Source: an uncultured Dokdonia sp.
GTDB taxonomy: Bacteria > Bacteroidota > Bacteroidia > Flavobacteriales > Flavobacteriaceae
Assembly (NCBI RefSeq): GCF_947492535.1
Contig: NZ_CANLNH010000011.1
Span: forward strand, 62,001-126,000
Reading direction: 5' to 3'
Length of the DNA stretch: 64,000 nt
Position numbers and translations under genes: made by a program. The notes below the pieces were generated by a model. The model was given only the letters and a program-made list of their open reading frames with translations, was not told the origin of the DNA and did no database searches. This document shows positions 1-64,000 of the stretch, in pieces (position 1 is the first letter of the stretch; every line of letters begins with the position of its first letter).

Positions 1-279
1 ACCATTTATAGCAAACCCATATTTTTTAAAATCTTGACTATCTTTAAAAAATAATAGTTGCTTATAAAGCAGTTCGAATTCTTCGACTACTTGATTTGCA
101 TCTAGTACAACTAATTCTACTTCTTTTTCTTGATTCTTTTCTATAGAATCTGGTTTGGTAATGATAGATGAGTATCCATTATTTATAACCAAAGCATCTT
201 GTGTAGTTTCCTTAATCGATGAACGATTATTACAGGATATAAATGTTATCACGAATACAATTAAAATGAAAGCTCTCAT
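1..279 (-). CDS. lipoprotein, C-terminus outside window (partial)
   Basis: This is an open frame of 93 codons with no stop before the window edge. It begins with a short signal peptide and a lipobox ending in ISC (residues 12-14), so the product is probably exported and lipid-anchored. The mature part is hydrophilic and contains a KEVELVVLDANQVVEEFELL stretch. It begins 10 bases after the stop of the 290-496 gene, so the two are probably cotranscribed. I do not recognise the family and the C-terminus is missing, so no function is assigned. Confidence 0.7.
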   Translation of the reverse strand, partial: MRAFILIVFVITFISCNNRSSIKETTQDALVINNGYSSIITKPDSIEKNQEKEVELVVLDANQVVEEFELLYKQLLFFKDSQDFKKYGFAING

Positions 280-289
280 AATAAAAAGT

Positions 290-496
290 TTAAGTGGTGT
301 GACAGGCATTAGAGCACGTATAGCATCCATTTGATTTTGAATACGTTTTTTTTGCCTCTATTACTGCCGATTGACAACTCAAATAATCACCTAGATATTT
401 TTTACTCTTTACAAGCGGCAAGTATATACATCCTTTTTTATGCACCTCATGATCTCCATTAGATTGTGCATTATTATTTACATAATATTTTGCCAT
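290..496 (-). CDS. small cysteine-rich protein of unknown function
   Basis: The product is 68 residues, soluble, with no signal peptide. It has four to five cysteines, ending in a CYTCSNACH cluster, plus the motif NGDHEVHKKGC. From memory, short proteins with this MAKYYVN..AQSNGDHEVH...CKTCSNxCH pattern occur in unrelated bacteria, including Proteobacteria; I could not check this. The Cys/His pattern suggests metal binding or disulfides, which is inference. It lies 4 bases after the 43-residue gene upstream and 10 bases before the lipoprotein gene, so this is a tight three-gene unit. Confidence 0.75.
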   Translation of the reverse strand: MAKYYVNNNAQSNGDHEVHKKGCIYLPLVKSKKYLGDYLSCQSAVIEAKKTYSKSNGCYTCSNACHTT

Positions 497-500
497 TTGT

Positions 501-632
501 TTATTTTTTAGAAGGTTTAGTTGGAGTTGGTCTAGAAGGTTTTCTAGTAGGATTATTATCTCTTCTAGGTCCTGAAGGATTTCCTGGTTTTTTACTTGGC
601 CAATTAGGAGGTCTTTGTGGTTGCTTTGCCAT
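501..632 (-). CDS. 43-residue Pro/Arg/Lys-rich conserved small protein
   Basis: The ATG at 632 opens a 43-codon frame ending at 501. The product is strongly basic and proline-rich, with the core PPNWPSKKPGNPSGPRRDN followed by Pro-Thr-Lys repeats. It has no signal peptide and is probably disordered. I recall similar PNWPS-x-GNPSG miniproteins next to the small Cys-rich protein in other phyla, which would make the pair a conserved unit; this is memory only. It is the first gene of the minus-strand unit 632 to 1, with a TAGCTTTG box 27 bases upstream. Function unknown. Confidence 0.65.
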   Translation of the reverse strand: MAKQPQRPPNWPSKKPGNPSGPRRDNNPTRKPSRPTPTKPSKK

Positions 633-658
633 AATCTCTTGAGTTTTTAGTATACCGC

Positions 659-684
659 CAAAGCTAAACTAGCTAAACAACAAA
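659..684 (-). promoter_or_regulatory. putative promoter of the small-gene operon
   Basis: On the minus strand TAGCTTTG (659-666) matches the Bacteroidota -7 consensus TAnnTTTG exactly. A TTTG at 681-684 could be the -33 element, but the 14-base spacer is short against the usual 17-23. The -33 element overlaps the inverted repeat at 682-709. Confidence 0.4.
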
Positions 685-709
685 CCCTTACGGAAATCCG
701 TAAGGGTTT
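682..709. terminator. inverted repeat: terminator and/or operator
   Basis: Two perfect 13-base arms separated by 2 bases form a strong hairpin between the lipoprotein gene ending at 819 and the small-gene operon starting at 632. On the minus strand it is followed by GTTTGTTGTTT, so it may end transcription from 819. Its core TTACGG-N4-CCGTAA (688-703) recurs at 4535-4550 in front of another operon, so it may instead be an operator. The sequence alone does not decide. Confidence 0.5.
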
Positions 710-818
710 AAATATATTAGGTAAGATAGATTTCTAAGTCAAATCTTCAATGTAAAAATTGATTTTACACTTTATATTTCTTTGATAAATTATATAGAAT
801 CCCAATATTAAATATTTT

Positions 819-1520
819 TCAAATGTCACTTATAGGTTTTTTCTCTCGCTCTTTTTTTTCTTTATACCATTTATCTTCAGTATCGAATCCAAGCATATAA
901 ACATTCTTATATCTTTTATCTATTAATTTTTGCTCCTTTTTAATGTTACTATAACGAACACTTAAGCTTGGTTCAACTTTAATTCCAGAAATCGATTTAG
1001 GTTCAGAAATATCAATATTAATTTCTAAATTACCATTAATCCAAAAAACACTATATGGTCTTGACCTAAAATTTGGTTCTCCATACTTAAGTTTATATTC
1101 TTCGAGTAGTGCATCAAAAAGTATTTCATTTGAATTGTAATTACTTTTCCACATCCTTCTGTCTGTAGCAGATAATAAAATCCCTTGCAAAGAATCATTA
1201 TGTCTAATAGGATGTACTAAAAAATCAATTCCTATTAATTTTGAAATTTGTTTAAATTCATATTTAACATCATCAATCGTATCCCTACCTTCCATATATC
1301 TATAACTCTGAATTTTATCTACTTTATTTAAAGAATCAAGTTTTCTTCTATATTTTTGAATATCATCATTGAATTCAAAACTCAAAAAGAATTGAGTGGT
1401 TTCTTTTCCTGTTAATAATTCAGCTTTTCTGATGCTCTGATGTTTGTCAAAGACATCGGAGGATTCATTTTTACAACCTAAAAGTACTATCAAACCTAAA
1501 ATTACAATGATGTCTTTCAT
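819..1520 (-). CDS. lipoprotein of unknown function
   Basis: The product is 233 residues. It begins with a hydrophobic signal (IIVILGLIVLL) and a lipobox ending at Cys16 (LLGC), so it is probably an inner- or outer-membrane lipoprotein. The rest is hydrophilic, alternating charged helices and beta segments, with a Lys/Glu-rich tail. It starts 21 bases after the response-regulator stop codon, on the same strand, and is probably the last gene of the kinase operon. It might be an accessory or output protein of that signalling unit. No family is recognised. Confidence 0.75.
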   Translation of the reverse strand: MKDIIVILGLIVLLGCKNESSDVFDKHQSIRKAELLTGKETTQFFLSFEFNDDIQKYRRKLDSLNKVDKIQSYRYMEGRDTIDDVKYEFKQISKLIGIDFLVHPIRHNDSLQGILLSATDRRMWKSNYNSNEILFDALLEEYKLKYGEPNFRSRPYSVFWINGNLEINIDISEPKSISGIKVEPSLSVRYSNIKKEQKLIDKRYKNVYMLGFDTEDKWYKEKKEREKKPISDI

Positions 1521-1541
1521 TTTAAATATTTAATAATAATT

Positions 1542-2189
1542 TTATATTACACCCCAGTCTTTAGCAATGGAAATAAGGTGTACCGGATTACTAGCATTAA
1601 AAAGGACTTTGAGCTTGTTGAGTTGCTTTTCAACGCTACTAATACTACAATTTAATTGTTGTGCAATATATTTTTGTTTGACACCTTTGGACAATAACTC
1701 TAATAACAAGATATCTTTTTCTTCTAATTCGTTAATCTCATCAGTACTTCGTAATAACTGACTTGTTTTTGGGGTACAATAAGAATGTCCTTGTATAATG
1801 GTTTCAATCGCTTTTCTAATATGGAGGGAAGCATCACGCCCTTTTTCTACAAAAGCATCAATATGATAGTTTTCATATAGCTTTTGAATGCGAGCTATTC
1901 TTTTTTCTACAGAGTATACAATAACTTTAAGGTTAGGTAAGAGTTCTTTTGCTTCAAGTATTAACCCTTCTCCCTTAACGATAGTACGTTCTCTATGATC
2001 TTCTTCAAAATTGAGATCTGTTATTAAGAGATCATAAGGGTATCCTTTATCTGCAGATACTCGTATCTTCAGTAAAGCATCATCACAATACTTAACTTTT
2101 TCAATTATAGGATTGTACATTTTTAAAGCATCTTCTATTCCAAAGTGGTTTGTATCGTGATCTTCTGCAATGATTATTTTAGTAAACAT
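1542..2189 (-). CDS. LuxR/NarL-type response regulator
   Basis: The product is 215 residues: an N-terminal receiver domain (about 1-135) and a C-terminal LuxR-type helix-turn-helix (about 150-215). The receiver has the acidic pair in IIIAEDHD and a likely phospho-acceptor Asp58 in LLITDLN. The HTH reads LLSKGVKQKYIAQQLNCSIS, typical of this class. The partner is the TPR histidine kinase just upstream, whose stop lies 16 bases before this start. The receiver is somewhat atypical (LNFEEDH after the Asp). The two TTACGG-N4-CCGTAA palindromes are possible binding sites, which is inference. Confidence 0.9.
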   Translation of the reverse strand: MFTKIIIAEDHDTNHFGIEDALKMYNPIIEKVKYCDDALLKIRVSADKGYPYDLLITDLNFEEDHRERTIVKGEGLILEAKELLPNLKVIVYSVEKRIARIQKLYENYHIDAFVEKGRDASLHIRKAIETIIQGHSYCTPKTSQLLRSTDEINELEEKDILLLELLSKGVKQKYIAQQLNCSISSVEKQLNKLKVLFNASNPVHLISIAKDWGVI

Positions 2190-2205
2190 ATTTGAGGAAA
2201 ATTAA

Positions 2206-3894
2206 TTAATTCGTAAAATATAAGTTGGCCTTAAAGCCTTGATTTATTGATGAATTAAAAGTAATACTTCCGTTTATGTCTTGCATACGGGTTTCCATAT
2301 TATTCAAACCACTCTTTCTTACATTATCTATTACTGCTCCTTTCCCATTATCTGTATACTGTATTTGATATGTATTCCCCTCTTTTTTAAACATAATACT
2401 CACTCGGGCAGCTTCACTATGTTTTTTCATATTTACTAGTAACTCTTGTAAACAACGATAGACATTCGTCTTTTTATAATTAGGTAATGTATCCCAATCT
2501 ATACCGGCATTTACATTCGTTAATACCTGTAACCCTTCTGTATGATGTTGCATAATTAAAAAATGAAGACTCTGTGTGAAGTTTGCAGTATCAAAACCAC
2601 CTATCTCAGCAGAGATGTCTCTTGTACGATCATATATATTATCCATTTTATTTTCAAGAGGTTTTTTAACACTATCTGGAATCTCAGCTTGACGACCTAT
2701 AAAGTTTAATATATCAGACATATCGTTTGCCAACTCATCATGTACTTTTTTAGATAAGCGACGTTCCGTTTGATAGGTTTCTCGTATGGCAACTTTTACT
2801 TTTTCTTTTTTGTGTTTAGATCGTAGATATAGGTATAGAAAGAATACGATTAGTAAGAAAATTATACTCCCACTGATAAACATCAGTCTCTGACGTTTGT
2901 TTTTTGCTTCTGCTAGCAGTCTCTGATTTAAAGCTCTCTGACGTTCTTTTTCAATATTATATTTTGCATGAGAGAATTTAATATCACTTGCCAATTCACT
3001 TTCTCTTAACTTACTTTCTATATCTAAATATTCTACGTATTTAGGGTTTCCTTCAAGCTTTAGCAAATTAGACAATGCTTCTTTCTTATAAATTGGACTA
3101 TTAATTTTTTTAGATAATTCAAAAGCTTTATTGCTATACATCAACGCAGAATCCACATCCCTATACCGATAATACTCTGTAAGATTTATAGAACTCGAAA
3201 ACATGCCTGTAAGATTGTTTTCTTCTGTTCTTATAGCTAATGCTTGTAACATATTTACAATCCCATTAGGATCTTCTAATTTAGCCTGAACAAATCCCAT
3301 ATTTCCTAATACCCTTGCATTTTCAATTTTATTATTCAGATAGTCTAAATCATTTGCAAAAGAAAATTCCATTAATGCCAATCGTAGTTTACTTTCATCT
3401 CTATAAACATTCGCTTTATTGTTATAAGCTTTGATACAGTCATCTATGTTATTAGATAATCTTAACACATTATCATATGATTCAATCGCATTTTCATAGT
3501 CATTAAGCTCTTTATGAGCTTTTCCTAAACTATTATACAAGCTAATAATGACTCCTAAAGTCCAATCATTAATTTCTGTTTCATCTACAAGCTTTAAAGC
3601 AGATATCGCACTGTTTTTACTCTCCTGATAAGCTCCTAAACGAAATTCTGCAATTGAAAGCATACTTAGATTATAAATGATACCAGTAGTATCATTTTGC
3701 TTAATACTTTCTTCTTTAGCCTTGTCAAAGTATAAGAATATCCTAGTTAAATCTTTTTCTCCTTTAGGCGATGAGATTAATTCCGACCAATATGCTATAC
3801 TATCTCTATCTATAGTTTGTTGTGCGGTAAGATTTCCACTTTTTACACAGAAAAGAAACAAAAAAAAGAGGGATGGTGTTTTTAAACATTTCAT
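2206..3894 (-). CDS. TPR-containing membrane sensor histidine kinase (HisKA_3 type)
   Basis: The product is 562 residues. A signal peptide (about 1-25, ending LTAQ) is followed by a periplasmic TPR array (about 30-300), a coiled stretch, one transmembrane helix (about 336-356, LMFISGSIIFLLIVFFLYLY) and a cytoplasmic kinase core. The H-box reads KKVHDELAND, as in NarX/DesK-type kinases. The ATPase domain has the N-box ELLVNMKKH and the G1 box YTDNGKG. It should phosphorylate the LuxR-type regulator encoded 16 bases downstream. TPR kinases of this build are common in Flavobacteriia, and their signals are mostly unknown. The mini-lipoprotein encoded just upstream may be part of the same unit. 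Confidence 0.92.
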   Translation of the reverse strand: MKCLKTPSLFFLFLFCVKSGNLTAQQTIDRDSIAYWSELISSPKGEKDLTRIFLYFDKAKEESIKQNDTTGIIYNLSMLSIAEFRLGAYQESKNSAISALKLVDETEINDWTLGVIISLYNSLGKAHKELNDYENAIESYDNVLRLSNNIDDCIKAYNNKANVYRDESKLRLALMEFSFANDLDYLNNKIENARVLGNMGFVQAKLEDPNGIVNMLQALAIRTEENNLTGMFSSSINLTEYYRYRDVDSALMYSNKAFELSKKINSPIYKKEALSNLLKLEGNPKYVEYLDIESKLRESELASDIKFSHAKYNIEKERQRALNQRLLAEAKNKRQRLMFISGSIIFLLIVFFLYLYLRSKHKKEKVKVAIRETYQTERRLSKKVHDELANDMSDILNFIGRQAEIPDSVKKPLENKMDNIYDRTRDISAEIGGFDTANFTQSLHFLIMQHHTEGLQVLTNVNAGIDWDTLPNYKKTNVYRCLQELLVNMKKHSEAARVSIMFKKEGNTYQIQYTDNGKGAVIDNVRKSGLNNMETRMQDINGSITFNSSINQGFKANLYFTN

Positions 3895-3928
3895 CCCTCT
3901 AAAGTACTAACTATTATTTAGTTAACAA

Positions 3929-4108
3929 TTATCCGCCGTTATTTCCACTTCCTGTTGGCGGTGGCGGTGGTGGCGGTGGCAGAATCGTTCCGTCTTCCCC
4001 ACAACATGCTTGAGGGTTTTGAAATTCATCTAGTGTTGAATCGTCAGGGTTACACGAAGTAAAAAACATACTACCAAAAACTGTGGCTATTAAAAATAAC
4101 TTTTTCAT
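3929..4108 (-). CDS. 59-residue lipoprotein with a polyproline tract
   Basis: The ATG at 4108 opens a 60-codon frame (with stop). The product has a signal peptide (MKKLFLIATVFGSMFF), a lipobox ending TSC at residue 19, a short acidic part with a CC pair (QACCGEDG), eight consecutive prolines and a TGSGNNGG tail. Its stop is 34 bases before the kinase start on the same strand, so it is probably cotranscribed. The leader contains the structured RNA at 4138-4265. It could be a surface or periplasmic partner of the TPR kinase; that is a guess from position. No family recognised. Confidence 0.7.
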   Translation of the reverse strand: MKKLFLIATVFGSMFFTSCNPDDSTLDEFQNPQACCGEDGTILPPPPPPPPTGSGNNGG

Positions 4109-4137
4109 GATTTAAAAAAATTTAAAATGTTGAAAAA

Positions 4138-4265
4138 GGAGAGCCTGTCTGAGACGATCTCAGATCTACTGTACGGGTTTTTAAGATCCCGTTACTCATG
4201 GGTGAGTTCTCCTTGATTTTTGGAAAGTTGAAAGTCTATATCACAGTTACCGCTGGTAACTTTCC
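4138..4265 (-). ncRNA. structured leader RNA with mutually exclusive helices
   Basis: Plus-strand coordinates. The first module, 4138-4212, folds as a four-way junction: closing helix 4138-4142/4208-4212 (GGAGA/TCTCC) around hairpins 4148-4154/4158-4164 (TCTGAGA/TCTCAGA), 4173-4177/4188-4192 (ACGGG/CCCGT) and 4194-4198/4203-4207 (ACTCA/TGAGT). The second module has two helices competing for the same bases: 4222-4229/4258-4265 (GGAAAGTT/AACTTTCC) and 4045-like inner pairing at 4245-4251/4255-4261 (AGTTACC/GGTAACT). On the minus strand it ends 30 bases before the mini-lipoprotein start, so it looks like a 5' leader regulator. It is not a tRNA: there is no T-loop and the loop sizes are wrong. 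No Rfam class recognised. Confidence 0.5.
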
Positions 4266-4300
4266 GATCGCACATTGGCAAACTGTTTTATAGATTTTGC

Positions 4301-4355
4301 TAAGAAGTAGTTTTGTACAATTAGTGTGTTAGCTAAACACAATAGTAACTATTTC
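4301..4355 (+). repeat. direct repeat copy A with promoter-like box
   Basis: This stretch (TAAGAAGTAG..TTGTACAATTAG..TGTTAGC) is clearly similar to copy B at 4551-4603 in the same orientation. It contains TAGTTTTG (4308-4315), a perfect TAnnTTTG -7 box, with TTTT 18 bases upstream as a weak -33 element. It may be a plus-strand promoter firing toward the 56-bp palindrome. Confidence 0.5.
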
Positions 4356-4390
4356 TTGGGTCAAATATATAACCGATTAAACCCTTTGTG

Positions 4391-4446
4391 TATAAGGGAT
4401 TCCGAAGATTCCTTGGAATTCCAAGGAATCTTCGGAATCCCTTATA
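4391..4446. repeat. 56-bp perfect palindrome
   Basis: Two 28-base arms are exact reverse complements with no spacer; the centre lies between 4418 and 4419. The arms run from TATAAGGGATTCC to GGAATCCCTTATA. It sits between the two similar promoter modules A and B. There is no T-run after it, so it is not a typical terminator. It could be a cruciform-forming site, a protein-binding site or a relic of a mobile element. Confidence 0.9.
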
Positions 4447-4534
4447 ATTCCTAAAAAGAAGATAAAATAAACCCTACTATATATGATAAGAACACATATT
4501 CATTTTTCTAAAATACCATAGATAAATATGTGCT

Positions 4535-4561
4535 TTACGGGTTTCCGTAAGAAGTAATTTG
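4535..4561 (+). promoter_or_regulatory. palindromic operator plus -7 box for the 4655 operon
   Basis: TTACGGGTTTCCGTAA (4535-4550) is a 16-bp palindrome lying where the -33 element should be. TAATTTG (4555-4561) is a near match to the -7 box. The palindrome shares TTACGG-N4-CCGTAA with the site at 688-703. This box is part of direct repeat copy B (4551-4603). The layout fits control of the plus-strand operon by a dimeric regulator, possibly the LuxR-type protein encoded at 1542-2189. Confidence 0.4.
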
Positions 4562-4603
4562 ATACAATTAGTATGTTAGCATAATCACTAACCAATATTT
4601 AGG
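4551..4603 (+). repeat. direct repeat copy B upstream of the 4655 gene
   Basis: This is the second copy of the module at 4301-4355: both contain AAGAAGTA, ACAATTAGT and TGTTAGC in the same order, diverged between. It ends about 50 bases before the ATG at 4655 and probably contains the promoter of that operon. Confidence 0.5.
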
Positions 4604-4654
4604 TAACATACATAACTCATATATTCCTAAATATGAAAATAATTTCCACCAACC

Positions 4655-6040
4655 ATGGAAAGAAAAACAACTCAAACCTATAAAAGGGAAATTCTTAAAA
4701 AATATAAAGAAGATATTGATGGTGAAATCTACAGTTATCTAGTAGAACCTCAAAGGAAACGTATTAGAAAAGCATGTGCTCTTGTATTTGAAAAAAGAAA
4801 TCATGATCTACATGACCAAAAAACACTCAAGGATTTTTTTGGATTCAGAGAAGAAAATGAAGAAGAAAAACTTACCATTATTGAAACATATGAATTAGAT
4901 AAGTTTAGACCTATTGAAAGCTTTTTAAAAGGTATCACAAAAAAGCCAGAAGATATTTGTGTAGAGATGGTCAGTTGGCTACTTGATTTTAAACCTAGAC
5001 CATTCTCAAGGTATCTTTCCTCTGATCATATACATACTCCCATAAAAGATGAGAGTCGGAATGACACGAATTCTAAAGAATCTATTACTGAAAAAATTGA
5101 TCCCTCTAATCCTACTCCTAAAGAAGATACTGTATCTGATAATTCTGAGATTGATATATCTACAGAAAATAAAAAAAAACCTCCATCTCGTAAAAAAAGA
5201 AAATGGTCACTCACACTTAAAATAGTTATTGCATTTGGAGCAGTACTCATAACAACTAGCTACTTTCTAAAAGACAAAATACAACTGGTTACCTCACCAC
5301 CATCAGAAGAACAACGTTGCATGGTGTGGAATGAAGATCATTATGAAGAGGTAATTTGCTCATGGAAATCATTAGCTAGATTAGAAGAGTATGATAAAAA
5401 ACTGATTGATAACTTCCAAAAAATAGAAGTGAATATAAACACGCAATTTTTTTATCAAAATGGATCGCCTCGTATATGGTATTATAAAAAACCTAATGGC
5501 AAGATTGATTATTTTACTGCAAATGGTTTTCATCCTATTTTTAAAAAAGATGTGAAACCTATCTCACAACATATTATTAACAAATATGTATTAAAATCTC
5601 CTTTTAATACTTCTTTTGTAAATACTCCAGAAAAGGAAGAACTTGCCTTGTTTATCTTTCGTAATGATACTTTAGATCTTGAAATTGCAAAACAGTTACA
5701 AAAAACACTTTTTTCAAATTATAGAAGTACTCCATATTTAATTGCTGCAAAAAAACTCAATTCACAAATAAAAGAACACCTACAACAAGGAGACCTTTCT
5801 ATGTACAAGAGTGATATGAAAAAACACATAGACTACTTATGTGTAGGCTCAGTAAGTTACACCTATAGAGAATCTGGCGTGAAACCAAAACGATTTGCTT
5901 GTGACATACAATTAACCTATGAAATATTTGATACTCAAGGAAATCCTGAACTTGATAAATCTTATTCAAAAACAATCACAGGGTCTGGATTTACAAAACA
6001 AGAAGCTCAACAAAACGCACTAAAAAAAATAACACGATGA
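4655..6040 (+). CDS. single-pass membrane protein, unknown, first gene of CsgG-like operon
   Basis: The product is 461 residues. Residues 1-125 form a helical cytoplasmic domain rich in Lys/Glu; about 126-180 is a low-complexity linker ending in Lys/Arg; about 187-205 is one transmembrane helix (IVIAFGAVLITTSYFL). The remainder is probably extracytoplasmic. The end (YLCVGSVSYTYRES... to TGSGFTKQEAQQNALKKI) resembles C-terminal domains of LPP20/CsgG-type proteins, where a repeated alpha/beta unit binds peptides or peptidoglycan; this is weak. It overlaps the next gene by 4 bases (ATGA), so the two are translationally coupled. The upstream region has the TTACGG operator. Function unknown. Confidence 0.8.
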   Translation: MERKTTQTYKREILKKYKEDIDGEIYSYLVEPQRKRIRKACALVFEKRNHDLHDQKTLKDFFGFREENEEEKLTIIETYELDKFRPIESFLKGITKKPEDICVEMVSWLLDFKPRPFSRYLSSDHIHTPIKDESRNDTNSKESITEKIDPSNPTPKEDTVSDNSEIDISTENKKKPPSRKKRKWSLTLKIVIAFGAVLITTSYFLKDKIQLVTSPPSEEQRCMVWNEDHYEEVICSWKSLARLEEYDKKLIDNFQKIEVNINTQFFYQNGSPRIWYYKKPNGKIDYFTANGFHPIFKKDVKPISQHIINKYVLKSPFNTSFVNTPEKEELALFIFRNDTLDLEIAKQLQKTLFSNYRSTPYLIAAKKLNSQIKEHLQQGDLSMYKSDMKKHIDYLCVGSVSYTYRESGVKPKRFACDIQLTYEIFDTQGNPELDKSYSKTITGSGFTKQEAQQNALKKITR

Positions 6041-6858
6041 AGAACATACTACTTCTAACTACAATCGTATTCTATCATTTTTCATATACTGCAAAAGCTC
6101 AAGATTTTGATACAGAAGTTGGAAAAGCAGTTGCAACTATTGCGCAACAACTCAACAAAAAGAAAAACATTCAAATAGCGATATATCCTTTTAAATTTTT
6201 AAAAAATAATGAAGAAGGACTTGCTGAGTATATCACAGACGAGTTTTGGGAAGGGTTACCTCAAAAAGCAATTTCCTATGAGGTGATGGATAGAGCTACT
6301 TTTGAAGAATATTTTCAAGAACATCAATTAAAATCAGAGGGGCTTATTGACCCTACTACAGAAAAACAGTTTGGTATGCTCATCGCTGCTGATGCATACA
6401 TCACTGGAAAAGTGTATGTTTTTAATAGTATTATACGACTCAAAATAAAAGTTACAGACACTCAAACTGGAAAAATAATAGCTACTGGTTCTCAAAAACT
6501 ACCTATCACATATGACATGTCTCAATATTTAAATTTAGAAGGTTGGGAAGAAAAGAAAAAAGAAATTGAAAAAAATAAAAGTGAAAACCCTAATTGTGAT
6601 AAAGAAAACGTAGGAGATATTTGTTTTCAAAATAACACAAAAAATTTCTATTATATACGAATCATAGATTATGGAACATTACCAACTATCATAAGTACGA
6701 TTTCCGTTAATCCAGGAGAATATAAATGTTTTAAAAACTTACCTTTAAAAGGATTTCATTATCGTGTTTCAAAAGATAAATATGGTGTTAGCAATAATAA
6801 TAAATTAGGCTCCTTTCATATTAAAGAATGTGAATCTAAAGTTATTACCATAAATTAA
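6037..6858 (+). CDS. secreted CsgG/FlgO-like protein
   Basis: The product is 273 residues with a signal peptide (about 1-21, ending AKAQ). Residues about 35-165 follow the CsgG/FlgO pattern: IQIAIYPFKFL, then EYITDEFWEGLPQ, YEVMDRATFEEYF, then ADAYITGKVYVF and KVTDTQTGKIIATGS. In CsgG and FlgO this fold makes periplasmic or outer-membrane assemblies; here there is no lipobox. The C-terminal part, from about 185, is a Cys-containing beta-rich domain (NPNCDKENVGDICFQN). It overlaps the upstream membrane-protein gene by 4 bases and they probably act together at the envelope. Confidence 0.75.
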   Translation: MKNILLLTTIVFYHFSYTAKAQDFDTEVGKAVATIAQQLNKKKNIQIAIYPFKFLKNNEEGLAEYITDEFWEGLPQKAISYEVMDRATFEEYFQEHQLKSEGLIDPTTEKQFGMLIAADAYITGKVYVFNSIIRLKIKVTDTQTGKIIATGSQKLPITYDMSQYLNLEGWEEKKKEIEKNKSENPNCDKENVGDICFQNNTKNFYYIRIIDYGTLPTIISTISVNPGEYKCFKNLPLKGFHYRVSKDKYGVSNNNKLGSFHIKECESKVITIN

Positions 6859-6881
6859 AATTCTTAAAAAAACGTCTAAAA

Positions 6882-7091
6882 TTAACAACCTAATCCTGAA
6901 ACAGATTGACCACCATCAGGACAACTAAGGTCACAACTTAATTCTATAATTTCTAGAAATCCTCTGTTATTTTGAACTACACATCCACAACAATCCTTAT
7001 TAGCGGGTAAAAATCCAAGTCCTGCTGTAATTTTCTTTTGTTGTTTAGAAGTGAGCGCTTCTGCTCCTTTTAAATGTACTAGCTTTTTCAT
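6882..7091 (-). CDS. double-glycine-type leader peptide precursor, orphan
   Basis: The start is taken at the internal ATG at 7091, because it gives the leader MKKLVHLKGAEALTSKQQ typical of Bacteroidota bacteriocin/natural-product precursors; an ATG at 7109 would add six residues. The leader ends ITAG (a GG-like cleavage site). The core is about 45 residues with six cysteines (DCCGC, SCDLSC, final GC) and many glycines. Such peptides are normally exported and trimmed by a C39-peptidase ABC transporter; none is in this window. It converges with the CsgG-like gene, 23 bases apart. The modification type, if any, cannot be told. Confidence 0.65.
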   Translation of the reverse strand: MKKLVHLKGAEALTSKQQKKITAGLGFLPANKDCCGCVVQNNRGFLEIIELSCDLSCPDGGQSVSGLGC

Positions 7092-7259
7092 AATACCTAT
7101 TATTTTCAATATAAATATAGAAATATAAAATGTTAAACGCTAAAAATCAGTTATTTTATATTCCATTTTAAAGAAAAAGACTCCGTATAGCATTTATAAT
7201 ACAGTGACATTACTTTTTAAAGTTTCCGTACCTTGTGATACGATCAACGCTTTATTAGT

Positions 7260-8573
7260 ATGTTTTTATCTCGTTTTATAGTTCCTTTAATCGTTATTGG
7301 GATGCTGTTTCAGTCCGCTTTCGCGAAAGCGCAACACATCACAAAACCAGAGCAACAACTCATTGCCCAAGTATCTAAAAATAACCCAGAAGCCATTCAG
7401 TTTTTGGAAGACGTTGTAAATATAAATAGCGGAACCCTGAATCTAGATGGAGTTAAAGAGGTAGGGGCTGTATTTTCAGAAGCCTTTCAAAATATTGGAT
7501 TTGAATCACAATGGATCACAATGCCTTCAGAAATGAATCGTGCAGGACATTTATTTGCAACTACAAAAGGAACGAAAGGAAAACGTTTATTACTGATAGG
7601 ACACCTAGATACGGTTTTTGAAAAAGACAGCGAGTTTCAGCAATTTGAAATGGTAAATGACTCTATTGCCAAAGGTCCTGGAGCCAATGACATGAAAGGA
7701 GGAAATGTCGTGGTATTGTATGCATTAAAAGCACTATATGAATCTGGATTATTGAAAAATACGCAAATCACCGTTGCTTTTACGGGAGATGAAGAAAGCA
7801 CTGGAAAACCATTAAGCATTAGTAGAAAACCACTAATAGATGCAGCCAAGCAAAGCGATATTGCATTAGGTTTTGAAACCTCAACAGGGTTTGATAATGC
7901 GACCGTTGCTCGAAGAGGCTCTTCTAATTGGAAAGTCACGGTAACGGGAAAACGAGCACATTCTTCAGGTATTTTTAGTGAATACACAGGCGCTGGTGCA
8001 AACTTTGAGCTAGCCCGTATCTTACACCAATTCTATACCGATGTAAAAGGAGAAGAACTCTTAACTTTTAATCCTGGTATGATGTTGGGTGGCACTACTA
8101 TGGATTTACAAGCACAAGAAAGTAAAGGCGCCATTTTTGGAAAGGGAAATGTTGTAGCCCAAACAGCATATGCTCAAGGGGGATTACGATTTATCTCTGA
8201 AGATCAGAAAGAACGAGCACGAATTAAAATGCGAGAAATTGCAGCTAACAATCTCCCGAAAACAAGTGCAAAAGTGGAGTTTCAGGATAGCTACCCTGCA
8301 ATGAGACCTACTCCAGAAAATTATGAATTATTAGAAGTTTTAAGCCAAGTAAGCCAAGATTTAGGACAACCTAAAGTAACAGGATATGATCCCGGTAAAA
8401 GAGGGGCCGCAGATGTCTCTTTTGTCGCAGAATATGTTGCTTGCCTCGATGGATTAGGCACCATGGGAACGGGCGCTCATACACCTTCAGAAACCGTAAA
8501 TCTCAACACCATTGAAATGCTTACGCAACGTACTGCTATCTTAATTTATAGATTAATTAATCAACCTAGATAA
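7260..8573 (+). CDS. M20 family metallopeptidase (CPG2-like), secreted
   Basis: The product is 437 residues with a signal peptide ending AKA-Q near residue 24. Motifs of a two-zinc M20 exopeptidase are present in order: GHLDTVFE (zinc His plus catalytic Asp), GANDMKGG (bridging Asp), GDEESTG (catalytic base and zinc Glu), and GTGAHTPSETVN near the C-terminus. The inserted dimerisation domain spans roughly residues 215-330. The order resembles glutamate carboxypeptidase (CPG2), which removes C-terminal Glu from folates or peptides; the substrate here is unknown. The palindrome CGCTTTCGCGAAAGCG (7316-7331) encodes AFAKA at the signal-peptide cleavage site. Confidence 0.9.
   Translation: MFLSRFIVPLIVIGMLFQSAFAKAQHITKPEQQLIAQVSKNNPEAIQFLEDVVNINSGTLNLDGVKEVGAVFSEAFQNIGFESQWITMPSEMNRAGHLFATTKGTKGKRLLLIGHLDTVFEKDSEFQQFEMVNDSIAKGPGANDMKGGNVVVLYALKALYESGLLKNTQITVAFTGDEESTGKPLSISRKPLIDAAKQSDIALGFETSTGFDNATVARRGSSNWKVTVTGKRAHSSGIFSEYTGAGANFELARILHQFYTDVKGEELLTFNPGMMLGGTTMDLQAQESKGAIFGKGNVVAQTAYAQGGLRFISEDQKERARIKMREIAANNLPKTSAKVEFQDSYPAMRPTPENYELLEVLSQVSQDLGQPKVTGYDPGKRGAADVSFVAEYVACLDGLGTMGTGAHTPSETVNLNTIEMLTQRTAILIYRLINQPR
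7316..7331. repeat. CGCTTTCGCGAAAGCG palindrome, in CDS
   Basis: Exact 16-bp copy, read as AFAKA at residues 20-24 of the M20 peptidase, directly at the signal peptidase site. Confidence 0.95.
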
Positions 8574-8677
8574 TTTCAGAAAATAGAGTAACGTGTATTT
8601 ATCTATTAAAATGATGTTATTTATTGATAATAAACTAGTTTTTTTAGTATTTTGAACGTTCTATTAATTTTTTTACA

Positions 8678-11600
8678 ATGTTCAAAAACTATATTTTCTT
8701 TACTTTCTCCCTATTCTTTTTTTTATCTGTAACAGCTCAAGAAAAAATACCCTATCAAAGTGGTATTGAAATTCTTAAGGAAGCTTCTGAGTTAATCAAT
8801 CAAGAAAAAGTTGATGATGCCATCATCGCTTTACAGAAAATTAGTTCTAATGATTCATTGTATAATGATTCGTTTGTAACGACATCGTATTATCAAATAG
8901 CACAAGGAAAATATAAAGATGCTATTGCAACTATAGATCAAGGACTAAAATTAGAAGGATACCCAAATACTAGACTAGGCTTCTATATAAATAAAGGAAT
9001 TTGTTACGAAAACCTAGAATCATATGATCTTGCTAAGGAAGTCTATTTAAAAGGACTTGAAGAATTTCCTAGAAATTATGAATTACGCAATAACCTCTCT
9101 GTTATAAATACAAAACTAGAAGAGCCACAAGAAGCATTTAATAATTTAATGCTTACCCTTGAAGGAAGCCCTTTATACGAAAACACCATGTTAAATCTTG
9201 GAAATATGTATAGAAGGCAAAACAAAAAAGCACAAGCGCTTCTATTATACAACTTATACCTACTATTTGCTCCTGATGAAGAAAATTCATTTGCCGTTTT
9301 AAAAGTAGCGAATGATATGGTAAGTAATGCTGGGAAAGAAGAAGAAAAACCATTTGCAATCACATCAGACGATGACCTATTTGAGACACAAAATCTTATC
9401 GTAGAGAGTAGACTTGCACTTCAAAAAGATTATAAAATCCCTAATGACATAAATATAGGATTTGCAAGACAGACACATGCCCTGCTCTCTCAATTAAAAG
9501 AAGAGCCGTTTGAAGGCACATCTGTGTTATGGAATGAAAAAATAATTCCTTTTTTCAATTGGATTAATGAAAATGATCATTTTGACGCTTTATCTTATAC
9601 AACTGCTTATCCTATTGAAAATGAAGAATACAAAAAGATCATCGCAAAAAAGACAGACGACATTAAAGAATTTATTCCACTCGCGTATAGAAAATGGGTA
9701 GACCTTGTTGGTGAGAATAACATAAAAGAAATAAATGGAAAAAAGGAAACTGTAAATTTCAATTATGTAGATGGTGTTATTAGTGGGGAAGGACCTACTA
9801 TAAAAAGTGAAACACCTGTTGGAAAATGGGTCTACTATGATAGTTCAGGAAGAATTATTGCTAAAGGCCAATTTGTAGATGGAGAACGTGATGGAGCATG
9901 GGAATGGTATCATGAAAATGGAAAATTAAAAGAAGAAAGTTCTTATACAAAAGGTCTAGAACAAGGTCTTTATAATTTTTATCACGATAACGGAAATAGA
10001 AGCCTTACAGTAACTTTTAAAGATGGGAAGCTAGAAGGTACTTATCACTCCTATACTAAATATGGGGGACCATTAGAAAAGCGCAGTTATAAAAATGGAG
10101 AAATGAATGGCTTAAGACAACATTTCTTTGAAGCAGATCAAAGTTTAGTTAAGTATGAATACACCATGAAGAATGGAGAATATGATGGTGAGTTTAAAGA
10201 ATATTACACGAATGGTACACTTGCACAGGAAATGACATTTAACAATGGAATAAAGCAAGGAGCAGAAAAAACATATCATGCTAACGGAAAACTCGCATCT
10301 GAAGCAACCTTCAAAGATGGAGAATATGAAGGACCTTATAAAACATATCACACATCTGGAAAATTAAAATCTACTGGAACCTATGTAAAAGGAAATAACC
10401 AAGGAGCGTGGAAAAGTTATTTCACCCATGAAGTGATAAGTGAAGAAGCGACTTATGAAAATGGAAAATTAAACGGCCCCTATTTATCTTATAATAGAGA
10501 AGGAATATTAGAAAGTAGTTTTATTTACCGTAACGGATTGATCAAAGAATATACATATTATGATAAAGATGGCACAGTCATTGAATCTCAGAAAAAGAAA
10601 AGCGGCGATTTAAACTATAAAGGTTTTATGGCAGACGGTACACTTATTACAGAAGGATTATATGATGTAAAAGGAGGTAAGATGGGACCTTGGTCTTATT
10701 ATGACAAATATGGATCTATCTCTGATCAAACTTCATATACAGAAAATCTAGCACAAGGGGAATCTAAAGTATTTTACCCTAATGGAAAGGTGCAAGATAT
10801 AAACACCTACTTAGATGATACCGTTATCGGGTATGGCGTTTCGTACTATCCTTTTGGACAGATGAGAACACAAGGATATTACAATGAGGAAGGTTTTAAA
10901 GATGGTTTTTGGAACTCCTACTATCCTGATGGCACCTTAAAATCAGAAACCTATTATCACAAAGGGGAATATAATGGTACTCAAAAATATTACGCCCCTA
11001 ATGGCCAATTAGAAAGCGAAACAACATATGCCTTTGACACGTTACTAAGTGAAACCTATTATGATAAAGACGGTAACGTATCACAAGAAATAGATCGTTT
11101 TGACTCTAAAATCAACGAAATTGTATATTATTATGAGAATGAAAAGGTACACTCAAAAAGTGCCTATGCTAATGGCGTTTTACATGGCAAATACACATCG
11201 TATGATTTTTATGGAAATCTCTATGCAGAAGCTACCTATGTAAATAATGACTTAGAAGGTCCTTTAAAAATATATTACCCTAGTGGAGCTATAAAAATAG
11301 AAAGAAATTACACCCTAGGAAAGCTTGATGGTTTTTATAAAACCTACTTTGAAAACGGTCAGGTAGAAGATGTATATTTTTATGAAAATGGAGTACTCAC
11401 AGGGGTTTCTGAAGAATATAATGAGGCAGGAATTAAAATAGGGGAAGTTCCTAATGTAGATAGTGAGATACACGGCCCTCGTAAATTTTATGGAAGAGAA
11501 AAAGGCACCTTACAACTTATCCGTTTTTATAATCAAGGAAAGTTAATAGGATATAGCTACCTTGATAAAGAAGGAAACGAACTCCCAATGATAGCATTAC

Positions 11601-11989
11601 CGAATGGTACAGGGAAAATAATATCGTATTATCCTAATGGAAAAGTAGCAAGAGAGATGACCTATGAAAAAGGAAACTTGCAAGGAGCATACACTGCCTA
11701 TTATGAAAATGGAAATCCAGAGCGAAAGCACACGAATGTAGACGATGAATATAATGGTACCGCATATACATACTATCCTGATGGCACCTTAAAATCAGAA
11801 ACCCAATACGTGCATGGATATCAGCAAGGCATAGACAAGAAATTTCATCCTAACGGAAACATTAAAGAAGAGGCTAATTACAGAAACGACGAACGTTCTG
11901 GAGAGACTCATTATTATAATGAACAAGGGAAGAAGACAAAGACAGAACACTATTTCAACGAAGAAATCGTTAAATCACAAACGTATTAA
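8678..11989 (+). CDS. TPR plus MORN-like (YwqK-type) repeat protein
   Basis: The product is 1103 residues with a signal peptide (about 1-20, ending SVTAQ). Residues 25-220 are TPR repeats; from about 350 to the end there are many copies of a 22-25 residue unit of the form YY..G....E..Y..G...G, the MORN-variant repeat of YwqK-like proteins (COG2849). Tryptophan, Tyr and Gly positions recur throughout. Such arrays fold as long beta-sheets; the function is mostly unknown. It is the first gene of an operon: one base separates it from the DUF3857 gene. Two of its repeats share 33 identical nucleotides (10919-10951 and 11771-11803). Confidence 0.88.
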   Translation: MFKNYIFFTFSLFFFLSVTAQEKIPYQSGIEILKEASELINQEKVDDAIIALQKISSNDSLYNDSFVTTSYYQIAQGKYKDAIATIDQGLKLEGYPNTRLGFYINKGICYENLESYDLAKEVYLKGLEEFPRNYELRNNLSVINTKLEEPQEAFNNLMLTLEGSPLYENTMLNLGNMYRRQNKKAQALLLYNLYLLFAPDEENSFAVLKVANDMVSNAGKEEEKPFAITSDDDLFETQNLIVESRLALQKDYKIPNDINIGFARQTHALLSQLKEEPFEGTSVLWNEKIIPFFNWINENDHFDALSYTTAYPIENEEYKKIIAKKTDDIKEFIPLAYRKWVDLVGENNIKEINGKKETVNFNYVDGVISGEGPTIKSETPVGKWVYYDSSGRIIAKGQFVDGERDGAWEWYHENGKLKEESSYTKGLEQGLYNFYHDNGNRSLTVTFKDGKLEGTYHSYTKYGGPLEKRSYKNGEMNGLRQHFFEADQSLVKYEYTMKNGEYDGEFKEYYTNGTLAQEMTFNNGIKQGAEKTYHANGKLASEATFKDGEYEGPYKTYHTSGKLKSTGTYVKGNNQGAWKSYFTHEVISEEATYENGKLNGPYLSYNREGILESSFIYRNGLIKEYTYYDKDGTVIESQKKKSGDLNYKGFMADGTLITEGLYDVKGGKMGPWSYYDKYGSISDQTSYTENLAQGESKVFYPNGKVQDINTYLDDTVIGYGVSYYPFGQMRTQGYYNEEGFKDGFWNSYYPDGTLKSETYYHKGEYNGTQKYYAPNGQLESETTYAFDTLLSETYYDKDGNVSQEIDRFDSKINEIVYYYENEKVHSKSAYANGVLHGKYTSYDFYGNLYAEATYVNNDLEGPLKIYYPSGAIKIERNYTLGKLDGFYKTYFENGQVEDVYFYENGVLTGVSEEYNEAGIKIGEVPNVDSEIHGPRKFYGREKGTLQLIRFYNQGKLIGYSYLDKEGNELPMIALPNGTGKIISYYPNGKVAREMTYEKGNLQGAYTAYYENGNPERKHTNVDDEYNGTAYTYYPDGTLKSETQYVHGYQQGIDKKFHPNGNIKEEANYRNDERSGETHYYNEQGKKTKTEHYFNEEIVKSQTY

Positions 11990-11990
11990 T

Positions 11991-13916
11991 ATGAGATATA
12001 CTCGTATCCTAGTACTCTTAGGTATACTAAGCATTACATCTTTTGGTAATGCACAAGAGTCACCCGAATTTATAAAATATAAAAACGCCTATCCTGATGA
12101 ATATTTAGCTAGGCTCACATCGCAACGCCTTATTGATATCTCATTAAAAGATAATCAGATAAAAATATCACAAACCATAGAAGAAGAAGACCTTTTATTA
12201 AATGAAACTGCTCAGTTTGCAACAGAAGAATCTGTGGAGTATTCTTCATTTTTTCTTCTTGATAAAATAGAAGCGGCATCTCTTGTATATGATGGGAAAA
12301 AATATCGTGAATATGAAGTCACAGATTTTGTGCGTAAAGATGAGCTAAGCGAGTCTTTTTATGATGACACTAAATCTGTAAACTTTCTATATCCAAAACT
12401 TCAGCAAGGCGCTATAAAAAAACTTAATTACACCACATCTATTACCAATCCAAGGTTTTTATCTCCTGTTTATTTTGGTAATGTATACCCACTTGTGAAG
12501 CAAAAAGTCGAGATTGTGGTAGATAAAGACATCAACTTACGCTTTAAAAAGTTTAATATGGAAGGGGTTGATGTACGCTTTCGCGAAAGCGAAAAAAGAG
12601 GCAGAAAAATATATACTTGGGAACTTGAAAACCAAGATGCCTATGATCTAGAAAGTAATGGTCCAAGTCCTAAAACTATATTACCGCATATCATTCCTAT
12701 CATATCTTCATATGAAGATAAAAATGAAGAAGTTCCTGTATTAAATGGTGTTAAAGACCTTTATAACTGGTATTACTCTCTCATAAAAGATATCAATCAG
12801 GAAGAGCTAGATGATGAATTAGTTGCCATTACAAACGACCTTATTGCTTCTAAAACCTCAGAAATAGATAAAGTAAAAGCGATTTATTACTGGGTACAAG
12901 AAAACATAAAATACATTGATTTTGAATATGCATTAGGAGGGTTTATTCCTAGAGATGCCAACGCTGTTTTTCAAAAGAAATTTGGTGACTGTAAAGACAA
13001 TTCAAGCATTCTTAAAGAAATGTTTAAAATTGCAAACATTAAAGGAAATCTCACGTGGTTAGGCACCAGAAGCATACCATATAGTTATGAAGACGTGCCA
13101 ACACCAGCCGCAGATAATCATATGATTCTCACCTATGAAAATGAAGGAGAAACTTATTTTCTAGATGCTACAGGAAGATACCTTCCTCTAGAGATTCCGT
13201 CTTCGTTTATACAAGGAAAAGAAGCCCTTATCGAAAATGGCGAAGGTGATTATAAAATTGTAAAAGTTCCTATTGTTCCTGCCGATCAAAACCTTTACAG
13301 TGATGTTGTAAATATCAAATTAGATGGTAATTCTATTAAAGGAAATGGGACATTAACACTTACTGGATATCAAAAATCTAACACCTTTAATTACATAGAA
13401 AATAGAGATACCCAAGAAAAACTGTTAGAATATTATAATAGTTTTTTACGAAAAGGAAGCAATCGATTCTTAGTAGAAAACTTTGAAGAAAAAAATAAAT
13501 ACAGTTATGAAAAACCATTTGAAGTAGAGTATAACTTTACGATTAAAGATTATGCGCAATCATTAAATGATGAGATTTTTATAAACCTTAACCTCTACAA
13601 AACGTCTATCAACGCATATAAAATAAAAGAAGATAGAAAAACGAATATTGAATTTAAATACAGATCTGAAGATAGTATTACTGTGGTTTTTGAAATTCCA
13701 GAAGGCAAAGAGGTTACATATCTTCCAGAAGACGTTAGCGTAGACAATGATTTTATGAGCGCTTCTATTTCTTATAAAAAAGAAGGGACTCAAATCATTT
13801 ATACACATGCATATAAAACAAAAAAGCTCATCCTTGAAAAAGACACACATGAAGCTTTTAGAAAATCACTTAAAAAAATAAACAAAGCTTTTAAAGAAGT
13901 TGTGGTTCTTAAATAA
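11991..13916 (+). CDS. DUF3857 / transglutaminase-like protein with intact triad
   Basis: The start at 11991 is chosen over an upstream in-frame ATG because it gives a clean signal peptide (MRYTRILVLLGILSITSFG, then NAQ) one base after the previous stop. The product is 641 residues: DUF3857 beta-domain (about 60-230), a transglutaminase-core domain (about 280-400) and a C-terminal beta domain. The likely Cys-His-Asp triad is Cys334 (FGDCKDN), His377 (DNHMIL) and Asp392 (FLDATG). Family members are probably periplasmic peptidase- or transglutaminase-like, with unknown substrates. It lies between the MORN-like gene and a degenerate paralogue. Confidence 0.88.
   Translation: MRYTRILVLLGILSITSFGNAQESPEFIKYKNAYPDEYLARLTSQRLIDISLKDNQIKISQTIEEEDLLLNETAQFATEESVEYSSFFLLDKIEAASLVYDGKKYREYEVTDFVRKDELSESFYDDTKSVNFLYPKLQQGAIKKLNYTTSITNPRFLSPVYFGNVYPLVKQKVEIVVDKDINLRFKKFNMEGVDVRFRESEKRGRKIYTWELENQDAYDLESNGPSPKTILPHIIPIISSYEDKNEEVPVLNGVKDLYNWYYSLIKDINQEELDDELVAITNDLIASKTSEIDKVKAIYYWVQENIKYIDFEYALGGFIPRDANAVFQKKFGDCKDNSSILKEMFKIANIKGNLTWLGTRSIPYSYEDVPTPAADNHMILTYENEGETYFLDATGRYLPLEIPSSFIQGKEALIENGEGDYKIVKVPIVPADQNLYSDVVNIKLDGNSIKGNGTLTLTGYQKSNTFNYIENRDTQEKLLEYYNSFLRKGSNRFLVENFEEKNKYSYEKPFEVEYNFTIKDYAQSLNDEIFINLNLYKTSINAYKIKEDRKTNIEFKYRSEDSITVVFEIPEGKEVTYLPEDVSVDNDFMSASISYKKEGTQIIYTHAYKTKKLILEKDTHEAFRKSLKKINKAFKEVVVLK
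12576..12591. repeat. CGCTTTCGCGAAAGCG palindrome, in CDS
   Basis: Exact 16-bp copy read as RFRES (residues 196-200) in the DUF3857 domain of the transglutaminase-like protein. Confidence 0.95.
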
Positions 13917-13923
13917 ACACCTT

Positions 13924-15894
13924 ATGAAAAAACACATTTTAGTAGTAATTATACTTCTATCATCATTAGTATCTATTTCGCAAAATCTAGTACATACATC
14001 TTATAGCTGGGACCAAAACCCAACATATTCGATAGCACAAGAAGATAAAGACTTAGATATGGTAGGTCTAAAAGATTATAGAATTGTAGAGTTTGGATTT
14101 GAAAATGAAAATGAATTCTATCAATATGACATCATTCACAAAGTATTATGGTTAAATTCTGATGATAGGATTGAACGATTTAATAGAATCTATCTTCCTT
14201 ACCGATCAGATTCTGAATTATTACGTAGTCAAGCTCGTGTAGTTTCTGCAAACGGAACTGTACAAGAACTAGATGATTCTAAAATCTTTACCGCAACCGA
14301 TGAGACTACCAATAGAACCATAAAATATTATGCCTTAGAAGGTATTGAAAAAGGTGGTTTTATAGAGTACTTGTATATCATTAAAAAAGTAGCAAAATAC
14401 AAAGGACAGTATCTTAGATTACAAGATAATTACAAGATTAAAGATGCTAAATTTGAACTATACGCTCCAGAGAATTTGGTATTCAAAATTTATCCTATCA
14501 ATAGTGATGAAGAAGCCTCAGAAGATACTGAAGTAGAAGGAAAACAACACTTAATTGTTCAAAAATATGATCTTCCAGAATTAGATGCAGAAGAGTTATC
14601 TGCTGTTGAAGCGATGAAGCAAGCTATTATTTATAAGTTAGATAGTAATAAAGCAACAGGTGCAAGTAATTTTAGTTCATATAGTGATATTGCTAAAAAC
14701 GTATACAACTTTGTAAATTCTGAATTAGAAAAAAACGAAATTGCTAAAGTTAAAAAGTTCCTTAAAGAAGCTTCCATTGATCTTAATGGAGATGATGAGT
14801 CAAAAATAAGAACACTAGAAAACCATATTAAAAATTCTATATATATCACAAATACAGGAGGCGATCAGCTTTCTGATATTAGTTTTGTAATAGAAAACAA
14901 AGCCGCTGATGAAACCGGAGCAATACGCTTATTTGCTAGTTCGTTAAAAGAATTAGGCATTCCTTTTGAAATTGTTCTTACATGTGATAGAACAGAAATG
15001 AAGTTTGATCCAGAAATAGAAGCATTGAGTTTTCTTCAAGATTATTTAATATACTTCCCATCTACAAAACAATACTTAGCTCCTGGGAAACAAGAAAACA
15101 GGTACGGTTTTCCTCCTTTTGAATATACAGACACCTACGGCCTTTTTGTAAAAGAAGTAAAACTAGGAAAGCTGAGTTCTGGAGTAGGGAAAATAAAATA
15201 TATAGAATCTCCTGATGCTGCCGCGTCTGTAGATGAGATGACATATAAAGTAACGTTTGATCCAGAAGACCTAACAGAAGTAAGCATCGATTTTGATCAC
15301 GCAATAGGCGGTTATAATGCTTCATTTATTCATCCATTTATGAATCTAGTAAATGACGAAAGCAAAGAAGAGTTTTATGAAGAGTTCATTAAAAGAATGG
15401 GAGATGATGTTACCATAGAGACTAAGGAGATTTTTAATGAAGCTCCAGAAAATTTTGGAATAAACCCATTACGTATAAAAGCAACACTATCTAGTAGTGC
15501 CTTTACAGATAAAGCAGGACCAAAGTATTTATTTAAACTTGGAGAGTTAATAGGTCCTCAAATAGAAATGTATCAAGAAAAAAAGCGTCAATTACCTGTA
15601 GAAAACACATTTAGAAAAACGTATTTACGTACCATAGAAATCACCATTCCAGAAGGATATACGATCAATAACTTAGATGATATTAATATCGATAATCGTT
15701 ATGAAAAAGATGGAAAAGATCTTATGAATTTTATCTCTTCATACACAAAAGAAGGAAATAAGATTATCATCACAGCAAATGAAATGTATGACCAGAATAT
15801 CCTTCCTGTAGCGTTATATGAAGAATACAGGACAGTCATTAATAGTGCAGCAGATTTCAATAAAGTTACCTTGATTTTAGAGCCGACAAAGTAA
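13924..15894 (+). CDS. DUF3857 protein with degenerate transglutaminase domain
   Basis: The start at 13924 gives a standard signal peptide (MKKHILVVIILLSSLVSIS, then Q); an ATG at 13900 would overlap the previous gene. The product is 656 residues, with DUF3857 at about 60-230 (YRIVEFGFENENEFYQYDII). The region aligned with the transglutaminase core of the upstream paralogue reads KAADETGAIRLFASSLKELG where that protein has FGDCKDNSSILKEMFKI, so the catalytic Cys is missing, and the His and Asp positions also seem lost (SFLQDYLIY, QYLAPGK). It is probably a non-catalytic partner. It is the last gene of the operon; a bidirectional terminator follows. Confidence 0.85.
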   Translation: MKKHILVVIILLSSLVSISQNLVHTSYSWDQNPTYSIAQEDKDLDMVGLKDYRIVEFGFENENEFYQYDIIHKVLWLNSDDRIERFNRIYLPYRSDSELLRSQARVVSANGTVQELDDSKIFTATDETTNRTIKYYALEGIEKGGFIEYLYIIKKVAKYKGQYLRLQDNYKIKDAKFELYAPENLVFKIYPINSDEEASEDTEVEGKQHLIVQKYDLPELDAEELSAVEAMKQAIIYKLDSNKATGASNFSSYSDIAKNVYNFVNSELEKNEIAKVKKFLKEASIDLNGDDESKIRTLENHIKNSIYITNTGGDQLSDISFVIENKAADETGAIRLFASSLKELGIPFEIVLTCDRTEMKFDPEIEALSFLQDYLIYFPSTKQYLAPGKQENRYGFPPFEYTDTYGLFVKEVKLGKLSSGVGKIKYIESPDAAASVDEMTYKVTFDPEDLTEVSIDFDHAIGGYNASFIHPFMNLVNDESKEEFYEEFIKRMGDDVTIETKEIFNEAPENFGINPLRIKATLSSSAFTDKAGPKYLFKLGELIGPQIEMYQEKKRQLPVENTFRKTYLRTIEITIPEGYTINNLDDINIDNRYEKDGKDLMNFISSYTKEGNKIIITANEMYDQNILPVALYEEYRTVINSAADFNKVTLILEPTK

Positions 15895-15920
15895 AACAAA
15901 GTAATTAGAAAACATCCTAA

Positions 15921-15956
15921 AAAAAGCCCTCTACTGAATACAATAGAGGGCTTTTT
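15921..15956. terminator. bidirectional terminator
   Basis: AAAAAGCCCTCTA and TAGAGGGCTTTTT form a 13-bp stem with a short loop and A/T tracts on both sides. It separates the convergent DUF3857 and msrA genes. Confidence 0.9.
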
Positions 15957-15975
15957 TCTTTTAATAAATATGTTG

Positions 15976-16515
15976 CTACTTAAGTAAATCACTATACAAC
16001 GATCGTAATTTACGTACTTTAGGATCAATGACAGCAAGACAATATCCTTGCTGCTGATTATTATTATAATAATCTTGATGATAGTCTTCTGCATCATAAA
16101 ATGTAGGAAGTGCTGATAATTCTGTAACAATAGGATCATCATAATATTCTTGTACCACTTTTAATACTTCTTCTGCCTGTGATTTTTGCATATCATTATG
16201 GTAATAGATAACAGATCTATATTGAGTGCCTCTATCGGCTCCCTGACGATTTAAAGTCGTAGGATCGTGTGTTGTCATAAACACGGTAAGTAGTGCTACA
16301 TAATCTATAATTGCTGGATCATAAGTCACTTGAATCACTTCTGCATGACCAGTAAGCCCTGAACACACTTCTCTATAGGTGGGTTTTCCAGGTGCATTCC
16401 CTCCTGCATATCCTGACACTACTTTTTCGACACCCTTTAAGCGCTGTATCACTGCTTCTACACACCAAAAACAACCACCGCCAAAAGTGGCTACTTCTCT
16501 ATTTGTATTACTCAT
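15976..16515 (-). CDS. msrA: peptide-methionine (S)-S-oxide reductase MsrA
   Basis: The product is about 179 residues. It reduces methionine-S-sulfoxide in proteins and free methionine. The N-terminal catalytic motif GGGCFWC places the active Cys at residue 15 and a second at 18; the downstream family motifs [16 protein letters not shown] and DRGTQYRS are present. The start at 16515 is preferred to 16536 because it gives the usual [15 protein letters not shown]-terminus and an 8-base overlap with the DUF2452 gene, implying coupling. It sits at the end of the photolyase cluster, which fits a role in light and oxidative damage. Confidence 0.96.
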
Positions 16516-16930
16516 ATTCTTTTTCGTTTTTATCAATCTTTAACCATACTTTATCTGTGTTGAGATGAAATGTTCCTACAAAATCCCAATTACATTCTTC
16601 TGGAGAAATTAAAGATAAAAAAGGATTACCATCTTTAGAACGATATAAATGATATGTTTCCCCTACTATAGGTTCAAAAGAGAATTTCGCCGAATAAATA
16701 AGGTTATTATATTCAAACTGTTCCATCATGGCTTCATATTTTGCCTTTAAATCCTCATACTCTGTCTTAAATTGATGGTTAACCTTATTAATATTTGTGT
16801 TTTTCCATGTAGTCACATCATCAGTGACAATAGCTGGAGCACCCAAATTGGTTGCATATGGCGTTAATGCAGCATCATAACGACCTTTTTCTTCGTTATA
16901 AACAACTTGATCTGGTTTCTTCTTTTTCAT
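16508..16930 (-). CDS. DUF2452 protein
   Basis: The product is 140 residues, soluble, with a central coiled region ([20 protein letters not shown]) and a beta-rich C-terminal half containing [20 protein letters not shown] and [13 protein letters not shown], as in the DUF2452 family. No function is established for the family. Its 3' end overlaps msrA by 8 bases. The gap of 84 bases to the DUF2805 gene upstream contains the 16-bp palindrome, so it may be a separate transcription unit from the photolyases. Confidence 0.85.
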
Positions 16931-16978
16931 ATTCTATTGGGTATTCTACTATAAAGACAATTATTTTTTAGGACTTCG

Positions 16979-16998
16979 TACGCTTTCGCGAAAGCGTA
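16979..16998. repeat. CGCTTTCGCGAAAGCG palindrome, intergenic (20 bp)
   Basis: The 16-bp core at 16981-16996 is extended by one TA pair on each side. It lies between the DUF2805 and DUF2452 genes. Confidence 0.95.
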
Positions 16999-17014
16999 TA
17001 CCAAACGCATCCCG

Positions 17015-17317
17015 TTAGTATCGTCTTTTAGATATCTTATTGTGTGTAATCTGTTTTTGTCTACTACATTTAAATCGTGCATCATCTATGTCGTAGGCAC
17101 GTTTTGCCTCATGTTTTGTTTTACGGCCTTGCACACGAGCACGCCACATTCTGAAACTACTCTCTTTCATCTCTCGTCTCATCAGCGCTATCACCTGCTG
17201 CTCTTTAATGCCAAACTGCATTTTAATAGCATCAAAGGTCGTACGATCTTCCCACGCCATTTCTATGATACGGTCTATTTCTCGTTCTGTGAATTCAGGT
17301 AGTATTTCTTTTTTCAT
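17015..17317 (-). CDS. DUF2805 / TIGR03643 family protein
   Basis: The product is 100 residues and very basic. It opens with PEFTEREIDRIIEMAWEDRT and contains a helix-turn-helix-like part (TTFDAIKMQFGIKEQQVIAL) followed by MRREMKESSFRMWRARVQGR, as in the TIGR03643/DUF2805 family. Family members are usually encoded beside cryptochromes/photolyases; function unknown, DNA binding is plausible. It lies 51 bases after the photolyase gene on the same strand and probably belongs to the light-damage operon. Confidence 0.88.
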   Translation of the reverse strand: MKKEILPEFTEREIDRIIEMAWEDRTTFDAIKMQFGIKEQQVIALMRREMKESSFRMWRARVQGRKTKHEAKRAYDIDDARFKCSRQKQITHNKISKRRY

Positions 17318-17368
17318 CTTTTTAAAAAAATTAGTTCACTTCCGTGAAATATGTCCATCATATTATCA

Positions 17369-18865
17369 TCAATCAAAAGGATTTCTGTCAGCAAGCGTAT
17401 GCCTCTTTAAAATACGATAGCTTTCTTTTTTAACCAAGCTATTTTCTTTTAAATTCCATAAAATATCGCCTGCTTGTTTTCCTGTTTTTTTTATATCTAC
17501 TATAGGCAAAGGATAGTCTTTCCCTATAAATGTATTGCAAAATTGCTGTTCTAAAAGACTCATTGTATATGGTTCATGAATATAAGCGACGGGAACTCCT
17601 CGAAGTTCTGGCACCCATTTCTTTATAAACTCTCCTTCTGGGTCATGAGCGATACTATTCTTTACAGGGTTATAAATACGTAACATATTAATACCTGTTT
17701 CTCCTGCTTGCATTTGAATTTGTGGGTAATGAATACCTGGCTCAAAATCTAAAAATTGTTGTGCAAGATGTGGAGATGCATCCTGCCAAGGCTGCCATAA
17801 ATTATGTGTAAAAAAAGAAAGTGTCATGGCGCGCATTCTAAAATTAAGATAACCTGTTTCTAATAGACATCGCATACAAGCATCTACCAACGGATATCCT
17901 GTCTTGCCTTCTCTCCATGCTTTTTGGTACACTTCATTTTTGACTTTTTTAAGTGTGTGATACCCTTTATTTACACTTACAAATTCCATGGTGTCTTCCA
18001 TTTCAAACTTTTGAATGAAATGCGCTTGCCAACGAAGTCTCGATGTAAATCCATCGACAGCTCTTTTGTTTGTGGCTGTTTCTCTAACTAGCTTTGCTTG
18101 TTGCCACACCTGTCGTATGGAAAGATTTCCCCAAGCGATATAGGGAGATACTCTAGAGCAACTTTTTCGCGCAAGCGTGGGTTTTGAAATATGTTTATTA
18201 TACGTCTTATAACGTCCTTTTAAAAAGGAATCTAAGTATCGTAATCCGTTATAGGTACCACCAGGTTGAAAAGAAGATTGTGTTGGCGTTTGTAACGAAG
18301 GAATGATAAAGCTCTCTTTCAATTTAGTTATAAAATCTAGAGCAACAAGCTGCCCTTCTTTAGGCTGAAATAGCAATTGCGGTTGTTTCATAAACCATTC
18401 CCAGTCTTCTCTCCATCCATTGCGATTGCGTAAACCTCTTTGCACACCATTATTGCAAAACTCAACCCAACCAAACTTCTTATCGGGCTGTTCTTTCTTT
18501 AATGTTTCTGCAAATGTCTCCAAAGCAATATCACGATCATACGTAATACGTAAGCCTGTTTCTTGATGCGAGAATACCGTATGTATTTTTATATGTTCTA
18601 ACAAAGTCTTAAACACTGGAATGACCTCTCCTTCTACAATTAAAACTTCTGAGGTATGCGTATGTAATTGCTCTTGGATATATTGTAATGACTCTTTTAC
18701 AAAGTTCCAATGCCGCTCACTATAGTGTTTATCTTTTACTAAAGAAGGTTCAAATATATATAACAAGAGTACAGGAAGACCTTCTTGCAAAGCATTATAT
18801 AATGCAAGGTGATCATGCAAACGTAAATCCCGTTTCAACCATACTATGTTTACTTCTTTTTTAAT
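17369..18865 (-). CDS. FAD-dependent deoxyribodipyrimidine photolyase/cryptochrome, probable ATT start
   Basis: The product repairs pyrimidine dimers using light with FAD. From the first standard start (TTG, 18838) it would be 489 residues beginning KRDLRLHDH, but the conserved first strand ([14 protein letters not shown]) is encoded in frame just upstream. No ATG lies in that frame; the only reasonable starts are ATT codons at 18865 or 18868, overlapping the stop of the FeS-photolyase gene (ATTATTAA). The antenna-binding N-terminal domain covers about 1-150 and the FAD domain about 220-490, with [31 protein letters not shown] and [20 protein letters not shown]. This is the third photolyase-family gene of the operon. 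Confidence 0.88.
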
Positions 18866-20396
18866 AATGAGATGGGTTTTTAATAATATCCTGTGCTCTT
18901 TCTTTATGTTGCATTAATGTTTCTTTATCCATTTTATTCAATAACGAAAGCATCATACGCATACGCTGATTATCCTTAAAAAAGGATTGTTTCTCGTCTA
19001 GAAAATTCCAGTATAAACTATTAAACGGGCACGCATCTTCTCCTGTTTTTTTACTCACTTTATAATGGCACCCTTTACAGTAATTACTCATTTTATTGAT
19101 ATAACTACCACTAGACACATAAGGCTTTGTAGCAATCTTACCGCCATCTGCCCATTGAGACATTCCGCGGGTATTTGTGATCTCTACCCACTCAATGGCA
19201 TCTATATAGATGCCTAAATACCAAAGGTCAACCTCAGCAGGATCAGTCATGGTAAGCAATGCATAATTTCCAGTGATCATTAAGCGCTGTATATGATGTG
19301 CATAGGCATTATCCAAACTATTATGAATACTACATTTTAGACAATTCATTTTTGTATTTCCTGTCCAATAAAAATCTGGAAGCGGATTATGATTTTCTAA
19401 ATAGTTTGCAGAAGCAAATGCTGGCATTTGCATCCAATACATACCACGCATATATTCTCGCCAACCTATAATTTGACGTACAAAACCTTCTACTTGGCTA
19501 ATATCAATATCACTTTTATGTGCTCTCCAATAATCAATTACTGTAATTACCACTTCTTTTGGAGATAGTAGTTTGCTATTCATAGCAAAACTCAATCTGC
19601 TGTGATAGAGATATGCTTGATCTGGATCCATGGCGTCTTGGTAATCGCCAAAATGAACTAATAAGTGCTCACAGAAATAATCAAGAACTTTAAGGCTTTC
19701 TTCTCTTGTAGTCGCCCAACCAAATGTTTTAGGATGGATCTTTCCCATGGTTTTTACACCTTGTTTTTTAAGCATTTCTACAAGAGCTGTTACATCTTTT
19801 TCAAAGGTTTTCTCTGTTGGAATTAGTGTGTCTTGTTTCCATTTTTTTCGATTACTTTGATCAAAATTCCATTGTCCGCCTTCTGGGTCTTTATCCGTAA
19901 TCATCATAAGGTCATATTTCTTCCGCATCATACGGTAGAAATATTCCATGGTGTATTGTTTTTTTCCTTTAAAGAAATGCTCCAGATCGGTTCGGGACGT
20001 CATAAAGTGTTCTGTATCAAAAACGGTGGTGGAGATGTGTCCGCTTTCGCGAAAGCGTACTAATTCTTGATCCAATCGGTATTCATCAGGCTGCTGGTAT
20101 TGAAACGCATCGCATTCTTTTTCTTTAAGAACTTGCTTGATATTATCTAGTAACACCTGTTGATTACGCGTATCATCAAGGGTATAATACACAACGGTAT
20201 GTCCTTGGTTTTTTAGGTGACTTGCAAAAGATCGCATGGCACTAAAAAAGGCAACTACTTTTTGAATATGGTGTGTCGCATAATCAGTTTCTTGACGCAT
20301 TTCTGCCATAAAATATACGATAGTATCATCTACTTCGTCATACCAAGAATGTGTATGATTGAGTTGATCACCTAATATGAGTCTGAGTGTTTTCAT
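18861..20396 (-). CDS. FeS-type bacterial cryptochrome/photolyase, likely (6-4) photolyase
   Basis: The product is 511 residues in the DPRP/FeS-BCP family, opening with [20 protein letters not shown]. Four cysteines expected to bind a [4Fe-4S] cluster are present: Cys352 (MNCLKC), Cys440 and Cys443 (YCKGCHYK) and Cys456 (DACPFN). The spacing equals that of Agrobacterium PhrB, shifted by two. FAD-domain motifs [11 protein letters not shown] and [15 protein letters not shown] are clear. Known members repair (6-4) photoproducts; others act as photoreceptors. It begins directly after the CRY-DASH stop (0-base gap). The 16-bp palindrome at 20042-20057 encodes RFRES (114-118). Confidence 0.95.
20042..20057. 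repeat. CGCTTTCGCGAAAGCG palindrome, in CDS
   Basis: Exact 16-bp copy inside the minus-strand FeS-photolyase gene, read as RFRES followed by Gly, at residues 114-119. Confidence 0.95.
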
Positions 20397-21695
20397 CTAA
20401 AAAAGTGTTTCCTGCAACCATAATTTCCTAAACTTTCCTTGAGGATCATAACGTTCTGCTTGACTCTTAATATTAAACCTTCGATCTCTAGGGTCATTAC
20501 CTACTCCTGCATTATACATCCAATTTCCATAATTACTATGTACGTCATAATCGATGAGCATAGATTCAAAATAAGCCGCTCCAATACGCCAATCTTGTTT
20601 GAGTTCTTTTGCCCAATAACTTGCTACGTTTTGTCTTCCGCGATTACTCATCCATCCGGTTTCTCGCAACTCAATCATATTAGCATTGACAAAGTCGTAA
20701 GGTGTTCTTCCGTGTATCCAATCTTGTAATGCTGCTTTGTTAGTGTGCCACGCATAGTCTTTACTGAGAATACCTCCTATTTTGAAAATTGCATTCCCAT
20801 ATTTGAGTGACACATATTTAAAGTAATCTCTCCATATCAATTCGAAAATCAACCAATATGTGTCTTGATTTTTCTTGATCTCTTTTTCAAATTGTTTGAC
20901 TTCCCAATAAATCTGTCGTGGTGAAATACTACCATTTGCTAGCCATGGAGATAGTTTGCTACTATAATCTGTACCAACGAGTCCGTTTCTAGTTTTCTTA
21001 TAATATGCCAGCTTTTGTGTTTCCCAAAAATAGTGGTGAACTCTTTTTTTAGCTTGTATTTCACCTCCTTTATACGGAAATGCCGTTCTAGTATCTACGA
21101 TAAAATCATCTAGTCCTAATGCTGAAAGTGTAGGAATCTTAGTATTATTTTGAATTCGGTTAGATATAGGCAACTGTTGAATAGGTTCTAATGTCGGTCT
21201 TACAACCGCTTTCTTTTCACATTCTTTTCTAAATGTTGTAAATACATTAGGAAGTTTTTCAAATGCTTGATAAGGGATGTCTTCTGGATGAAATAAGAAT
21301 TGATCATAGGTTTCATGCCAAGTTAGTGTAGGATTCTTTTCTTTAATAGAAGTTATAATGGTTGCTTCTTCATGTGTCCATTCTTTTTGAAGAAATATAT
21401 CCGTAATGGTATATTGTTGAGCTATTTCATGAATGATATTACTAGCATAATCGTTATATAGCAATAAATCTATATTTAAAGAGAGTAAAGAGTTTTTAAG
21501 TTCAAGAATTGTTTCTACCAAGAACTGAGCTCGATATTTTTCTGTCTTTTTAAAACCAAAAACATCTTCTTTAAAGAATGCTGGTTCAAAGCAGTATAAG
21601 GCTATAACTCGATTCCCTGAGGCTACAGCATTATAAAGTGACTGTTGATCCTGTACTCGTAAATCATTCTTAAACCAGACTAATGAAGTATTCAT
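20397..21695 (-). CDS. cryptochrome DASH
   Basis: The product is 432 residues with an N-terminal photolyase domain ([13 protein letters not shown]) and the CRY-DASH FAD domain: [51 protein letters not shown] and [25 protein letters not shown] proteins repair dimers in single-stranded or looped DNA, bind FAD and often methenyltetrahydrofolate, and may signal light. It overlaps the DUF2256 gene by 4 bases (ATGA) and directly abuts the FeS-photolyase gene, so these are one operon. Confidence 0.95.
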
Positions 21696-21841
21696 ATAGC
21701 ATTGGTATTGTTTTTATTGCGTTTACATCGCTCACTACAATATTTGACTTCATCCCAATTGCGTTCCCATTTTTTTCTCCAAGTAAATGGCAAACCGCAG
21801 GTAACACATATTTTTTGAGGAAGTATTTGTTTACGATGCAT
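21692..21841 (-). CDS. DUF2256 zinc-finger-like small protein
   Basis: The product is 49 residues: [39 protein letters not shown] and a basic tail. The four cysteines (CxxC and CxxxC) with RKKW are the DUF2256 signature, and this family is commonly encoded next to cryptochromes/photolyases. Zinc binding is likely from the Cys pattern; the role is unknown. It is the first gene of the light-damage operon, with a good promoter 16 bases upstream, and overlaps the CRY-DASH start by 4 bases. Confidence 0.92.
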
Positions 21842-21856
21842 TATTTTTTATTTGTT

Positions 21857-21884
21857 CAAAGATATTCAAAAAAGATTAAACAAA
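21857..21884 (-). promoter_or_regulatory. promoter of the photolyase operon
   Basis: Minus strand: -33 TTTG (21881-21884), 16-base spacer, -7 TATCTTTG (21857-21864), a full match to the Bacteroidota consensus. The DUF2256 ATG follows 15 bases later, giving a very short leader. Confidence 0.65.
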
Positions 21885-21918
21885 TAAATAATAAGGAAGT
21901 AGAAACCTATAGAAAAGG

Positions 21919-21950
21919 CAAAAAGGGCCACAAAGTATATGACCCCTTTT
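21919..21950 (-). terminator. terminator after the LamG lipoprotein gene
   Basis: AAAAGGG and CCCTTTT arms with an imperfect stem; on the minus strand a run of T follows. It lies about 35 bases after the stop of the LamG gene. Confidence 0.6.
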
Positions 21951-21983
21951 ACACAACTCAACCAAACTAGTTCTTAATAATAT

Positions 21984-23627
21984 CTAGAGACAGGTAAAGC
22001 AATCTGCGTCAAGATTAAATAGTTCTTCTATTTCAGTAGGATTTAACGCTTTTTTATAGACTCTCAAATCATCAAGATGACCTGTGAATCCATGACCTAG
22101 GGTAAAAAAAGATAAAGGATTATCCCCTATATCAAATTGGGAATTAGGGATAGTTGTTCTTAACACATTATCTCTATAGAGAATAATGGTATTATTTTGA
22201 TCTACAGTGACAACTAAGTGATGCCAATCTGTGTTTGTCCACACTACATCAGCTTCATTAAACCAATCACCATCAAAGATGTTATGGCCTAAAGTGTCAA
22301 TATAATAAGGTGTATTAAATGTAAATGCTTTTAGTTCAAAACCATCTCCTGCTTCTGTTCCTTTTTGAAACATAATTTCAATATCACTCGCGTTATCGTT
22401 CTGCATTTTAAACCATAGACTTATTGAAAAAGAATCTCCTTGAACTAATTGATTTATTGGTGTAACTGGTATTGTCAAAGAATCTGACTGAACAAATGAG
22501 TATGCACAAGAAGGATTACCATCTCTATCTTCTACAAAATTCTCTTCTAATCCCTCTATAGTATATCCACTAATTAAATCTTTAAACTCATTTCCGAATG
22601 GCATATAAATTACCAAGTCATCAAATAAGACTTCTGGATTATCACAGCAGTCTTCAACAATTAATGTTAATGGGAATATTTGAGAAACTGAAGTGTTTAA
22701 AATAAGTTCTACTCTATAATATAAAGTTTGGGAATTTGTAAGATTTGTGTATGCTGTAGGAACTGGAATTGGGTTTGTTTGATTTATAGCATCTACTTCT
22801 GTTTCATAATAAGTAACAGTATATAGATCGAGATCGCTACAGTTTTGGACAGCTTCTGTTAAATTAAATTCTTCAGTTTCATCGTTATTATCGTCACAAA
22901 TAGACAGTTCTGTAATATCAAAACACATATCTGGTGCAATAAAATTACAATTTGAATTTGCGTTATTAATAGCGATTTCTAATTCTGAATTATTATTTAC
23001 ACTTACTGTATTTCCATTTTCATAAATAAGTGACACAGGGTAATTTAAACTTGCGAAAATGGCGCTATCATTACCAATACTTATAAGAAAATCATACAAT
23101 GCTTCGTCATCATTTATAGTAACTACATCTGCGTCTTGGAAATCTGAATTAAATAATGAAAAAGAAATAGGGTATTGAAAATCTACACATGTAATAACTT
23201 CTTCTGAAACACAATTGATAACATATTGCAACAACTCTTCTTCATTCGCTACATCTACTACTGTATGATCACTTAGCGTTATTGTAATTGGAAATGATAT
23301 CTCTATAATATCGTCATCTGTATCTGAAGAGTTGATATTTTCTTCTACTAATGATATATCATCAAGTGTATTAATAATAATGAGTTCATTATTTACAGTA
23401 ACTGAAACAGGCAGATTAATTTCTATACAACTTGCATTATCTAATATATCGTCTTGAGAACCATCATTTAATGAGGTTTTTAATAACAATAAAGCTAAAT
23501 TAGAATTTGCAGCTATAGTCTCTTCACTATCAGGAGTAATTATTTCTGATTCTTCTTGCTGACAAGAAACTCCTATCATGCAGAATAGGAAAATCAGAAT
23601 ATATGATATTTTATAGTTAGTTAGCAT
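21984..23627 (-). CDS. LamG-domain surface lipoprotein with tandem repeats
   Basis: The product is 547 residues with a signal peptide and lipobox ending VSC (about residue 22). Residues 65-230 contain four related beta units of the form P(V/I)(S/T)-aliphatic...V..N...EL...I, each opening near a conserved Pro (NLPVSV, SFPITI, QYPISF, NYPVSL). About 240-330 is another beta domain. Residues 350-530 form a concanavalin-like LamG domain (GDSFSISLWFKMQND, DWHHLVVTVDQNNTIILYRD, GHLDDLRVYKKALNPTEIEE). LamG domains bind glycans or proteins on the surface. It is divergent from the ECF sigma operon, whose inverted repeat lies in the shared promoter region. Confidence 0.88.
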   Translation of the reverse strand: MLTNYKISYILIFLFCMIGVSCQQEESEIITPDSEETIAANSNLALLLLKTSLNDGSQDDILDNASCIEINLPVSVTVNNELIIINTLDDISLVEENINSSDTDDDIIEISFPITITLSDHTVVDVANEEELLQYVINCVSEEVITCVDFQYPISFSLFNSDFQDADVVTINDDEALYDFLISIGNDSAIFASLNYPVSLIYENGNTVSVNNNSELEIAINNANSNCNFIAPDMCFDITELSICDDNNDETEEFNLTEAVQNCSDLDLYTVTYYETEVDAINQTNPIPVPTAYTNLTNSQTLYYRVELILNTSVSQIFPLTLIVEDCCDNPEVLFDDLVIYMPFGNEFKDLISGYTIEGLEENFVEDRDGNPSCAYSFVQSDSLTIPVTPINQLVQGDSFSISLWFKMQNDNASDIEIMFQKGTEAGDGFELKAFTFNTPYYIDTLGHNIFDGDWFNEADVVWTNTDWHHLVVTVDQNNTIILYRDNVLRTTIPNSQFDIGDNPLSFFTLGHGFTGHLDDLRVYKKALNPTEIEELFNLDADCFTCL

Positions 23628-23707
23628 TTCTAAAAAATTAAATTACAAATATTAAAAAAATGTTACTTTATTTGTAAGTTCTTTTGCAGTATAAACTACA
23701 TTACTAA

Positions 23708-23734
23708 AACAATTAAGATATAAAAACTCCTACC
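23708..23734. repeat. 27-bp inverted repeat, left arm
   Basis: The arm runs from AACAATTAAG to AAACTCCTACC and is the exact reverse complement of 24312-24338. The two arms bracket the whole ECF sigma gene. TACCTTTA (23731-23738) at its edge resembles a -7 box for the sigma gene. Confidence 0.9.
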
Positions 23735-23788
23735 TTTACATTCTAAAATTACTATTTATTTATATTTTTCCTTCAATGACATCTCTAT

Positions 23789-24304
23789 ATGAGTAAAAAT
23801 CTACATAAAAATATTTGTGAAGAAACTTTATATTCAAACTTCTTTAAGAAGTATGCAGATGACTTACATTCATTTTTATATTACAAATTTGGAGATCACT
23901 TAAATCCTAAGGATAAAGTACAAGAAGCATTTATTAAAGTTTGGGAAAATTGCAAAAATATCACTCCAGAAAAAGCTAAAAATTATTTATTTACAGTAGG
24001 AAATAACTTAATGCTTAATGAAGTAAAGCATCAAAAAGTAGTTTTGAAATTTCAACAAGAGAAACCAAAATCTCATACAAATGAGAATCCAGAGTTTTTA
24101 ATGGAGGAAAATGAGTATTCTCAAAAATTACAAAAAGCAATTTCAAGCCTAACAGAAGCACAACGAGTTGCTTTTTTATTAAATAGAATTGAAGGCAAAA
24201 AACATAAAGAAATAGCACAACTATTAGACATTAGTACAAAAGCAGTTGAAAAACGTATTTATGGTGCTCTTAAAAAATTAAAAGAACAAATTCACGAATT
24301 ATAA
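23789..24304 (+). CDS. ECF-type RNA polymerase sigma factor
   Basis: The product is 171 residues. Region 2 is at about 15-80 (ADDLHSFLYYKFGDHLNPKDKVQEAFIKVWEN) and region 4 at about 110-165 (LTEAQRVAFLLNRIEGKKHK, EIAQLLDISTKAVEKRIYGA), as in Bacteroidota FecI-like sigma factors. It should be held by the FecR-like anti-sigma factor encoded 54 bases downstream and released when the TonB receptor binds its ligand. The gene is enclosed by a perfect 27-bp inverted repeat (23708-23734 and 24312-24338), which is unusual. Confidence 0.94.
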   Translation: MSKNLHKNICEETLYSNFFKKYADDLHSFLYYKFGDHLNPKDKVQEAFIKVWENCKNITPEKAKNYLFTVGNNLMLNEVKHQKVVLKFQQEKPKSHTNENPEFLMEENEYSQKLQKAISSLTEAQRVAFLLNRIEGKKHKEIAQLLDISTKAVEKRIYGALKKLKEQIHEL

Positions 24305-24311
24305 TCTATAG

Positions 24312-24338
24312 GGTAGGAGTTTTTATATCTTAATTGTT
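24312..24338. repeat. 27-bp inverted repeat, right arm
   Basis: Exact reverse complement of 23708-23734, starting 8 bases after the sigma-factor stop and ending 20 bases before the fecR-like start. Confidence 0.9.
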
Positions 24339-24358
24339 CTATTAGTGAACGTATTATT

Positions 24359-25252
24359 ATGGAAAGAGAAGAATTAATAAGAAAATGGCTTGATAATGAG
24401 CTAAATCCTAAAGAGTTACAACTCTTTAAGGAGTTAGATGATTATGCAGATTTGATTCGTATTTCTGATGGTGTACAAAAATTTAAATCAGATTCTTTTG
24501 ATACAAATATAGAATTAGATAAACTTAAAAAAATCATAGACACCAAAAACCAAAGAAAAAATTGGTTAAAGCCATTAACGGCTATTGCAGCTGCTATTGT
24601 TGTTCTTTTTGGTGTATACTATTCGTTCTTATTACAAGAAACTGAAGTTTCAACGCTTGCAAGTCAAAAGCAAGAGGTCATTCTTCCTGATAATTCTAAT
24701 GTTGCTCTTAATTCGTTGTCTTCTTTGACATACAATGAAAAAAAATGGGACACACAACGAGAAGTTAGCCTTCAAGGAGAAGCTTTTTTTAAAGTGGAAA
24801 AAGGAGCTACATTTAATGTAAAAACAGAAACGGGACTTGTAACTGTTGTAGGCACTCAATTTATAGTTAAAGATAGAGAAGAACTATTTGAAGTGATATG
24901 CTATGAAGGAGCCGTACGTGTAGATCACAATGGTCAATCTATCTTATTAAAACAAGGAGATCGTTATATTAAAATGGATGGTGTTACTACTTCACAGACA
25001 AAAACAAATCAACAAAGTCCTTCTTGGATTGAAAACACAAGTACCTTTAAAAGTTTACCTTATAGTGCTGTTATAGCAGAATTTGAAAGACAGTATGATA
25101 TTGAAATCACTGCAACAAACATAGACTCAAAACAACTATTCACAGGAAGTTTTATTCACAATGATATTGATATTGCCTTAAAATCTATTACCTTACCCCT
25201 AAATCTGGAGTACACCAGAACAAATCGAATGATAACTTTAAAGGGTGAATAA
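24359..25252 (+). CDS. FecR-like anti-sigma factor
   Basis: The product is 297 residues: N-terminal cytoplasmic sigma-binding part (1-75), one transmembrane helix (about 78-97, LTAIAAAIVVLFGVYYSFLL) and a periplasmic FecR domain (about 105-200, VILPDNSNVALNSLSSLTYN, SLQGEAFFKVEKG, VVGTQFIVKDR) with a DUF4974-type C-terminal domain (PYSAVIAEFERQYDIEI). FecR relays the state of the TonB receptor to the sigma factor. The last 8 bases overlap the receptor gene, implying coupling. Confidence 0.94.
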   Translation: MEREELIRKWLDNELNPKELQLFKELDDYADLIRISDGVQKFKSDSFDTNIELDKLKKIIDTKNQRKNWLKPLTAIAAAIVVLFGVYYSFLLQETEVSTLASQKQEVILPDNSNVALNSLSSLTYNEKKWDTQREVSLQGEAFFKVEKGATFNVKTETGLVTVVGTQFIVKDREELFEVICYEGAVRVDHNGQSILLKQGDRYIKMDGVTTSQTKTNQQSPSWIENTSTFKSLPYSAVIAEFERQYDIEITATNIDSKQLFTGSFIHNDIDIALKSITLPLNLEYTRTNRMITLKGE

Positions 25253-27560
25253 AAAAAATAGACTAATTCTCTTTTTCATTATTGTCATTTTTAGTTTCTC
25301 AGAAATACTCTCTCAAACCAAAGAAGAAGCTGAAAAAAAATCCCTCTCCTACATTCTGGAGCTCATAGAGGATCGCTACGATATTCGCTTTTCCTATGCA
25401 GATGATACCATACTTAACAAAAAAACAATTATTCCCAAAACTGACCTGCCCTTAAAGCAGGTTTTACTGATTTTAGAAAAAAATACAGGTCTACTATTTG
25501 AAGTAATTGACGATCGTTTTATAGCCATTAAAAAAGCAGAAGAAGAGACCCTTACCAACCAACAGCTAGATGAGGTGTATATAAAGAATTACCTTACCTC
25601 TGGTATTTCTACAAACAGGACAGGTGCTATTATCGTAAAACCAGATGATTTTGGAATTTTACCTGGCCTTATAGAACCAGATATCTTACAAACTATTCAG
25701 GCACTTCCTGGTATTCTAAGTGTAGATGAAACGGTATCAAATATTAATGTACGAGGAGGAACTCATGACCAAAATCTTATTTTGTGGGACGGCGTTAAGG
25801 TATATCAATCTGGACATTTTTTTGGATTAATTTCTGCATTCAATCCACACCTTGCAAAAAATGTTTTTGTTGCAAAAAATGGTACCAGTGCTATTTATGG
25901 AGATGGTGTCTCAAGTATTATAGATATACAACTAGACCAATCCATTAATGATGATTTTTCAGGAGGATTAGGTTTCAATTTTATAGATGCAAATGCAGTA
26001 GCAAAAATCCCTTTATCTAAAAAAGTAGAGCTCCAAGTATCTGCAAGAAGATCTATCACTGATCTTTTAGAAACACCAACATTCAATCAGTATTTTGATC
26101 GCGTTTTTCAAAACACAGAGATTACAAATACACAATCTGAAACCGATCAAACGGTTATCAGAGACGAGGCATTTTACTTTTATGATGTAGGAACCAAGTT
26201 ACTTTATGATATTTCAGAAAAAGACAAAATTCGTTTTAATTTTACCTCTATTTTTAACTCATTAGATTATCTCGAAGAAACAAAATTTTTAAACATTCAA
26301 GAGGCATCTAGTAGTGGTATTACACAACAAAATCTCGCTACAGGAATCACATATAGTAGAAATTGGAGTAATACACTCTCAAGTGACATACAGGTATATG
26401 GTTCTTTTTATACACTAGATGCTACGAATGCAGACATTCTAAACGACCAACGTTTAGATCAAAAAAATGAAGTCCTAGATACCGGTGTAAAATTAAATAC
26501 AAATTATAAAATACGTAACGGTATACATTGGATAAATGGATATCAATTTTTTGAAGTTGGTGTTACCAATCTAGAAGATATAGACAATCCTCCTTTTAGA
26601 AGTAATGTCAAAGAAGTCCTAAGAAATCATGCCATTTATAGTGAGTTTCACATCACTACAAAATCTAAAAAAACAGACCTTAAAACTGGTGTGAGAGCTA
26701 ATTATTTTGGAAAATTTGATAGACTACTTATAGAACCAAGGTTAAGTGTTAGTCAAGAGTTTCTATCCGATTTTAAAGTAGAAATATTAGGAGAATTAAA
26801 AAGTCAGACAACCTCTCAAATTATAGATAGACAAAATGACTTTCTAGGTGTTGAAAGTAGGCGTTGGGTCCTAGCTAATGATAGTACCATTCCTATTATT
26901 AAAAGCAAGCAAGCGTCTGTTGGGCTTCAGTATAATAAAAATAAACTATTGATAAGTGCTGAAGGGTATCTAAAAAAAGTAGATGGAATAACCGCTAGAA
27001 GTCAAGGATTCCAAAATCAATTTCAATTTGTAAATGATATTGGAGATTATGAAGTAAGAGGTATTGATTTTCTCATTAATAAACGCTTTAGAAACTTAAG
27101 TGCGTGGTTAAGCTATTCTTTTAGTGAAAACTATTATGAGTTTAATACGCTAAATGAAGGAAGTTCATTCCTAAACAATGCAGATATTAAACATGCATTA
27201 ACTTTTGCAGGTACATATACCGTTGGAGAAAATTTAAAATTTGCACTTGGTGTCAATTGGCGATCAGGGAATGTTACAACCTTACCAGAAGGAGAGAGTC
27301 TTTTTGCAGGAGAAATCGTATATGGCTCTCCTAATAGCGAACGAGTAAATGATTATGTAAGGACAGATTTCTCATCTACCTATACATTTGATTTAAAAGG
27401 AAAAGCAAAAGGAAAAATAGGGATCTCTTTATGGAATATCTTAAATAGAGAAAATATCATTAACACCTACTTCATTGTAAATGATGATAGTACCGTCTCT
27501 AGGATAGACAATAAATCTCTAGCAATTACTCCCAATCTTAGTTTTAGAGTTTCTTTCTAA
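25245..27560 (+). CDS. TonB-dependent receptor with N-terminal STN domain
   Basis: The GTG start at 25245 overlaps the fecR-like stop. The product is 771 residues: signal peptide (about 1-23), STN signalling domain (about 35-95, LSYILELIEDRYDIRFSYAD, PLKQVLLILEKNTGLLFEV), plug (about 125-240, VSNINVRGGTHDQNLILWDG) and a beta-barrel ending in aromatic Phe (LSFRVSF). The STN domain contacts the FecR periplasmic part. There is no SusD partner, so the ligand is more likely a small molecule, chelate or protein than a glycan; the ligand is unknown. It converges with the 27567 gene, 6 bases apart. Confidence 0.93.
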   Translation: MNKKNRLILFFIIVIFSFSEILSQTKEEAEKKSLSYILELIEDRYDIRFSYADDTILNKKTIIPKTDLPLKQVLLILEKNTGLLFEVIDDRFIAIKKAEEETLTNQQLDEVYIKNYLTSGISTNRTGAIIVKPDDFGILPGLIEPDILQTIQALPGILSVDETVSNINVRGGTHDQNLILWDGVKVYQSGHFFGLISAFNPHLAKNVFVAKNGTSAIYGDGVSSIIDIQLDQSINDDFSGGLGFNFIDANAVAKIPLSKKVELQVSARRSITDLLETPTFNQYFDRVFQNTEITNTQSETDQTVIRDEAFYFYDVGTKLLYDISEKDKIRFNFTSIFNSLDYLEETKFLNIQEASSSGITQQNLATGITYSRNWSNTLSSDIQVYGSFYTLDATNADILNDQRLDQKNEVLDTGVKLNTNYKIRNGIHWINGYQFFEVGVTNLEDIDNPPFRSNVKEVLRNHAIYSEFHITTKSKKTDLKTGVRANYFGKFDRLLIEPRLSVSQEFLSDFKVEILGELKSQTTSQIIDRQNDFLGVESRRWVLANDSTIPIIKSKQASVGLQYNKNKLLISAEGYLKKVDGITARSQGFQNQFQFVNDIGDYEVRGIDFLINKRFRNLSAWLSYSFSENYYEFNTLNEGSSFLNNADIKHALTFAGTYTVGENLKFALGVNWRSGNVTTLPEGESLFAGEIVYGSPNSERVNDYVRTDFSSTYTFDLKGKAKGKIGISLWNILNRENIINTYFIVNDDSTVSRIDNKSLAITPNLSFRVSF

Positions 27561-27566
27561 AAAAGG

Positions 27567-28520
27567 CTACTCTGCGTACCGCTCCTTCAAATTATCAATC
27601 ATTGTTTTTGTGATTTCTTCTAGTCCAAAACTATGAGACCAACCCCAATCATTTCTTGCCTCACTATCATCTATACTTTGCGGCCAAGTATCGGCGATAG
27701 CTTGTCTAAAATCAGGCTCATAATTTATTTCAAAATCAGGGATATGTTTTTGAATACTTTTAGTAACATCTTCGGGAGCGTAACTCACAGCTGCAAGGTT
27801 ATATGAAGATCGAATTTTAATATTCTCAGTAGGAGCATCCATAATAGCTATCGTGGCCTTTATTGCATCATCCATATACATCATAGGCAGTATTGTACCT
27901 TCTTTTAAGAAACAACGATATTGACCATGTTTTAAAGCCCTATGATATATATCTACCGCATAATCTGTGGTTCCTCCTCCTGGCTCTGTTGTATAACTTA
28001 TAAGACCTGGATAACGTATACTACGTACATCTACTCCATATTTATTGTGATAATACTCACACCAGCGCTCTCCAGTTTGCTTAGAAATTCCATATACCGT
28101 AGAAGGCTCCATCACGGTAGTTTGCGGTGTATTTTGAGCAGGTGTAGTTTCTCCAAAAACAGCTATACTAGAAGGCCAAAATACTTTTTTTACTTTATTG
28201 TCTTTAGCAAGATTTAGAATATGAAAAAGCGAATTCATATTAAGATCCCATGCCTTTGCAGGAAAGCGCTCTGCTATGGCACTCAACATTGCTGCCATAA
28301 GATATACCGTATCTACTTTATATCTAAAAACAATATCTTCAACAGCCTCTATATCTGTTGCATCCAAAAGTTCAAAATGTGCGCTCTTCATCATCATTTC
28401 ATTACCCTCACGTATATCACTAGCAACAATTTTGTCCTTTCCAAATCGTTTGCTTAATGCTAGAGTTAGTTCTGTTCCAATTTGCCCGCAAGCACCTATA
28501 ATTAATATTCTTGATTTCAT
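27567..28520 (-). CDS. NAD-dependent epimerase/dehydratase, L-threonine 3-dehydrogenase-like
   Basis: The product is 317 residues in the extended SDR family. It begins with the NAD-binding motif ILIIGACGQIGTELT (GxxGQIG) and has the catalytic YxxxK as YGISKQTGERW, preceded by the Ser in PSSIAVFG. The substrate region VRSIRYPGLISYTTEPGGGTTDYAV matches the short-chain L-threonine dehydrogenase family, which oxidises L-threonine to 2-amino-3-ketobutyrate. The length fits. This assignment rests on motif memory; a UDP-sugar epimerase is the alternative. Confidence 0.88.
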   Translation of the reverse strand: MKSRILIIGACGQIGTELTLALSKRFGKDKIVASDIREGNEMMMKSAHFELLDATDIEAVEDIVFRYKVDTVYLMAAMLSAIAERFPAKAWDLNMNSLFHILNLAKDNKVKKVFWPSSIAVFGETTPAQNTPQTTVMEPSTVYGISKQTGERWCEYYHNKYGVDVRSIRYPGLISYTTEPGGGTTDYAVDIYHRALKHGQYRCFLKEGTILPMMYMDDAIKATIAIMDAPTENIKIRSSYNLAAVSYAPEDVTKSIQKHIPDFEINYEPDFRQAIADTWPQSIDDSEARNDWGWSHSFGLEEITKTMIDNLKERYAE

Positions 28521-28605
28521 ATAAACTATTTTTCAATAAAATTCAGTGTTTTCAATACCGTTTTATTCAAAATCACTCAATTACCTATTTCTTTATTTAA
28601 AAGTC

Positions 28606-28621
28606 CGCTTTCGCGAAAGCG
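28606..28621. repeat. CGCTTTCGCGAAAGCG palindrome, intergenic
   Basis: Exact copy in the divergent region between the 28520 start and the 28705 start, about 85-100 bases from each. Confidence 0.95.
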
Positions 28622-28651
28622 TATACAAAAGCAAACTTAATCATAAATTTT

Positions 28652-28681
28652 TCTTGTATATTCCTATTTAGGCTACTTTTG
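28652..28681 (+). promoter_or_regulatory. promoter of the 28705 operon
   Basis: -7 box TACTTTTG (28674-28681) matches TAnnTTTG; TCTTG at 28652-28656 is a weak -33 element with a 17-base spacer. The ATG lies 24 bases after the -7 box. Confidence 0.6.
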
Positions 28682-28704
28682 TCTATGAACTTTTTTAATT
28701 ACTT

Positions 28705-29349
28705 ATGAAACAGCGTATACTCATATACCTATTAAGTACATTCCTTCTATGTATTTCTTGTGAAAAAAAAGAAGCACAAACCCAGGAATCAGAAACTACA
28801 GATGTAGTTACTATTGATACCCTTATGATTCCTATCAATACACAAGGATTAAAACCTTCTTTACGTCTTACATCAAAAGCTCAAGATGCTGTTAAAGATT
28901 GGCCTTTATATCAAAACCTTTCAAAAAGGTTAGATAGTTTACAAGGAGTATCATTAGGAAAAACCAAAAAACAAGTAGCTACTCTAATCTCAATATTTGA
29001 CGGTCAAGGAGAAGCAGAAAAGGAAGATATTCTAGTGTTAACACCCGATAATTTAGAAACTCCTGCTATAAAAGCTCGATTACTCTCGGTAGAGACAAAC
29101 CTGAAAATAGTTAATAATTATGCGCAAAAAAGTGATCCTAGTGCTCAAGAGATTTCGGAGGGTATTGTAGCGCTTAAAAATGCATTTCAAAATTTGAACC
29201 TTCAAATAAATGAAAATTTTGCATTAACTATAGAAGAAATGCTTGAGCAGTTTAATAAAGAAACCAGCGAGGGCAAGAATACGCCCGAATCAGAAAAACC
29301 AACACCTAGAGGGAAACCCCCAGTAAAAATCTATAAACCAAACCAATGA
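28705..29349 (+). CDS. lipoprotein of unknown function
   Basis: The product is 214 residues with a signal peptide and lipobox ending ISC (residue 19). The mature protein is mostly helical and charged (DWPLYQNLSKRLDSLQGVSL, KTKKQVATLISIFDGQGEAE) and ends in a Pro/Lys/Thr-rich tail. No family recognised. It overlaps the next gene (NTF2-like) by 4 bases (ATGA), so the two are coupled. Confidence 0.8.
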   Translation: MKQRILIYLLSTFLLCISCEKKEAQTQESETTDVVTIDTLMIPINTQGLKPSLRLTSKAQDAVKDWPLYQNLSKRLDSLQGVSLGKTKKQVATLISIFDGQGEAEKEDILVLTPDNLETPAIKARLLSVETNLKIVNNYAQKSDPSAQEISEGIVALKNAFQNLNLQINENFALTIEEMLEQFNKETSEGKNTPESEKPTPRGKPPVKIYKPNQ

Positions 29350-29846
29350 TACGTACTATTCTATTTGTCTTTGTAGGCCTTTTAACTACAATAGGAGTCG
29401 CTCAAAGTGATTCAGAAAAAGAAACCATAGACGCTATGCTAGTAGCTTGGCATAAAGCTGCCGCAGATGCAGATTTTGACGCTTACTTTGGCATGATGAC
29501 CAATGATGCTGTATTTATAGGTACAGATGCTACCGAAAATTGGCAAAATGAGGAATTTAGGTCTTTCTCTAAACCTTATTTTGACAAAGGAAAAGCATGG
29601 ACCTTTACCACATTAGAACGTAATATATATCTGGACACACATGAGGATACCGCTTGGTTTGATGAGCACCTTAAAACACAAATGGGAATCTGTAGAGGTT
29701 CTGGTGTCGTAAAAAAAGAAAATGGAATCTGGAAAGTAAAACATTATGTACTCTCTATAGCTATTCCTAATGAAAATGTAACTGCGATTACTGAAATGAA
29801 AAAAGAGTGGGATCGCTTGCAGATGGAAAAAATGACAAAACAGTAG
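29346..29846 (+). CDS. secreted NTF2-like (SnoaL/DUF4440-type) protein
   Basis: The product is 166 residues with a signal peptide (about 1-18, ending GVAQ). The fold is a cone-shaped NTF2-like alpha+beta barrel: AMLVAWHKAAADADFDAYFG, then MMTNDAVFIGTDATENW and late strands IWKVKHYVLSIAIP. In such proteins the pocket binds small ligands or catalyses simple reactions; which applies here is unknown. It is translationally coupled to the lipoprotein upstream. Confidence 0.86.
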   Translation: MIRTILFVFVGLLTTIGVAQSDSEKETIDAMLVAWHKAAADADFDAYFGMMTNDAVFIGTDATENWQNEEFRSFSKPYFDKGKAWTFTTLERNIYLDTHEDTAWFDEHLKTQMGICRGSGVVKKENGIWKVKHYVLSIAIPNENVTAITEMKKEWDRLQMEKMTKQ

Positions 29847-29886
29847 AGTTATATACTGTAAATCAAATCACTACAAGGCGTGTGTA

Positions 29887-29894
29887 TACTTTTG
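29887..29894 (+). promoter_or_regulatory. -7 box for the M13 peptidase gene
   Basis: TACTTTTG is a full match to TAnnTTTG, 70 bases upstream of the ATG. I see no clear -33 TTTG. Confidence 0.45.
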
Positions 29895-29964
29895 TATTTT
29901 CGTTGTAACAATACATAAAAATTCACGTCTTATGTACCATAATCAAGAAACCTAAAAAACGAAT

Positions 29965-32034
29965 ATGAAACTAATAAAAACGGTTGCTATAGTTGCTTCT
30001 TGTACACTTGCTTTTACAAGTTGTAAACAAGAGACTACTCAAAAAGATACAGTAGCAACAAACACAGAAAAAACACCTGGTATTGTCCTAGAAAACATGG
30101 ACACATCGGTAAGTCCTAAAAATGATTTTTACAACTATGTAAATGGTAGTTGGATGAAAAACACAGAAATTCCTGCAGATCGCACAAGCTGGGGAGGTTT
30201 TAGTGTATTACGTAAATCAACAGATGCAGATGTACTTAAAATAATTGCTGATGCAAAAGCAAGTGGAAAATATGCTCCTGGGTCTGACCAAGCAAAAGCA
30301 CTGGCTATTTTTGACTCAAAATTAGATACCATTGCTCGTAATAAAGCAGGTATTGCACCTTTAACACCAGCGTTAAAAGAAATAGATGGCATTAAAAATC
30401 TTGCTGATTTACAAACAGTACTTTCAAAAAATCCATCTGTAAGTTCTCCTTTTATTGGAATAGGTGTGCAAGGTGACTTAAATAATAGTGCTATGAATGC
30501 TGTTTATTTAGGTTCTAATGGTCTTGGATTACCAGATCGTGATTACTACTTAGAGCAAGATGAGAAGTCAAAAGAAATTCGTGAAGAATATAAAAAGCAT
30601 ATTGCTCGTATGCTTCAAATGATAGGAGATAGCGAGAAAGATGCGCAAGCTGCTGCAACTAAAATCTTAGCAATGGAAACACAACTTGCAGAGCCTCGCC
30701 TTGACAAAGTACAGAGTCGTGATGCACGTAACTATAACAACCCACGTTCTTTAAAAGAAGTTGATGCTATGCTCTCTTCTATAGACATCAATAAAATGAT
30801 CTCTGATCTAGGAATTACAAAAAAGTTTGATACCCTTATTGTAACACAACTACGCTATACAGAAGCTTTAGACAAGTTCCTTAAAGAAACGTCTATTGAA
30901 GATATTAAAACGCTAGTAAAATGGGATACGTTTAATAGTGCTACTGGATTATTAACGACAGATATTGAAACTGCAAACTGGGAGTTTTACAGCAAGTATT
31001 TAAGCGGTGCAGAAAAACAACGTTCAGCAGATGAGCGTGCACTCGCTACTGTAAATGGAACTGTAGGAGAAGCTTTAGGTCAATTATATGTAGATGCTAA
31101 GTTTCCACCAGAAGCAAAAGCTAGTGCAGAAACTATGATCAAAAACGTAATCGAAGCTTATAAAGAAAGAATCCAGAAGCTAGATTGGATGGGAGCTGAA
31201 ACAAAAGCTAAAGCGGTAGAAAAACTTGATAAGTTTACCGTAAAAATTGCATACCCAGACAAATGGGAAGATTATAGCACCATGGAAGTATCTGCCGACA
31301 AAAGTTATTTTGATAATATGACAGCTGTAGGTAAATGGGGACAAGATAAAAACTATGCAGAAATTGGTGAGCCTGTAGATAAATCAGAATGGGGAATGTC
31401 TCCTCAAACAGTAAATGCATATTTCAATCCGCTTAATAACGAGATTGTATTCCCTGCGGCTATTTTACAACCTCCTTTCTATAACTATACTGCAGACGAA
31501 GCTGTAAATTATGGAGGAATTGGAGCTGTAATCGGACACGAAATCTCTCATGCATTTGATGATAGTGGTTCGCGTTTTGACAGTGATGGAAACCTTAAAA
31601 ACTGGTGGACGGAAGATGATCTTAAAGCCTTTACTGAAAGAGGAAATGCACTTGCAGAACAATACAGTAACTTAGAAGTATTAGACAGTGTATTTGTAAA
31701 TGGGAAGTTTACATTAGGAGAAAACATTGGAGACTTAGGAGGTGTTTTAGGAGCCTATGATGGTCTTCAAAAATTTTATGCAGCAAATGGACGTCCAGAA
31801 GATATTGATGGATTTACAGCAGAGCAACGTTTCTTTATGTCTTGGGCAACCGTATGGAGAACAAAGAGTCGTGATGAAGCATTACGTACACAAGTAAAAA
31901 CAGATCCGCATTCTCCTGGAAAAGTACGTGCTACACAACCACTACTTAATGTAGATGCATTTTATAAAGCATTTGATATTAAAGAAGGAGATGCTATGTA
32001 TTTAGCACCAGAAAAACGTGTTCGTATCTGGTAA
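29965..32034 (+). CDS. M13 family metallopeptidase (neprilysin/PepO-like), lipoprotein
   Basis: The product is 689 residues with a lipobox ending TSC (residue 19), so it acts in the periplasm or on the surface. The N-terminal M13 domain spans about 45-430. The zinc site is HEISH with His525, Glu526 and His529, and the third ligand Glu586 in GENIGDLGG; the family signature VNAYFNPLNNEIVFPA precedes it and the C-terminal RTDPHSP-like motif (KTDPHSPGKVRA) is present. It cleaves oligopeptides N-terminal to hydrophobic residues. Complete, usual length. A strong terminator follows. Confidence 0.95.
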   Translation: MKLIKTVAIVASCTLAFTSCKQETTQKDTVATNTEKTPGIVLENMDTSVSPKNDFYNYVNGSWMKNTEIPADRTSWGGFSVLRKSTDADVLKIIADAKASGKYAPGSDQAKALAIFDSKLDTIARNKAGIAPLTPALKEIDGIKNLADLQTVLSKNPSVSSPFIGIGVQGDLNNSAMNAVYLGSNGLGLPDRDYYLEQDEKSKEIREEYKKHIARMLQMIGDSEKDAQAAATKILAMETQLAEPRLDKVQSRDARNYNNPRSLKEVDAMLSSIDINKMISDLGITKKFDTLIVTQLRYTEALDKFLKETSIEDIKTLVKWDTFNSATGLLTTDIETANWEFYSKYLSGAEKQRSADERALATVNGTVGEALGQLYVDAKFPPEAKASAETMIKNVIEAYKERIQKLDWMGAETKAKAVEKLDKFTVKIAYPDKWEDYSTMEVSADKSYFDNMTAVGKWGQDKNYAEIGEPVDKSEWGMSPQTVNAYFNPLNNEIVFPAAILQPPFYNYTADEAVNYGGIGAVIGHEISHAFDDSGSRFDSDGNLKNWWTEDDLKAFTERGNALAEQYSNLEVLDSVFVNGKFTLGENIGDLGGVLGAYDGLQKFYAANGRPEDIDGFTAEQRFFMSWATVWRTKSRDEALRTQVKTDPHSPGKVRATQPLLNVDAFYKAFDIKEGDAMYLAPEKRVRIW

Positions 32035-32062
32035 TACGCCTTTATAACACTATTTAACTATA

Positions 32063-32090
32063 GAAAACCGCCCAGAAATAGGCGGTTTTC
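32063..32090 (+). terminator. terminator after the M13 peptidase gene
   Basis: GAAAACCGCC and GGCGGTTTTC form a 10-bp stem with an 8-base loop, followed by a T-rich stretch. Confidence 0.88.
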
Positions 32091-32198
32091 TTGTTTTTAG
32101 CTCAAATAACAAACTATTTATTGTTTTAAAGTACTGATTTTAAGCGACTTGCATTTATTTTAAAAATAAACCAATATAAACGCCTGTAAATCAATATA

Positions 32199-32213
32199 TG
32201 GCACTATCATTGC
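32199..32213 (+). promoter_or_regulatory. sigma-54-like promoter upstream of the cold-shock gene
   Basis: TGGCAC (32199-32204), five bases, TTGC (32210-32213) fits the -24/-12 consensus of RpoN (TGGCAC-N5-TTGC) exactly. The expected start of transcription is near 32225, about 22 bases before the ATG. No activator gene is nearby. Confidence 0.5.
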
Positions 32214-32246
32214 CTAGTATTAAATAATTAATTTTAAATTTTAAAA

Positions 32247-32438
32247 ATGAATAAAGGAACAGTGAAATTCTTCAACCAAACAAAAGGTTTTGGATTTATT
32301 ACAGAAGAAGGAGCAAGCAAAGATCACTTTGTACACATTTCAGGTCTTGTAGACGAAATAAGTGAAGGGGATGAAGTAGAATTTGACCTACAAGAAGGTA
32401 ACAAAGGACTAAATGCAGTAAACGTAAAAGTTATATAA
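32247..32438 (+). CDS. cold-shock domain protein (Csp family)
   Basis: The product is 63 residues, a single OB-fold cold-shock domain. RNP1 is FNQTKGFGFIT and RNP2 is DHFVHIS. It binds single-stranded RNA/DNA and prevents RNA secondary structure. The 212-base region between the M13 stop and this start carries a terminator and a sigma-54-like promoter. A terminator follows at 32460. Confidence 0.96.
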   Translation: MNKGTVKFFNQTKGFGFITEEGASKDHFVHISGLVDEISEGDEVEFDLQEGNKGLNAVNVKVI

Positions 32439-32459
32439 AACAGCATATATATTTTGTAC

Positions 32460-32489
32460 AAAACCCATCCTAGTGATGGGTTTTTTTTT
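32460..32489 (+). terminator. terminator after the cold-shock gene
   Basis: AAACCCATC and GATGGGTTT stem with a 5-base loop followed by nine T residues in all. Confidence 0.9.
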
Positions 32490-32510
32490 GGAATAAAAGT
32501 AGCTATTGTA

Positions 32511-33314
32511 TTACAAGGCTACCTTAAATTTATATCCTAACACTTCATTGATAGAAGTGCTATCAACCTTTTTGAATATAACATCTCCTTCTTCTTCATA
32601 TTGAGGTGCTGCTAAATCTAGCTTTTCTGCTTGTGCTGTGTAATAGTCTCTTTTGGTAGGATGTTGCGGTGAGACAGCATTAAAAATATGTCCAAAAGCA
32701 TCTTTCTGAATGATAGAAAGGAGAATGCCTATACAATCTTCACGGTGTATCATATTGACAGGCGCATTCCCATTACTTAAACCTGTTCTTCCTGCCAGAA
32801 AACGCACAGGATTTCGGCTTCCTCCAAAAAGCCCTCCAAAACGAACAATTGTTGTTTCAAATGCAGGTGTATTAAAAAATATTTGCTCTACATCGTATAA
32901 TTGCTTAGCAGCATTACTCTGTGGTTTAGGAACATCTTTCTCAGTGACATGACCTTGACCATCATCATATACAGATGTACTACTCACCAAAATAACTTTC
33001 TGAACAGAAGCATTTTCTATTTCGTGTAAAAAATGTGCCATTTTAAGCGCATAATTAGCGCCCGTATTTCTTCGTAATCCTGGCGGAATCATAATAGCCA
33101 ATACATCTGTGTCAGACAAAAGGGTGTCTATCTTCCCTGTAACGCCTGCTTCTGTCAAAACAATAGGATATGCGGCAATACCTCTTCCCGTGAGTTCTTG
33201 TGCTTTACTAGCATCTGTAACGCTCCCCTTTACGGTGTACCCTAAATTCATCAGCGTAGATGCAAAAGCATTTCCTAGCCATCCTAATCCAGCAATTGTG
33301 ATTCTTTTATTCAA
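32511..33314 (-). CDS. SDR-family NAD(P)-binding protein
   Basis: The product is 267 residues with the N-terminal dinucleotide-binding motif ITIAGLGWLGNAFASTLMNL (GxGWLG), the SSTSVYDDGQG segment and FGGLFGGSRNPVRFLAG, as in atypical extended SDR proteins related to YeeZ. The usual YxxxK is not obvious (AAKQLYDVEQIFF), so catalytic activity is uncertain. The palindrome at 33384-33407 lies 70 bases upstream of the start. Confidence 0.82.
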   Translation of the reverse strand: MNKRITIAGLGWLGNAFASTLMNLGYTVKGSVTDASKAQELTGRGIAAYPIVLTEAGVTGKIDTLLSDTDVLAIMIPPGLRRNTGANYALKMAHFLHEIENASVQKVILVSSTSVYDDGQGHVTEKDVPKPQSNAAKQLYDVEQIFFNTPAFETTIVRFGGLFGGSRNPVRFLAGRTGLSNGNAPVNMIHREDCIGILLSIIQKDAFGHIFNAVSPQHPTKRDYYTAQAEKLDLAAPQYEEEGDVIFKKVDSTSINEVLGYKFKVAL

Positions 33315-33329
33315 TAGTTTTTCTGTTTC

Positions 33330-33349
33330 ATTCCCGCATAGGTGGGAAT
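33330..33349. repeat. short REP-like hairpin
   Basis: ATTCCC and GGGAAT arms around GCATAGGT. Similar extragenic hairpins with cccgc/gtggg arms are common in Flavobacteriia, from memory. It lies in the SDR gene leader. Confidence 0.4.
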
Positions 33350-33383
33350 CTCATTAATATTCTTTTTAATTGTAATATTCTAT

Positions 33384-33407
33384 TATACGCTTTCGCGAAA
33401 GCGTATA
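33384..33407. repeat. CGCTTTCGCGAAAGCG palindrome, intergenic (24 bp)
   Basis: The core at 33388-33403 is extended by four further matched pairs, giving the longest version in the window. It lies between the M28 gene stop and the SDR gene start. Confidence 0.95.
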
Positions 33408-33412
33408 CAGTA

Positions 33413-35785
33413 TTATTCTTCTATAACTGTCTGATCAACCACTAACGTATCGTTTTTTGCTTTTACAAAAGCTGAAACATCAATAGTGCGCTCTACAATA
33501 ACAGCATCATTTGCAATAAATGGTTCTGGCATCGTGTTTTTAGGTCTTGCAGACACTGTAAAACTTGGATTTTCTAATAAATCATAGGAGAATTCCTTAA
33601 GTGTAAATGTAGGCATAACTCCTTTAGGAACTCCGTACCTCACCTCCAAAGAATCTCCTAAAGTCATATAATAACTTAACATGCCTTTGCTTCCTCGTTT
33701 TTTGTATAAAGTTTCTGTGCTATCGGGTTTAAATTCTTTCCCATTATATGACAAATATTGAAACGGAGTATCCACTCCTGAATACAATCGCATTTGATGT
33801 ATTGTACGACGTGGTGCAATAGTCATGGTTGTGTATGCAATATCTCCTATAATCGTGTCTTGCGAAATACGTACATCACTTTCTGGCAATGTAATCACAG
33901 AAGTCTCTTTTGCATACGAATAAGGCGTATTGTATTTACTTCCAGCCGCATTCCCTATATACTTTGTCGCCGATTCAGGAGTATCTCCTAAATAACCGCG
34001 TGTCCAATCATCTATATTTTCACTGTAGGTTGCCCAATAGGCTTTATTTGTATCTGCATTGTTATAGTATATCAAACTATTAGGTAGTTGTCTCTCTGGG
34101 GAAGCGCTAGATTTTGAGTGTGCGATCCCTAAAAAGATAAAAGCAGTTAAAAGGCTCAGAATTCCTACTATTTTTTTATTTCTAAAAAACCCAAAAACGG
34201 GTAGTAACAATCCAAAAAGTAATACTGTAAAAATTGCCGAGACATAAAACATATCTGGACCTAATCCAACAGGGAAAAATTGTATTAATGGTGCAAAAAG
34301 AAAGATCGCAGGTGCCGATAAAAGCACCATTAAAGTCATACTAGGATTGCTCTGTCTTATTAATAAGTATAGCGCTAGTAAACCAAAATAGACAGGAATG
34401 ATAAAAAATGCGGCTCCTTGTAATTTTATGGCTAACGCTATATTGATGATCAACCACATAGTTAATGGCGCTACCAATGTACTTGCTGTATGTTCTGCTT
34501 TTACCATTTTATGATAAATTCCAAAACACAAACTAACACTTAAAAGCACAAAAGCGGCAGTATACCAATGTCCATTATAAATAAATACAGGAAGAATTTC
34601 AGTATACGATGGGTAGAGTAGTTTAATAAGTACCCATAATAAATAGAGAAGGCCTCCTCCTAATAATAGACTTAACATAAAAGCACCAAATCCTTTTCCA
34701 ATAGCTTTCTTATATAATCTCTTTTTATTAAAACCATATACAAGCAAGACAACAAAGAGTACAATCGCTAGAATAAGCATAGGCCAAATCCAACTAAAAG
34801 GATATGCAATAAACGTAGCAACAGCTGTATCAAAATAGACATAATCTTCCTGAGATTTTACAGAAGTCAAATCGGCATTGGCATAGTATGTTAACAATGG
34901 CATTAAATAGCTTCCTTGATGTTCTAAACTATTTTTATCTAAATTTTCGGCAGTATCATTCACGGTATGATAATCATAATGATCGTCTATAAAAGCAAAG
35001 AAAAATCCATCTATATCTCCATCTTCTCTTAAAATAGTAGAATCTGTATCATTAGGCAGCATTTTATAGATGCTATACATTAATGAAGTTGCTACAGGAT
35101 ATTCAACATCTGCTTCTTGAAACCCTTTAATAAGGTTTGCATTCCCACCATTAGTCTCTACAATCATATTAGAAGGTCCGCCACTTCCTCTTGCCTCAAA
35201 ATTAAGAGCTAAGGCGACATCTTTAGCCCAAGGATGTTCATTTACAAATAAAGATGCTCCGTCAAGACCTAATTCTTCAGAATCTGTAAAACAAATAATA
35301 ATATCATTTTTAGGTTTGGCACCACTTGCAAGATACGCGCGTACACTCTCTAGAACCGTTACGACACCAGATCCTGCATCACTCGCACCATAAGAAGCAC
35401 TATGTGGAGCACTGTCATAATGAGACATGAGTAATAGTGCTTTTCCATTTTCAGTTCCTTTAATACGTGCAAGAATATTTTGCGGCTTTACTAGATTACC
35501 ATATCCTCGCCAGTGATCAAATGTAAATCCTTCTTGCACCTCAGGATTCAATCCCAGTTTTTGAAGCTCTTTTATAATATATGCGCGTACGTCTGCATGC
35601 GCTTTTGTACCAACAAAATGAGGTTCTTTTGCGATGACTTCTAGATGCTCCATAGCTCTCGCTGTAGAAAACTCATTTGCAGGGGTATTGAGATCACTTA
35701 TTTCTTTTGGCATTAATGAACTAAAGGCTACAGATACTAATCCTATAATGAGAATTATAGAAAATATGTGAACTATTCGTTTCAT
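33413..35785 (-). CDS. M28 family membrane peptidase (Fxna-like)
   Basis: The product is 790 residues. An N-terminal membrane anchor (about 8-25) precedes the M28 catalytic domain (about 60-310), with zinc motifs SHYDSAPHSASYGASDAGSG (His/Asp), DSEELGLDG (Glu), NFEARGSGG (Glu) and DHYDYHTVNDTAENLD (His). Residues about 325-560 hold some eight transmembrane helices, followed by a beta-rich extracytoplasmic domain. The layout matches Fxna/endoplasmic-reticulum metallopeptidase-like proteins and bacterial homologues, which are aminopeptidases by family; the substrate is unknown. Confidence 0.93.
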   Translation of the reverse strand: MKRIVHIFSIILIIGLVSVAFSSLMPKEISDLNTPANEFSTARAMEHLEVIAKEPHFVGTKAHADVRAYIIKELQKLGLNPEVQEGFTFDHWRGYGNLVKPQNILARIKGTENGKALLLMSHYDSAPHSASYGASDAGSGVVTVLESVRAYLASGAKPKNDIIICFTDSEELGLDGASLFVNEHPWAKDVALALNFEARGSGGPSNMIVETNGGNANLIKGFQEADVEYPVATSLMYSIYKMLPNDTDSTILREDGDIDGFFFAFIDDHYDYHTVNDTAENLDKNSLEHQGSYLMPLLTYYANADLTSVKSQEDYVYFDTAVATFIAYPFSWIWPMLILAIVLFVVLLVYGFNKKRLYKKAIGKGFGAFMLSLLLGGGLLYLLWVLIKLLYPSYTEILPVFIYNGHWYTAAFVLLSVSLCFGIYHKMVKAEHTASTLVAPLTMWLIINIALAIKLQGAAFFIIPVYFGLLALYLLIRQSNPSMTLMVLLSAPAIFLFAPLIQFFPVGLGPDMFYVSAIFTVLLFGLLLPVFGFFRNKKIVGILSLLTAFIFLGIAHSKSSASPERQLPNSLIYYNNADTNKAYWATYSENIDDWTRGYLGDTPESATKYIGNAAGSKYNTPYSYAKETSVITLPESDVRISQDTIIGDIAYTTMTIAPRRTIHQMRLYSGVDTPFQYLSYNGKEFKPDSTETLYKKRGSKGMLSYYMTLGDSLEVRYGVPKGVMPTFTLKEFSYDLLENPSFTVSARPKNTMPEPFIANDAVIVERTIDVSAFVKAKNDTLVVDQTVIEE

Positions 35786-35841
35786 AAAAAGGTTGGTTTG
35801 GTTTTCCTAAAAATACAATTTTTGAACATGTTTATGCTAAA

Positions 35842-35878
35842 GTTTATACTGAGTTTATCGAAGTACGAATGTATAAAC
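35842..35878. repeat. short dispersed hairpin repeat
   Basis: GTTTATAC and GTATAAAC arms around GAGTTTATCGAAGTA. The same 15-base inner string occurs at about 43769-43783, inside the degenerate unit next to the DUF559 array, so this is a dispersed element. Confidence 0.5.
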
Positions 35879-35940
35879 AGCGCATTCTCCTTTAAATTTA
35901 GTAACTTTAAGAGGATTTACTCACTAAAAAGCAGTTCGTT

Positions 35941-36405
35941 ATGGGAATCAAAAGTTTTACTGGACGCCGTGCCAAACCCTCAAAAGGCAACCCAACAGAT
36001 ATTAAAGTAAGTGATTATATGACTAAAAAATTAATCACATTCAGACCCGATCAATCTGTACTAGAAGTAATGAATACACTTATTAAAAATAAGATTTCTG
36101 GAGGACCTGTTGTTAATGAAAACAACGAGCTCATGGGCATTATTTCTGAAGGTGATTGTATGAAACAAATTTCAGAAAGTCGTTATTACAATATGCCTAT
36201 GGAAAATATGGTAGTAGAAAAACACATGGCAAAAGAGGTAGAAACCATAGATGGTAATATGAATGTATTTGATGCCGCCAATAAGTTTGTAAACTCCAAA
36301 AGACGTCGTTTCCCAATTGTTGAAAATGGAAAACTCGTGGGTCAAATAAGTCAGAAAGATGTTCTTAAAGCGGCCTTAACCTTAAATGGTCAAACTTGGA
36401 AATAA
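35941..36405 (+). CDS. CBS-domain pair protein
   Basis: The product is 154 residues with two CBS domains: about 22-80 (VSDYMTKKLITFRPDQSVLE, GGPVVNENNELMGIISEGD) and about 92-148 (VEKHMAKEVETI, RRFPIVENGKLVGQISQKDV). A basic N-terminus (GRRAKPSKG) precedes them. Tandem CBS domains bind adenosyl ligands such as AMP, ATP or SAM and regulate partners; none is identifiable here. Its stop directly abuts the stop of the convergent acetyltransferase gene. Confidence 0.92.
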   Translation: MGIKSFTGRRAKPSKGNPTDIKVSDYMTKKLITFRPDQSVLEVMNTLIKNKISGGPVVNENNELMGIISEGDCMKQISESRYYNMPMENMVVEKHMAKEVETIDGNMNVFDAANKFVNSKRRRFPIVENGKLVGQISQKDVLKAALTLNGQTWK

Positions 36406-36936
36406 TCAACTAGGAAGTTTTTCAAACCAAGCTAACATCAAGTTTTCAGGTTCGTAAAAGAAATCTTCTTTGCGTTCTAGTCCTATTTTTTCCAATACGC
36501 GACAGGAAGCACCATTACCTAACTCAGCCATTCCGCAAAGTTTTTGATTTGGAAAATGCTCAAAAAAGTAATCTCTTGCTGCTATAGAAGATTCTGTAGC
36601 ATATCCTTTTCCCCAATATTGAGGCATAAATCGATACCCTACATCATAGAAGTTAGAATGTCCATTGGGTGACCACTCGGTATTCATTTTAAGGCCAGTC
36701 CACCCTATCCAATCACCGCTTGATTTCTCAATAGCTGCCCAACGCCCTATTCCATATTTCTCATACTGCATACGAATACTATCTATGTATTCACGTGCCT
36801 TTCCCATACACGAGATAGGGTTTTTTCCTAAATACTCATGTACTAAAGGATCACTATCTAGTCGAAACATATCTCCTGTATCTTCTGTAACAATTTCTCT
36901 AAGGATAAGATGTTCGGTTTCGGCAAATATTTTCAT
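36406..36936 (-). CDS. GNAT family N-acetyltransferase (RimJ/RimL-like)
   Basis: The product is 176 residues. It begins TEHLILREIVTEDTGDMFRL and has motif A GYRFMPQYWGKGYATESSIA (acetyl-CoA pyrophosphate loop) and motif B ELGNGASCRVLEKIGL, as in RimJ/RimL-type acetyltransferases, which acetylate N-terminal amino groups or small amines. The substrate cannot be predicted. It converges with the CBS gene with no spacer. Confidence 0.92.
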   Translation of the reverse strand: MKIFAETEHLILREIVTEDTGDMFRLDSDPLVHEYLGKNPISCMGKAREYIDSIRMQYEKYGIGRWAAIEKSSGDWIGWTGLKMNTEWSPNGHSNFYDVGYRFMPQYWGKGYATESSIAARDYFFEHFPNQKLCGMAELGNGASCRVLEKIGLERKEDFFYEPENLMLAWFEKLPS

Positions 36937-37105
36937 GTCAGGTAATTTTAAGCTTGTATTGAACGTCTAAAGTTAGAAAATAATTTTTCAGAACATATTT
37001 CTAAAAGTAAATTATTTTACGGCAGCCCTACAAGGCCTTTATATCAAACTGAATTTTAGTTTTGAGGTAAGCCTCAAAGTATTAACCCTTTTGGCGGTGC
37101 AAATA
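36937..37105. other. intergenic region with a hairpin, possible small RNA
   Basis: Between the GNAT gene and the next terminator there is no gene I can support. A hairpin TTTGAGG/CCTCAAA is at about 37062-37079, and the stretch from about 37018 is richer in G+C than its surroundings. With the terminator at 37106-37135 it could be a small plus-strand RNA, but I see no clear promoter. Confidence 0.2.
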
Positions 37106-37135
37106 AAAAAGGCACTGTTGTAACAATGCCTTTTT
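37106..37135. terminator. bidirectional terminator
   Basis: AAAAAGGCA and TGCCTTTTT arms with flanking A/T tracts. It lies 54 bases after the stop of the minus-strand small gene at 37189. Confidence 0.8.
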
Positions 37136-37188
37136 CATAAAGGGGGACTATAGTAATAACTATAGGTATATATAAGAAGGGTAAAATG

Positions 37189-37377
37189 CTAATTCAAATC
37201 AACAAATAAGTGATCCCAAAAATCAGATACTTCATTGGTCTCTTGAGAACTTTCTATAGAATTTACAATAGAAAGCATTTGTAAATTTGTAATATATTTT
37301 TGAACATCAAAATCTAATAGTGCAGTCATTTCTTCAAAATGTACGTCCATTTGATTTCTTAAGATTGTATTTTCCAT
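37189..37377 (-). CDS. small hypothetical protein
   Basis: The product is 62 residues from the ATG at 37377 (MENTILRNQMDVHFEEMTAL); an ATG at 37401 would add eight residues. It is acidic, helical, with no signal peptide or membrane segment and ends DFWDHLFVDLN. The frame is followed by a good terminator, which supports a real gene. No family recognised. Confidence 0.45.
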   Translation of the reverse strand: MENTILRNQMDVHFEEMTALLDFDVQKYITNLQMLSIVNSIESSQETNEVSDFWDHLFVDLN

Positions 37378-37610
37378 GATCAAATTCTTTATGGTTAACA
37401 CAATTTTAGACGCCTATTCTTCATGCACTTACAAATTAAGCCATTAAAAAAGACACTATACATACATTTTTCTACTCCATATCTTTAAAATTGACAGTAA
37501 AATAAGGTTATTCCATTGGGTATTAATTTTATGTTAAAAAGCATAACACCTTCAATATTGCTCTTAAAATATTCAAATTTGAGGTATTTTTAACCTATCA
37601 ATTGTATGCT

Positions 37611-38753
37611 ATGAAACATCAAAAACATCTCTTTTCACTTCCTGAAGATATTACCTATATCAATGGTGCCTATATGTCTCCACAACTTAAAAGCGTTGCG
37701 GAAATAGGATTAGAAAGTGTTTTAAGAAAAAATAATCCCACGGCTATTTCACAAGCTGACTTCTTTACCCATCGAACTATTGTAAAACAACGTTTTGCAT
37801 CACTTATCGATGCTCCAGACCCTCAAAACTGTGCTATTATTCCTTCGGTATCTTATGGTATTGCAACCGTTGCAAAAAACATAGTATTACAACAAGGAGA
37901 TGAGATTTTAGTAATAGATGAGCAATTTCCAAGTAATGTATACGCTTGGCGCGAAAAAGCAAATCGTACGGGTGCACAAATACGTGTAGTCACTCCTCCT
38001 AACACGTTTGAAGATCGTGGAAAACGTTGGAATGAATATATTCTTGAAGCAATTACTTCCACTACAAAAGTAGTAGCGATGGGGCATATTCATTGGGCAG
38101 ATGGCACCTTATTTGACCTAGTTACTATACGTAAGCGAGCACACGAAGTAGGCGCAAAGTTAATTATAGACGGCACACAAAGTATAGGTGCACTTCCATT
38201 CTCCGTAAAAGAAATACAACCAGATGCATTGATTGTAGGTGGTTATAAATGGCTACTAGGTCCGTATTCCATAGGTATGGCTTATTATGCAGATACCTTT
38301 AATGACGGAGAACCACTGGAATACAATTGGATGAATAGAAAAAATAGTGAAGATTTTAGTCAGCTTATTAATTATCAAGATGAGTATCAGCCTAAAGCCG
38401 ATCGTTTTTGCGTGGGAGAATCTAGTAATTTTATCCTTGTTCCGATGCAAATTAGAGCTATTGAGCAATTATTAGATTGGGGGATCCAACATATTCAAGA
38501 CTATTGTGAAGCTATTTCTTCAAAGGCAATCGAACAATTACAAGCCAAAGGATGCTTTATAGAAGAAGCCGAGTATCGATCGAAACATTTATTTGGTGTG
38601 TACTTACCAGATCATATCAAAATGGATGCTGTTAAAGACCGCTTTCGCGAAAGCGGAATCTCAGTAGGCATACGCGGAGAAGCGATTAGAGTCGCTCCAC
38701 ATGTATATAATACTGCTGAAGACTTTGAGAAATTTGTAGCTTGTTTTTACTAA
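37611..38753 (+). CDS. class V aminotransferase-fold PLP enzyme
   Basis: The start at 37611 is preferred to 37602 (three extra residues). The product is 380 residues. It begins HLFSLPEDITYINGAYMSPQ, as in kynureninase/cysteine-desulfurase-like proteins; the PLP pocket includes VAMGHIHWADGTLFDL and IIDGTQSIGALPF, and the Schiff-base lysine is Lys213 in VGGYKWLLGPYSIG. The reaction is not clear: selenocysteine lyase-, isopenicillin epimerase- and kynureninase-like members share this layout. The palindrome at 38640 encodes RFRES (344-348). Confidence 0.9.
   Translation: MKHQKHLFSLPEDITYINGAYMSPQLKSVAEIGLESVLRKNNPTAISQADFFTHRTIVKQRFASLIDAPDPQNCAIIPSVSYGIATVAKNIVLQQGDEILVIDEQFPSNVYAWREKANRTGAQIRVVTPPNTFEDRGKRWNEYILEAITSTTKVVAMGHIHWADGTLFDLVTIRKRAHEVGAKLIIDGTQSIGALPFSVKEIQPDALIVGGYKWLLGPYSIGMAYYADTFNDGEPLEYNWMNRKNSEDFSQLINYQDEYQPKADRFCVGESSNFILVPMQIRAIEQLLDWGIQHIQDYCEAISSKAIEQLQAKGCFIEEAEYRSKHLFGVYLPDHIKMDAVKDRFRESGISVGIRGEAIRVAPHVYNTAEDFEKFVACFY
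38639..38656. repeat. CGCTTTCGCGAAAGCG palindrome, in CDS
   Basis: Core 38640-38655 extended by one matched C/G pair. It is read as RFRES then Gly in the aminotransferase. Confidence 0.95.
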
Positions 38754-38792
38754 AAGAGGTTGTCTAAAAAGTGTTTTTAGACAACCTCTTTT
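38752..38792. terminator. bidirectional terminator with 19-bp stem
   Basis: Perfect 19-base arms (AAAAGAGGTTGTCTAAAAA and its complement) around GTG. It separates the aminotransferase gene from the convergent peptide gene. Confidence 0.92.
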
Positions 38793-38813
38793 ATTTCTTA
38801 GAAATAATTGAAA

Positions 38814-38987
38814 TCAGTAAGCGCAATATCCGCCTCCAAGGCACCACCCACTTCGACCATTACAAGAACAAGGAGAAAGCAAAGGACCTGAACATCTACA
38901 CGAAGCTGAAAATCCTCCGTTAACTTCTTTTTGAGAAGCTACTTCTAGTTTTTTTACTCCCTTTAATTTTGAAATTTTTTTTAACAT
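38814..38987 (-). CDS. double-glycine-leader peptide precursor with six-Cys core, orphan
   Basis: The ATG at 38987 opens a 57-codon frame. The leader is MLKKISKLKGVKKLEVASQK followed by EVNGG, the double-glycine type recognised in Bacteroidota bacteriocin and natural-product precursors. The core has 32 residues with six cysteines: CRCSG, PCSCNG, WCLGGGYCAY. No maturase, radical-SAM enzyme, lanthipeptide synthase or C39 transporter lies within the window, so export and processing must come from elsewhere. A terminator follows the stop. It resembles the other orphan at 6882-7091 in leader and Cys count, but the core differs. Confidence 0.75.
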   Translation of the reverse strand: MLKKISKLKGVKKLEVASQKEVNGGFSASCRCSGPLLSPCSCNGRSGWCLGGGYCAY

Positions 38988-39203
38988 AACATGATAATTT
39001 TATAACATCATGAATAAGTCACAAAAGAATACAATTCTCTTACGCATATACATTGATAGTTTAGGTTAATATTGTTTTAAATTTACTTCGTAAATATCTG
39101 ATTAGTAGTAATTTCCGATAATAATTTACGTTTTTAATTTATTTTTACATCATTCTTATAAACGTTACATCATTGGCCTACATAAAATCAGTAGATCAAA
39201 TAA

Positions 39204-39234
39204 TTTTAATGGTCTGGGCAATACCCTACCTTTG
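39204..39234 (+). promoter_or_regulatory. promoter of the decarboxylase gene
   Basis: TTTT (39204-39207) as a -33 element, 19-base spacer, TACCTTTG (39227-39234) as a full -7 match. The ATG is 22 bases downstream. The rest of the 269-base gap to the peptide gene holds nothing else I recognise. Confidence 0.7.
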
Positions 39235-39256
39235 CAGCCTATCTAAATAGACTGAG

Positions 39257-40669
39257 ATGAACAAAGACACTTTAGAACTTTCTAAAGAAGAAATGAAAGC
39301 CTACGGATATAGCGTTGTAGATGCTGTTGTAGCCCATTATGACACTCTTAATGACAAAAGTCCTATCGCTACAGGAAGTCGTAAAGAGATGGATAACTTA
39401 TTCTTAGAAGAGGCTCCAGAAAAATCTTCAGACCCAAAAGAAGTATTAGACTTTGTCATTGAAAAAGTGATGGATAAAGGGGCTATTGCAGCACACCCTA
39501 AATTCTTTTCATTTGTTCCAGGGCCTAGCAATTACATCAGTGCCATGGCAGATACGTTGGCTACAGGGTATAATGTATTCTCAGGAGGATGGTCACAATC
39601 TCCACCAGCGGCAGAGCTTGAAATTGTTACTATAAGTTGGCTCCTCAAAATATTTGGATTACCTCTTAAAAAAGGAGGTGGAATTTTTACCAGTGGCGGT
39701 TCTATGGCTAATCTTACAGCTATTGTTACTGCAAGACGTGTGATGTGTGGGGATGATTTTTCAAAGGCGATTATTTATCTATCAGATCAAGCACATTCTA
39801 GTAATATAAAAGCCATTAGAACCATTGGATTTAGAAAAGAACAAATACGCTTAATCCCAACCGATTCTGAGTTTAAATTCTCTACCATAAAACTGAAGAA
39901 TGCCATTGCAAAAGATCGCCTAGAAGGACTGCATCCGTTTTGCGTTATTGGAACTGCTGGAACTACCAATACAGGAACTGTAGATCCACTTAAAGAAATA
40001 GCTGCCATTTGTAAAGAAGAAAAGCTTTGGTTTCATATTGACGGAGCCTATGGAGGTGCTGCTATTTTAGATAAGAAAGGCAAAGAACTCTTAAAAGGGA
40101 TTTCTAAAGCAGACTCTATCACAGTAGATCCTCATAAATGGTTTTTCCAACCCTATGAAATGGGATGTTTATTGATACGTAATCATAAGTATCTCAAAAG
40201 CACGTTTGTAGAAAAACCAGAATACCTTAGAGATATAGAAGGCAATGAATCTGAAATTAACTTCTATGACCATGGGGTACAACTTACGCGCCGTTTTAGA
40301 GCATTAAAGTTTTATATGTCACTGAAGACATTTGGACTAAAAGCATTCAGAAAAGCCATTTCATATAACATAGCCCTTGCCGAGAAAACAGAGAAGCTAC
40401 TCCGTAAAAGTTCGCAATGGGAAATTGTTTCTCCAGCAACTTTAGCAATTATTAACTTCAGGTACAATCCTATTGGAAATAGTTATTCTGAAAAAGAATT
40501 AGATGCTTTAAATCAAAAGATTTCAGAAAGTGTTCTTGCTTCCAAAGAAGCTTTTCTAGTAACTACGGTTTTAAACGGGCAAGTGGTACTCAGGATGTGT
40601 TTGATTAATCCTCGTACAACATTTCAAGATGTAAAAGATACCATTGCGCTTTGTGAGCAATATGCATAA
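39257..40669 (+). CDS. PLP-dependent group II amino-acid decarboxylase
   Basis: The product is 470 residues, in the aromatic-L-amino-acid/glutamate decarboxylase family. Motifs: HPKFFSFVPGPSNYISAMAD, FTSGGSMANLTAIVTARR (PLP phosphate region), WFHIDGAYGGAAIL (PLP-ring Asp) and VDPHKWFFQPYEMGCLL with Schiff-base Lys294. It would form an amine and CO2; tyrosine, DOPA, tryptophan or other substrates cannot be told apart here. Complete, normal length. Confidence 0.93.
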   Translation: MNKDTLELSKEEMKAYGYSVVDAVVAHYDTLNDKSPIATGSRKEMDNLFLEEAPEKSSDPKEVLDFVIEKVMDKGAIAAHPKFFSFVPGPSNYISAMADTLATGYNVFSGGWSQSPPAAELEIVTISWLLKIFGLPLKKGGGIFTSGGSMANLTAIVTARRVMCGDDFSKAIIYLSDQAHSSNIKAIRTIGFRKEQIRLIPTDSEFKFSTIKLKNAIAKDRLEGLHPFCVIGTAGTTNTGTVDPLKEIAAICKEEKLWFHIDGAYGGAAILDKKGKELLKGISKADSITVDPHKWFFQPYEMGCLLIRNHKYLKSTFVEKPEYLRDIEGNESEINFYDHGVQLTRRFRALKFYMSLKTFGLKAFRKAISYNIALAEKTEKLLRKSSQWEIVSPATLAIINFRYNPIGNSYSEKELDALNQKISESVLASKEAFLVTTVLNGQVVLRMCLINPRTTFQDVKDTIALCEQYA

Positions 40670-40718
40670 ATTTCTTGTTGTAAATTAATTACCAACATAG
40701 GATTTATATGATGTTAGG

Positions 40719-40738
40719 TTCGCTTTCGCGAAAGCGAA
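40719..40738. repeat. CGCTTTCGCGAAAGCG palindrome, in promoter
   Basis: Core 40721-40736 extended by two matched pairs. A TATCTTTA box follows at 40754-40761, so the palindrome overlaps the expected -33 region of the TspO-like gene. Confidence 0.9.
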
Positions 40739-40780
40739 TTGTTAAAGCATACGTATCTTTATAAAAACGAATCCATTCCT

Positions 40781-41581
40781 ATGAAAAAGATATTTGCTGT
40801 TGTCAATCTACTCTCTGTTGTTCTTGTGCTATTGGTAAATGGGCTTTCACAATCGCAACGCTGGAATAATACGACCATAGGCGAAATAAGTAATAAATAT
40901 GATAATCTCTTTACACCAGCTGGATATGCCTTTGCCATTTGGGGGTTGATCTTTTTGATGCTTATGGGATATGCATTATTTCAAATACGTAGAGCATTCT
41001 TTAGTAAAAAGGAATCGTCTTTTATTGTACAAACAGGTTGGTGGTTTGCTCTTGCAAATCTGTGTAATGCTGCTTGGGTTGTAGCCTTCACCTATGAATA
41101 TGTAGGACTCTCGGTTGTTATTATGTTAGGTCTTTTACTGAGTTTATTACAGATTATTCACAAAACAAATATGGAACGATGGGATGCTCCTATTGAAGTC
41201 ATTGCTTTTGTTTGGTGGCCTATTTGTATTTATGCCGGTTGGATTGCGGTTGCTACGATTGCTAATTTCAGTGCCTATTTTGCAAGTATCGAGCTTACAG
41301 GAGGAGAATTTACGCAGATTCTGTGGACGATGATTATGATAACTATTGCCGTACTTCTCAATCTATTTATGGTTTGGTTACGTAACCTAAGAGAATTTGC
41401 TCTTGTCGCTGTTTGGGCGTTGTTTGCTATTTATATACGACATAAAGATAGTATCGAAAGCATTTCTTATTATGCGCTTTGCGGAGCGATTGTGTTACTC
41501 ATTATTATTTCACTACATGCTTTTAATAATCGAAAAACAGCACCACATATAAAGTTAAAAGAACGATTGAGTGGAAAATAA
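40781..41581 (+). CDS. TspO/MBR-like integral membrane protein
   Basis: The start at 40781 is chosen because it gives MKKIFAVVNLLSVVLVLLVN; an ATG at 40739 would begin inside the promoter. The product is 266 residues with about eight hydrophobic helices. LFTPAGYAFAIWGLIFLMLM is the hallmark of TspO-related Trp-rich sensory proteins, and Trp residues are frequent (GWWFALANLCNAAWVVAF, FVWWPICIYAGWIA). The protein is longer than classical five-helix TspO. Family members bind tetrapyrroles or lipids; the ligand here is unknown. Confidence 0.85.
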   Translation: MKKIFAVVNLLSVVLVLLVNGLSQSQRWNNTTIGEISNKYDNLFTPAGYAFAIWGLIFLMLMGYALFQIRRAFFSKKESSFIVQTGWWFALANLCNAAWVVAFTYEYVGLSVVIMLGLLLSLLQIIHKTNMERWDAPIEVIAFVWWPICIYAGWIAVATIANFSAYFASIELTGGEFTQILWTMIMITIAVLLNLFMVWLRNLREFALVAVWALFAIYIRHKDSIESISYYALCGAIVLLIIISLHAFNNRKTAPHIKLKERLSGK

Positions 41582-41588
41582 ACACCTG

Positions 41589-42287
41589 CTAATTTATAAA
41601 CTCTTTGAATCTATACGTAATACGTTTCACAAACATACTATCTTCAGATTGTAATGCTTTTTGTAATGCACTAGCGAATGCCTCCTCATCATTAAGTTCT
41701 CGAAAAATATCTAGTTTAAGCCCCGTAGTAGTATGATCAAACGTTGTAAAAACTTCTTGATGTATCGCTTCTGCAGACACAACATATTGCAGTGCTTTTT
41801 TTAACGTCTCTTCTTCTTTTTTATAGGTATAAAGAGTCTGTGCGAGTAATAATTTATAATCTGCCAGAAATCTAGCTTCAATCATTAGATCCTGTTTAAG
41901 AACTGTATCTAAAGAGGGTATCTCTTTTAATCCTATTGATTCTAATCTATCAATTTCGTTACTCGTATAATCAATAAATAGCGGTAGTACTTTATCAAAA
42001 GAAGGACTAGAAGTAAGCCCCTCTAAAAGTCCGTTCATTTGTAGTAACAAACTATATACTACGGTATTTCTATCTGGGTTTTCTGGAGATAGATTTTTGT
42101 AGTCTTGTTGTAATGTCTTAAAATAATCATATAGTACCTTCTCTTGATTTTTAGAATGAACAATACTCTGATGTTCAAATGTAGTACCACAGTAACCACA
42201 GATATAACGATTTGGTGTAGTTTCAGAAAAACCATTGCTGGCACCACAACTAGGGCAAGAAATTTTATATGTTAATGCATCACTCAT
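41589..42287 (-). CDS. zinc-ribbon protein of unknown function
   Basis: The product is 232 residues. The N-terminus has a CPSCG...YICGYCG zinc ribbon (residues about 11-34); the remainder is alpha-helical without a recognised domain (FKTLQQDYKNLSPENPDRN, DEEAFASALQKALQSEDS). It is probably cytoplasmic and might bind nucleic acid or proteins through the ribbon. It converges with the TspO-like gene, 7 bases apart. Confidence 0.82.
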   Translation of the reverse strand: MSDALTYKISCPSCGASNGFSETTPNRYICGYCGTTFEHQSIVHSKNQEKVLYDYFKTLQQDYKNLSPENPDRNTVVYSLLLQMNGLLEGLTSSPSFDKVLPLFIDYTSNEIDRLESIGLKEIPSLDTVLKQDLMIEARFLADYKLLLAQTLYTYKKEEETLKKALQYVVSAEAIHQEVFTTFDHTTTGLKLDIFRELNDEEAFASALQKALQSEDSMFVKRITYRFKEFIN

Positions 42288-42362
42288 AATGTCTACAAGA
42301 TACAGAATCGTATGAAAAATATATACGCTTTAACGCTTCGCTCTTCATTTTGGTCGTGAACT

Positions 42363-42378
42363 TGCCTACCGGCAGGCA
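42363..42378. repeat. REP-like hairpin TGCCT..CCGG..AGGCA
   Basis: Short arms TGCCT and AGGCA around a CCGG centre, extragenic. This type is frequent in Bacteroidota intergenic DNA, from memory. A broken copy of the TTTCGCGAAAGC palindrome lies 18 bases further on. Confidence 0.4.
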
Positions 42379-42410
42379 GGTATCACAAATCCTATTTCGC
42401 GAAAGCATAA

Positions 42411-42438
42411 AAAACCCAACACAAATAGGTTGGGTTTT
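42411..42438 (-). terminator. terminator after the sigma/membrane-protein operon
   Basis: AAAACCCAAC and GTTGGGTTTT form a 10-bp stem with an 8-base loop, 13 bases after the stop of the 42452 gene. Confidence 0.88.
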
Positions 42439-42451
42439 ACTCATCATTTGT

Positions 42452-43060
42452 TTATTGATCTTGATAGGTTGCTAACACATCCAAATCTGCTTCATGCTTT
42501 TTAAGTTTCTTATCATAATCTTTATAAATAGCTTTTGAAAAGAATACAATAACAATCAACATAATACCAAATACAATAGCCGAATGGCTTAATTTTTCAG
42601 GCGTTTGAAAAACATCAAAGCCTTTTCCCCATTTTAAAAAAGAAAGTCCTGCTACACATAACCAAATCGCGACAATAGACATATCATAGATAGCAGTACG
42701 CGAAGTATGTATTCTAAACTTGGCGATCTCTTTTTGTAACTGAATAAGGCTCAATTTTCCATAATCTATCTTTTTTAATACACTATGTTGAAAATAAGAA
42801 AACACCATAGCACCAGACGCCACTACAAGCATCAATATATAGGGTATAGAGTCGCTTACAAAATAGATCATACACAAGGATATAACCGCATAAACTAATG
42901 CCATATTTTTACCCGCAATCGAAACCTTTAGAAGTGTATCAAAGCCCGTTTTTGCTTTGTTAAACTCTAGCGCTTTAATCTTTTCTTCATTTACCTTTAC
43001 ACGGTGCTCTAACGCATCCATATCTTTCTTCCAAATATTTTTTATATCATCTACATTCAT
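42452..43060 (-). CDS. four-helix membrane protein, probable anti-sigma partner
   Basis: The product is 202 residues. It starts with a helical cytoplasmic part (VDDIKNIWKKDMDALEHRVK, coiled) and has four transmembrane helices (about 52-68, 72-90, 125-142, 158-176). It ends in a charged coiled tail. Its start is 5 bases after the stop of the sigma factor gene, so it is cotranscribed. Small membrane proteins in this position usually restrain the sigma factor, which is the inferred role; there is no recognised zinc-binding anti-sigma domain. Confidence 0.82.
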   Translation of the reverse strand: MNVDDIKNIWKKDMDALEHRVKVNEEKIKALEFNKAKTGFDTLLKVSIAGKNMALVYAVISLCMIYFVSDSIPYILMLVVASGAMVFSYFQHSVLKKIDYGKLSLIQLQKEIAKFRIHTSRTAIYDMSIVAIWLCVAGLSFLKWGKGFDVFQTPEKLSHSAIVFGIMLIVIVFFSKAIYKDYDKKLKKHEADLDVLATYQDQ

Positions 43061-43065
43061 ACTAT

Positions 43066-43566
43066 TTAGTTTTTAGAAGATGAAAGTTCTTGCTTCCATC
43101 TATTTTTAATACGACTTATTTTGGTCGCAACATTGGTTTTAGTAATTCCTAAGATATCTGCAATCACCTCATAGTCTTTATCTTCTAAATAAAGAAACAT
43201 TAAGGCTTTGTCAAATTCATTAAGGCCTGCCAACAACTTTCGCAACATATCTTGCTCGTAACTTCTTTCACTAGTCTCAGAAGCTGCTGTAAACTCAAGT
43301 AATCCTGTATCTAGTCGTACAGTCTTTCCTTTTGTTTTAAACGTTTTACGATAATGTGAGATCGCTACATTCATTGAGATTCTATACAACCACGTGGTTA
43401 TTGCATAGGCGTCATTATAGGTATCTAGAGATTTCCAGATCTGGATTAAAATTTCCTGCTCTAGATCCTTTTTGTCTTCATTGTCGGCACAATACATGGT
43501 GATCACTTTATATAAAATGCCTTTATGCTTTTCAATGATATCAATAAATGTTGCTTTCTTACTCAA
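43066..43566 (-). CDS. ECF-type RNA polymerase sigma factor
   Basis: The product is 166 residues. Region 2 is at about 18-80 (MYCADNEDKKDLEQEILIQI, LDTYNDAYAITTWLYRISMN) and region 4 at about 105-160 (LAGLNEFDKALMFLYLEDKD, YEVIADILGITKTNVATKIS). It is unrelated in detail to the FecI-like factor at 23789 and is paired with a membrane protein rather than FecR. The target regulon is unknown. Confidence 0.94.
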   Translation of the reverse strand: MSKKATFIDIIEKHKGILYKVITMYCADNEDKKDLEQEILIQIWKSLDTYNDAYAITTWLYRISMNVAISHYRKTFKTKGKTVRLDTGLLEFTAASETSERSYEQDMLRKLLAGLNEFDKALMFLYLEDKDYEVIADILGITKTNVATKISRIKNRWKQELSSSKN

Positions 43567-43737
43567 GCTGTTTTGATGTTGTGGTTTACTCTATTATTCG
43601 CAGTAGATTTTAAAAAATCACAAGAAGCTAAAAAAAAATGAGTTTTTTATGGAAATATTGAATTTTGATAGGGTACGCTTTCGCGAAATTTGAATCAGTT
43701 TTCTTACAAGAGAGTACTATTATAACAAATATTCATA
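43567..43737. other. intergenic region with a broken palindrome
   Basis: No gene seen. A truncated palindrome, CGCTTTCGCGAAATT, starts at 43676: the left arm is intact and the right arm is lost. Confidence 0.6.
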
Positions 43738-43797
43738 CGAGTCTTCCCTCCTAGAAAGGCGTTATGCCGAGTTTATCGAAGTAAGAGCTAGGAAGTA
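43738..43797. repeat. degenerate REP-like unit interrupted by another repeat
   Basis: GAGTCTTCCCTCCTAGAAAGG resembles the 3' half of the array unit, but the middle contains GAGTTTATCGAAGTA, a string shared with 35842-35878. It appears to be an old unit into which another short element has entered. Confidence 0.5.
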
Positions 43798-43817
43798 AAA
43801 CTAAACATCTTCAAATC

Positions 43818-43924
43818 ACACACCCCTTACTCCCCTCTTCTTAGAGGGGAAACTGTTATGGAAAACCTTCTTATATAATTTGCGATTGAGTCTTCCCTCC
43901 TAAGAAGGAGGGCTAGGGAGGTGT
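43818..43924. repeat. REP-like array unit 1 (107 bp)
   Basis: The unit runs from ACACACCCCTTACTCCCCTC to GGGCTAGGGAGGTGT and contains two hairpins: CCCCTCT/AGAGGGG near the left end and CCCTCCT/AGGAGGG near the right end. The ends are imperfect inverted repeats of each other. Confidence 0.92.
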
Positions 43925-43953
43925 TAGAAAAATTATTCTTTCAAACTCAAATC

Positions 43954-44060
43954 ACACATCCCTTACTCCCCTCTTCTTAGAGGGGAAACTGTTATGGAAA
44001 ACTTTCTTATATAGTTTGCATCTGAGTCTTCCCTCCTAAGAAGGAGGGCTAGGGAGGTGT
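43954..44060. repeat. REP-like array unit 2 (107 bp)
   Basis: Same unit, same orientation, 136 bases downstream of unit 1 (29-base spacer). It ends 5 bases from the stop codon of the DUF559 gene. Confidence 0.92.
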
Positions 44061-44065
44061 TTTCA

Positions 44066-44461
44066 TTAAGAATAATCCTCAATAGGAGGTAACCCATTTT
44101 CTTCAAATCTTACTACATAATCTTCTATAGCTCGATATACATTTTCAAAATCATTCATAATCTGATCATCAGAAAATCGAAGAACACGTATTTCTAATTC
44201 ATTAAATCGTTTTGTTTTCCTAACATCTTTTTTCCAAACCTCTTGAATCTCATGAGAGTATCCATCACATTCTATCACAAGTTGTAGTTTATTACAGAAA
44301 AAGTCTGCTATATATTCATCAATCGGTTTCTGTCTATGAAAATCATATCCATACAATTGTTTCCTTTTCAAACATTGCCACATCTTAATCTCAGATTTTG
44401 TCGCATTATTTCTCAATTGACGAGCAAATTCTGTGAGTTTTGGATTGTACTTTATGATCAT
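44066..44461 (-). CDS. single-domain DUF559 endonuclease-like protein inside the repeat array
   Basis: The product is 131 residues. It matches the DUF559 family of PD-(D/E)XK nuclease-fold proteins related to Vsr: FARQLRNNATKSEIKMWQCL at the N-terminus, then HRQKPIDEYIADFFCNKLQL and VIECDGYSHEIQEVWKKD. Likely metal and catalytic residues are Asp53, Glu64 and Asp66, with Glu24 as a conserved acid. It could nick or cut DNA. The gene lies between four full REP-like units, two on each side, 5 and 20 bases from the nearest ones. This arrangement suggests that the protein acts on or spreads the repeats; that is inference. Confidence 0.9.
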   Translation of the reverse strand: MIIKYNPKLTEFARQLRNNATKSEIKMWQCLKRKQLYGYDFHRQKPIDEYIADFFCNKLQLVIECDGYSHEIQEVWKKDVRKTKRFNELEIRVLRFSDDQIMNDFENVYRAIEDYVVRFEENGLPPIEDYS

Positions 44462-44481
44462 AGTTAAATATATACAATTTT

Positions 44482-44588
44482 ACACACCCCTTACGCCCCT
44501 CTTCTTAGAGGGGAAACTGTTATGGAAAACCTTCTTATATAATTTGCGTCTGAGTCTTCCCTCCAAAGAAGGAGGGCTAGGGAGGTGT
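44482..44588. repeat. REP-like array unit 3 (107 bp)
   Basis: Same unit and orientation as units 1 and 2, starting 20 bases upstream of the DUF559 start codon. Confidence 0.92.
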
Positions 44589-44616
44589 TAACTATAACAA
44601 TGTTATTCTTCAAATC

Positions 44617-44723
44617 ACACACCCCTTACTCCCCTCTTCCTAGAGGGGAAACCGTTATGAAAAACCTTCTTATATAGTTTGCGTCTGAGTCTTCTCTCCT
44701 AAGAAGGAGGGCTAGGGAGGTGT
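44617..44723. repeat. REP-like array unit 4 (107 bp)
   Basis: Same unit, 135 bases after unit 3. The spacer (ATTCTTCAAATC) resembles the spacers after units 1 and 4. Confidence 0.92.
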
Positions 44724-44752
44724 AAAAAAATTATTTTTTTCAAACTCAAATG

Positions 44753-44790
44753 ACACACCCCTAACCCCTCTTCCTAGATGGGAATACTCT
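44753..44790. repeat. REP-like array unit 5, truncated
   Basis: Starts as the other units (ACACACCCCTAACCCCTC), 136 bases after unit 4, but loses similarity after the first hairpin. Confidence 0.7.
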
Positions 44791-44830
44791 GATTTGAAAA
44801 AAACAGAAAACCAATCGTTAATTTTCTATA

Positions 44831-44850
44831 TACGCTTTCGCGAAAGCGTA
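44831..44850. repeat. CGCTTTCGCGAAAGCG palindrome, in promoter
   Basis: Core 44833-44848 extended by two matched pairs, overlapping the expected -33 region of the mfd promoter. Confidence 0.9.
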
Positions 44851-44859
44851 ATTACCTCT

Positions 44860-44867
44860 TATCTTTG
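44860..44867 (+). promoter_or_regulatory. -7 box of mfd
   Basis: TATCTTTG matches TAnnTTTG exactly. The GTG start of mfd follows 18 bases later. The -33 position falls inside the palindrome. Confidence 0.65.
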
Positions 44868-44885
44868 TTATAAATTAATTCTCAC

Positions 44886-47800
44886 GTGAGTAAAACTACA
44901 CTCTCGCAACACCTTGCACAGTCTCAGCAACTCCTGAAATTGCAGGATGCTATTGCCCAAAATCATCGAAACATACAAGCTAAAGGCCTTATAGGCTCTT
45001 CATTATCTTATACCATAAGTACTGTGTATGAGCAGATAGAACGTCCTATTCTTCTTATTTTGAATGATAAAGAAGAGGCCGCATATTACCTCAATGATCT
45101 AGAGCAATTACGTAAAGAAGTCAATGTATTATTCTACCCAGGGAGTTATAGAAGACCGTATCAAATAGAAGAGACTGATAATGCCAATGTACTCTTACGT
45201 GCTGAAGTATTGAATCGGATTAATAGCCGGAAGAAATCGGCGTTAATTGTGACGTATCCAGATGCGTTGTTTGAAAAAGTAGTGACGCGTCGCGAATTAG
45301 ATAGGCAGACGTTAAAAGTAAGTGTAAACGATAAACTCTCTATCGATTTTATCAATGAGATGCTTTTTGAGTATCACTTTAAGCGTGTCGATTTTGTCAC
45401 AGAACCGGGTGAATTTTCGGTACGCGGGGGAATTGTAGATGTTTTTTCATTTAGTCATGATGAACCCTATCGTATCGAGTTTTTTGGAGATGAAGTAGAC
45501 AGCATCCGTACGTTTGATGTAGAGACACAGCTCTCATCAGAGCAACTCAAGAAAATCTCGATCATGCCTAATGTAGAAAATAAGGCATTAGAAGAAAAAC
45601 GAGATACCTTCCTTAAATACATTGCAAATAACACCTTAGTATTCATCAAAAATCGATCACTATTTTATGATCGGATTGATAAAAATTTCGCGAAAGCAGA
45701 GGAAGCCTTTACAAAGTTAGATTCAGAAGTAAAACGTAGTACCCCAAGTGAATTATTCTGCAAAGGAACCCTTTTAAAATCTGAACTAGAAGGATTCCAA
45801 ACGATAGATATTAGCGCTTCTGTTCCTGATGTGAAGATCAATACATTGGTGGCATTTAATCAGCAACCACAACCGTCATTTAATAAGCAATTTGATCTAC
45901 TCATTCAAAACCTGAATGACAACTATACTGCAGGGTACAAAAATTATATTTCCTGTGTCAGTGAGCAACAGGCCAAGCGTTTTCGGGATATTTTTGAGGA
46001 TGCACAAACCGATGTGGCTCCTTATGAAACGGTAGTGATTTCCTTATATCAAGGATTTATAGATGACGATCTTAAAATAGCGCTCTACACAGATCATCAG
46101 ATTTTTGAACGGTATCATAAGTTCAATCTTAAAAATGGATATGCTAAGAAGCAAGCCATTACGCTTAAGGAACTCACCAATCTTAAAGTAGGTGATTATG
46201 TGACGCATATTGATCATGGCATTGGGAAGTTTGGCGGACTTCAAAAAATAGATGTAGAAGGTAAAAAACAAGAAGCCATTAAGTTGGTGTATGGAGAGCG
46301 AGATATTTTATATTTAAGTATCCATTCATTACATAAAATCACCAAGTTCACGGGAAAAGACGGAAAAGCGCCTCAAATCTATAAACTAGGAAGTCAGGCG
46401 TGGAAAAAGCTTAAAGCGAAAACAAAATCACGTGTTAAGCACATTGCTTTTAACCTCATCAAGCTCTATGCAAAACGTAGATTGCAAAAGGGGTTTGCTT
46501 TTGGACCAGACACCCATATGCAGCACGAACTTGAAGCGAGTTTTATTTATGAAGATACTCCTGATCAAAGTACCGCTACCGAAGCTGTAAAGCGCGATAT
46601 GGAGAGCGAGCGTCCTATGGATAGACTTGTGTGTGGAGATGTAGGGTTTGGAAAAACCGAAGTTGCCATACGAGCCGCTTTTAAAGCAGTAGACAATGGA
46701 AAACAAGTCGCTATCTTAGTACCTACTACCATTCTTGCCTTCCAACATGCAAAGACTTTTAGAGAACGTTTAAAGGACTTTCCAGTTCGTATCGAGTATT
46801 TGAATCGCTTCCGTACAGCAAAACAAAAGCGAGAAGTATTAGAAGGGTTAACGAGTGGCGCGGTAGATATTGTGATTGGCACCCACCAACTCACCAGTAA
46901 AAATGTACAGTTCAAAGACCTAGGACTCCTCGTCATTGATGAGGAGCAAAAATTTGGAGTTGCTGTAAAAGACAAACTAAAAACCATTAGTGAAAACGTA
47001 GACACACTCACACTTACGGCAACACCTATCCCGAGAACATTACAATTTAGTCTAATGGCAGCGCGTGATTTAAGCACCATTACGACACCACCACCTAACC
47101 GTTATCCTATAGAAAGTAGTGTAATTCGGTTTTCTGAAGAAGCCATACGAGATGCGGTAAGTTATGAGATTCAACGTGGTGGACAGGTATTTTTCATTCA
47201 CAATCGTATTGAAAATATCAAGGAAGTTGCAGGACTCGTTCAACGATTAGTCCCTGATGCAAAAGTGGCCGTAGGACACGGGCAAATGGAAGGGAAGAAA
47301 CTCGAAGGGCTTATGCTTGCGTTTATGACAGGAGAGTTTGATGTTTTGGTGTCTACTACCATTGTAGAAAGCGGACTTGACGTGCCAAATGCGAATACGA
47401 TTTTTATTAATAATGCTAATAATTTTGGCCTTTCAGATCTTCACCAAATGCGAGGTCGTGTAGGAAGAAGTAACAAAAAAGCGTTTTGTTATTTTATCAC
47501 TCCGCCGTATAGTGCCATGACAGATGATGCTCGTAAACGTATTTCTGCATTAGAACAATTCTCAGTACTCGGTAGTGGATTTAATATTGCCATGAAAGAT
47601 CTTGAGATACGTGGTGCCGGAGATTTATTAGGTGGAGAACAAAGCGGTTTTATTAACGAAATAGGTTTTGACACGTATCAGAAAATCTTAAATGAGGCCA
47701 TCGAAGAACTCAAGGAAAATGAGTTTAAAGAATTGTATGAGGAGGAAAACGCTTTCGCGAAAGCGGATAAAGAGTATGTAAAAGACACTGTGATTGACAC

Positions 47801-48248
47801 CGATTTTAGTTTACTCTTTCCAGATGATTATGTCAATAATATCTCTGAACGTTTGAACCTTTACACACAGCTGAACGAAACTAAAAACGAAACAGAACTT
47901 GCTACTTTTGAAGCAATACTTATAGATCGTTTCGGCCCTTTACCTGATGAAGCAAAAGACTTATTAAATTCTGTACGTATTAAATGGATTGCAACCAAAA
48001 TAGGGTTAGAGAAAGTTGTTATGAAAAATGATAAATTTATTGGATTCTTTATCTCTGATCAGGAGTCAGAATTTTATCAAAGTAATGCTTTTACGCGTGT
48101 ACTCCAATTTGTACAAGAATATACATATCGTGTGAAATTAGAAGAAAAGAAAACACGTAATGGCTCTCGATTACTACTCAAGTTTGGGGATGCTACTTCT
48201 ATTCAAAGTGTGTATGAAATTTTACAGCCTTTCCTAAATAAAAAGTAA
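44886..48248 (+). CDS. mfd: transcription-repair coupling factor Mfd
   Basis: The product is 1120 residues starting at GTG. It frees RNA polymerase stalled at lesions and recruits UvrA. In order: UvrB-homology module (about 1-330), RNA-polymerase-interacting domain (about 440-500, LKVGDYVTHIDHGIGKFGGL), RecG-like helicase with Walker A CGDVGFGKTEVAIRAAF, DEEQ box VIDEEQKFGV, motif III LTLTATPIPRTL, and motif VI QMRGRVGRSNKKAFCYF, then a C-terminal TRCF domain. Complete. The palindrome at 47750-47765 encodes AFAKA (956-960) in the linker after the helicase. Confidence 0.97.
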   Translation: MSKTTLSQHLAQSQQLLKLQDAIAQNHRNIQAKGLIGSSLSYTISTVYEQIERPILLILNDKEEAAYYLNDLEQLRKEVNVLFYPGSYRRPYQIEETDNANVLLRAEVLNRINSRKKSALIVTYPDALFEKVVTRRELDRQTLKVSVNDKLSIDFINEMLFEYHFKRVDFVTEPGEFSVRGGIVDVFSFSHDEPYRIEFFGDEVDSIRTFDVETQLSSEQLKKISIMPNVENKALEEKRDTFLKYIANNTLVFIKNRSLFYDRIDKNFAKAEEAFTKLDSEVKRSTPSELFCKGTLLKSELEGFQTIDISASVPDVKINTLVAFNQQPQPSFNKQFDLLIQNLNDNYTAGYKNYISCVSEQQAKRFRDIFEDAQTDVAPYETVVISLYQGFIDDDLKIALYTDHQIFERYHKFNLKNGYAKKQAITLKELTNLKVGDYVTHIDHGIGKFGGLQKIDVEGKKQEAIKLVYGERDILYLSIHSLHKITKFTGKDGKAPQIYKLGSQAWKKLKAKTKSRVKHIAFNLIKLYAKRRLQKGFAFGPDTHMQHELEASFIYEDTPDQSTATEAVKRDMESERPMDRLVCGDVGFGKTEVAIRAAFKAVDNGKQVAILVPTTILAFQHAKTFRERLKDFPVRIEYLNRFRTAKQKREVLEGLTSGAVDIVIGTHQLTSKNVQFKDLGLLVIDEEQKFGVAVKDKLKTISENVDTLTLTATPIPRTLQFSLMAARDLSTITTPPPNRYPIESSVIRFSEEAIRDAVSYEIQRGGQVFFIHNRIENIKEVAGLVQRLVPDAKVAVGHGQMEGKKLEGLMLAFMTGEFDVLVSTTIVESGLDVPNANTIFINNANNFGLSDLHQMRGRVGRSNKKAFCYFITPPYSAMTDDARKRISALEQFSVLGSGFNIAMKDLEIRGAGDLLGGEQSGFINEIGFDTYQKILNEAIEELKENEFKELYEEENAFAKADKEYVKDTVIDTDFSLLFPDDYVNNISERLNLYTQLNETKNETELATFEAILIDRFGPLPDEAKDLLNSVRIKWIATKIGLEKVVMKNDKFIGFFISDQESEFYQSNAFTRVLQFVQEYTYRVKLEEKKTRNGSRLLLKFGDATSIQSVYEILQPFLNKK
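47750..47765. repeat. CGCTTTCGCGAAAGCG palindrome, in CDS
   Basis: Exact 16-bp copy in mfd, read as AFAKA (residues 956-960), in an acidic linker. Confidence 0.95.
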
Positions 48249-48253
48249 TACGC

Positions 48254-48319
48254 TTGCTAGTTATATTCATTATAGGTTTTGTATTAACAGGGTTACTCAT
48301 CAAGTTTATAGAAAAATAA
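48254..48319 (+). CDS. possible 21-residue membrane peptide after mfd
   Basis: A TTG codon 6 bases after the mfd stop opens a frame encoding a single hydrophobic helix (VIFIIGFVLTGLLIKFIEK) ending at 48319, just before a terminator. It looks like a small membrane protein, but the start is non-ATG and it may be chance. An alternative is untranslated 3' sequence. Confidence 0.25.
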   Translation: MLVIFIIGFVLTGLLIKFIEK

Positions 48320-48366
48320 AATGAGTAGGAACAAGAATAAGATTATTCTCGTTACACTACTCATTT
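48318..48366 (+). terminator. terminator after mfd
   Basis: AAATGAGTAG (48318-48327) and CTACTCATTT (48357-48366) form an outer stem with an inner GAATAA/TTATTC pairing. Confidence 0.7.
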
Positions 48367-48446
48367 AGTATAATAATTAAATAAATTATTACGCTTTCAC
48401 AATTACTTTCAAATCACTTCATTTTTAGAAGTTGCCGTAAAAGTTT

Positions 48447-49616
48447 TTAATTATTTGCTGCTTCAATAATAGTTTCTGCCACTTGTAAATTAGGCCAAAA
48501 TAAATTGAATCTATTTAACAATATAAAATTACCTCCATCATCCCATACAATAGGTAATAAATCTCTTTCTAAAGCTTCAGTCACATAAAATTCGGCATAG
48601 TCCAGACGTTCCGGTAAGCTATTTTGAACAACCGCTCCCCATTCTCCTAAAATAATTGGTCGTTGTTCTTCAACAATCCATTTATTTCTTATACGATCAA
48701 ACTCTTGCCTTAAATCTTCTCTATCTGACTCAGTACCCCAAGATTCTTGACCTTCTAAAGCAAAAAGGAAAGGAAAATATGCGTGTAAAGATATAATTAC
48801 ATTACTGTCATTATTAGGAATCACTAAATCATCCATTGCAGATGGAACAGTACTCGCAGCATACGTAGAGATAAGAAGGTGTCTATTTGTATTATTTCCT
48901 CCTGTTGCTCTAATAGCTTCTTGACATACTCTATGTAAATCATTTAGTATCGTACGTTCTGCAGCGGTACCTCCACTCCACTCGTTAGGAGATCCAATAA
49001 CTCTTGGTTCATTAAGAGGTTCAAAAATTAATTTATCACCATAATTTTTAAAACGTTCTGCTATTTGAGTCCATAAACTACTCATTCTAGGAGATACTTC
49101 ATCAAAATTTTCTGGTACAGGTCCTGCCCAAGATTCTTCATGGTGTGTATCAAGAATAACAAACATGTCATTAAGAAGTCCATAGTTTACAATCTTTTGT
49201 ACTTCATCTAAATATTCCTCTTCCAAAACATATGGAGCAGTCTCACCTAAATGATAGTCCCAAGTAACTGGTATACGTAATGTTTTAAATCCTAATTCAC
49301 TTACTTGATCAATAATCTCTTGTGAAGGCAAAGGGTTATTCCATAAAGTCTTGTCTCTATCTTCTACATCAAAACTATTCCCTAAATTCCATCCAACACC
49401 CATCTCAGAGACTAGTTCAAAGGAGCTAATATCTCTAACAACTCCTGCAATTTCTTCAACTCCTGAATCATCATCTGTAGATTGCTCTTCTTGTTGTCCA
49501 TCAGAATCTGAAGAGATAAATACAATTTCAGGTTCTGAATTACTACAAGCAAAAATCAATGATAGTATTAGCGTGAGTATTAAATAAGGAGCCGCTTTAA
49601 ATTTTAAGTTTTTCAT
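48447..49616 (-). CDS. GH5 family endoglucanase-like lipoprotein
   Basis: The product is 389 residues with a lipobox ending FAC (residue 24) and an acidic linker (about 28-58). The GH5 barrel (65-385) has GWNLGNSFD, KTLRIPVTWDYHLGE, DTHHE, the acid/base Glu203 in FEPLNEP and the nucleophile Glu325 in ILGEWGAV. Family members hydrolyse beta-1,4-linked glucans, mannans or xyloglucan; the exact substrate cannot be told. It is the last gene of the SusCD locus and probably cuts the polymer at the cell surface. Confidence 0.92.
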   Translation of the reverse strand: MKNLKFKAAPYLILTLILSLIFACSNSEPEIVFISSDSDGQQEEQSTDDDSGVEEIAGVVRDISSFELVSEMGVGWNLGNSFDVEDRDKTLWNNPLPSQEIIDQVSELGFKTLRIPVTWDYHLGETAPYVLEEEYLDEVQKIVNYGLLNDMFVILDTHHEESWAGPVPENFDEVSPRMSSLWTQIAERFKNYGDKLIFEPLNEPRVIGSPNEWSGGTAAERTILNDLHRVCQEAIRATGGNNTNRHLLISTYAASTVPSAMDDLVIPNNDSNVIISLHAYFPFLFALEGQESWGTESDREDLRQEFDRIRNKWIVEEQRPIILGEWGAVVQNSLPERLDYAEFYVTEALERDLLPIVWDDGGNFILLNRFNLFWPNLQVAETIIEAANN

Positions 49617-49753
49617 ATATTCATATTTTTATTAATCAAAATAAGTAATAATCTATAGATTAAGCCAGAGACATATGTTGCATTACTGTCATAAATGTAT
49701 TATTAAGTTTCATTTTTAGTATGTATGAGCTTTATTACCAGGATAAATAACAT

Positions 49754-52700
49754 TTATTTCCTAGGTTGATATTCTATAAATTGAATAAAGTCGTCATTCT
49801 TAGCAATAATGAAATACTCTTTATTCTTTATCTTAATCATTTCAAAGTCCTTTACATCTCCTGGAGCATATAGTCCGCTCACTGTTCCAGATTTAGGCTC
49901 GAAATTCCCAGTTCCGTCTCCTTTTAAATAAAGGCCGTTACCTGCATCGGCTCTTGGCGTTTCAACTTCTGAAGCGTATAAATTACCTGCCACTACTAAA
50001 TCAAGATTCCCATCATTATCAAAATCCTTACTAATTATCTGGTTTATAGGTGACGTTTGAGCTTCTATCGGTAAATCCTTCTTTTGAAACCCATTTCCTG
50101 TATTTTCCAGATATACACTAGCAAATGATTTTACTTGGTAATGTAATTCTGTATCTAACTTTTTTTTACCATAAACATCAATAAGTGTTGCAGTAGAAAA
50201 TTCATTATAATTTCCAAATTTTTCTTTAATCCCTGGTATTTGTTGGGAAGAGCATTCTCTTCCTCGAACAGGATATTGTTTTCCTTCATTATAATAACTT
50301 AAAACAATATCGCTTTTGTTATTATCATCAAAATCATTAAAATAAATATCAAAAGTTTCATTTTCTGCAGCTTTATATTTATAGTTAAGCCCTAAATTAC
50401 CAAGTACTAAATCTATATCACCATCACCATCAAAATCATTACTATCCATACTGAACCACCAACCCACAGTATCTTCTAGTCCCATGTCTGAAGTCGTATC
50501 TTCAAAAATACCTTCATTATTTCTAAACACTTTAATAGGCATCCACTCACCAGCAATTATAAGATCTGTCCAGCCATCTGCATCATAATCTAACCATTGG
50601 GCGCAAGTAACTAAGCCTATTTTTCTGAGTTCTGGAGCTATTTTATTTGTACTGTCTTTATACCTTGGGATACCATTAGAGCTTATATTTTCAAGAATAT
50701 AGCTATCTGCTGGGTGTGGATAATTTGAAGGAACTAATCTTCCTCCTACAAAAAGGTCTAAATCACCATCCTTATCAAAATCATTTGTATAGACTCTACC
50801 ATTACTTGAAGTCATTCTTGGCAAGGCAAAAACATCTTTTTTAAAGTTTCCATTACCATCATTAATGTAAAGTCTATCCTGTAATTGTGGTGAATTATCG
50901 GTAAATTCATTACCTCCACTTGTTATATAAATATCATTATCACCATCATTTTCAACATCAAAAATCAGTACTCCTATATCTTCAAAGTGTCTATCATCTG
51001 CAAGGATTTTTGTTTTTTGTTGCTCAAATGTGCCATCATTTTTTTGAAAAAACATACCTGCTGGATATTTTGTCGCAGCACCTACATAAAAATCATCCAA
51101 TCCATCTCCATTAAGATCTCCAACAGCAATTCCTGGACCAAAACGAGAGGTTTTGTGTGGAAGTAACACTTCGTTTTTAAAATCATTAAAAAGATTTTCT
51201 TTATGCTTATAAACTGCTAAAGTATCTGTAAAACTATTAAAGAGCACATTATTAATAGTACTTCGTTTTTCGCTTGTTGCATTTATAGCATTTTGGTAAT
51301 CTAGAGTTAATTTTTTATTTGTCTCAAGATTAAGCACAACCTCCTTTTTTCCATCAGGCCAAGTCACTGTAAGGGTATCTATTATTGATTTTTTTCCTAG
51401 TCCAAAATGTAATTTAGGTGATACAGAAGATTGAAACCCTCTACTCAAAGTAAGCTCTTGGTATTGTGTAATTCCTTCGGTCTTAATTTCAACTTTAGCA
51501 CCAATTCCTGATTGATTCCCTAAACCCCCTTTAAAGTTTACAGTTAAAAAATTAGCATGTTCTGCACTAGTATTTTCAAATATTGAAGGTTCTTCGTCTA
51601 TATTGTTTGTTACAATTTCAAGATCACCATCATTATCTAAATCTACGTAGATCGCTCCATTTGAAAAGCCTTCATGGCTTATACCCCAATAATCATTTGC
51701 TTTTTCAAAATTTAAACCGTCCTTATTCTTAAAAATATAGTTGTCAATTTTTTCAGAAGGTATACGCAGACTTTTAGTTAGAAGGCTGTCTTTATGCTTT
51801 TTTTCTCCTTTTAAATTGGCAAAATAATCTTTATTATTTATTTCTCTTCTTGTCCCATTAGAAACAAAAACATCTTTTAGTCCATCATTATCAAAATCTG
51901 CAAATAATGGTGCCCAACTCCAATCTGTAGAGGACAATCCTGCTATTCTGGAAACATCACTGAATTTTGGGACGCCATCTACAAGAATACCAGCATTTAA
52001 TTGTAATGAATTTTGCATATACTGATATTGAAAACCAACCCGCTCCATATTATCAAATATCTCTGGATTCATGCTGGCCATATTGGCTTTAGATCTTCTA
52101 TTACTAGAAGCGTCCATATCCATCTGTAAGATATCAAGAAAACCATCATTATTAAAATCTGCTATATCTACTCCCATACCATAAAAAGAAGTATGATTTG
52201 TAGCATTTTTAATTTCATTTTTAAAAGTTCCATCACCTTGATTAATGTATAAACAATCTGGAGTACTAAAATCGTTAGAAATATAAAGGTCAGTCCATCC
52301 GTCTCCATTAAGATCACTGGCTGTAACACTTAAAGAAAGGCTATAAAGTTTGAGGTTTGCTTCATCTGTAACTTTTGTAAATTTACCTCCGTCGTTTCTA
52401 TATAGGTGATCACTTTCCAATTCGGTAACACGATCCATTCTCATTTTATAATTGTAGCTGTTATACTGAAAAGGAGTAATTGGGTAATTTGCGATATATA
52501 CATCTAGATCACCATCTAGGTCATAATCAAAAAAAGTAGCATCTACACTATTGCCTGGATCATTTAAACCATAATCTTCTGCTCTTTCTTCAAACGTATT
52601 ATCTCCTTTATTTATATAAAGTTGATTTTCGGTATTTCCTGACTGACCAGAAACTAGGCAATATATATCCAATAATCCATCACCATTAACGTCTGCCATT

Positions 52701-53083
52701 GTTGTCCCTGTATACCATCTTAAGTCTCCTTCTATACCCGCTTCTTTACTAATATCACTAAATGTCAAATCTCCTTTATTAAGGTATATTTTATTAGGAA
52801 CCATATTCCCTGTAAAAAAGAGATCGTCAAACCCATCATTATTAATATCTCCAGATGAGATACCGCCTCCCATATATATATAAGGGTATGTAAAATAATT
52901 TAAGGTATCGTTTTCAGTTAATGTATTTTTAAACGTTACCCCAGTAGTTTTAGCTAGTAATTTATTGAAAATCTTATGCCCAATTCTATGTTCACTGGTT
53001 TCCTTAGTTGTATTGTTCTGACTACATCCAATTAGGATAAATACAATCAATAACGTCCACCAAATCCTTAGATTTATTTCCAT
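49754..53083 (-). CDS. large FG-GAP/VCBS repeat lipoprotein with ASPIC/UnbV domain (CRTAC1-like)
   Basis: The product is 1109 residues with a lipobox ending IGC (residue 20). Many calcium-binding motifs DxDxDGxxD recur (DINNDGFDD, DVNGDGLLD, DLNGDGWTD, DFNNDGFLD, DVENDGDND), making at least two beta-propellers, about 60-500 and 640-1090. Between them, about 530-600, lies an ASPIC/UnbV domain (NFLTVNFKGGLGNQSGIGAK, LHFGLGKKSIIDTLTVTWPD). Such proteins are surface-bound; the ligand is unknown. Its position between SusD and GH5 suggests glycan binding, which is inference. Confidence 0.92.
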   Translation of the reverse strand: MEINLRIWWTLLIVFILIGCSQNNTTKETSEHRIGHKIFNKLLAKTTGVTFKNTLTENDTLNYFTYPYIYMGGGISSGDINNDGFDDLFFTGNMVPNKIYLNKGDLTFSDISKEAGIEGDLRWYTGTTMADVNGDGLLDIYCLVSGQSGNTENQLYINKGDNTFEERAEDYGLNDPGNSVDATFFDYDLDGDLDVYIANYPITPFQYNSYNYKMRMDRVTELESDHLYRNDGGKFTKVTDEANLKLYSLSLSVTASDLNGDGWTDLYISNDFSTPDCLYINQGDGTFKNEIKNATNHTSFYGMGVDIADFNNDGFLDILQMDMDASSNRRSKANMASMNPEIFDNMERVGFQYQYMQNSLQLNAGILVDGVPKFSDVSRIAGLSSTDWSWAPLFADFDNDGLKDVFVSNGTRREINNKDYFANLKGEKKHKDSLLTKSLRIPSEKIDNYIFKNKDGLNFEKANDYWGISHEGFSNGAIYVDLDNDGDLEIVTNNIDEEPSIFENTSAEHANFLTVNFKGGLGNQSGIGAKVEIKTEGITQYQELTLSRGFQSSVSPKLHFGLGKKSIIDTLTVTWPDGKKEVVLNLETNKKLTLDYQNAINATSEKRSTINNVLFNSFTDTLAVYKHKENLFNDFKNEVLLPHKTSRFGPGIAVGDLNGDGLDDFYVGAATKYPAGMFFQKNDGTFEQQKTKILADDRHFEDIGVLIFDVENDGDNDIYITSGGNEFTDNSPQLQDRLYINDGNGNFKKDVFALPRMTSSNGRVYTNDFDKDGDLDLFVGGRLVPSNYPHPADSYILENISSNGIPRYKDSTNKIAPELRKIGLVTCAQWLDYDADGWTDLIIAGEWMPIKVFRNNEGIFEDTTSDMGLEDTVGWWFSMDSNDFDGDGDIDLVLGNLGLNYKYKAAENETFDIYFNDFDDNNKSDIVLSYYNEGKQYPVRGRECSSQQIPGIKEKFGNYNEFSTATLIDVYGKKKLDTELHYQVKSFASVYLENTGNGFQKKDLPIEAQTSPINQIISKDFDNDGNLDLVVAGNLYASEVETPRADAGNGLYLKGDGTGNFEPKSGTVSGLYAPGDVKDFEMIKIKNKEYFIIAKNDDFIQFIEYQPRK

Positions 53084-53286
53084 ATTCTCAATATTATTTT
53101 CATATCCTTTAAAAGTATTTATATAAAATGTTTTAATTGATTAGTAAAAAACTATCCTATAAAACTTAGTACAATAAAATACATGTATTTTTTAATTATA
53201 TCCTTATTATAAGAAGTTTAATCATTTATTAAAGTAGTTACTATGAATTAAAGAATTGTGCAATTTTGAATTCAAAAAAGATAAAA

Positions 53287-53316
53287 AATTAGCGAAAAAT
53301 TTCTTTTTCGCTAATT
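53287..53316 (-). terminator. attenuator/terminator between susD and the FG-GAP gene
   Basis: AATTAGCGAAAAA and TTTTTCGCTAATT form a 13-bp stem with a 4-base loop, followed on the minus strand by a T-rich run. It starts 25 bases after the susD-like stop, inside the operon. The 257-base gap holds nothing else. Confidence 0.75.
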
Positions 53317-53340
53317 CATTAAAGCAACTAATTCTAAACA

Positions 53341-54879
53341 CTAGTATCCAAAATTTTGATCTTCACCATTTATTTGAGTATTAGAGTCTATTTCGTTCTG
53401 TGGGATTGGCATAAGCCTATGAATATTAGGGTCGTATCCTCTAGGAATAGCAGCACTAGGATTATCAAAATCTGCATTTGGAAGTATAGAAAGTTCTGAG
53501 CCATCTAGATTCCACCTGACTAAATCATCAAAACGGACCTGTTCTCCACAAAGTTCAACAAAGCGTTCATGAACAATCGCATTAAATATCCCATTAGGAG
53601 TATCTACAGGGAATCCACGCTCATCCATTTCGGCAGAACCGTATAATGGTAATTCAAGACGTTCTCGAATTTGATTAAGGAAATTTATTGCACCAGTACT
53701 ATTACCTAAATTGAGTTCTACTTCCGCTTGCATCAAAACAACATCAGCATATCTTAATACACGAGCATTAATCCCGCTATTTTCTTGTACCGTCTCTGCT
53801 TCATATAACTGCGAGAATTTTTGCCAAGAAAGTGCTTCTATTAAACCTGGGCCTGGAAATGTAAATATACCATCGGGTCCATAAGCTTGACCCACATCCA
53901 CTAATGCGACTTCTTTTCTAGGATCATCTTCCTCAAATTCTTCCATTAATTTTGGAGAAGGTTGAAGATTTCCCCAACCTGTATATTCTTGAGCATGAAA
54001 AGTAAGTTCTGAAGTACCTACTCCTGTTTGTGCCCATCGTTCTGCTTCTGTCCCAAATTCTCCATTATACCCTACTTCAAAGATAGATTCATCGTTATGT
54101 TCTCCTCCTTCATTAAAATTATCTTCATATAATTCAAGAGGTAATAACGAATAGTCGACTACATTACTAAAGGCATCCTGTGCTTCTACATACATCCCTC
54201 TATGTAAATAAACTTTTCCTAAAAGACTATATGCTGCACCATTTGTTGCTCGGCCAGTTTCAGTGGCTCCTTTTGAAAATGTTATTTGACTAGATCTTGT
54301 TAAATCTTGAATTATAAACTCATAAATTTCATCTTCTGTAGATCGAGGTGCGTCATTAAGAGCTGTTGTAAAATCATTTTTAATAGGTACTCCTCCGAAA
54401 CGTTTGACAAGTAAATAATAATATAACCCTCTTAAGAATAAAGCTTGACCTACAGCATCATTAACATCTGCTGTTGTAAAATTACTTGTTGGAGCATTAT
54501 TCATCATTCTTTCTTCATTACTTATCACAAAGTTACAAGCTCCTATCCCATTGTAACAGGCAGTCCAATAAAGAGCAATACCTCCAAGAGTGGGGTTTAA
54601 TTCAAAATTAAAGAAAGGTGCAAAGTTAGGGTCTCCACCAGATATCATTTCGTCTGAAAACGCATCTGGAAAAATATAACCATTGCGTTGATAAAGAGTT
54701 TGTAACTGGTTATAACTTGCGTTTACTGCTCCTTCAACTTGATTTAAACTTTCGAAAAAGATATCAGGATTGAGAGCATTAGTATTAGTAACTGGCACAT
54801 CATCGTCACAAGATATAATAAATACTGCGACTATAAGAAGCACTACATTCTTGAAAAATATTTTATTCATTTTATTCAT
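53341..54879 (-). CDS. SusD-like nutrient-binding lipoprotein (RagB/SusD)
   Basis: The product is 512 residues with a lipobox ending ISC (residue 24 from MNKMNK). It has a TPR-like helical scaffold and SusD motifs: AYNQLQTLYQRNG at the start, ALFLRGLYYYLLVKRFGGVP in the middle, and RFVELCGEQVRFDDLVRW, RLMPIPQNEIDSN near the end. It caps the SusC channel at the surface and delivers oligosaccharides. It is 4 bases after susC. Confidence 0.96.
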   Translation of the reverse strand: MNKMNKIFFKNVVLLIVAVFIISCDDDVPVTNTNALNPDIFFESLNQVEGAVNASYNQLQTLYQRNGYIFPDAFSDEMISGGDPNFAPFFNFELNPTLGGIALYWTACYNGIGACNFVISNEERMMNNAPTSNFTTADVNDAVGQALFLRGLYYYLLVKRFGGVPIKNDFTTALNDAPRSTEDEIYEFIIQDLTRSSQITFSKGATETGRATNGAAYSLLGKVYLHRGMYVEAQDAFSNVVDYSLLPLELYEDNFNEGGEHNDESIFEVGYNGEFGTEAERWAQTGVGTSELTFHAQEYTGWGNLQPSPKLMEEFEEDDPRKEVALVDVGQAYGPDGIFTFPGPGLIEALSWQKFSQLYEAETVQENSGINARVLRYADVVLMQAEVELNLGNSTGAINFLNQIRERLELPLYGSAEMDERGFPVDTPNGIFNAIVHERFVELCGEQVRFDDLVRWNLDGSELSILPNADFDNPSAAIPRGYDPNIHRLMPIPQNEIDSNTQINGEDQNFGY

Positions 54880-54883
54880 TTTT

Positions 54884-57800
54884 TTAAAATTCTATTTGCA
54901 AACCAGATAAAAAGGTAAATGGTCTAGGTTGTGCACTTCGATCAATACCTAATCCATCTACAAGGCCTTGTGCATTATAAAAAGGAGCAATTTCTGGATC
55001 AAAACCTGAATAATTGGTTAGGGTTACAATATTTTGAGCTTGAGCATATAATCGTACTTTTTTAAGAGCTCCATTGAGTAGATTGTTTAATTTTTTCTGA
55101 TCAAAAGTATATCCTATAGTCACATTTCTTAAGCGTAAGAAAGAAGCATCTTCAATATATCTTGTAGAAATTGTGTTATTTATATTGGAGCCAAATCTAA
55201 ATCTAGGTATATCTGTTATATCTCCTTCAAAACGGAATCTACGAATGACTTCTGTTCCCTGATTTAATACATTTTCTTGTGCTTGTAAAAAGAAAATATT
55301 ACTGTTTAACGCATCCACACCTTGAACACCATTTGCTAATATATCTAAATCCCAATTTTTATAGGTTGCTCTAAAACTTATAGCATAAGTAAAGTCAGGA
55401 TTAGGATTCCCAATTACATCTCTATCTTCAAAGTTAATCTGACCGTCTCCATTTAAATCAATAAATCGAACATCTCCAGGTAGAACAGGAACTGCCGATT
55501 GACTATTATTAGGAAGTTCAGCATCTATCTGTTCTTGAGTAGAATACACTCCATCTGCAACAAGACCAAAGAAATGAAAGGCGGGTAGCCCTTCAGAAAG
55601 TCTATTAAGCGGAATATCAAATGGAGGGTTTAATATAGCTCTTTCAATAGGTTGTCCAGATCCACCTAAGCTACGCACTATACTTTCACTAGTTGTCAAA
55701 TTAGCGCTAATATTATACTGGAAATCACCCTCATAATCATTATAACCCAAAGAAAATTCCATCCCTGTAACTTCTACATCTCCTACATTTCGTATTACCG
55801 CATCTCCTTGTTGAGAAGATCCCGGAATACCAGATGATGATGGCAAATTAACAGGTATAATTAAATCTTCACTTACATTAGAAAAGTAGTCATACGTAAA
55901 TGTGATTTTATTATTGAGAAAACCAAGACTCAGTCCATAATTTTGCTTAACCTGAGTTTCCCATCTTATAAAAGGATTGGCAGCATTATTAGGTGAAATT
56001 CCTATCACCGTTTCATTATCAAGAACAGTTGGTAGATTTGCCCCTAATGTAGGTAGAAAAATATTCACATCATTTCCAGTACGATTATTACCGGTTTGTC
56101 CAATACTAGCTCTTAATTTAAAGTTATTTATCGCTTCTATATTAAAGAAAGACTCATTAGACACATTCCAACCTAATCCAGCAGAAAAAAACCAATCTGA
56201 GGCAAATGGTGTATCAAATCTAGATGAAGTGTCTCTTCTAGCAGAACTACTTAAGGTATATCGTTTGTCATATTCATATCCTCCTATAAACAATATTGAG
56301 TTCAAATTTTCACGAAAGTTAAACGAAGTAGAACGGGAATTAGGTGAAAGAATTTCAGTAAGTTCTGGAGATACTTGTTGTACATCAGATGCAGATGTAC
56401 TTTCCAATCTTACCTTTGTTTGCTCAAAAGCAGTAGAAATATTCATATCATGTTTCCCAAAAGATTTATCAAAAGCTAACGTACTGGTCCAAACCGTCTG
56501 AGAAAAATTATTAGTTATATTACTAATAAAATTATTAGGATTCGAAAAAGAACCTCCTACTTCTTCAAAAGCTCTTCTAAAATTATCTTGAATACTTATA
56601 TTCCCATCAAAACCAAATTGTGATCTTAATGTCAAACCGTCAAATAACTTGATTTTTGCATATGCACTAGCTATTAATGATCCAAATCTATTAAGGTTAT
56701 CTTGTGAATCTTGTATTCTTATTTGATTTCTAGAATTATTAACATCTAATAGCGTATTATGACCTGCAAAAGACCCATCTGCATTTCGTACTGGAATGTA
56801 TGGTGCCGAACCAAGTATATTAAATAGTGGGTCTCTTCCCCCATCTGATTCTGGCACAACTGTTTCATTATATGCTGCTGAAAGTGTTTGCCCAAGGTCT
56901 AACCAATCGTTAACAGATACATCTGAATTTACATTAAAAGTAGTTCGTTCAAATCCTGTTTCGATATACACTCCTTCTTGGTTTAAATGTGAAAAACTCA
57001 CATTAAACCTAGCTTTTTCAGATCCTCCTCCAGCATTCGCGCTTATATTCGTTATATTTCCAATGTTAAAATATTCATCTTGCCAATCGGTATCTATACC
57101 ATTACCATCAAATAAGGGATTATCGTTTACAACAGCTATAGGGAATTCAAGAGCACCAGGTTGTCCAGTAACAGAGTTTAGTTCTCGTAAATACCGTATA
57201 TATTGTTCGGTATTCAGTACATCATAACGCTGATTAAATTCCTGAAATCCGGAAGACACTTTTGCTGAAAAGTAAGTGACACCTGCTTTTCCTTTTTTCG
57301 TGGTAATAAGAACAACACCATTCGTTCCTCGAGATCCATATATAGCAAGAGATGCTGCATCTTTAAGGATATCTATCTTTTGAATATTTTCAGGATCTAT
57401 ACTATTAATGCTTTCTGTAAAAACCCCATCAACTACGAATAAAGGTGATCCATCTCCAAACGTATTTGTACCTCTTATCTGTATTAATGTTTGTGTACCT
57501 GGACCTCCACCATTTGTTACAGTAACTCCAGCTGCTCGACCCTGCAATGCTTGACCGATATCTGTTGTAGGGAACTCTGTTAAATCCTTTGACTTAACAA
57601 CAGAAACAGGTGTATTTCTTTGTCTTCCATAATTTACAATTGTAATCTCATCTAGTCCTTGTGCATCAATAACTAAACGTATATTAATCTCATTTTGACC
57701 TGTATAATTTACCTCTTGTGTTTCAAAACCAATATATGAAAAGACTAGAATAGCACCTTGAGTAACATTATTAATCTGATAATTACCATCAAAATCAGAA

Positions 57801-57961
57801 GCCACACCGTTTTCTGAACCTTTAACTTGTACTGTTGCCTGAGGTAGAGGTATTCCCTCTTTATCAGTCACTTTACCAGAAACACTCTGAGCACTCATTA
57901 TAATGTTACTTAATATAAAAATTAATGCAAGACTATTCTTAATAAGTCGTTTGATCTTCAT
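54884..57961 (-). CDS. SusC/RagA-type TonB-linked outer membrane protein
   Basis: The product is 1025 residues. Signal peptide (1-25), carboxypeptidase-D-like domain (about 27-105, SGKVTDKEGIPLPQATVQVK), plug (about 115-225, containing IQIRGTNTFGDGSPLFVVDG and DAASLAIYGSRGTNGVVLIT) and a 22-strand barrel ending FLSGLQIEF. It imports oligosaccharides with TonB energy. Together with SusD it forms the transporter of the locus, probably controlled by the HTCS gene upstream. Confidence 0.96.
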   Translation of the reverse strand: MKIKRLIKNSLALIFILSNIIMSAQSVSGKVTDKEGIPLPQATVQVKGSENGVASDFDGNYQINNVTQGAILVFSYIGFETQEVNYTGQNEINIRLVIDAQGLDEITIVNYGRQRNTPVSVVKSKDLTEFPTTDIGQALQGRAAGVTVTNGGGPGTQTLIQIRGTNTFGDGSPLFVVDGVFTESINSIDPENIQKIDILKDAASLAIYGSRGTNGVVLITTKKGKAGVTYFSAKVSSGFQEFNQRYDVLNTEQYIRYLRELNSVTGQPGALEFPIAVVNDNPLFDGNGIDTDWQDEYFNIGNITNISANAGGGSEKARFNVSFSHLNQEGVYIETGFERTTFNVNSDVSVNDWLDLGQTLSAAYNETVVPESDGGRDPLFNILGSAPYIPVRNADGSFAGHNTLLDVNNSRNQIRIQDSQDNLNRFGSLIASAYAKIKLFDGLTLRSQFGFDGNISIQDNFRRAFEEVGGSFSNPNNFISNITNNFSQTVWTSTLAFDKSFGKHDMNISTAFEQTKVRLESTSASDVQQVSPELTEILSPNSRSTSFNFRENLNSILFIGGYEYDKRYTLSSSARRDTSSRFDTPFASDWFFSAGLGWNVSNESFFNIEAINNFKLRASIGQTGNNRTGNDVNIFLPTLGANLPTVLDNETVIGISPNNAANPFIRWETQVKQNYGLSLGFLNNKITFTYDYFSNVSEDLIIPVNLPSSSGIPGSSQQGDAVIRNVGDVEVTGMEFSLGYNDYEGDFQYNISANLTTSESIVRSLGGSGQPIERAILNPPFDIPLNRLSEGLPAFHFFGLVADGVYSTQEQIDAELPNNSQSAVPVLPGDVRFIDLNGDGQINFEDRDVIGNPNPDFTYAISFRATYKNWDLDILANGVQGVDALNSNIFFLQAQENVLNQGTEVIRRFRFEGDITDIPRFRFGSNINNTISTRYIEDASFLRLRNVTIGYTFDQKKLNNLLNGALKKVRLYAQAQNIVTLTNYSGFDPEIAPFYNAQGLVDGLGIDRSAQPRPFTFLSGLQIEF

Positions 57962-58112
57962 AATTGATTTGTGTTATTTTGAATTCAGTAAACACATTAA
58001 GTTTTTGTGTTTTATTAAGAAACCAAATTACTTCTAACACATAGAAATCAATTAACACAGATGTTGAATTATTAAAAAAAATGATGCGCTTTTGTAAAGA
58101 TTAGCAAGAAAC

Positions 58113-61100
58113 CTAAAGGGATTGATCGTTTTTAGAATCACTAATTTGAATTTCTTCTTTAGTAGGTAAATAACCAAACTCTTTTTTAAAGCATTTAGTA
58201 AAATAAGATGGAGAAGAAAATCCAACCTTATAAGTGACCTCACTTACATTATAATTATTTGAAGATTGTAATAATTCTTTAGCCTTTTCAAGTCGTATCT
58301 TACGTAAAAATTCATTTGCTGATAAGTCTGTTAAAACTTTGATTTTTCGATAAAGCTGACTTCTACTTAATCTAAGTTGGCTTGCTAAATTTTCAACATT
58401 TAGATTAGGATCTTGTATATTTTCTTGAATAAGGTATAGTACTCTTTTTAAAAATTTGTCATCTAAAGAAGTATGATTTATTTTAGATTTTATAGTATCG
58501 CCTTTGTTAAGCTTATCAAAAATAACCCTACGACTAATTATCATTTGATTTATCATTGCTTTTAGGAGGTCCATTGTAAAAGGCTTACCCAAATAACCAT
58601 CAGCTCCAGAATCAACCCCTTTTATCCTATCTTCAACCATGATTTTTGAAGTTAACATGATAAGAGGAATATGACTTGTAGCTAAATTATTTTTTATTTT
58701 ACTACATAACTCTAACCCATCCATAAAAGGCATTACAACATCAGTTATAATTAGATCTGGTTGTTTTTCTAATGCAATGTCATATCCTATTTTTCCATTA
58801 GACGCCACTAAAGTAGTATACAATACGCCGAGTTCTTCTTTAATATATTCTTGAAGTTCAATATTATCTTCAACAATTAAAACTGTATATTCTTTTTTTA
58901 TAGAAGATATATCTTTCTTTATTAATTGGTTAGTTTTATCAGGACTTATCTCAGTAAATTTTTCTAATTCTGATACGATATTTTTATCCTTTTCAGAATC
59001 AATCATAGTAGTTTCAAAAGAGTTTTGATTTGCTATTGGAAATGTCATGATAAATTTTGCTCCTTTGCCTATTTCACTTTCTACCTCAATCTTTCCTTTA
59101 TGAAAAATCATATAATTTTTTACCATTTCTAGTCCAATTCCTGTGCTTCCATAGTAATCTTTATTTAGTGTGCTTACTTGATAGAATCGCTTAAAAATTT
59201 GTTTGTATTCTTTTTGATCTATCCCTGGACCACTATCCTTCACTGAAACTTCAAAGAAATCTAAATGATTGTCATCATCACCTTCATCTTTATTCTTTTT
59301 TTCTTCTAAAGCAATTTTTATTTCTCCTCCATCTGGTGTTACTTTGAAAGCATTTGATAATATATTAAATATAATTTTTTCAAACATACTTGAATCAACC
59401 CAAGCCCAAAGTTCATTTAAGGAAGTATTAAACGTTAAGTCAATACTCCTTTTATTGCCTTCTTCTTCAAAAAAAGCTTTTATCTCTTTTAATGTCTTTA
59501 CAATTTCAATCTCTTTAAGCTTAACCTGAACTTTATTTGATTGAAGCTTTCTAAAATCCATTAACTCATTAATAAGTCTAGATAGTCTATCCGAGTTTTT
59601 ATGAATAATTTGAAGTTTATTATTAACCTTTGAGGGTAGTTCTAAATTTTTAGCTTTTATTAAATCCTTTATAGGATTAATAATCAATGTTAAAGGAGTT
59701 CTAAATTCGTGAGATATATTCGTGAAAAATTGCAGTTTAGCTGCATGTAATTCTTCTTCTTGTATTCTTTTATTTCGCTCAAATAAAACAATTTGCTTTT
59801 CTCTGAATCTCTTTTTTGAAAATAGATAAACACCTATACTAAATAGCATAGCAAATAAAACATAGCAAGTATATGCTATAGTACTCTTCCACCAAGGCGG
59901 TATTACCAGAATATGTAATTTTAATGGATTTTGAGTCCATATACCATCATTATTTGATGCCTTCACTTTAAATGTGTACTCTCCTGGACGTAAACTTGTA
60001 TATGTAACACTTTTGGAATTACCAACAAAATTCCATTGTGTATCAAACCCCTCTAGAAAATAGGCATATTCATTTTTTTCTGCTCTTGTATAATTAACAC
60101 CTATATAATCTATAGAAAAAACGTTTTGATTATGAGTAAGTTCTATTGTATCAGTTTCAGAAATACTTTTCTTGAGTATTCCTCCTTTATCATTAGGCAT
60201 TACAGATTCATTAAATAATTTAAAATCAGTAAAGTGCAATGTTGGTTCAATCTTATTGGTTTTATAACTCTCCGGTTCAATGTAATTTACACCTAACTGA
60301 TTCCCAAAATAAAGTGTTCCTGATTGTCCTTTGGCTAAAGCTCCATTATGAAAGTAATGACTTAAAAGGCCGTCATCTACTGTAAAATTTGTAACACTAT
60401 TATCAAGCATACTGAATTTTGTGATACCTAAACTCCCAGATATCCATAAATTGTTTTGATCGTCTTCGATAATTCCATTTACAGAAGTTTCTTCGATATC
60501 TTGAAATGCATTTTGATTATAAAATTTATCATTACTACGTTCATATCTAAAAAGCCCAGCTCCATCAGTTCCAATCCATATAGTGGAATCATGTGCTTCA
60601 TAAAGAGATAGGATGTTATGAAGACTTGGGTGGCTTTTTTGCGCCATCTCCATTTTAGATCTCATGTTTTCTACATAGAATTTTGAATTTCCTAGATCTT
60701 TAACTCTAAAAAGTCCGCTTGGAGTACCTACCCATAGCTCATCTTCAGAATCGACAATTATAGATTTTACATCACTATTTATCAAACCGCTTGTAGTAAA
60801 AGATTCTGAGTCACAATAATTAAAAGAATTACTTTTTGGATCGTAGTAATGCAACCCCTTAAGAAATGAAGCCATCCATATACGTCCTTTACTATCTTCA
60901 GCAAATCCTCTTATACTGTTCGTTTTAAGATCACCATTAGTAGTTGTTTTATTAAAATGGATGAATTCTTTCGTGCCTTGTTTCAAAAAATAAATACCGT
61001 TATTCCAAGTACCTATCCAAAAATCATTATTACTATCTAAAAACATAGATTCGACACCTATATTTGATTCAAAACCACTATAAATTTTATCTCCTCCATT

Positions 61101-62303
61101 AATATTTTCAAAGTTATCTGTTACAGGATCATAAATATCAACCCCATTAAATGACGAAATCCATAGGCGTCCTTGACCATCTCTCGTTAATCCTGTAATT
61201 TGAGGTGATTCAAGTGAATTCATTTCATTTACTATACCTTCAATTGATCCAAATTTATTATATAATGAATCATAGACATCAACTCCCTGATTATAGTACC
61301 CTAACCAGATTCTTCCTTCTTTATCTAAGAAAATAGACCATATAGATTCGCTCTTAATACTATCTTTATAAATATTGTTTTCCGTATAATGATGAATAAT
61401 TTCACCTTGATTGTTTATAACCAATAATCCATCATTTTCTGTCCCCAAAAGAATTTTACCTTCAACTTCAGTAAAACAAAATATCTTTTCAGTAGTGATT
61501 GGAAAAGATTCAATATTTTCATTTTCCGATTCTAATGATATTTTTAGAAGACCTGAGTTCCAAGTTCCTATCCATAAGTTGTTATCACTATCCCGGTGTA
61601 AGGACTCAATATTACTTTTTATTTTTTTGAGATTTTCTGATGAGGCTTCGCTATTTTTATATGAACTTAGCATATTACTTTGGGAGTCATATTTCATTAA
61701 TCCCAAGGAAGTCCCAGCAAACAATTCGCCATTAAGTCCAAGTTCGAAAGAATTGAAAAAGAAATAGACATTTTCAAGCTCAGGAGAGTTCTTGATTGTA
61801 GAGATACTATAATTCTCTGTATTAATTTTTAATAGCTGGTTAGCATACGTTCCAACAATAAGATCTCCATTAGTATCCTCTATTAATGCTGTTACGGTAA
61901 AGTAATCATTATTTGTACTTGGCAGTTGTTCAAAACGTCTAAAAGTTTTTTGTGATCTATCAAATAAATTTAACCCTGTATCTGTTCCTACCCATAATCT
62001 TTTTTTACTGTCAAGATACAATGCAAGTATCTGATTGCTATTGATGGAAGTACTGTCGTCCCAAGTTTGTTTATAGGATACATAATTAGTCCCGTCATAC
62101 CTATAAAGCCCAGAACCTCTTGTACCAATCCAAATAAATCCTTGATCATCTTGTAGTATAGCAGAGATTGCTTTTTTGGGGATTCCCTCCTTTATTGGAA
62201 CAAATTTTAAATTTTTAAAATCAGTTTGAGCCCTAATTGATAAAACACAATATAATAAGAGGATAAAAGAAATACTATATTTTAGATTACACCTATACCA
62301 CAC
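58113..62303 (-). CDS. hybrid two-component system sensor (HTCS): propeller, kinase, receiver, AraC
   Basis: The product is 1396 residues. Signal peptide (about 1-25), 14 or so two-component-propeller repeats (about 35-680, for example FIWIGTRGSGLYRYDG, RLWVGTDTGLNLFD, LWIGTWNSGLLKIS), Y_Y_Y domain (about 735-800), one transmembrane helix (about 805-825), histidine kinase with His865 (TNISHEFRTPLTLI), ATPase (GTGIGLEMVKNYM as variant STGIGLEMV), receiver with Asp1188 (LIITDVVMPFMDG) and AraC-type DNA-binding domain (about 1290-1390). HTCS proteins sense oligosaccharides in the periplasm and activate the neighbouring Sus genes. It lies 151 bases upstream of susC. Confidence 0.96.
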   Translation of the reverse strand: MWYRCNLKYSISFILLLYCVLSIRAQTDFKNLKFVPIKEGIPKKAISAILQDDQGFIWIGTRGSGLYRYDGTNYVSYKQTWDDSTSINSNQILALYLDSKKRLWVGTDTGLNLFDRSQKTFRRFEQLPSTNNDYFTVTALIEDTNGDLIVGTYANQLLKINTENYSISTIKNSPELENVYFFFNSFELGLNGELFAGTSLGLMKYDSQSNMLSSYKNSEASSENLKKIKSNIESLHRDSDNNLWIGTWNSGLLKISLESENENIESFPITTEKIFCFTEVEGKILLGTENDGLLVINNQGEIIHHYTENNIYKDSIKSESIWSIFLDKEGRIWLGYYNQGVDVYDSLYNKFGSIEGIVNEMNSLESPQITGLTRDGQGRLWISSFNGVDIYDPVTDNFENINGGDKIYSGFESNIGVESMFLDSNNDFWIGTWNNGIYFLKQGTKEFIHFNKTTTNGDLKTNSIRGFAEDSKGRIWMASFLKGLHYYDPKSNSFNYCDSESFTTSGLINSDVKSIIVDSEDELWVGTPSGLFRVKDLGNSKFYVENMRSKMEMAQKSHPSLHNILSLYEAHDSTIWIGTDGAGLFRYERSNDKFYNQNAFQDIEETSVNGIIEDDQNNLWISGSLGITKFSMLDNSVTNFTVDDGLLSHYFHNGALAKGQSGTLYFGNQLGVNYIEPESYKTNKIEPTLHFTDFKLFNESVMPNDKGGILKKSISETDTIELTHNQNVFSIDYIGVNYTRAEKNEYAYFLEGFDTQWNFVGNSKSVTYTSLRPGEYTFKVKASNNDGIWTQNPLKLHILVIPPWWKSTIAYTCYVLFAMLFSIGVYLFSKKRFREKQIVLFERNKRIQEEELHAAKLQFFTNISHEFRTPLTLIINPIKDLIKAKNLELPSKVNNKLQIIHKNSDRLSRLINELMDFRKLQSNKVQVKLKEIEIVKTLKEIKAFFEEEGNKRSIDLTFNTSLNELWAWVDSSMFEKIIFNILSNAFKVTPDGGEIKIALEEKKNKDEGDDDNHLDFFEVSVKDSGPGIDQKEYKQIFKRFYQVSTLNKDYYGSTGIGLEMVKNYMIFHKGKIEVESEIGKGAKFIMTFPIANQNSFETTMIDSEKDKNIVSELEKFTEISPDKTNQLIKKDISSIKKEYTVLIVEDNIELQEYIKEELGVLYTTLVASNGKIGYDIALEKQPDLIITDVVMPFMDGLELCSKIKNNLATSHIPLIMLTSKIMVEDRIKGVDSGADGYLGKPFTMDLLKAMINQMIISRRVIFDKLNKGDTIKSKINHTSLDDKFLKRVLYLIQENIQDPNLNVENLASQLRLSRSQLYRKIKVLTDLSANEFLRKIRLEKAKELLQSSNNYNVSEVTYKVGFSSPSYFTKCFKKEFGYLPTKEEIQISDSKNDQSL

Positions 62304-62622
62304 CTTAACAAGTTTTAAATATTCCTTTTCATAAAAATAAAATTAACCAGTAGTTTACTTTAAAAAGGCTATAGAGTAACCCATTTATTTAAATACAAGC
62401 TAACTAATTTAAGACAAATTCTATTATAAAAAAAAAACGTCTTATCTATATGATCCCGTCTATTTATTTTCAAACAGAAAAGGCAATATTCAAGTGTTGT
62501 TTCAAAAATTATTTCAACTATTTATGTAGCATAAATAATACTAATGTTGCAATCGTATTGATAAAAGTCCATTAAAAACCTTTCTTTACTACTTTAACAT
62601 AAATATATAATAATTTGAAAAT
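62304..62622. other. divergent intergenic region, HTCS / PKD lipoprotein
   Basis: No gene is seen. It should hold both promoters. AAGAC/GTCTT arms flank an A-run at about 62413-62446. TAATTTG at about 62611 near the 62623 ATG is too close for a promoter of that start. Nothing else stands out. Confidence 0.6.
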
Positions 62623-62997
62623 ATGAAAAGATTTTTAAAAGTTGTTATTACTGCTTTATTTCTATTTCTTTTGTCTGTTTCCTGTGAAGATGACGATACA
62701 CTTTCAGTTGTTTTTCTCAATGAAATACCCGCTGCAAGTAACTTAGATGCCACTATTGAAATTCTTGATGGTAATAGTAGAGCTGTAACCGTTACTCCAT
62801 CTGCAGATGGAGCTGCAGCATTCAATATTTTCTTTGGAGAATCTACTGATGAAACTCCTATTACTATAGGGATATTAGATAGTGCAACTCACGTATATCA
62901 AAATGAAGGGACTTATGTTATTGAAATACAGGCAATTTCTCCTAGTGACATAACTACTTCTATTTTCTTTTCTGTAGATATAGTGATTGAAGACTAA
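62623..62997 (+). CDS. small lipoprotein with PKD-like domain
   Basis: The product is 124 residues with a lipobox ending VSC (residue 24) and acidic anchor (EDDDT). The remaining 95 residues form one beta-sandwich, ending with the PKD-type pattern THVYQNEGTYVIEIQAIS. It is probably surface-exposed and may bind glycan or act as a spacer. It diverges from the HTCS gene and precedes a larger PKD lipoprotein by 97 bases. Confidence 0.8.
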   Translation: MKRFLKVVITALFLFLLSVSCEDDDTLSVVFLNEIPAASNLDATIEILDGNSRAVTVTPSADGAAAFNIFFGESTDETPITIGILDSATHVYQNEGTYVIEIQAISPSDITTSIFFSVDIVIED

Positions 62998-63094
62998 CTA
63001 AATTTTATTCATAATAGAAAGAAAAATACGTATTAGTGCAATAGACATGTTGTATCGCTAATTCTAACTATGATATCAATACAAATTAAATTTT

Positions 63095-64000
63095 ATGAAA
63101 ACTAAACTAAACTTTTTTATGCCAAGGATGATATTATTAGTTCTTGTGCCTTTTATGTGCCTCGTAGGTTCTTGTGGAAGTGATGACAATAATGAAATGT
63201 CCGAACCTGAAATAGGGCCAGTAACAGTTTCATTTACTGCTTCGACTCCAATTGTCATTAATGAAGGTACGAGTGCTGAAGTGACTTTTTCTAATACGTC
63301 TACAGGTAATAGTCCTCGTTATTTTTGGGCATTTGGAGAACAAGCGATCCCCCTTGCTGTAGAAGTTGTGAATAGGGCAGATCAGACTATAGTTTACCCC
63401 CTAATAGAAGAAGAACAAACCGTTGAAGTAGTATTAGAAGCACGAGATAATAATGGAAATGTTTTAGGAACAGCTACAAATACAATTACAATTCCTGCTT
63501 CTGAAGTAATGGAAGAGGAAGAAGAGGAAGAAGAACTCAATTGTAGTGATATTATTTTTCCAAATCCAATAAGATTTGAAAATGGAGAAGAATTCTTCAC
63601 ATTTGGAGGTGCATCTTTTGCTTTAGTACCAAATCCAAGTCAGACAGGAGATAATCCTAACGATACAATGGTAGGCCAAATTACAAATTCGGGAGCTGCT
63701 TTTGAAGGCTCAGGTATTTCACTTGATCCCCCTACAGATTTTAGTGGAGATGATAAAAGAGTAAGACTATTATTGTTTTCAAATGTTGAAGTTCCTATAG
63801 CACTCCAATTCGTAGAAGGAGTAAATGGAGTACGAGGAGTTGAAGCATTTGCAACTCATACAGGTTCAGGATGGGAAGAAATTATTTTAGATTATACAAA
63901 TGCAACCACTGTATTTTTAAGTCCTGACGATCCAGGAGGGGAGCCTTTAGTTCCAGATGGACAATATGGACAAATTGTATTATTCATTGATGGCCCTGGT
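63095..64000 (+). CDS. PKD-domain lipoprotein, C-terminus outside window (partial)
   Basis: The open frame of 302 codons runs to the window end. Signal peptide with lipobox ending GSC (residue 27), PKD-like domain (about 45-130, VTFSNTSTGNSPRYFWAFGE), an acidic linker of mainly Glu (about 138-145), then a beta-sandwich domain (from about 150: FENGEEFFTFGGASFALVPN, RVRLLLFSNVEVPIALQFVE) that resembles carbohydrate-binding modules. It is likely a surface glycan-binding protein or the front of a glycoside hydrolase of the same locus. Confidence 0.82.
   Translation, partial: MKTKLNFFMPRMILLVLVPFMCLVGSCGSDDNNEMSEPEIGPVTVSFTASTPIVINEGTSAEVTFSNTSTGNSPRYFWAFGEQAIPLAVEVVNRADQTIVYPLIEEEQTVEVVLEARDNNGNVLGTATNTITIPASEVMEEEEEEEELNCSDIIFPNPIRFENGEEFFTFGGASFALVPNPSQTGDNPNDTMVGQITNSGAAFEGSGISLDPPTDFSGDDKRVRLLLFSNVEVPIALQFVEGVNGVRGVEAFATHTGSGWEEIILDYTNATTVFLSPDDPGGEPLVPDGQYGQIVLFIDGPG

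Follow-up and report, generated by a model that had tools for sequence, protein, structure and literature searches.

A DUF559 nuclease gene and its bordering palindromes as a probable homing-type selfish element in Dokdonia

Introduction

Why does a nuclease gene lie inside an array of palindromic repeats, and does it spread the repeats or travel between them? The question is raised by a locus in the 64-kb window (the whole stretch of Dokdonia DNA analysed here), in which a gene for a DUF559 protein, a member of a nuclease family filed under unknown function, is flanked on both sides by 107-bp units. The initial annotation of the locus proposed an independent counterpart of the RAYT/REP system. 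The anatomy behind that proposal is well supported, but the best evidence obtained here is for a gene that moves with its own ends, not for an enzyme that spreads units. Probably the DUF559 gene and its bordering palindromes form a single selfish element of the homing type, delimited by the palindromes, and the 107-bp units would be its non-autonomous relatives.

Results

The array and its surroundings

Self-comparison of the window places four 107-bp units on one strand (93–96% identical over 107 nt; start-to-start spacing of 136, 528 and 135 bp), exactly where the initial annotation had put them (Table 1). Its description of two hairpins per unit (CCCCTC..GAGGGG and CCCTCC..GGAGGG) and near-inverted ends is borne out, as are its two degraded pieces, a left half downstream of unit 4 and part of a right half (43739–43759) upstream of unit 1. 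Each unit consists of a left half, in which the tail ACACACCCCTTACT is followed by the CCCCTC..GAGGGG hairpin, a core of ~33 bp, and a right half, in which the CCCTCC..GGAGGG hairpin is followed by the tail CTAGGGAGGTGT. Folded as RNA, four of five strands beat their shuffles with z of -3.2 to -4.5 (both strands of unit 1, and units 2 and 3), and unit 4 does so weakly (z -1.5). The palindromes account for this strand folding, so it need not point to an RNA gene. No Rfam family reaches its gathering score in the whole window, and no intron was found there. Some half-unit hairpin loops (window 43759–43790, and loci L314, L325 and L010) hold different sequence of the TGCCGAGTTTATCGAAGTAAG type, as if one repeat had been inserted into another.

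Table 1. Features of the array and of its neighbours in the window
Feature	Position	Strand	Basis or remark
Gene for a sigma-70 family factor, bordering the variable locus on the left	43066..43566	-	
Degraded right half-unit (GAGTCTTCCCTCCTAGAAAGG...), hairpin loop interrupted by other sequence	43739..43798	+	Loop interruption and right boundary by eye
Unit 1: left half (tail and hairpin), core, right half (hairpin and tail)	43818..43924	+	Self-comparison, folding
Unit 2	43954..44060	+	Self-comparison, folding
Right half of unit 2 (palindromic end on the DUF559 stop side)	44024..44060	+	Also next to the gene in Dokdonia pacifica (L009)
DUF559 (PF04480) nuclease gene, 131 aa, with the conserved residues of the active site	44066..44461	-	Profile match, fold
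Left half of unit 3 (palindromic end on the DUF559 start side)	44482..44518	+	
Unit 3	44482..44588	+	Self-comparison, folding
Unit 4	44617..44723	+	Self-comparison, folding
Degraded left half-unit	44753..44784	+	Self-comparison
mfd (transcription-repair coupling factor), bordering the variable locus on the right	44886..48248	+	

The locus between the sigma factor gene and mfd is variable, because its content differs among relatives. In D. pacifica it contains the gene together with the same right half, and the units are fewer; in another genome of the genus (G069) the sigma and mfd genes are adjacent and units are absent; in several others a different gene precedes mfd (for minus-strand loci the wrong side was read). 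A 14-bp palindrome, GCTTTCGCGAAAGC, has 10 exact copies in the window, where none is expected (positions 7317, 12577, 16982, 20043, 28607, 33389, 38641, 40722, 44834 and 47751), and has the look of a highly iterated palindrome. One of the copies is adjacent to the array; the palindrome's core is also found ahead of mfd in several other genomes of the genus.

The nuclease

The gene between units 2 and 3, 5 and 20 bases away from them, is intact, as first annotated, and its product matches PF04480 (E 1.1e-29); PF18741 is matched below the cut-off and no other profile is matched. Asp53, Glu64 and Asp66, the residues singled out at the outset, are present, and each is at least 90% conserved among 50 sequences. 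Glu24, His70 and Asp79 are likewise at least 90% conserved in that set, and Trp28, Gln44 and Gly67 are invariant. The protein is 94% identical to one of D. pacifica, which suggests a Dokdonia close to that species. The genome of the window holds five further DUF559 genes that are not of the window type (32–39% identical), and where these have clear hairpin arms, the arms differ by eye from those in the window.

The predicted fold (mean pLDDT 85.6) is most similar among solved folds to 3hrl, a putative endonuclease with its own match to the DUF559 profile. Second comes the homing endonuclease I-Bth0305I, represented by its catalytic domain (3r3p; Foldseek E 1.4e-4, TM 0.60/0.79), with a sequence profile match at E 2.6e-8. 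One DUF559 gene has already been assigned to the EDxHD group in a 2022 paper (PMC9403480). Across the DUF559 alignment the E, D, E-x-D, H and D columns are conserved. All 49 rows from genes embedded in host genes have the seven active-site columns intact, as do, per column, at least 138 of the 139–142 other rows scored; the rows are not all distinct loci, the profile search favours intact copies, and a degenerate leuS insert (L110) lies outside the set. L026 was dropped from the protein alignments on account of stops.

Hairpins beside DUF559 genes

DUF559 is present in at least 138 of the 247 Bacteroidota genomes searched. The survey set comprised 155 loci, 154 of them with a DUF559 hit, and 153 distinct genes (152 from Bacteroidota and one from Neomarinimicrobiota). 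L028, which has no DUF559 hit, was excluded from the hairpin counts; duplicate fetches were removed by an identical 100-nt stretch, whereby L256 was also lost; and the degenerate leuS insert stands outside the 153 genes. Strong matches are over-represented, because 80 regions were picked roughly in E-value order among the matches listed, with a few left out. A hairpin was counted when it was perfect, with a stem of at least 6, a loop of 3–10, a GC content of at least 60% and an arm of 80% pyrimidine or purine, and when it lay within ~290 bp of the domain. Control windows were of the same size and came from the same loci, starting 1.2–2.7 kb away.

By this rule a GC-rich, pyrimidine-armed hairpin lies near 134 of the 153 genes, compared with 24 of 803 control windows. 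The initial annotation had expected such an association and had named DUF559 genes mostly devoid of units as the result that would speak against it; these counts clearly show the reverse. Hairpins are found upstream of 111 genes, downstream of 110 and on both sides of 87, and 19 genes have none. When one gene is kept per 60%-identity cluster (drawn from 177 genes, which include more from Dokdonia), the counts are 57 of 69 and, for controls, 17 of 391. The distance profile falls to background within ~500 bp. An exact inverted repeat of at least 12 nt spans the gene in 36% of clusters, as opposed to 1.6% with swapped flanks.

Outside Bacteroidota, 12 of 12 plasmid-borne DUF559 genes (cyanobacteria six, alphaproteobacteria four, one gammaproteobacterium and one Deinococcus; 12 of 37 records) have a hairpin, compared with 7 of 72 distal windows from the same loci. 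Among GIY-YIG genes of the same phylum as the main survey, taken as a control, the count is 6 of 30, or 4 of 26 with complete flanks. As 6 of 30 exceeds the 3% background, some of the hairpin enrichment is not specific to DUF559. The GIY-YIG genes with pyrimidine-armed hairpins are L276, L288, L290, L291, L296 and L301. In three loci (L046, L052 and L054) a DUF559-like domain lies at, or close to, an end of a large protein, and there the hairpin is absent.

The hairpin tails do not follow one pattern. Among genes with callable tails, 57 of the 84 free-standing ones have tails directed at the gene, which is also the arrangement in the window, and 24 of the 37 embedded ones have them directed away from it, although the calls are noisy and unreliable (21 of 41 distal hairpins also score a tail). 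Since the two groups point opposite ways, a single element architecture does not fit all cases, and a tail-direction rule for the elements was tried and given up as noisy. In L027, from Neomarinimicrobiota, the DUF559 gene lies between repeats of the ACACCTCCCTC..GAGGAG kind, and stand-alone DUF559 elements are found within suf clusters of two phyla, between sufB and sufC in L272 and, in L036, between genes read from its flanks as sufS and sufE.

The palindromic ends track the enzyme. Sharing of 7-mers between the hairpin regions of non-homologous loci is ~0.05 below 50% protein identity, 0.12 at 60–70% and 0.24 at 70–80%; it falls to 0.14 in the 23 pairs above 80%, of which nearly all listed involve L010 or L024, two loci with hairpin loops that, judged by eye, are altered. 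The Mantel correlation between palindrome and enzyme is 0.235 (largest of 500 permutations, 0.052), and 0.201 when the window clade is removed (permutation maximum 0.077).

Residence in host genes

Of the 153 domains, 42 lie in stop-to-stop ORFs of at least 250 residues, three of which are the large-protein architectures mentioned above. Among the hosts named by Pfam, run on 26 of the 42 ORFs, the domain lies inside leucyl-tRNA synthetase (LeuRS), RecG, methionine synthase MetH, chorismate synthase (aroC), methylmalonyl-CoA mutase, UvrD-like helicases, HsdR, HsdM, Type ISP and Eco57I/TaqI-type enzymes, and at an end of HemD, HemF, RNase H, a PurL-type amidotransferase and N-formylglutamate amidohydrolase. 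LeuRS is occupied at two sites, one in the editing-domain loop before VFTTRPDT and the other before MPGWAGSS. The reading frames run through the insertions, no intein domain was found at E 1e-5 in the 26 host ORFs scanned, and the palindromes are translated, as judged by eye, as linkers rich in Pro, Ser, Gly and Glu. Embedded copies have dN/dS of 0.11–0.16 in 4 of 12 pairs, namely those with dS below 1.4.

The LeuRS editing loop also holds other peptides, such as VIASEAKQS and DVTSSAVET (L088, L102, L103, L226, L232 and L237). These short peptides look palindrome-derived, so the loop may be a landing hotspot.

Empty sites and movement

A comparison of filled and empty sites, suggested in the initial annotation, could be made for leuS and recG, where the same site is filled in some genomes and empty in others. 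Among 30 leuS loci of the family, fetched from 45 genomes, the editing loop carries the insert in three, including the degenerate L110, and is empty in 27; within the genus, 4 of 15 readable loci are filled, 11 are empty and one more is unreadable. The second LeuRS site is empty in all eight readable loci of the family's 30. In recG, the insert is present in 1 of 25 readable family loci, with 24 empty and five unreadable, and three further recG loci, chosen for their insert, carry it at the same place.

One of these insertions has moved recently. The leuS insert in the genome of the window (G000) is 417 bp long (CCCCCTAATCCCCCAAAGGGGG ... CCCCCTTCGGGGGCTAGGGGG), replaces 24 nt and encodes the nuclease alone. 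It is identical at 411 of 417 positions (98.6%, six differences) to the insert of another Dokdonia genome, G076, with leuS flanks that are only 86.3% (647/750) and 85.5% (767/897) identical. The jump in identity sits at the palindromes, to within ~10 bp. Synonymous divergence is 0.047 for the insert, compared with 0.84 and 0.78 for leuS. A third genome, G061, is closer to G000 in leuS (692/750, 92.3%; 790/876, 90.2%) and has an empty site. A nearly identical insert between diverged flanks, with the closer relative empty, means that the insert has moved independently of its host gene. Textbook homing leaves a long co-conversion tract beside the insert; no long tract is seen beside the insert of this pair. 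Inspection by eye, made at the leuS site alone, revealed no target-site duplication.

This pair is the only clear recent move found. For most of the remaining orthologous DUF559 copies in the genus, divergence is similar to that of the flanks, so that they look vertically inherited by this measure. A general claim that inserts are younger than their flanks was considered and fails, being clear only in the leuS pair. In G191, two copies at different loci share 490 bp, a stretch that begins ~25 bp beyond the upstream hairpin and extends through the downstream hairpin, and their flanks also share some dispersed repeats. The candidate pair L156/L170 was dismissed as copies at two loci, given that their outer flanks are homologous and the two represent one orthologous locus. 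At another orthologous locus (L041/L044), the whole DUF559 element is inverted relative to the flank, which suggests recombination between its inverted palindromes.

Copies of units and palindromes

The genome-wide search for the unit that had been suggested at the outset gives 30 matches in the 4.86-Mb genome of the window. Four of these are the array and most others are half-units. In 20 fetched regions the half-units occur singly or as left/right pairs at varied spacing, and the matches are intergenic except for two in mechanically called ORFs. The initial annotation had held that units elsewhere without a link to DUF559 genes would count against it, and in part this is what is found: G072 (88% complete) and G073 (99% complete) have 17 and 14 unit matches, respectively, and in neither was a DUF559 gene of the window type found.

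A pattern for the leuS-type palindrome gives 25 sites in 6 of 18 Dokdonia genomes, and the reversed pattern, used as a control, gives none in the 18. The leuS-embedded DUF559 gene is found in five Dokdonia genomes (G000, G066, G074, G076 and, by its flank, G070), and four of the five have the pattern. The sites in G066 and G070 coincide with the ends of the insert itself; G072 and G073 each have seven sites, with no leuS-embedded copy found in either. The co-occurrence of palindrome and embedded gene across the genus is suggestive only.

Discussion

A proposed palindrome-bounded element

The features described above fit an element with tailed GC-rich hairpins as its termini and a Vsr-like, EDxHD nuclease with a homing endonuclease fold as its cargo. 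In the mechanism that we propose, the nuclease would cut a target, which might be either an empty site in a host gene or a palindromic unit without the gene, and repair from an element-bearing copy would then install the gene together with its palindromic ends. Because these ends read through as short linkers, such an element could sit in frame in host proteins without splicing. The nuclease may also move the units: the dispersed half-units and the 107-bp units would be its shorter, non-autonomous relatives built of the same ends, in the way that REP doublets accompany RAYT genes. The association, the ends that follow the enzyme, the in-frame residence at fixed sites, the boundaries at the palindromes, one recent move and the conserved active site are direct observations; the break and the movement are attributed to the nuclease by inference.

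Weighing most against this reading are the units present in G072 and G073, where no window-type DUF559 was found, the fact that only one recent move is clear, and tails that are oriented in two opposite ways. The first of these also bears on the closest alternative, a RAYT-like mobiliser that nicks hairpins in trans and spreads the 107-bp units, its own gene being just one more unit. A gene bordered by inverted palindromes as RAYT genes are, half-units and doublets dispersed in the genome, a palindrome sequence that follows the enzyme, and a leuS-type palindrome found in six Dokdonia genomes, four of them with the embedded gene, and never in the reversed form would all suit such an enzyme. Yet units abound in those two relatives, which also have leuS-type sites with no embedded copy found, and the leuS-type hits in G066 and G070 are simply the ends of the insert, so that we regard this alternative as rather unlikely.

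It is improbable that the palindromes owe their spread to a different enzyme, such as an IS200/IS605 or RAYT transposase encoded elsewhere in the genome, with DUF559 landing in them or being carried along. Such an enzyme would suit the excess of one palindrome family over all DUF559 genes in the genome of the window (30 versus 6) and the peptides, seemingly from other palindromes, in the same leuS loop, but the association holds in five phyla with different palindromes, and the relatedness of the DUF559 proteins is mirrored in the palindrome families, a pattern not required of a passenger. The least probable explanation, to which we give very little credence, is a domesticated host function, i.e. 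a Vsr-like repair or anti-recombination nuclease that recognises hairpins and has been fused to host enzymes for use. A repair role has been proposed for a Vsr-like DUF559 protein of Caulobacter (PMC12907096), and the embedded copies are under purifying selection; against domestication stand the patchy presence at the same leuS and recG sites, the lack of relationship among the host genes and, in one pair, an insert far younger than its host gene.

The homing-type element is the preferred reading. Controlled comparisons tie DUF559 to GC-rich palindromes, and one copy, bounded by palindromes, has entered an essential gene. Should the reading hold, DUF559 gains a role and REP-like systems gain an enzyme class, in-frame selfish elements exist without splicing, and the DUF559 "domains" of LeuRS, RecG, MetH or restriction enzymes may be parasites and not functional parts. 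Whether the single-domain DUF559 proteins and their cognate tailed palindromes amount to a large cross-phylum class of mobile elements is an evenly balanced question. Members of such a class would enter essential genes in frame and stay translated and unspliced, and would also be the source of many GC-rich REP-like palindromes in Bacteroidota, Cyanobacteriota and other phyla.

Comparison with known systems

No description of the DUF559–palindrome combination was found in the literature searched, in which subscription papers were mostly not included, so priority is not proven. The system most similar in layout is RAYT/TnpA-REP (REP, BIME and REPIN), where, as described in PMC2817692, a small nuclease gene lies between inverted palindromes, sometimes beside an array of them, doublets are dispersed between genes, and the palindrome sequence follows the enzyme. 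Unlike RAYT, a Y1-HUH transposase, the enzyme here belongs to PF04480 (PD-(D/E)XK/Vsr-like), and copies sit in frame inside essential genes. RAYT/REP systems also carry GTAG/CGTC tags (PMC3733652). GTAG is absent from both strands of all four units, and CGTC occurs only in units 3 and 4, at unit position 66, in the core. With an unrelated enzyme and without the conserved GTAG/CGTC tag, the DUF559 system is not a member of the RAYT/REP group.

Vsr-like mismatch-repair endonucleases share the domain family; Caulobacter VsrA, for which the repair role was proposed, is a Vsr-like DUF559 protein linked to a cytosine methyltransferase (PMC12907096), whereas the window gene has no cytosine methyltransferase among the five neighbours scanned with Pfam and its setting is that of a mobile element. 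With the EDxHD homing endonucleases, represented by I-Bth0305I, DUF559 has in common the fold, the sequence profile, presence and absence at the same site and, in one pair, an insert younger than the host gene. It differs from I-Bth0305I in being a single-domain protein without the extra DNA-binding regions of that enzyme (PMC3943268), and the DUF559 element differs from this group in being bounded by tailed palindromes and translated within the host protein, with no intein found. The in-frame residence of palindromic sequence in unrelated genes is shared with the Rickettsia palindromic elements, but these are ~150 bp long and encode a short peptide (PMC10969869), while the DUF559 element carries a nuclease.
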